From positions 1 to 22,258 of IMG/VR virus record IMGVR_UViG_3300024262_000276: 22,258 nucleotides of DNA. The stretch is one strand, 5' to 3'. This document shows positions 1-22,258 of this stretch, piece after piece. A program made the position numbers and the translations under genes. The DNA is from a virus. A model generated the notes under the pieces. That model made no database searches and was not told the DNA's origin. It saw only the letters and a list, made by a program, of their open reading frames with translations. How positions within the stretch are numbered: the stretch's first letter is position 1; each line of letters begins with the position of its first letter.

Positions 1-2292
1 GAAAGTGCTGAAGTTCGCAGCCGTGAGACGGGCTGCAATGTCGTTGGTAAGGTTCGTCAACGCTGTACCAAGACCGCTGATCTTGGACTGATCCAGCGTT
101 GGAATCTTGCCGGTCGTCAAGACGGGAACCAAGGACTCAAGGATGGAACTACCCATTACTGAGCCACCGAACAGCTTCGTGATGATAGCTGCGGCATCGG
201 CGAGTGCGGCCTGCGCGTCAGCCAAAGCGGTGTTCGCCTGAGCGGTAGCCGCATCCGCGTTCAGTTGAGCTTCATACGCCTCGGTGATGTCCTTCATCAC
301 CACATCGTCGTAATACCGAACAGTGCCAATGTTGGTGTTGGAGTGCATCCGAATAAGGAAACGCGCCCTAGTGATTGAATCGTTAGCCGGGACGGTGATA
401 ATTCCCGCCACCTTCGTCCACACACCATTGTGGGCCGTCGAACTGTTCATGCTGAACGAAGATGCAGAATGATACGTCGGCCCGTTGTAAAACTGCACAT
501 ACATCTGCGTCGAACCATCGACAGCGGTGGTGGTGCCGCCGGTTTGGTACTGCCACCATTCGATGTAAAACGTCTGTCCCGGTGTGACATTCGGGTACAC
601 AAGATAACTATTGGTACTGATGAACGTGACATACCTGTCAGCACCGTTGGCGACAAGTTTCGCTGAGTAGGTTCCGGTGCGAGCATAGTCAGTTGAGTAC
701 TCGCTGCCGCCCCACATCCACTGTGTAGTGTCCTCAAACGATGGGTTCGTCGCCATGTTGATGCCACCGATAAGAGACGCATCGTAGGTGACCTTGGTGA
801 CCGCAGCGTCGGCGGTGCCCTTCGTGCTGAACAGGTCGTTCAGCCACGCCGAAACGCTCCCGACACCGAACTTGTTCAAGGCTGCCTGGAAGTTCGCCAA
901 CGCCTGCTGCGCGTCAACCAGGGCAATGTTGGCGTTGCTGCTCGCCGTCGCAGCGACACCCTTCGTGCTGAACAGATCGTCCAGCCACGCCGTCACATCA
1001 GCCGAACCGAACTTCGTAAACGCAGCCTGCCAGCGGTCGAACAGTTCGGTGAGGTCAATGTCGGTATCGCCAACCCAGCTGAACAAGCTGGTCAGGTCGC
1101 CAGCCAGGCCGGTGATCTTGTCCTGGGCAATAGTGGTAGCCCCAGTGATGGTGGTGGTACCGAAGATCGCGGTGAGGAAGTCATTCCACGCCGTAATACC
1201 CAGCTTGTTGGCAAGCCCAGTCAAGGCTGTCGCTGCATCAGCAAGTGCCGTGTTCGCGTTGCTGGCCAGGGACTCCAACATCGCTTTGAGCGAAGCAAGG
1301 CTGTGGCCGATTCCTGTGCCGCCAGCACCCTGGAAGATCGTATCGACCAGTTGTTGGATCAAGTCCGACAACGCCTGTGTGGCGTTTGTGACGTTCTGCG
1401 CTATCCAGTTTGTCAGGTCTTGCAGTGTGCCGCTGTTCCCGGTGATGGCCTGGACGATCTGGTCGATAACGCCAGACAGGTCAATGTTGGCGATAGCGTC
1501 GATGACGTTGATGCGGAACCAGTCGCGCAGGTCGGTGATCCCACCAACGCCTCCGGTGATGGCTTCCACAATGTCGGCCAGCAGCTTGTCTAGGTTGACC
1601 CCCAAGCTGAGAATCTGATCCAGCACGTTGACGTTCAGCCAAGCAGTAATGTCCGTCAGCGGCCCACGCACCCCGGTGATCGCCTCAACGATGCTTTCCA
1701 GCAAGTCCTGGATAGCAGCCCACAAAGCTGCCGCAGAATCCGTGACGTTGGTCTGAATCCACGCAGTCAGGTCTTGCAGCGTCCCCTGCTGGCCGGTGAT
1801 CGCTTCTACGATCTGGTCGATAACGCCAGACAGGTCAATGTTCTGGATAGCGTTGATGACGTTTGTCTGGAACCACGCCCCCAAGTCGACAAGACCGCCA
1901 CCGACCGCGCCGCCGCTGATCGTGGAGACAATCTGGTCAGTGAGGTTGTTGAGAGCCTGGGTTAGCTCCAACTGGCCGATAAAGTCCAGCAGGCCAGACG
2001 GCAGCAGCCGGTTGGTGATGAAGTCGATGATTGCGGTACCCAGATCAAAGTTCGGGTCGTTGAAGTCGATACCCAAGAAATTGTCCAGGTTGACGAAGAA
2101 CTGCGCCAGTTGACCAAGGCCACCCAGCGAGCCGATGATCGCCTCAACGATGGCCTCGCGCAGCAGATCAAGTAGCCCCTGGATGGCCTCGGTTATATCG
2201 AGAGCCTGATCCCTGATGAACTGCGACGGCGTTAACGCAATCTCGTTTGTTGGATCATGCGTTACCGGAATCCGGCGTAAGTCCACAACCAC
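1..2292 (-). CDS. Minor tail / tail fibre-like protein, 3' end beyond window
   Basis: The frame stays open for 764 codons to the left edge, so the C-terminus is missing. I chose GTG at 2292 because TAGGAG lies 6 nt upstream and overlaps the previous stop. Residues 1 to about 330 are amphipathic repeats with recurring IDLSGVIDQIV, EAITG and LQDLT motifs, probably fibrous. Two copies of a DLFSTKG motif follow near residues 430-500. Residues from about 510 to 660 begin NMATNPSFED and resemble the beta-sandwich carbohydrate-binding modules found in many phage tail proteins. An Ala-rich stretch (ANTALADAQAALADA) follows. Position at the end of the tail block suggests a host-contacting tail-tip or side fibre. 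The fibre and sugar-binding roles are inferred; no receptor can be named. Confidence 0.75.
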   Translation of the reverse strand, partial: MVVDLRRIPVTHDPTNEIALTPSQFIRDQALDITEAIQGLLDLLREAIVEAIIGSLGGLGQLAQFFVNLDNFLGIDFNDPNFDLGTAIIDFITNRLLPSGLLDFIGQLELTQALNNLTDQIVSTISGGAVGGGLVDLGAWFQTNVINAIQNIDLSGVIDQIVEAITGQQGTLQDLTAWIQTNVTDSAAALWAAIQDLLESIVEAITGVRGPLTDITAWLNVNVLDQILSLGVNLDKLLADIVEAITGGVGGITDLRDWFRINVIDAIANIDLSGVIDQIVQAITGNSGTLQDLTNWIAQNVTNATQALSDLIQQLVDTIFQGAGGTGIGHSLASLKAMLESLASNANTALADAATALTGLANKLGITAWNDFLTAIFGTTTITGATTIAQDKITGLAGDLTSLFSWVGDTDIDLTELFDRWQAAFTKFGSADVTAWLDDLFSTKGVAATASSNANIALVDAQQALANFQAALNKFGVGSVSAWLNDLFSTKGTADAAVTKVTYDASLIGGINMATNPSFEDTTQWMWGGSEYSTDYARTGTYSAKLVANGADRYVTFISTNSYLVYPNVTPGQTFYIEWWQYQTGGTTTAVDGSTQMYVQFYNGPTYHSASSFSMNSSTAHNGVWTKVAGIITVPANDSITRARFLIRMHSNTNIGTVRYYDDVVMKDITEAYEAQLNADAATAQANTALADAQAALADAAAIITKLFGGSVMGSSILESLVPVLTTGKIPTLDQSKISGLGTALTNLTNDIAARLTAANFSTF
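1454..1842 (-). repeat. 35-bp exact direct repeat inside the tail fibre gene
   Basis: Positions 1454-1488 and 1808-1842 are identical over 35 bases and lie 354 bp apart, which is exactly 118 codons. They encode the same NIDLSGVIDQIV segment in frame. Similarity continues on both sides with substitutions. This looks like an internal duplication of a repeat module of about 118 residues. Confidence 0.85.
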
Positions 2293-2301
2293 TGGTAGCT
2301 C

Positions 2302-3429
2302 CTAGGGTGCTGCGGAAACGGGCTGAACCATGATGAACAGTTGCGCGTCCTTGGGGTTGAACTGGTACACCCCAGCTAGACCCTCGTTGTAGAGGTTGAC
2401 GTAAACCGTCCCCAGTGGATCGGTGTGCGCGGGGGGTACGACGGCCAGGCCGTTCTCGGGTGTGATCGCGGTGTTGGGTGCCGTTCCGCTGCTGTAATGC
2501 GGAACGATGGTCACGTTGCCGCCACTGTTGCCGAAACCGCGACCGATTAGCGTCCCGGTAACCGGATCGCCAAGTCGAACCTCCGCGCCGATCAGGATGG
2601 GGCTTTCGTCCAACTCCAGCCCAACGGGGTTCACCTGGCCCCACACGATTGGCGTCCAAGGGAAGGTCTGCGGGGGAACAGCGAAGGTGCCGATGGTGGC
2701 GCGCTTGGTGATACCGGAGAAGGACTGGAACGCGGCCTCCGGTACGGAGTACGGCTGCGGAATGACCTCATCCAGCCTGACCGCCTTCCACTTGGGCAGG
2801 CCACCCGTCGTGTACTCGCCGGTAAAGCCCAGCAGGGAACCGGGAGTCGGCGGCACCGCCAGGTCTACGTCAGGACACTGCGCCAAGGCGGACGCTGGCC
2901 CCTGCGGTCCACGCGGAGCCTTGAGCTTGAGATGCCAACTGGGATTTAGCGAAGTACCGCCGGGAACAACCTCGGAAGTCAGCAGCGGATCGTCGGGATC
3001 AAGCAGTTCCACGGTCGGCGTGATGACCGGCACGGGTCCAACCGGCCCCGCGCTACCCATCATCATCCGGCGGTAGGCGGTACCAAACCAGATGTAAGCA
3101 CTGGAACCAATGACCTGGCCATTGCCGTCCAGGTCGTCAATCATCCAGTATTTGCCAATGTCTGCGGTGGTGTCCGTCAGGTTGGTCGGCAAATCGGCAG
3201 GGTCGTCCACAATGGACTTCTGCAAGCGGAGCGCAAACATGCTGTCACCGGCAGGGCCGGGTGCGCCAACAAGCGCATCCATCATCAGCGTGCCCTGGTC
3301 ACCCTGAATCTCAAAGGTGGCCGCGAACATGGCATCGGGGGTGTCCGGTGGCATCACCACCCCGTAGACGGCGGTGTTTACGAGGTAATTACCCAGGTAA
3401 ACCTTCTGCCCAACAGTAGGGACCGTCAT
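2302..3429 (-). CDS. Minor tail protein with collagen-like segments
   Basis: This 375-residue protein sits between tail genes. Short Gly-Pro stretches occur near residue 55 (GAPGPAG), near 126 (GSAGPVGPVP) and near 170 (APRGPQGPA). Collagen-like elements of this kind are common in minor tail proteins of actinophages and probably form short trimeric linkers. The C-terminal half, from about residue 225, is rich in beta-strand-like sequence (TIGTFAVPP, GAEVRLGDP) and ends in AQLFIMVQPVSAAP, consistent with a beta-sandwich head domain. The ATG at 3429 overlaps the preceding stop by 4 nt (ATGA). The exact position in the virion is unknown. Confidence 0.75.
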   Translation of the reverse strand: MTVPTVGQKVYLGNYLVNTAVYGVVMPPDTPDAMFAATFEIQGDQGTLMMDALVGAPGPAGDSMFALRLQKSIVDDPADLPTNLTDTTADIGKYWMIDDLDGNGQVIGSSAYIWFGTAYRRMMMGSAGPVGPVPVITPTVELLDPDDPLLTSEVVPGGTSLNPSWHLKLKAPRGPQGPASALAQCPDVDLAVPPTPGSLLGFTGEYTTGGLPKWKAVRLDEVIPQPYSVPEAAFQSFSGITKRATIGTFAVPPQTFPWTPIVWGQVNPVGLELDESPILIGAEVRLGDPVTGTLIGRGFGNSGGNVTIVPHYSSGTAPNTAITPENGLAVVPPAHTDPLGTVYVNLYNEGLAGVYQFNPKDAQLFIMVQPVSAAP

Positions 3430-3953
3430 TCATCCTCCTCGGGGCGCGGTGCGTACTTTTCGACTATGCGCGCAGGCTCATCTTCCCACGTCGGCGGTTG
3501 TGGAGTCGCCACCTCGCCATCCCGTACGGCGGCAAGTTTCCTGGTATCCGGCGGCAGCGTCATGTCGTGGGGACTATGTTCGGGCCTAAGCTCCTGCGCC
3601 GCATTGTCCGGTGCGCGGCTATCGACCCAGGTGTAAGCATCCTCGTAACCAGCACTGGGGACGTGCCGCTTCTTGATGTACTTGTTGCCGCTTCGCCGCC
3701 AGCCGTGCAAGGTCAGGGTGTACGCAATGGCCAGGTTGGTCAGCGGCATCATGGTCAGGTCGTGGACGTTGCCGTCTGCATCCGACACGAACTTGAGGTC
3801 GTCCAGCATCTCCAAGTACGCCTTCTGGACTTCCAGCATTTGGTAGGCACGCCGCTTTTCCTCGCCAGTGAGGTTGGCTTCCTTGATGGCCTGCGAGGTT
3901 AGCTCGCCGTCTGGGCCAAACGAGAACCGAGGCTTGTCTTGCTGCACCACCAC
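3426..3953 (-). CDS. Hypothetical protein of the minor tail block
   Basis: This 175-residue protein has no domain I can name with certainty. The N-terminal half is predicted helical (EEKRRAYQMLEVQKAYLEML) and contains RFSFGPDG. The C-terminal half is polar and Pro/Glu-rich, ending RPEEDE, and is probably disordered. Similar small proteins occur in the minor tail region of actinophages, so a structural or assembly role is inferred from position. The start is uncertain: three consecutive GTG codons lie at 3953, 3950 and 3947. The only weak ribosome site (TTAGAG) is best spaced for the third. Insertion of the HNH gene just upstream may have disturbed the original leader. Confidence 0.6.
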   Translation of the reverse strand: MVVQQDKPRFSFGPDGELTSQAIKEANLTGEEKRRAYQMLEVQKAYLEMLDDLKFVSDADGNVHDLTMMPLTNLAIAYTLTLHGWRRSGNKYIKKRHVPSAGYEDAYTWVDSRAPDNAAQELRPEHSPHDMTLPPDTRKLAAVRDGEVATPQPPTWEDEPARIVEKYAPRPEEDE

Positions 3954-3986
3954 ACTCTAACGACAGCTTGCACGAAAGCGCAGGCG

Positions 3987-4574
3987 CTAGCCGTATCGCG
4001 TGTCCCGACCTTGGGCAAGCTGCCGGTCTACACAGACGGTGCAGTACCGCTGCCGAACAGACCCATCAGCGTTGAAACGGATTCCATCGAACTGGTGTCC
4101 CTGCGGGCAGTGCGTCCTTGCTTCGCGCTGCCTATCCTTCTTAGCGCGGTTGTGCATCTTTTGACACTGACTGCATGTGCGCTGCTTGCCGTTGTGGCCA
4201 TCGAACTGATGACCGTTCTTGCAGTGGATCTTGCGCGCATGCTGATGAGTTCCATGCCGCACGCGGTCATAGTTGTCCTCCGAGGCCGTTCCCCAGGATA
4301 GATTTTCCAGCCTGTTGTCTAGCGAGTTCCCATTGAGATGCCGACACTGCCGCCCCTCTGGACGAGGCCCAACAAACGTCTCTAGGACTAACTGGTGGAC
4401 GTAGTGGCGGCGGAACCTTTGATAGACAGGTCCGCGCTTCTTGGTGGCGAAGGAGTGGGGCCGAATTACCGCCCTGGTGGCAGACCACCGGAGGACTCCC
4501 ATATCGGAAATCTCGATGCCGTCATAACAAGTGGGTCTCCACACCGTCATGACTAACACGGTACCATGCCCCAC
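3987..4574 (-). CDS. HNH homing endonuclease, NUMOD4-like with two zinc ribbons
   Basis: This is a free-standing intron-less HNH endonuclease of 195 residues. Residues 11-30 (VWRP..YDGIEISDMGVLRW) match the NUMOD4 pattern of homing enzymes. The HNH core spans about 59-95: H60 in VHQLVLETFVG, then CRHLNG (77-82), DNRLENL and SWG. Two CxxGH...CxxC modules follow, C118/H122/C134/C137 and C156/H160/C178/C181, likely zinc ribbons for DNA contact. It lies between two tail genes, with gaps of 6 and 33 nt, as selfish endonucleases often do. I took GTG 4574 because GAAGG lies 3 nt upstream. ATG 4550, just before the NUMOD4 motif, is possible but lacks a ribosome site. Confidence 0.88.
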   Translation of the reverse strand: MGHGTVLVMTVWRPTCYDGIEISDMGVLRWSATRAVIRPHSFATKKRGPVYQRFRRHYVHQLVLETFVGPRPEGRQCRHLNGNSLDNRLENLSWGTASEDNYDRVRHGTHQHARKIHCKNGHQFDGHNGKQRTCSQCQKMHNRAKKDRQREARTHCPQGHQFDGIRFNADGSVRQRYCTVCVDRQLAQGRDTRYG

Positions 4575-4580
4575 TAACCT

Positions 4581-6515
4581 TCAGCCAAATATAGTGCCTT
4601 CTCCCAAAAATGCGCCCAGGAGCGACCACACTGCGGCCATCGTCTTGAACGCCGCATTGAACGGGTCGTCACGATCCCTGTCGTCACCAATGGCCAAGGC
4701 CATGGTCAGCGGCCTACCAGGGCCGTACTCCCGCTTGATCCCACTCAACTGGTCTACGTAGATCACCAGTTCTTCCTCAAACCCCAGCCGGTCACCCAGC
4801 CGGAAATCCACGTCAGCCAGCCACGGGTGCCCGTTGACAGTCCTTGCCTTGAACGACGTGTACGGCCTGGTTTTCCAGTTCCCCATTCGCAGGGTGAGCG
4901 CGCTGGCCAGCACATAGGCGGTACCGCCGCCTCGCTCAAAGTGTTCCTGCCACGCCAGGTCCCCCGACTGCCTGGCGCGGATCGGATCAGTGAACCGCTG
5001 CCACGCAAAAAGCACGTTGTCGAGCTGTCCCTGATAGAGGTTGTCGAGACCCGGCGAGCCAGGTAACTGCGTCTGACCACTGACGTTGGCCAGCCAAATG
5101 TTGATGACCTGGCTCAATTGGGCCAGGCCGTACCGGATCGCAAACGTCTGGGCCTGGTTCACGATGGTTGGGCTGCGGCCACCAGTCATGATGGTCTTTA
5201 CGCCGCCCTTGTGCCACGTCAGGTCGGTACTGGACGCGCCTTCGTACTCCCCGCGCCACCAGATCACCTTGGGGGGGTCGGGTGCCACACCCAACAGCTT
5301 CGATATGAGGTAGGAGCGGTCGTAGCCGCTGGCATCCTCAATGGGCTGGCCATGAAGCGTCTGACCTGCGTCGATGACACCGCCGTTGTCCAAGTTGATG
5401 ACAATGGGGGTGATGAGATTGTCCAGGGTCACGCCAATAAGGTTGAGTGCCCCATCCACCACGGTTCCCGTAGGCCCGGTGATCCCATCGTGATCCTCTA
5501 CCGCGAACACCACGCAATTTCTGTTAGGCCGGGACAGAGCGGCCAGCCGCGAGCCGTCCAGTCCGTCCAGGTCGATACCCATAAACTTGAGGAACTGCGG
5601 CCCCGCCTTGATGAGGTCGGTTAGCTCCGTGTGGGGGCTGTCCTCATCCGTGGTCAGCCAGGTGTAGGCGCGGAACACGCAGCCGGAATCCTTGAGAATA
5701 TCCCCCATGCTGCTATGCCAGTCTGTCCACGTAGCACCCAGTGTTGTCCACCGAGACTGATCTAGCAGCGGGTTTACGAACGCTACCTGCAACGGCCAGT
5801 TCATCGGCAGGAAGTTCCTCAACCCACCCGTGTTCAGCGGGTTGATCCAGCCAGCCGGGTTGAACAGGTTCCCGATCACAGACAGTGGCGGGAAAAAGAC
5901 CCTGGCAAGATTTATGAACATGCTGGCAGATAGCACAGAGCGGGTGGGGCCAGGGAGAATCCACATCTTCGGCAGTTGGACTTCCGGCGCAAAGATGGGG
6001 TTGGCCGCGAACAGCAACCGCTTGGCGTGTTCGCGGTGGCTGACCGCGTAAATCTCAATGGTGTGGACACCCTGCTCGTCCCGCAGCAGATGTATCTCGG
6101 TGATCTTGCCGCCCCACCGGGTACGCCAGTCTGGCTTGGTCGGGTTGGGGTCGATCAGGAGATGCAAGTCCTCCATAACCTTGGTCTGGTGCACCATCCA
6201 GTCAACAAGGTGGTTGTCGTACCGAATGGAGATTCGCGCGCTGCCGGTGTCGTGGGCCAGTTCCTCCCACGACAGCGTGGTTTCGTGGTTTAGCTCCATC
6301 AGCACGTCGAGGTTCTTGTCCCCGATCCGTATGAGTGGCCGCTGCCGACCACCGGCAATGATCGCCTCGCGGCGATTCCACAGGTACCTGTAGGAAGCCA
6401 TCGGTTCCCGTACCGGGTCAGGCTTGCCGTCCTCGGCAAAAGCCGGGAGCAGGCTGGACACCCAGTTCGTAAAGCGCATCGAAGCGTTGCGCTTGGCTTC
6501 CTCAAGGATCGTCAT
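4581..6515 (-). CDS. Minor tail protein, Siphovirus ReqiPepy6 Gp37-like
   Basis: This 644-residue protein has the length, position and composition of the Gp37-like minor tail proteins that follow the distal tail protein in actinophages and probably form the tail hub or tip. Features include a basic N-terminus, a ...RIGDKNLDVLMEL segment, a hydrophobic patch near residues 200-260 (MFINLARVFFPPLSVIGNLF), and a C-terminal region with TYTSFKAR-like beta strands and LGDRLGFEEELVIYVDQLSGI. The frame is open up to 6680. ATG 6515 is preferred because AAGGTAGGG lies just upstream, the previous stop is 4 nt away, and the upstream extension is Cys/Arg-rich noise. A receptor or peptidoglycan role is not shown. 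Confidence 0.8.
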   Translation of the reverse strand: MTILEEAKRNASMRFTNWVSSLLPAFAEDGKPDPVREPMASYRYLWNRREAIIAGGRQRPLIRIGDKNLDVLMELNHETTLSWEELAHDTGSARISIRYDNHLVDWMVHQTKVMEDLHLLIDPNPTKPDWRTRWGGKITEIHLLRDEQGVHTIEIYAVSHREHAKRLLFAANPIFAPEVQLPKMWILPGPTRSVLSASMFINLARVFFPPLSVIGNLFNPAGWINPLNTGGLRNFLPMNWPLQVAFVNPLLDQSRWTTLGATWTDWHSSMGDILKDSGCVFRAYTWLTTDEDSPHTELTDLIKAGPQFLKFMGIDLDGLDGSRLAALSRPNRNCVVFAVEDHDGITGPTGTVVDGALNLIGVTLDNLITPIVINLDNGGVIDAGQTLHGQPIEDASGYDRSYLISKLLGVAPDPPKVIWWRGEYEGASSTDLTWHKGGVKTIMTGGRSPTIVNQAQTFAIRYGLAQLSQVINIWLANVSGQTQLPGSPGLDNLYQGQLDNVLFAWQRFTDPIRARQSGDLAWQEHFERGGGTAYVLASALTLRMGNWKTRPYTSFKARTVNGHPWLADVDFRLGDRLGFEEELVIYVDQLSGIKREYGPGRPLTMALAIGDDRDRDDPFNAAFKTMAAVWSLLGAFLGEGTIFG

Positions 6516-6519
6516 GTCC

Positions 6520-7578
6520 CTACCTTGACCGTTTGTAGCGTTGGGGCAGAAAGGCCGTGATAGTTCCATTCTTCGACGAGTGGTACACCCGCAGCTTGAC
6601 CACAGTCCGTGGCGGAATGTTGAACATGAACCGGCGGTCGAACCGCAGTTGCAGCGGCAGGCCCAGGTTGGCCAAGTCATGCAGGAAGAAGTTCAGCAGC
6701 TTGCTCGACCTGGCGATCTTGAGGAACAAGTTATCCACAGGGTCTTTGGCTGCTGTGAGCGTACGGCGTCCCGGCTCCGTGTCACACAGGTACTCGCCGT
6801 CCTGTGGAGATGTGAACGGCATTGGGACAATCACGTCGCTGTTGTTGTCCTGCAACCCCGCATAGCCGGGGGACACGATGTAGGAGGCGTAGCTGGACAG
6901 GTCGCCACGGTTGGCCAGGACAATAACCCCGGTGTGCATGGGGTCTTTGAATCCTTGACGCTCAACTGGCGCACCGGAATCCTTGGCCTTCCACGTCCGG
7001 TACAGAGCAGGCTTGGTGAAGTACGGACGCTGCGCGAACCACTCCAAATCCCATTGCGATGCGTTGTTACCGAAGCTGGTGCTGTCCATTGCCTGCGGGG
7101 TCGAGACGGTACGCGCAGGCCGCACAGGTATCCACCGCCAGCCCGTGTAACGGGTGTAGAACCCCAACCACCCGTCTCTTTCCTCGTCCTGGCCGCTCCA
7201 CCAGTTCTGCTCGGCCATGCGGTACTGGTACTCCGTCATCTGCGGCGCATGTGAGCCGATCACGACACCCACATTGAACTTGCGCGCACGGACGTTCACG
7301 CGATCAACCTCGGCACCCCAGGAATACGCCGACTCCGTGGTCACCAGATCAAACGGCCAGTTCTGATCCCCGTACACCGACTTGGCCAGCCGAACACCCT
7401 GCCTGCCCTTGGCTGGCCCCGCCAGGTTGAACTGCTTCCCATTCGGCGCGATGTAGAGAATGTGGGTCTGCTCGCCACGCAGGGCGGGAGGAAGCCGGTT
7501 GAAGTCTTTGTACGTCTCCAGCGTGCCCTTTGGCAGATACGTTGTGGTCGTACTGCCGGGAAGAAAGTGCTGCGTCAT
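6520..7578 (-). CDS. Minor tail protein, probably distal tail (Dit-like)
   Basis: The 352-residue protein lies directly after the tape measure gene. In siphoviruses that slot normally holds the distal tail protein, the ring that caps the tail tube and begins the baseplate. The sequence is rich in aromatic residues and beta-strand-like stretches (RKFNVGVVIGS, WRWIPVRPARTV, FMFNIPPRTVVKLRVYHSS). The C-terminal part, which binds the tail tip in known Dit proteins, reads like a small beta domain and ends in PQRYKRSR. ATG 7578 overlaps the tape measure stop by 4 nt. Function is inferred mainly from gene order. Confidence 0.72.
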   Translation of the reverse strand: MTQHFLPGSTTTTYLPKGTLETYKDFNRLPPALRGEQTHILYIAPNGKQFNLAGPAKGRQGVRLAKSVYGDQNWPFDLVTTESAYSWGAEVDRVNVRARKFNVGVVIGSHAPQMTEYQYRMAEQNWWSGQDEERDGWLGFYTRYTGWRWIPVRPARTVSTPQAMDSTSFGNNASQWDLEWFAQRPYFTKPALYRTWKAKDSGAPVERQGFKDPMHTGVIVLANRGDLSSYASYIVSPGYAGLQDNNSDVIVPMPFTSPQDGEYLCDTEPGRRTLTAAKDPVDNLFLKIARSSKLLNFFLHDLANLGLPLQLRFDRRFMFNIPPRTVVKLRVYHSSKNGTITAFLPQRYKRSR

Positions 7579-10500
7579 GGCATCGGTCCCGAGGTTGTGG
7601 TGGTGAGCGCAGGAGCGCGGCTGGCGTTGAAGTTCTGCATCTGTGCCCGTTCTACAACATCATTCACTGCCTGGCCGTCCGTAAGCGGCGAGTTGATCTC
7701 AAATGTCGTGACGTTGGGCATCGTCAGCGCGTTGGCAGGCGTGGACGGCGATTGGGTTGGAGCCATCGCGTTACCCGGCCCAGGAGAGCCACCGGGAGTC
7801 CAATGCTGGCCACCCGGCTTGAGCAGATTGTTGGCCCCCGGCATCATGCCGCCGAGCAGGCCACCCAGCATGTCCGTGCCACCCGGCTGGGCGGCACCCT
7901 GCCCCCCCTTGCCGATGCTGTCGGCCAGACCACCCGCATAGTTGATCCCGCCAGCGAACAGCTTCCAGATACCCCACTGCGTCGGATCGGAGAACACGCT
8001 GCCGTCCAGGCCAAGCCCCTCCAAGATGCCCGACACCAGACCCTTACCCAACGCCTCCGCGTTCTTGTCTGCCTTGAGGGCAGCATCCTCATTGGCCTTG
8101 GTTGCCTTACTCAGCGACAGTGCGTATTCAGTCTGCGCCCTGGCCTGCGCGTCGTAAGCATTCTGCAAAGCATTGAGCCTGTTCTCCAAGGTGGAGTAGG
8201 TGTTCAACTCCCGCTCTCGGGCATCGGCCAGACGCTGATCCACGTCAGTGCCCTGCAAGCCCTGAGCGGCCCTTTCCAGTTCAGCCACCGTGGCCTGCGC
8301 CTCGGCGAAATCGCGGCGAGACTTTGTAATCTCACCTTCCAGGTTCTTGATGGATTCCTCAGTGTTGGCGATGCGGTCTTGCTTGCCCTGTAGCTCTAAC
8401 GCCCTGCGGTCTGCGTCGTAGTCGCCGGAAAGTTGCATAGGTGCCGTAGGTGCTGGCGTGGGCAGAAGCGAGGGATTGGGCCTCTCGGGAAGATGGCTTG
8501 TAAGCGATTCCGGCAGACCCGACGAAGGCGCACTGGGAACCAGGCCGCCGGGTGGGGACGCGGCGGGAGCGGTGGTGCCCTTGTCCCACTTCTTGTAGCC
8601 ATCCGGCACTTCCTGACCCATTGCCTTGTACCACTGCACTACATCGGCAAAAAACTCCTCCTCGGGCACACCATCTGCCGGGGCCAGAGGCTTGCCCTGT
8701 CCGTCGTATTTCCACCCAGGCTTCTTGGCGGGGAGTGATGGCTTGGCCGGGGCTGCGGGAGCAGCGGGAGCAGTAGGGGCAGGGGCGGGGGACGGAGCAG
8801 GGGCAGACGGAGGGGCAATACCCAGCGTTGCCAGAACATCTGGCGGGACATAACTGTTGTTATTGAATCCGGCCTTGGCGAGCGCGGCCTGCATCTCCGG
8901 TGTCATCCAGGACGGCATGCCGCTGATCTGCTGGCCCAGTCCTTGTACTGCGCCGGGACTTGGGACGGGAACGCCAGCGGTAGTTGGGGCCAGACCTGGC
9001 CCCTGGATGGGCTTCCCATTGAACTGAATGTCAATGTGATCCATGTGGTTCGCGGAGATGTTTCCGAGGTCCTTCATCACATACGACGAGCCATCCACCA
9101 TGTTCTGCATGGTCTGCCGCCAGATGATGTACTTGATTCCCAACTGCTGCGCGTTCATCTTGAGCCACGCATTGATGGCATCGCCGTACTGCATGTCGAG
9201 TTGGCCGCTGGAATCTCGCGGCATCACCACGTCGATGGCCATGCCAGCGTCGTGTGTGCCGGGAGCGTTGGGGCGCGCACCCGAGCCGCCGATGTCCGTG
9301 ATGCGGGGGAACATCTGCGCGATCCACGCTGCCGCCGTCTGACCCTGCGGCCCGGTGGTAACGCCAGGCAGATTATCTTTGAGGATGCCCGGTGCCCCCA
9401 GGCTGCTGGGAGAGCCGAACGGCACCATGCCGGGAAGGCCCATCATGCCGCTGCCGCTGCTCAGGTCCAGCGAGATGGAAAGTCGACCCTCGGAGTCCGT
9501 GACCTGCTGGCTGCGCGGGATACCCAATGCGTCCAGAATGTTTTTCTTGGGGTCGAGAATGTCAATCTCCATTTGGAGTTCCCGACCGGTGTTCTTCTTG
9601 TACCAGTCCTCAAACTTTTGAGCCACAATGTCGTTAGCTGCGGAAATGCCGGTGACAACACCCTCTTGGGTTTCCTCAAAGATGATCCCGGCCTGCTCCA
9701 TGCCGATCTTGAAGGTGTCAATGTCGCCAGTGATCTTGAACTCTTTGGTACCGTCCACCGCCTGGACGGCAGCGACTTCCTCGCCAAGGTGGATCGTGCT
9801 TTGCTTGGCGGCATCGGCCATCTTGGCGTAGGACATAACGCCTTCTCTGGCGTTGCCGACGCGCTCCCTGAACTGCTCAATGGCGGGAACCACCGACAGC
9901 GCGGTATCGCCAAAGCCCTTCAAGGATTTCTCTATGTCGAACTGTTGGACGTTCTCCAAGAACCCGGTACGCAGTTCGTTCAGCGACTTGTTCGTATCCG
10001 CAAAGTCCCTACCGACCTGACCTGGGATGAGCGATCCAACTTTGGTGATCGCCTCGGCAGTCAGCAGGACTGCCTGCATCCCCTCAATGGTTATGTCGAT
10101 GATGCCTTCGATGGTCCCGGCGGATGCCTTGAGCGCGTTGGCGGTGACCTCAACAAGCGTCTGCGTACCGGACAGGATTACGTCGAACACCTTGAATGAC
10201 ATGTCCATAATCTGGAGGTTGTTTTCCTCAAAGAACTTGGACACCGTTTCGCCAAAGCCCTGGAACTCCGAGAGCAACGCATCGCCAACCGGCTCCAAGC
10301 TGACCAGGATGCGGTTACCCAGTTCACCCATGATCTGACTCATGGTGAGCGACTTCTCGACGGCCTCCGTCAAGCTGCGGTTGTAGCCGTCCCCCAGCCC
10401 CTCCATCTCGGCACGAACGTCAACAACGCCCTTCATGATGCCTTCGGACAGAGCATTGGCGACCATGCTGCTGCCGGTCATGTCGGTCATCATGGCGACG

Positions 10501-11588
10501 AGAGCCTTTTGAGCGTCCTCGACCATGCCCCTGTCGTAAAGCTCCTGGTACCGCCGCTTGCCCTCGGCAATGACCCGGTCCCACACCTGGCCGACAGTCT
10601 CGCCGGTTTTCTCGGCCACCTTCGCCAGGTTGCCGGTCAGGGTGTTCATACCCTCGGTGATGTACTCCTCGTTGATGCCGAACTCCGAAAAGCCCTTGAG
10701 CATTTGGCCCAACTGCGGCAGTTCCAAACCGATACGGCGAGCGGAGCCTTGCAGGCGGTCCAAGCTGGTAAGGAACTGGGTGGGTGCCCTACCCGTCTCG
10801 GCCATCAGGTTGATGAGTTGGGTGAACTGCTCCGACGCTTCTTCGGCAGAGACGTTGAAGCCCTTGAACAGGCCGGTGATCTGCTCAATGTCCAGCGGGG
10901 ATTGGAGAAGCTGGATGGCCTCGCCGTAGCGGGTGGTGAACTCTTTCAGTTGCTCGGCGTTCTCCCGCCACCCCATGCGTTCACCGATCTTGCCGATGGA
11001 CGCAGAAATGTCGTTGATGTCTACGAACCTGCCGCTTCCGGCAATGTCGCGCACCATGTCCTTGTAGACGCCCAGCGCAGTCTCCGTCTGGGCGGTGCTG
11101 GCCAGCAAGTCGCGCTGTATCTCGCGCCACCGCTCCCCTACCTCGGCGTACTGGTCGATAATCATGCCGCCAATGTCAATCAGCGGCTTGGCCACATCGA
11201 CCATCGTCCCGACAGTCTCACCCCAAATGGCACCAATTTCGCCCATCTTGCCGGGGAGCTTTTCCAGCGCACCGCCGAAGGTGAAAATCCCCTCGGTAAC
11301 TTCCAGCATCGAACTGGTTGCGCCGGTAAACATGCCACTCAGGTCGGGGGCCATGCGGTTCAACGCCTGGCTCATCGCATCTGAGAACTCGCTGGCCGTC
11401 CTGGTGCCCACGCTGGCAGCGATCTGCGCGAACTGGCCAGTGGTGGACAGGAAGCCCTGCGAGGCAGCCATACCCCAGTCGGCACCGTTTTTCTTGAACC
11501 CATCGACAACGCCTGCCATCGACGGCGCAACCGAGACGAAGAACCTGGCCAGACCGCCGCCAGCCGCTGCCGCTGCAGGTGCCGTCAT
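7575..11588 (-). CDS. Tape measure protein with embedded zinc-peptidase-like domain
   Basis: This is the largest gene (1337 residues) and sits directly after the tail assembly chaperones, the hallmark of the tape measure. Residues up to about 560 are long helical stretches. A cassette near 760-860 has H779-D780-A781-G782-M783-A784-I785-D786 and H848-M849-D850-H851-I852-D853, the spacing of HxxGxAxD...DHxD in M15-like and ARB_07466-like peptidoglycan peptidases. A Pro/Ala-rich linker follows near 890-950, then a coiled coil (KNLEGEITKSRRDFAEAQ). At about 1.5 angstroms per residue the protein could span at most about 200 nm. ATG 11588 overlaps the stop of the chaperone T frame (TAATG). Confidence 0.93.
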   Translation of the reverse strand: MTAPAAAAAGGGLARFFVSVAPSMAGVVDGFKKNGADWGMAASQGFLSTTGQFAQIAASVGTRTASEFSDAMSQALNRMAPDLSGMFTGATSSMLEVTEGIFTFGGALEKLPGKMGEIGAIWGETVGTMVDVAKPLIDIGGMIIDQYAEVGERWREIQRDLLASTAQTETALGVYKDMVRDIAGSGRFVDINDISASIGKIGERMGWRENAEQLKEFTTRYGEAIQLLQSPLDIEQITGLFKGFNVSAEEASEQFTQLINLMAETGRAPTQFLTSLDRLQGSARRIGLELPQLGQMLKGFSEFGINEEYITEGMNTLTGNLAKVAEKTGETVGQVWDRVIAEGKRRYQELYDRGMVEDAQKALVAMMTDMTGSSMVANALSEGIMKGVVDVRAEMEGLGDGYNRSLTEAVEKSLTMSQIMGELGNRILVSLEPVGDALLSEFQGFGETVSKFFEENNLQIMDMSFKVFDVILSGTQTLVEVTANALKASAGTIEGIIDITIEGMQAVLLTAEAITKVGSLIPGQVGRDFADTNKSLNELRTGFLENVQQFDIEKSLKGFGDTALSVVPAIEQFRERVGNAREGVMSYAKMADAAKQSTIHLGEEVAAVQAVDGTKEFKITGDIDTFKIGMEQAGIIFEETQEGVVTGISAANDIVAQKFEDWYKKNTGRELQMEIDILDPKKNILDALGIPRSQQVTDSEGRLSISLDLSSGSGMMGLPGMVPFGSPSSLGAPGILKDNLPGVTTGPQGQTAAAWIAQMFPRITDIGGSGARPNAPGTHDAGMAIDVVMPRDSSGQLDMQYGDAINAWLKMNAQQLGIKYIIWRQTMQNMVDGSSYVMKDLGNISANHMDHIDIQFNGKPIQGPGLAPTTAGVPVPSPGAVQGLGQQISGMPSWMTPEMQAALAKAGFNNNSYVPPDVLATLGIAPPSAPAPSPAPAPTAPAAPAAPAKPSLPAKKPGWKYDGQGKPLAPADGVPEEEFFADVVQWYKAMGQEVPDGYKKWDKGTTAPAASPPGGLVPSAPSSGLPESLTSHLPERPNPSLLPTPAPTAPMQLSGDYDADRRALELQGKQDRIANTEESIKNLEGEITKSRRDFAEAQATVAELERAAQGLQGTDVDQRLADARERELNTYSTLENRLNALQNAYDAQARAQTEYALSLSKATKANEDAALKADKNAEALGKGLVSGILEGLGLDGSVFSDPTQWGIWKLFAGGINYAGGLADSIGKGGQGAAQPGGTDMLGGLLGGMMPGANNLLKPGGQHWTPGGSPGPGNAMAPTQSPSTPANALTMPNVTTFEINSPLTDGQAVNDVVERAQMQNFNASRAPALTTTTSGPMP

Positions 11589-11965
11589 TACGCCTCCTTC
11601 GCTTGGGCGTAGCGTTCCGCCAGCCGCTCATCGAAATCGTCCCACTCATACACGTCTGCGGGGAACAGCGTGTTAGACGGCGTGCCGCGCTGCTCGCTCA
11701 TACCCTGCTGGGGGCGGTCGTACCGCTCAGGCAATTCCGCTAGACCGGCGTTGCCTTCCTGCAAGTTGGCGAGCAGATGATCGGTTTGAGTCCAGCCGCC
11801 CTGGAGCGCGTTTTTCAATGCACTCTGCGGCTGTGGGGCCACGCACATAGCCACCAGTTCCAGGAGGGGGAGGCGGTGGGTGAACATGTCGGCAACCGTT
11901 CTTCCGGTCGCCACAATGTCGGAGACGAGAGCTAGCCAGTGGGTGCCGACGCAGTACGTCAGCAT
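11588..11965 (-). CDS. Tail assembly chaperone T part, made as G-T fusion by -1 frameshift
   Basis: This 125-codon frame lies one base back from the end of the G gene and continues into the tape measure gene, as lambda gpGT does. It is most likely read as a fusion: ribosomes translating G slip at GGGGGAA (11977-11971) and continue as ATC CTG ATG..., giving a product of about 265 residues. The fusion would run from 12384 to 11588 with one base re-read. The ATG at 11965 has no ribosome-binding site of its own, so separate translation is unlikely. The end (EWDDFDERLAERYAQAKEA) is acidic and helical. The fusion recruits tape measure protein during tail assembly in known phages. Confidence 0.82.
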   Translation of the reverse strand: MLTYCVGTHWLALVSDIVATGRTVADMFTHRLPLLELVAMCVAPQPQSALKNALQGGWTQTDHLLANLQEGNAGLAELPERYDRPQQGMSEQRGTPSNTLFPADVYEWDDFDERLAERYAQAKEA

Positions 11966-12384
11966 CAGGATTCCCCCGGCGGCGCACTCCCCTTCGGCTC
12001 AACGACGGGGCTGGTAGCGGACTGGAACCAGCCTTTCCAGAACTGCTCGCGCTCCACGGGGGATAAGTCCATGACGCGCTCCTGCACGCTGCGATCAACG
12101 CCAGCGCGGTTCATCCACTCAAAGCTCTGGTAAAGCTCGTTGAGGTTGTAAATCTCCCACAGGAACTTGGCGTCGATTTCGACCGTGGAGATGGCGGGGA
12201 ACACGATGGGTTCACCGCCACTCACCGGACGGAACGTGTATGTGGGACGGACAGGTTTACTCTCAGGCCCTGCCGCCTGCTCGGAAGGCGGCAGGGCTGC
12301 TTCTGTCTGGTGATTCAAAGGCCGTTCCGAGCGGTCCTTGACGCTTTTCCGAGCCTTGCGCCTAGGCGTAGCGGCTTGAGTCAT
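11965..12384 (-). CDS. Tail assembly chaperone (gpG-like)
   Basis: The 139-residue protein lies between the tail tube gene and the tape measure gene. It has a basic Lys/Arg- and Pro-rich N-terminus (PRRKARKSVKDRSERP), a middle with VRPTYTFRPVSGGEPIVFP and a helical C-terminal half (FLWEIYNLNELYQSFEWM). It ends ...PPGES just after the slippery heptamer. In lambda and its relatives gpG, together with a smaller amount of the frameshift fusion gpGT, chaperones tape measure assembly and is absent from the mature tail. ATG 12384 overlaps the stop of the tail tube gene (TGATG), suggesting coupled translation. Confidence 0.87.
   Translation of the reverse strand: MTQAATPRRKARKSVKDRSERPLNHQTEAALPPSEQAAGPESKPVRPTYTFRPVSGGEPIVFPAISTVEIDAKFLWEIYNLNELYQSFEWMNRAGVDRSVQERVMDLSPVEREQFWKGWFQSATSPVVEPKGSAPPGES
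11971..11977 (-). promoter_or_regulatory. Programmed -1 frameshift site GGGGGAA
   Basis: On the minus strand the G frame reads CCG GGG GAA TCC TGA. Sliding back one base on the G run puts the ribosome in the open T frame (ATC CTG ATG CTG). G-rich heptamers of this form are known slip sites in actinophage tail chaperone genes. No clear downstream pseudoknot was identified by eye. Confidence 0.82.
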
Positions 12385-12974
12385 CAGATTGAGAACACCC
12401 CATCGTTGTAATACTGATAGGCGTGGTTGTTCTTGTCATCGGGGAACGGCTTGAGCGTCATGTCGTACTGAACGAGTTCCCGGTGAACCCACTTCTGCGG
12501 CCCCAGCGCGGTGATCCGGCCAATGGGGATGACCAGGCGCATCGACATCTTATCGAAGAAGCCGTCGATGACCCATGCCGACTGATCCAGCAGCGCAGCG
12601 TTCATCTGCGCGGCAATCTCAGTGCCGGTGGTCGGGGTGGCCGGGGTGACGGTGACGTTGGCATCGCCGTGCGCGGCTTTCTGAACGTCGCCGTTCATGA
12701 CCTGCAACAGCTTGAACCGGATGGTCAGGCCGTACTTGTCTTGCAGCACCGCGACGAGGTTGCCACCCCAGTCGTTGATTTCGACGTTGCCGCGATCCTC
12801 GTTCCGATCCACGCCCTCCATGCTGGCGCGACCGAGACTGACGAACGCGGCATTCAGGGCACCTGTCGCCGAGGTCGGCAAGGCGGTGGCGATAGGGGCA
12901 CGCAAGATGCCCCCGGTTACCTTCGGGCTGGGCGCAGCGATCTGCTGCACTTCAGCGATGATGGGTTGGGTCAT
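12384..12974 (-). CDS. Major tail tube protein
   Basis: This 196-residue protein sits between the tail terminator and the tail chaperones, the normal place of the tail tube subunit. Sequence features fit a tube beta-sandwich: FVSLGRASMEGVD, GLTIRFKLLQVMNGDV, WVIDGFFDKMSMRLVIPIGRI and an acidic, aromatic end (YQYYNDGVFSI). The start ATG 12974 is chosen over GTG 12980 because AGAAGGAG lies 5 nt upstream of the ATG, the best ribosome site in the tail block and fitting for an abundant virion protein. The stop overlaps the G gene start. In siphovirus tails many rings of this protein stack around the tape measure. Confidence 0.88.
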   Translation of the reverse strand: MTQPIIAEVQQIAAPSPKVTGGILRAPIATALPTSATGALNAAFVSLGRASMEGVDRNEDRGNVEINDWGGNLVAVLQDKYGLTIRFKLLQVMNGDVQKAAHGDANVTVTPATPTTGTEIAAQMNAALLDQSAWVIDGFFDKMSMRLVIPIGRITALGPQKWVHRELVQYDMTLKPFPDDKNNHAYQYYNDGVFSI

Positions 12975-13013
12975 CAGCACTCCTTCTGAGGGTGTAAACC
13001 TGACCGTAGGTTA

Positions 13014-13448
13014 CTACAGCACGTTCGGCCTGACACGCCACGACACCATTGCTCGGTAGCGCGGATAATTCGGTATGTCAGGATCATCGGCCCTGGATGG
13101 CAGGGCACGGGGTTGCGCCCAGGAGACATACCACTCCCGGCCACCCGCCGTGATGGGGACTCCCTCTGCGGCCCCGCCGTAGGCGACAGCAGTCTGGATA
13201 ATGGATTCGGCGGTTTCCTCGTCCTCGCTGTAGGCGTGAAGGATCACGGAAACGTCCCACATGATTTCGTCGTCGTTCTGGTATCCCCCGCCAGCCTCCA
13301 CCCGCAGGTAGCCGTCCAGCATCTCCCGCAGTGGCTCCGGTTTGGGGACGCGCGTACCCACAGGGATGGGATTGAGCAGGGGTGCGAAATACGCGACGGC
13401 CATCGCCTCCGTTGGCGGCGGCAGCAGGATCGGGAACGGACGCGGCAT
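13014..13448 (-). CDS. Tail terminator protein
   Basis: The 144-residue product lies directly before the tail tube gene and after the connector proteins. That slot holds the tail terminator in HK97- and lambda-like phages, the ring that stops tube growth and joins the tail to the head. The sequence has an N-terminal helical and Pro-rich part (PRPFPILLPPPTEAMAVAYF), a YLRVEAGG strand, and SVILHAYSEDEETAESIIQ, typical of small phage minor proteins of this class. ATG 13448 overlaps the previous stop by one base (TGATG). Assignment rests on size and synteny. Confidence 0.75.
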   Translation of the reverse strand: MPRPFPILLPPPTEAMAVAYFAPLLNPIPVGTRVPKPEPLREMLDGYLRVEAGGGYQNDDEIMWDVSVILHAYSEDEETAESIIQTAVAYGGAAEGVPITAGGREWYVSWAQPRALPSRADDPDIPNYPRYRAMVSWRVRPNVL

Positions 13449-13837
13449 CAGAGATTGGGTATCTCGTCGGACCGGACACTTGCTACCGCTTTGAGCAGCG
13501 TACTGAACACAAGATCATCGTAGATCGCGTTGATGTTCATGGGGCGCACCACGGCGACCGGCCTGCTGCGATCCCCGTTGTTGTAGACGATCACCCCGTA
13601 CTCGGCGTGGCCGCGAGTCCTCATCTGCATGGCAAGAGCGGAGACTTCCTCGGCCTTCTTCTTGATGGCCTGGATGGATGCCGGGACACGCATGTACCGC
13701 TTAATGCCCTCCCCATCAGGAACAAAGCTGGTCCGTTCATCCAGCCGGATACGGTTTCCGTCAATGCCGGTGAACTGGCCAGCCGAATCTGCCTCGGCCA
13801 TGATCGTCCGAACGTCCAGTAGGCCACGAACCGGCAT
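13448..13837 (-). CDS. Neck / head-tail connector protein (HK97 gp10-like position)
   Basis: The 129-residue protein is placed between the head closure protein and the tail terminator. HK97-type phages often encode a gp10-like neck protein here. A helix with basic residues (SIQAIKKKAEEVSALAMQM) is followed by strands around YGVIVYNNGDRSRPVAVV. ATG 13837 has a good ribosome site (TAGGAGGGG, close to the start). It likely takes part in joining head and tail. I could not confirm the fold, so the family name is tentative. Confidence 0.65.
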   Translation of the reverse strand: MPVRGLLDVRTIMAEADSAGQFTGIDGNRIRLDERTSFVPDGEGIKRYMRVPASIQAIKKKAEEVSALAMQMRTRGHAEYGVIVYNNGDRSRPVAVVRPMNINAIYDDLVFSTLLKAVASVRSDEIPNL

Positions 13838-13845
13838 AACCCCTC

Positions 13846-14244
13846 CTATGTCACACGGACTAGAGTCACTACCCCGCCAAACGCCGCATAGAACTGTTTC
13901 CAGGGGCCATTGCGGTCATCGGTGGGTACGCCGTCCACCCGGTACGCCGTACCTCCCACATAATCCCCGTTGGCATCCACCGTGCCAAACAGTAAAACCT
14001 CGTCACCAGGCTCGTACAGGGTGGGTTCGTTCACGGCCATGAAAATGGTCGTGTTGATTCGCTGCTGGTACTCATCCGAGACAACCTGCGCCGAACGTGG
14101 GTACGCAGCCCCCTGGTGAAGTGACTGGGCACGCCGAATAACAGGCGAAAGCGTCTCTAGCTTGGCGTTGCCGTGACTATCGTAATTTCCGCTGAATCGA
14201 CGTGCTTTATGGCAGACGACGTACGGCTCGGGAATCAGGCTCAC
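13846..14244 (-). CDS. Head closure (head-tail stopper) protein
   Basis: This 132-residue protein follows the adaptor gene and is in the position of the stopper that seals the portal after packaging. It contains LIPEPYVVCHKARRFSGNYDS, RINTTIFMAVNEP, then YEPGDEVLLFGTVD, a beta-rich middle that fits the small-barrel stopper fold. The frame is open to a TTG at 14265, but GTG 14244 is preferred because it forms a 4-nt GTGA overlap with the adaptor stop, matching the coupling seen at neighbouring genes. Function is inferred from order and size. Confidence 0.68.
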   Translation of the reverse strand: MSLIPEPYVVCHKARRFSGNYDSHGNAKLETLSPVIRRAQSLHQGAAYPRSAQVVSDEYQQRINTTIFMAVNEPTLYEPGDEVLLFGTVDANGDYVGGTAYRVDGVPTDDRNGPWKQFYAAFGGVVTLVRVT

Positions 14245-14771
14245 ACCGCACCGCCGATCACACAACGATACGGAGCCAAGGCGTCCTTCTGCGACGGCGA
14301 CAAGTCCACACCCGATTCCCCGTAGGTGATCGAATAGCCGGGGGTTGACACCCCCTTGACCCCCGTACCGCCGCCCAACGCCTGCGCCGTCCCAGCCAAC
14401 TCAAAGACCACATTCTTTACGGCGGCAGGGGTTTCGTCGTACCCGTGCGTGTAATCGACCAGGCAGAACCCGTCCCGGTAGGAGACATACCGCAACTCCA
14501 CCACGCCGTTCGGCCACCAGTGGTAACGCTCGGGGTCCACCACTTCGCCATCCACCGTCAGCCGGGTAACAGCCGTCAGATACAGCGTGGGAAGGATGAT
14601 CTTCCCGTGGCTCCCGATCCTGCGCTTGACGTTGCTTTCCGAGACTGGTGGCGAGATAACCCACCCGCAGTACGACCGGACATACGCGCTGGCAGCCGAC
14701 AGGAAATAATCCGGCTCACGCGCCGCATAGGCGATGTAGTCGGGGTCGTTGGTGTCAACCAGCGAACTCAC
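14241..14771 (-). CDS. Head-tail adaptor (connector) protein
   Basis: The 176-residue protein resembles the HK97 gp6-like adaptors that bind under the portal. It starts with helical sequence (DPDYIAYAAREPDYFLSAAS) containing an SYCGW motif common in such adaptors. Strands TLYLTAVTRLTVDGEVV and YHWWPNGVVELRYVSYRDGF follow, then a helix (AAVKNVVFELAGTAQALGGG), and it ends near ALAPYRCV, a pattern repeated in actinophage adaptors. The GTG start at 14771 overlaps the previous stop by 4 nt. Confidence is fair because both order and sequence features agree. Confidence 0.78.
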   Translation of the reverse strand: MSSLVDTNDPDYIAYAAREPDYFLSAASAYVRSYCGWVISPPVSESNVKRRIGSHGKIILPTLYLTAVTRLTVDGEVVDPERYHWWPNGVVELRYVSYRDGFCLVDYTHGYDETPAAVKNVVFELAGTAQALGGGTGVKGVSTPGYSITYGESGVDLSPSQKDALAPYRCVIGGAV

Positions 14772-15430
14772 TTTGCAACGTGGTCCTTGGGCCAGCCGTC
14801 TGCAACCAGACGGTCAATGAGTTCCGCTTTCACCCCGTCGTCCGGAAGCCCACGCTTGGTGCACTTCTCGCGAAGTGCAGCTACCAGCAGGCTGCCCAGC
14901 GCCTGTTTGGCTTGTTCGGGCGTGACAGGCCCAAGGGCAGCGGCAACCGCCCCCAGGTCACTGTGCGCGAGAACGCGGTTCGCCAAATCATCCCGGTGAC
15001 CCTCAGTGCTCAAACCCAAGACGGTGCAAATCTGCACTAGCTCATCCTTGGGCATGTTGGCGATCCGCTCCGCGTCCGCAAGGCCCTTTTCCCCTTGGGA
15101 AAAGAGAGGCGCCGCCTGGGCGGGGGCAGGACTCTGGCTCTGGGCCGTTGCGCCACCAGTCCGCTTGGGGACAAGACCCTGCGCGAGTCCCTCAAGATGC
15201 GCGGGAGGGGTCACCTTTGCTTCGGAATAAGCCCTCAGCTTGTGAAGGATGGCTTCCGCGCGATCCGTATCCCCATCCCGCAGCTTGTCAGTTCCCACGC
15301 TGCTCACGCCCTTCACGGTCAACTCGTTCGTCAAACGACCAACCACCGCTTCCTGGCACTCGACGGACAGGGACTTGTAGCTGTTGGCGACGGTACCCGG
15401 CGCGGCACCCGGCGTGTAGTGGTCAGGCAT
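14768..15430 (-). CDS. Protein with two SAP-like motifs, head-connector block
   Basis: This 220-residue protein has no certain family. Residues 1-80 are helical. Residues 90-115 form an Ala/Pro/Gln-rich linker. Two C-terminal segments look like SAP or HeH helix-extended-helix DNA-binding motifs: 126-154 (MPKDELVQICTVLGLSTEG...) and 182-209 (LVAALREKCTKRGLPDDGVK..ELIDRL), the second with the typical Gly and Lys-rich turn. It is the first gene after the capsid terminator and is preceded by a strong ribosome site (AAGGAGGGTGT then ATG). A DNA-contacting role at the head-tail junction or during packaging is possible but unproven. Confidence 0.7.
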   Translation of the reverse strand: MPDHYTPGAAPGTVANSYKSLSVECQEAVVGRLTNELTVKGVSSVGTDKLRDGDTDRAEAILHKLRAYSEAKVTPPAHLEGLAQGLVPKRTGGATAQSQSPAPAQAAPLFSQGEKGLADAERIANMPKDELVQICTVLGLSTEGHRDDLANRVLAHSDLGAVAAALGPVTPEQAKQALGSLLVAALREKCTKRGLPDDGVKAELIDRLVADGWPKDHVAK

Positions 15431-15495
15431 ACACCCTCCTTGGTCTGGTAATCAGCAGAGTACCGCGCTGGTGACGGGTTAGGTGGTAGGCACAC

Positions 15496-15526
15496 AAAAC
15501 CGGCCCCCCCTTGCGGGAGGGCCGGT
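15496..15526 (-). terminator. Intrinsic terminator after the capsid gene
   Basis: The minus-strand RNA forms ACCGGCCCUCCC, loop GCAA, GGGGGGGCCGGU, a 12-bp stem with one U-G wobble and a GNRA tetraloop. UUUUGUGUG follows. It begins 18 nt after the capsid stop codon and lies 66 nt or more before the next start. It probably reduces transcription into the connector genes and raises capsid mRNA relative to them. Confidence 0.88.
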
Positions 15527-15544
15527 CCTGTTGGTGTGTGCCGA

Positions 15545-16945
15545 TCAGAAGGTCGGCGCAGTGAGGCCGGTGATTTCCGCCACCGACTTCGGGAACCGCT
15601 CTGCTGAGAAGGCAAGGTAAGAATAGACCTGCAACAGAACGGTGAGGTTCTCGGCGCGAGTCTCTTGCAGGACGCGGGTACGGATACCCGACTCCCACAG
15701 AACCACGTCGGACGCGCGCATCACATAGATCGCGTCCTCGTTGGTACCCGTTCCGAGGGTGGTGGCGATGTTCGGATCGGTCACCACCGGGAGGCCGTGC
15801 ATCTGGCCCACGACCTGCTGCGACTCCACCGCCGAGAGCAGACCTGCCAGGTTCTGCCCGTTGTTGGCGGCAGGCAGGAACAGCGGACGCTCGGTGGTGT
15901 CCAGCAGCGACAGGAACCAACCCCACCTTCTCGGGTGCATCACGATCACGTTCGGGGACATGAACCGCTGGCTGTGAATCCGCTGGATCGCATCCGCGAT
16001 AGCCGCGTACACGCCCTGGATGGTCACCGCGCTGGCAGCCACCGAGATGATGCCGGGAGTGGCAGAGACACCCTTGACCTGGCCGTTCAGCCCGGTGCCG
16101 TTCAGCACCTGGAGGTCGGTCTTGGTGGCGTGATCCGCAACCAGATCGCGGAACACAACCTCATCGAACGCGATGGGCGACTGGTCGATCAACTGCAAGG
16201 CGAGACCCTGCTGACCGGCGATGGTGCGAACCGGTGCGTTGATGAAGCCGTCCGTCAGGTCGGTTTCCTGAACCTTGCTGTTGTCCGTCACCTGGACGGC
16301 AGTGGCGGTTCCGGTCAGCACCTTCGGGATGTTGATGCTGTCGGTGCCACCGGGCAGCGGCTGGTTCTGGACGAGGTTGGCGAACGCACGACCGGGACGG
16401 GCCAGTTCGATGTACTGATCCATGAGCCACGCAGGCGGGATAGCGTAGCCGCCGGTACCGTCCGTGCGATCCAGGTCGCGGAACTCCGCGTACTCGGGCT
16501 GGGTTGCCACGTCCTGTGCGTGCCGCATCAGGCGTTCGCGGCAGCCTCCGTCGTGATCCATGTTCAGGTTCATTTTCACGATGTCCTGAAGGTACGAACG
16601 CTTGTTGCCTTTGAGGTAGGTGGCCTGCTCCCGCACAGAGACGATGCTGGACTGGGCCTGCCGGATGGCAGCGAGGTTCTTGTCGATCTTCCCGCCACGT
16701 TCGATTTCGGCGGTCAGTTCGGTGATCCGCTCGTCCAGGCCGTCGATTTCGGCACCCAGGACGCGCATCTCGTCGGTGTACTTGCGGAACTCGGCGTCCT
16801 CTTTGTCGTTCAGCTTGGAACGCTTCTGCTCCTCGGCCAGCCGCAGGACGGCCTCCGCGCGAGTCTTGCAGGCGTTACGTTCCTCGACAGCTTCGCTGCG
16901 CCGCTTGATGAGCCGGTTGAGAAATTCTTCCATGTCGTTAGCCAT
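15545..16945 (-). CDS. Major capsid protein, HK97 fold with N-terminal delta domain
   Basis: This 466-residue protein is the HK97-type capsid subunit. Residues 1 to about 95 are charged, coiled-coil-like (FLNRLIKRRSEAVEERNA, ERITELTAEIERGG), the scaffold-like delta domain normally cut off by the prohead protease. A basic linker follows. From DGTGGYAIPPAWL (162-174) the typical capsid core begins, with later IPKVLTGTATAVQV, AIADAIQRIHSQRFMSPNVI, MHPRRWGWFL and a GLPVVTDPNI segment. No separate scaffold gene is present, consistent with the delta domain doing that job. The ribosome site before ATG 16945 (AGAAAGAA) is weak for such an abundant protein. The cleavage site cannot be placed by eye. 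Confidence 0.95.
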   Translation of the reverse strand: MANDMEEFLNRLIKRRSEAVEERNACKTRAEAVLRLAEEQKRSKLNDKEDAEFRKYTDEMRVLGAEIDGLDERITELTAEIERGGKIDKNLAAIRQAQSSIVSVREQATYLKGNKRSYLQDIVKMNLNMDHDGGCRERLMRHAQDVATQPEYAEFRDLDRTDGTGGYAIPPAWLMDQYIELARPGRAFANLVQNQPLPGGTDSINIPKVLTGTATAVQVTDNSKVQETDLTDGFINAPVRTIAGQQGLALQLIDQSPIAFDEVVFRDLVADHATKTDLQVLNGTGLNGQVKGVSATPGIISVAASAVTIQGVYAAIADAIQRIHSQRFMSPNVIVMHPRRWGWFLSLLDTTERPLFLPAANNGQNLAGLLSAVESQQVVGQMHGLPVVTDPNIATTLGTGTNEDAIYVMRASDVVLWESGIRTRVLQETRAENLTVLLQVYSYLAFSAERFPKSVAEITGLTAPTF

Positions 16946-17073
16946 GAGATTTCTTTCTGTGAACCCGTATAGGCACGGGTGGGATTACGGTTTACGCGCT
17001 ACCCGTGCCGGGTCAACGACTCAGAGGCGTGCCGCCACTGTGAGTCACATGGTTCTCGCCGGTCAAGGCAAAG
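16946..17073 (-). promoter_or_regulatory. Capsid gene leader with inverted repeat and weak promoter-like boxes
   Basis: This 128-bp gap is the largest between head genes. It holds a perfect 9-bp inverted repeat (GGCACGGGT at 16972-16980 and its complement at 17001-17009) with a 20-base loop. On the minus strand TTGACC (17016-17011) and TAAACC (16994-16989) are 16 nt apart, a weak sigma-70-like arrangement that falls partly within the repeat. A separate capsid promoter or a stabilising mRNA leader are both possible. There is no U-tract, so a terminator is unlikely. Confidence 0.4.
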
Positions 17074-18195
17074 TCAAGAACCGAACAGGGCGCGTGCCTT
17101 GTCGAGGTCCATGCGGTCGTCACCGTCACGCAGCAAGCGACGGGCATCCGCAATGTCGATACCGGCGCGCGGAGGGTTCAAGTTCTCAAGGGTGCGCTGC
17201 CGCTTGGCGGCTTCGTCCTCGTCCTCGTCGTCCTCGTCGGGGTCCTCGGGGTCAGGCTCGGTGTCGTCGTCGGCGCGATCTTCCTCAGACTTGGGCTTGT
17301 CCTCGTCGTCGCCTTCTTCATCGTCAGGCGGGAACGGGTTGGCACCCTTTTCTTCCTCGTCCTCGTCCTTGCCGGGAGTTTTATCCGCTGCATCCATGGC
17401 ACGGCTTTGGTCACCCATGCCCGGTACTGTAACCCCAGCACTTGGCGAAACCCTGCGTGCGCCCCGCGTGGCGGAAGCTTTTCCTACGGGTACGGCAATC
17501 TCACGGCCATCGGCAGAACGCACCAACAGATACTCCCCGTCTATCTCCAAGGCCACCTTGCCCGTGATTTCCGCCAAGTGATCCATAGCCCTGCGGATCA
17601 CACCCTCGTCCAGTTTCCGCAGTTCAGCCAACTGATCGTTGCTCAACTGCGCGATCATGCCAACGGCATCACCGACCTGCACCGACGTGGTGGGATTCAT
17701 GCCGTAGTTCACCACGCTCACATCGCCCTTGTGCAGGCTGACCTCGGTGATGAGGCGATGGCTGTAGTCCCTGTTCCACTTCTGGTTCTTCACGCGAAAC
17801 CCGAACGACATTTCATTTACGTCCCCGCGCCGCATCTTGGGCACCAGGCTTTTTACGTCACTGTCCTCGGGGTTCAGGCTTGCGCGAACGCGCAGACCGC
17901 CATCGTCGGCAGACAGCTTCAAAGTCCCACTGGTGGTACGGGCCAGCGGCAGACCTTCATGGTTGATGAGCAACTGAACATCGGGGCGTGTTTTCAGCGT
18001 GGTGTCGAACGCGCGGCGGTCCAACTGCTCCACCCAGCCGCCGTTTTCAGTTCCGCCGTAGCAGTCGTATTCCTCGTACGTGCTGGCATACCCCTCCAAC
18101 ACAATCTCGTCACTGCCATCCCGCACCCCCAGTGGCGCAGCAAGGGCACGCCGCTCGGGAACGTCGAGGATTCGCACCCGGTTCTGCTTGTTCAT
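17074..18195 (-). CDS. Prohead maturation protease, HK97 family, acidic C-terminal tail
   Basis: This 373-residue protein is a serine protease of the HK97 gp4 (S78) family, which cuts the capsid delta domain. The catalytic His lies in LLINHEGLPLART (about 79) and the Ser in EMSFGFRV (about 130). LHKGDVSVVNYGMNP follows in the usual beta region. After the protease core, residues about 275-332 are almost all Asp and Glu, then a conserved-looking end (DARRLLRDGDDRMDLDKARALFG). Two ATGs occur at 18198 and 18195. The second is better spaced from AGGAGG. The start lies just after the portal stop. The acidic extension is longer than in simple family members and may aid scaffolding or capsid binding. 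Confidence 0.92.
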   Translation of the reverse strand: MNKQNRVRILDVPERRALAAPLGVRDGSDEIVLEGYASTYEEYDCYGGTENGGWVEQLDRRAFDTTLKTRPDVQLLINHEGLPLARTTSGTLKLSADDGGLRVRASLNPEDSDVKSLVPKMRRGDVNEMSFGFRVKNQKWNRDYSHRLITEVSLHKGDVSVVNYGMNPTTSVQVGDAVGMIAQLSNDQLAELRKLDEGVIRRAMDHLAEITGKVALEIDGEYLLVRSADGREIAVPVGKASATRGARRVSPSAGVTVPGMGDQSRAMDAADKTPGKDEDEEEKGANPFPPDDEEGDDEDKPKSEEDRADDDTEPDPEDPDEDDEDEDEAAKRQRTLENLNPPRAGIDIADARRLLRDGDDRMDLDKARALFGS

Positions 18196-18203
18196 CATTC
18201 CTC

Positions 18204-19475
18204 CTACTGGTTCGCCGCTAGGCGAATCGGCGGCTCCTGGTCGGACTCCGGTTCACTGGGTTCCACTTCCGGTGCTGGCGGCTCAGGCTGCTCCGTAGGG
18301 TCATACCCCAGCGGCGCGTAGTTCATGGGCTGCAAGTACACATCGCCCTCGGGTCCGATGGCCTCCATTTCCTCATGGAGCCGAATCTCGTTTACGCTCA
18401 TCCAGCCCGTCTCACGCGCCACCCGATACGCGTCATACCGCGCTTTCAGGTCGCCACGCAGCAGTGCGCTGGTATCGAACCGCACGAACTGGCCGCGCGG
18501 CAGCAGTTGACCCATCGCGTTCTCCACACACGACAGCCACGGACGCAGCGTGTAGATGGCGAAGCCAATGGACTGCTGCTCAATGCCAGTCCCCCAGCTA
18601 GTGGACTTTTCTGTGTCGCCAATCATGTGCGGCGGTATGCCGTACATCATGGCAATCTCGCCCTTCTGATAACGACGCGTCTCAAGGAACTGGGATTCCT
18701 CTGGCGAGATACTGATGGGTCGCCACTTGAACCCACCCGACAACACGGCAGGACGGCGGCGACCACCGTGACTGGAAATCCAGTTCTGCTGCTGCTGGCG
18801 GATCGCCGCATCGTCCAACTGCTGATCCGTCTCCAACACACTGCTGGGCTGCGCGCTGTCACGGAAGTAGCGGTACCCGTAGTTCTCCGCTTCCAGGCCC
18901 ATGCCGATGGCGACGGCAGCCTGCCGGATTGGGGACATACCCATCGGCTCCCCAGGCATGACGAACCGGCGGATATGCACAATGTCCTGGCTGGGAACCT
19001 CAACACCACGCACCCGGTACAGCGGGTCCGTCCAATCCACGTCCCCCGCGCGGCGTTCCACATACACGTCGTCAGGACTCAGCGGCATCAAAGCAGTGGG
19101 CCGGAACGCCTTATCGCGCTGAACAACGAGGTGGTAGCTGTTCCCACGGCTCGCCAAACTGGCCACCGTCATCCACTTCCACTCAAACTCATCCAAGGCA
19201 GGCCACGGATTGCTGAGAACAGGCGGCAGCGGGTCCACCACATTGGGAACGCCGTCCGAGTCCTGCCGGTAGCACTTCCACGGCAGGCTGGCGATGGTAT
19301 CGGCCAGCAGCCGCACACATGCGAACACCGTCAACGACTGCATGGCCTTCTGCGAACCAACCGGCGCGTACGCATCCTCCATGCCGGGAGGCGGGACGAA
19401 GCTGCTGTTCACGTCGAGGTAGCGGCGTTCAGCAACCCCCTGAGAACGTGACACCAGACGTGCAAGGATGCTCAT
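18204..19475 (-). CDS. Portal protein, HK97 family
   Basis: This 423-residue protein matches HK97-type portals in length and pattern. It has FACVRLLADTIASLPW near the N-terminus, a central SRGNSYHLVVQRD, then MPLSPDDVYVERR, IVHIRRFVMPGEPMGMSPI, GGFKWRPISISPEESQFLE and MYGIPPHMIGD, the motif shared by most HK97 portals. The C-terminus is a Pro/Glu-rich, probably flexible tail. It forms the dodecameric ring through which the terminase drives DNA and to which the adaptor binds. ATG 19475 overlaps the stop of the membrane protein gene by 4 nt (ATGA). Confidence 0.95.
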   Translation of the reverse strand: MSILARLVSRSQGVAERRYLDVNSSFVPPPGMEDAYAPVGSQKAMQSLTVFACVRLLADTIASLPWKCYRQDSDGVPNVVDPLPPVLSNPWPALDEFEWKWMTVASLASRGNSYHLVVQRDKAFRPTALMPLSPDDVYVERRAGDVDWTDPLYRVRGVEVPSQDIVHIRRFVMPGEPMGMSPIRQAAVAIGMGLEAENYGYRYFRDSAQPSSVLETDQQLDDAAIRQQQQNWISSHGGRRRPAVLSGGFKWRPISISPEESQFLETRRYQKGEIAMMYGIPPHMIGDTEKSTSWGTGIEQQSIGFAIYTLRPWLSCVENAMGQLLPRGQFVRFDTSALLRGDLKARYDAYRVARETGWMSVNEIRLHEEMEAIGPEGDVYLQPMNYAPLGYDPTEQPEPPAPEVEPSEPESDQEPPIRLAANQ

Positions 19476-19738
19476 TCAGCCTTCCCGTCCCACGTCGCGC
19501 TGTTCGCCACACCTAACAGTATGAGACAAAGACCCAATCCAATAAGACCACACCACGGCGCAATCAGCCATAATCCGGCAGAAAAGCTGGCAATCCCCGC
19601 CAATTCCAGCGAAGTGCTGGCTAATTCCCGCCTATTCCTGGGCGGCTTCTTCACCTTCGCGGGGGGATTTGGCGTCTCTTTCGCCGGTTGGTACAGGGTT
19701 CCACCACCACCAAACTCTTTCACTTTTTTGTCTCCCAT
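19472..19738 (-). CDS. Small two-helix membrane protein
   Basis: This 88-residue protein has a basic, Pro-rich N-terminal half (AKETPNPPAKVKKPPRNRRE) and a hydrophobic C-terminal half (about residues 43-80) that holds one or two membrane helices with a short turn at APWCG. The ATG at 19738 has a good site (AGGAGGAG, 8 nt spacing). It starts 19 nt inside the terminase large subunit gene in another frame and overlaps the portal start by 4 nt. The frame stays open further upstream but without a better start. A membrane role for a gene between terminase and portal is unexplained. I recognise no family. Confidence 0.7.
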   Translation of the reverse strand: MGDKKVKEFGGGGTLYQPAKETPNPPAKVKKPPRNRRELASTSLELAGIASFSAGLWLIAPWCGLIGLGLCLILLGVANSATWDGKAE

Positions 19739-21294
19739 GTACGCAACTCCTCCTCGTCGGGCCACTGGTGGACTTGGGGTACGACAACCTTCGGCGGGTT
19801 CTGCAACAGGTAGACGGCCCCAGCGGCAGCCACCAGCGGTGCCGCATCCACAGGGCTGTTACGGCGGTCGAACACGAACGCATCCCCATTCGTCCGACCC
19901 ACCGTGGACGCAGCGGCGCGATCCAGCACCAGCGCAGGCCGGTGCATCGCCTCATGTTGGACGATCAGGTCATAGAACTGGCCGCTCATGCTCTGCATCT
20001 CCAAACCCTGAGCAACCTGGACTACCGGCGCGCCCGTGGCCTCCAACTCCGCACACAACACACTTGCCGGTGCACCAGCCTTCTGTATTCCAACTGCCAC
20101 AAACTTGTCCTTGCGTTCCGCCAGCCACGGTGCCAGCCAGTCCGTCCCACGTGAAGCGGCCACGACCTCAAAGTGAATCCTCCCATCTGCGCGCTTCGCA
20201 GCCACGGCGACATAAGCGCGAGTCCTGTCGTAATTTACGTCCACGAACGCATACACCGGGGCATCCGGCGCGCGGCGGCTATCGGGGTCCAGCGTCATCT
20301 CCCAATGCTCGGCAGGGATGATCCCCGGCTCCAAGCTGTCCACCCACATGCACAGGTTCTCCGTTTGGAACCCGGCCATGTTCCGGTACTCCATCGCCTC
20401 CAAGAAGCCGCGCAGGTCGTCAATGGTGAAGTCATTCAGCAGGCCCATGCTGGGGTTCGCCATGTACCAGTAGCTCTCATCGCGCGGGTCCACGTCCGGT
20501 GGGACGCTCCACTCGTAGTACCCGGTGCGCGTTTTCTCCGTCTCCTTGGTCAGGATGCGGCGGGTACAACTGTCCTTCAGCGACCGCAAGACCTCGCTGC
20601 GCTGGTCACCCGCATTACTGGCACACACAACCTGTGCATAAGGCCGAGCCGTCGTAGTGGGAACAATGGCGTTCCACGCGTCCCAGGTGGTGTGTTCACG
20701 AAGCTCGTCCAGTTCCGCCAAGTCCACCGACAGGCTTCGGGCACCCTTGCGGGACGCGGTAGCAGCACGCCAATACCGGCGGTTCGTCAGGATCAGACGG
20801 TGCTGGCCGTTCGTCTCCCGGTGATTCACCAACTCCTTCCGCAGCAGCGGGTTATCCCGAACCTCATCCACAACCTCGCGCAGCAAGCCCTCCGAATAGC
20901 TCAAGTTCTGCGCCGCGATCAACGCCAGACGCGCAGCAGGGCAAGTAGGGCTAGACCTGCCGAACTTGTCCAAGAACAGCCGCCAGATACCTAGACCGCG
21001 TAACCATTGTGACTTTCCGTTCTGCCTGGCCACCATGACCACGATGATCTGGAACCGGAACCCCGTACCGTCCGCACCCTTCTCAAGAGCGTGGATATAC
21101 GCCCACTTCTGCCACGGCAACAAGTCCCACTTGCAGATGTTCTCCAAGAAGTCGATGCAGTCATAACCCCATGACCACTCCGGTAACAGTTCTCCGGTGG
21201 GGCCGCAATGCTCAGGAAGCGGCGGCGTGAACACCCGAGGCCGTGTCGAACCAATGGTCTGTAATTGCTCGGTGGGTAACTCCAAGGCGGTCAT
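19720..21294 (-). CDS. terL: Terminase large subunit
   Basis: This 524-residue protein is the DNA packaging motor. The ATPase has a Walker A-like VARQNGKS (88-95) and a Walker B ending LAELDE, with D196 and E197, followed by LREHTTWDAWNAIVP as in actinophage terminases. The C-terminal nuclease domain shows an acidic residue in FVDVNYDRT (about 352) and another in SPVDAAPLV (about 483), consistent with an RNase H-like fold. ATG 21294 lies 9 nt after the small subunit stop, with AGGCGGGG upstream. It uses ATP to pump DNA through the portal and cuts the genome ends. The 3' end overlaps the membrane protein gene. Confidence 0.96.
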   Translation of the reverse strand: MTALELPTEQLQTIGSTRPRVFTPPLPEHCGPTGELLPEWSWGYDCIDFLENICKWDLLPWQKWAYIHALEKGADGTGFRFQIIVVMVARQNGKSQWLRGLGIWRLFLDKFGRSSPTCPAARLALIAAQNLSYSEGLLREVVDEVRDNPLLRKELVNHRETNGQHRLILTNRRYWRAATASRKGARSLSVDLAELDELREHTTWDAWNAIVPTTTARPYAQVVCASNAGDQRSEVLRSLKDSCTRRILTKETEKTRTGYYEWSVPPDVDPRDESYWYMANPSMGLLNDFTIDDLRGFLEAMEYRNMAGFQTENLCMWVDSLEPGIIPAEHWEMTLDPDSRRAPDAPVYAFVDVNYDRTRAYVAVAAKRADGRIHFEVVAASRGTDWLAPWLAERKDKFVAVGIQKAGAPASVLCAELEATGAPVVQVAQGLEMQSMSGQFYDLIVQHEAMHRPALVLDRAAASTVGRTNGDAFVFDRRNSPVDAAPLVAAAGAVYLLQNPPKVVVPQVHQWPDEEELRTWETKK

Positions 21295-21303
21295 CGTCCC
21301 CGC

Positions 21304-21798
21304 CTAACCCGAAGCGGGAGGCCGGTGCCGCCTACGGTATTCGGCCAACTCATCACCCTCTGGTTCCTCAAAATCCGCATCAGACATAGGCGCGGCCCCC
21401 GTCACCTTGCCTTCTTCCTCCAAGTCGTACAGGCGGCTCATCTGCTCCAACAACCGGCGACTCGCCTCCACCGCCTTCAAGTCACCCTGCATGGCCTGGG
21501 GCCACGTCGCCTTCATCAACGCCTCCATGCGCTCCACATAGATGGCGAACGCCTTGTCCTGTAGCAGCGCGTGACGCTGCGCCGTCTCGGCCAACGCCTT
21601 GTTCACAATGGCGTGGACCCGCGCATACGTCAGGTTGATGTGGCTATGACGGCCAATATCCGCATACGACCAGCCGCTCAGGAACATCTGCATGATGAGC
21701 GCATCCCGCTTGGAACGCTGCTCCGTGGTCAGGTACTTCCTCGCCTTATCGGGGTCTTTGGGCTTGCTACCCGGCGATGCTTTCCGTGCCCGTGTCAT
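21304..21798 (-). CDS. terS: Terminase small subunit
   Basis: This 164-residue protein precedes the large subunit. It has a basic N-terminus, a helix-turn-helix at about 43-65 (WSYADIGRHSHINLTYARVH), long helices (AFAIYVERMEALMKA, AVEASRRLLEQMSRLYDLEEE) for oligomer formation, and an acidic end. Small subunits recognise the packaging site and bring the DNA to the large subunit. ATG 21798 lacks a clear ribosome site. Confidence comes from position, the HTH and the helical oligomer pattern. Confidence 0.87.
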   Translation of the reverse strand: MTRARKASPGSKPKDPDKARKYLTTEQRSKRDALIMQMFLSGWSYADIGRHSHINLTYARVHAIVNKALAETAQRHALLQDKAFAIYVERMEALMKATWPQAMQGDLKAVEASRRLLEQMSRLYDLEEEGKVTGAAPMSDADFEEPEGDELAEYRRRHRPPASG

Positions 21799-21829
21799 TG
21801 GCTCATTGTTGCGCGTTCACGCACGGCTG

Positions 21830-21991
21830 TCAGCAGCCGCGCCGCTCCAACCGACCCAAGGCGTGCTTCACACCACTCGGGGACATCTCCACACGCCGCG
21901 CAATTCTGGTCAACGTGTACCCCTTCCTGCGGAGACGCAGTATTTCCTCATCCCGCGCTTCCCTACCCATTTTTCTCTCAACCAAGGCCAT
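21830..21991 (-). CDS. Small helix-turn-helix protein upstream of terminase
   Basis: The 53-residue product is a bare helix-turn-helix: ARDEEILRLRRKGYTLTRIA followed by RRVEMSPSGVKHALGRLERR, resembling sigma-like or recombinase-like HTH modules. It may bind DNA in the packaging region or regulate the late genes. ATG 21991 is chosen because AGAAGGG lies 7 nt upstream. Longer starts at ATG 22072 (80 residues, without a ribosome site) or GTG 22153 are possible. The added part in the 22072 version has a CGDPC motif and looks partly coding. It is not a known family to me. Confidence 0.6.
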   Translation of the reverse strand: MALVERKMGREARDEEILRLRRKGYTLTRIARRVEMSPSGVKHALGRLERRGC

Positions 21992-22258
21992 CTGTCGTCC
22001 CTTCTCCCGCAGTTTCCCCAGGTCGCATGGGTCACCACACTGTAAACCATCCCCACGCCAAAGCAGTCTCATCAAGAGGGTCTGGTGGGTCCACCGCATT
22101 ACGGGCTGTTTGCTAGACACCACGCCGCCATGACCACCGACATACCCCCCCACCAGGGGTTTTTCTCCAAAATTACGAGGCTAGACAACCCAGTGCCGGG
22201 GAGGGGGAGAGTTAGCTGGGCCGTTCTCCAGGGACTTGCCGGGGGGGTAAAGAACCAT
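21992..22258. other. Gene-poor terminase leader, possible cohesive-end region
   Basis: This 267-base stretch has no convincing gene beyond a possible longer start for the HTH protein. It contains direct repeats GCTAGACA (22112-22119 and 22180-22187) and TTCTCCA (22163-22169 and 22224-22230), and a C-rich run. Near the right edge CCGGGGGGGTAA (22239-22250) resembles the GG...GGTAA type of actinophage cohesive-end core. This fits the place of a packaging site just upstream of the small terminase subunit, but it is only pattern likeness. No strong promoter was seen. Confidence 0.35.

Follow-up and report, generated by a model that had tools for sequence, protein, structure and literature searches.

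Aspartate in the third zinc-ligand position of an MT3 cassette in a phage tape measure protein

The window, that is, the whole stretch of DNA that was analysed, covers a virus record of 22258 bases from end to end (IMGVR_UViG_3300024262_000276). Its minus strand carries a head-to-tail module of genes for terminase, portal, protease, capsid, major tail protein and two tail chaperones, followed by ORF 7575-11588 and minor tail proteins. This ORF encodes a phage tape measure protein, as seen from its length, its position in the tail genes (preceded by the major tail protein and the tail assembly chaperones, followed by minor tail proteins) and its family matches, including PHROG 9228 'tail length tape measure protein' (E 2.2e-17, best stretch residues 756-859). 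The features are listed in Table 1.

Table 1. Tape measure gene, MT3 domain and residues of the predicted metal site (positions in the window)
Feature	Position	Strand	Basis
Tape measure protein gene, 1337 aa	7575..11588	-	ORF, PHROG 9228 match, tail gene neighbours
MT3 (VldE-like) domain with margins, residues 740-870	8979..9371	-	homology, fold model
R772, aligns to VldE R294 (transition-state arginine)	9273..9275	-	alignment
H779, aligns to VldE zinc ligand H301	9252..9254	-	alignment
D780, acidic neighbour of first ligand	9249..9251	-	count over 160 complete domains
D786, aligns to VldE zinc ligand D308	9231..9233	-	alignment
W823 of the conserved I-W pair	9120..9122	-	alignment with TM4
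MKDLGNISAN, at the MxDRGSxTxN segment of His-type domains (VldE zinc-zipper loop)	9048..9077	-	alignment
H848, aligns to VldE H370 (proposed base)	9045..9047	-	alignment
D850, aligns to VldE D372	9039..9041	-	alignment
H851, aligns to VldE H373 (activity-essential, not catalytic zinc ligand)	9036..9038	-	alignment
D853, at the place of third zinc ligand H375	9030..9032	-	alignment

Several further observations were made in this module. An HNH endonuclease gene (3987-4574, minus strand; PHROG 1492, E 5e-41) lies among the tail genes. The two tail-chaperone ORFs (11588-12384, minus strand) share a single base, and each is matched by tail assembly chaperone families, an arrangement suggestive of a translational frameshift; an A6 run, the sole type of slippery run scanned for, was absent from this region. 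The true start of ORF 4581-6680 (minus strand) is probably further in, because it begins inside the gene before it and the best match to a minor tail protein covers it from residue 72 onward. PHROG 971 'endolysin' matched the tape measure protein best at residues 1041-1314, outside the cassette described below, and it matches TM4-like tape measure proteins outside their cassette as well. RefSeq also gives the name 'endolysin' to the tape measure proteins of TM4 (L002, NC_003387.1) and several relatives, and the label is therefore no evidence of catalysis. Six short peptide patterns, sensitive to close relatives only, found no relative of the whole tape measure protein in IMG/VR.

A zinc-peptidase-like cassette resembling VldE and ARB_07466 had been proposed in this protein by the earlier note, which placed it at 8995-9320 (about residues 757-865). 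Homology, predicted fold and position agree with that proposal, and the cassette, at about residues 740-862, is an MT3 domain, known as 'motif 3' in the TM4 tape measure protein and as the catalytic domain of VldE. Residues 756-907 matched the TM4 tape measure protein by tblastn (E 8e-14, 36.6% identity), and the I-W pair reported at the centre of motif 3 (PMC1796659) is present as IIWRQ, with W823. In a phmmer search of the PDB, the VldE entries 9flh to 9fln were the sole significant match (E 2.8e-10; runner-up E 0.92). Among 50,697 phage records searched by tblastn, the whole protein had 447 matches at E <= 1e-5, mainly Mycobacterium (333) and Gordonia (95) phages, and the domain alone matched 485 records at E <= 1e-3. 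Neither Pfam nor NCBIfam had a model that scored above its cut-off on the cassette; Pfam VanY (PF02557, peptidase M15) reached 13.2 bits against a cut-off of 25 (E 0.078). Since none of 35 family members was matched by any Pfam model at E <= 0.01, the missing match says nothing about the cassette. A cassette of this kind is in itself ordinary, as a wall-cutting motif 3 in the TM4 tape measure protein gp17 was reported in 2006 by Piuri and Hatfull (PMC1796659), and the VldE domain, named MT3 after TM4, was described with its structure and catalytic residues in 2024 by Miguel-Ruano and co-workers (PMC11667670).

The earlier note had suggested a structure prediction as a check. Residues 735-872 were modelled by AlphaFold2 with 34 relatives (pLDDT 87.7, pTM 0.82), and the model matched the VldE fold with Z 15.5, rmsd 2.0 A and 108 aligned residues; because 26 of the 35 alignment rows were of the type with histidine as third ligand (His type), it leans to the VldE fold. 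Foldseek matched it to the catalytic conformation of VldE (E 1.5e-8 for 9flm and 2.6e-8 for 9fln). The best row other than VldE had Z 6.6 and an unrelated fold, and other LAS proteins (hedgehog, DacB/LdcB, MepA, RB49 peptidase) scored Z about 6 or less, interspersed with unrelated folds. Among the BFVD matches were a protein named ARB-07466-like (E 2.6e-6) and, with weaker scores, Gordonia tape measure proteins.

The motifs H779-x6-D786 and H848-M-D-H851 lie where the earlier note had placed them, and their codons were confirmed in the minus-strand ORF. The note took H779, D786 and H851 as the zinc ligands. In VldE the catalytic zinc is bound by H301, D308 and H375; H370, D372 and H373 are likewise needed for activity, R294 is proposed to stabilise the transition state, and alanine at H375 or D372 abolishes activity, as the VldE paper reports (PMC11667670). 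H779 and D786 correspond to the first two ligands and stand, while H851 corresponds to H373, and the third ligand has its counterpart in D853. The VldE alignment is free of gaps across the last strand, is followed by the same N-G in both proteins and sets H375 opposite D853; the entry 9fln is an H373A mutant and shows alanine opposite H851. An hhalign comparison of the profile of domains with aspartate as third ligand (Asp type; profile A3, which includes the window) with the His-type profile was also gapless through the motif (prob 99.7). Because the gapless alignment puts H375 on D853 and H373 on H851, H851 is, by alignment, the first histidine of the HxH motif and an aspartate occupies the third-ligand position. 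D853 and R772, which were absent from the earlier note, both matter for the metal site. The LAS (clan MD) ligand set is thus present in part in the window: H-x(3-6)-D is found as H779-x6-D786, and the third-ligand histidine, given as such in the LdcB paper (PMC4087270), is absent, so the domain should not be classed with the typical LAS zinc peptidases.

The survey of this aspartate covered 220 loci, taken from named phages, from IMG/VR and from both GTDB and other genomes. A profile found the domain in 183 of them; the other 37 all came from short DNA patterns and were most likely chance hits, e.g. unrelated H-x-D-H-I-D proteins (L206 and L207). The 183 loci gave 164 distinct cores, 160 of them complete and four in pieces. 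Histidine stands at the third-ligand position in 150 of the 160 distinct complete domains and aspartate in 10, frequencies that are not prevalences, since several scans targeted the Asp type. The ten comprise the window, the Omegavirus phage WXIN (genome paper PMC11186097) and the IMG/VR domains L020, L021, L022, L023, L035, L040, L135 and L136. An acidic residue directly follows the first ligand in all ten (eight Asp, two Glu), whereas none of the 150 His-type domains has one. Two of the incomplete cores come from a single Asp-type gene in Mycolicibacterium canariasense that is split between the ends of two contigs, and its N-terminal piece also has an acidic residue after the first histidine; the other two belong to the His-type L176 gene with an internal stop.

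In the GTDB sample (80 of 101 matches), 79 loci had histidine and the remaining one was the M. canariasense piece that ends before the motif. The family of this genome has 401 genomes, of which 127 had a match at E <= 1e-12, and 30 loci plus 20 further regions (18 among those matches) were examined. The 26 records of named phages comprised WXIN as the one Asp-type member and 25 of His type, including Che8 and Heath. Che8, a phage named with motif 3, was considered as an Asp-type candidate and ruled out by its motif HEDHVH. When the phage collection was searched by tblastn with the Asp-type domains of WXIN, L135, L020 and L035, WXIN was the top record each time, the lower records being examined in part, so that additional phages of the Asp type may exist among them. 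The Asp-type open frames have 927 to 2575 aa, some ending at contig or locus ends, and PHROG tape-measure families matched all ten ORFs and both M. canariasense pieces (weakest L144/L136, E 4.8e-6, on the cassette only).

In a tree of 70 of the 155 usable rows, with nine of the ten Asp-type domains (L035/L141 left out), the Asp type formed one clade (support 70/69; 68% of 200 bootstrap trees). The His-type Patience adjoins this clade on a long branch, where a meeting of long branches is to be reckoned with. A single origin of the Asp type is thus favoured, though not firmly, by the tree, and since these sequences are related, the aspartate and its acidic neighbour count nearer to one event than to ten. 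In the literature found, with search terms partly aimed elsewhere and few subscription journals covered, the Asp-for-His variant was not named.

Within the Asp type, H779, D786, W823, H848, H851 and D853 are invariant in all ten domains, position 850 is D or N, and an Arg lies within four residues of [IV]GG. The dN/dS ratio was 0.24-0.42 in the seven of 45 pairs that had few enough changes (two above 0.3, at 0.32 and 0.42); these pairs are close, come from one clade and are not independent. The Asp-type domain is under purifying selection in these seven testable pairs. A loop like MxDRGSxTxN is recognisable among the ten domains in the window alone, and a second Asp-type domain without it (L021) gave the same predicted fold as VldE (Z 14.0, rmsd 2.2, 100 aligned). 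The loop is also missing from the His-type domains L150, L198 and L200, which retain all three ligands, and from a further His-type domain, L218 (GHQDHIHAK). These four may be intermediates toward the Asp type, as judged from their sequences.

Compared with known systems, the window cassette and TM4 motif 3 are one and the same domain, each within a tape measure protein, and both have I-W, H-x6-D and HMDH; TM4 differs in having HMDHVH and MEDRGSDTQN in place of HMDHID and MKDLGNISAN. VldE (Spr1875), an L,D-endopeptidase of Streptococcus pneumoniae, has the predicted fold of the window domain, and its R294, H301, D308, H370, D372 and H373 are identical in the window; the differences are H375 (D853 in the window), R363 and E368 of the zinc-zipper loop, which lie opposite Leu and Ala, and that VldE is a cellular enzyme. 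The other Asp-type domains (WXIN and eight IMG/VR loci) have the third-ligand aspartate and the acidic residue after the first histidine in common with the window, but lack a loop like MKDLGNISAN, and some have a second lytic domain downstream. In clan MA zincins the third metal ligand is reported to be His, Glu or Asp, with Asp in the Asp-zincins (PMC3890501). These provide a precedent for the exchange and have the third-ligand aspartate in common with the window, while their fold, clan and motif (HEXXHXXGXXD) are unrelated.

The homology, the predicted fold, the tape-measure position, the gapless D853 alignment, the conservation of the Asp type and the purifying selection in the testable pairs are results of the present analysis. 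On this basis we give slightly better than even chances to a working wall hydrolase, an MT3 domain carried by the tape measure protein whose metal site would consist of H779, D786 and D853 (His/Asp/Asp); that it binds a metal, its catalytic activity, its substrate and its part in entry are all predicted. In this protein and the few related Asp-type tape measure proteins, one histidine and two carboxylates would coordinate the metal, where the usual set is two histidines and one carboxylate; H848 would act as the base, H851 as the second catalytic histidine, and R772 would steady the transition state. Carried in the tail, the cassette would reach the cell wall as the tape measure protein exits, and may then cut a peptide bond of the peptidoglycan, so that the tail tip or the DNA can pass. 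The suggestion of the earlier note that the cassette opens the peptidoglycan during infection has an experimental precedent by analogy in TM4, where motif 3 in a hybrid protein is reported to support peptidoglycan hydrolysis, and where the exchange W853G at the conserved Trp reduced the infection of stationary cells (PMC1796659). The benefit of wall cutting would be greatest in cells that are not growing, in line with the report on TM4: the phage without motif 3 was viable and its infection of stationary cells was lowered (PMC1796659). Therefore, even an active window domain need not be essential.

The main rival explanation, to which we assign a clearly smaller but serious chance, is that the Asp type is a decayed, non-catalytic enzyme, which the tape measure protein retains for binding peptidoglycan or as a structural insert. 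Loss of the third histidine could mean loss of function, because histidine stands there in 150 of the 160 domains and alanine at the equivalent position inactivates VldE (PMC11667670). The recognisable loop is missing from the other nine complete Asp-type domains, and activity is further spoken against by position 850, as alanine at VldE D372 is inactive, yet asparagine stands there in five of the ten Asp-type domains, and by the Leu of the window at R363. The cutting could also be done by another lytic domain downstream in some Asp-type tape measure proteins. Among six Asp-type ORFs or pieces searched with Pfam, Transglycosylas (Rpf-like) follows the cassette in L140 (181-4464, plus strand; E 3.3e-21) and L147 (1-1233, plus strand; E 8.3e-22), a sub-threshold Phage_lysozyme2 follows it in L137 (445-4464, plus strand) and L142 (1-2958, plus strand), and neither domain was found in L134 and L144; no second lytic Pfam domain was found in the tape measure protein of the window. 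Against decay, a dead domain should have lost some of H779, D786, H848, H851 and D853, but all five are kept in every Asp-type domain, and the seven pairs show purifying selection. The loop-less His-type domains L150, L198 and L200 keep their three ligands, so loss of the loop alone is no sign of decay.

It is improbable that the register is shifted, with H851 as the third ligand, as in the earlier note, and D853 as a second-shell residue. HxD motifs occur in other M15 proteins, and the H-I-D of the window resembles that of some M15_3-type proteins. In addition, the YcbK paper describes a member without the HxH motif (PMC3927764). However, both the strand alignment with VldE, with its common N-G, and the profile comparison pass through the motif without a gap, and the models of the window and the second Asp-type domain both match VldE to residue 380. 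Least of all do we expect a metal site for a non-cutting use, e.g. another metal that stabilises the fold in the tail, for although two carboxylates with D780 make the site more acidic, non-zinc metals are thinkable and VldE is reported to have a multi-zinc, non-catalytic state (PMC11667670), such a use has no need to keep H848, H851 and R772, which are catalytic in VldE.

More tentatively, we propose that the Asp type forms a group of active His/Asp/Asp metallopeptidases, in which the third ligand was exchanged from His to Asp within the LAS fold together with the gain of an acidic neighbour of the first ligand, as a clan MD parallel to the Asp-zincins. Such a site might have another metal preference or pH optimum, so that it would work only at the cell wall.

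In conclusion, the window carries a known MT3 cassette, and its distinctive part is, by comparison of sequences, an uncommon exchange at one of the metal ligands that define the LAS class, conserved in a small group of related phage tail proteins. The cassette probably works like a LAS zinc peptidase, with activity and metal as predictions. The replacement of His by Asp is a natural experiment on a ligand for which each of the 150 remaining distinct complete domains has histidine. If the Asp type is dead, phages retain a decayed hydrolase, sometimes beside a second lytic domain. If it is active, the fold tolerates a changed metal site, and the Asp type would be a second class of phage wall enzymes.
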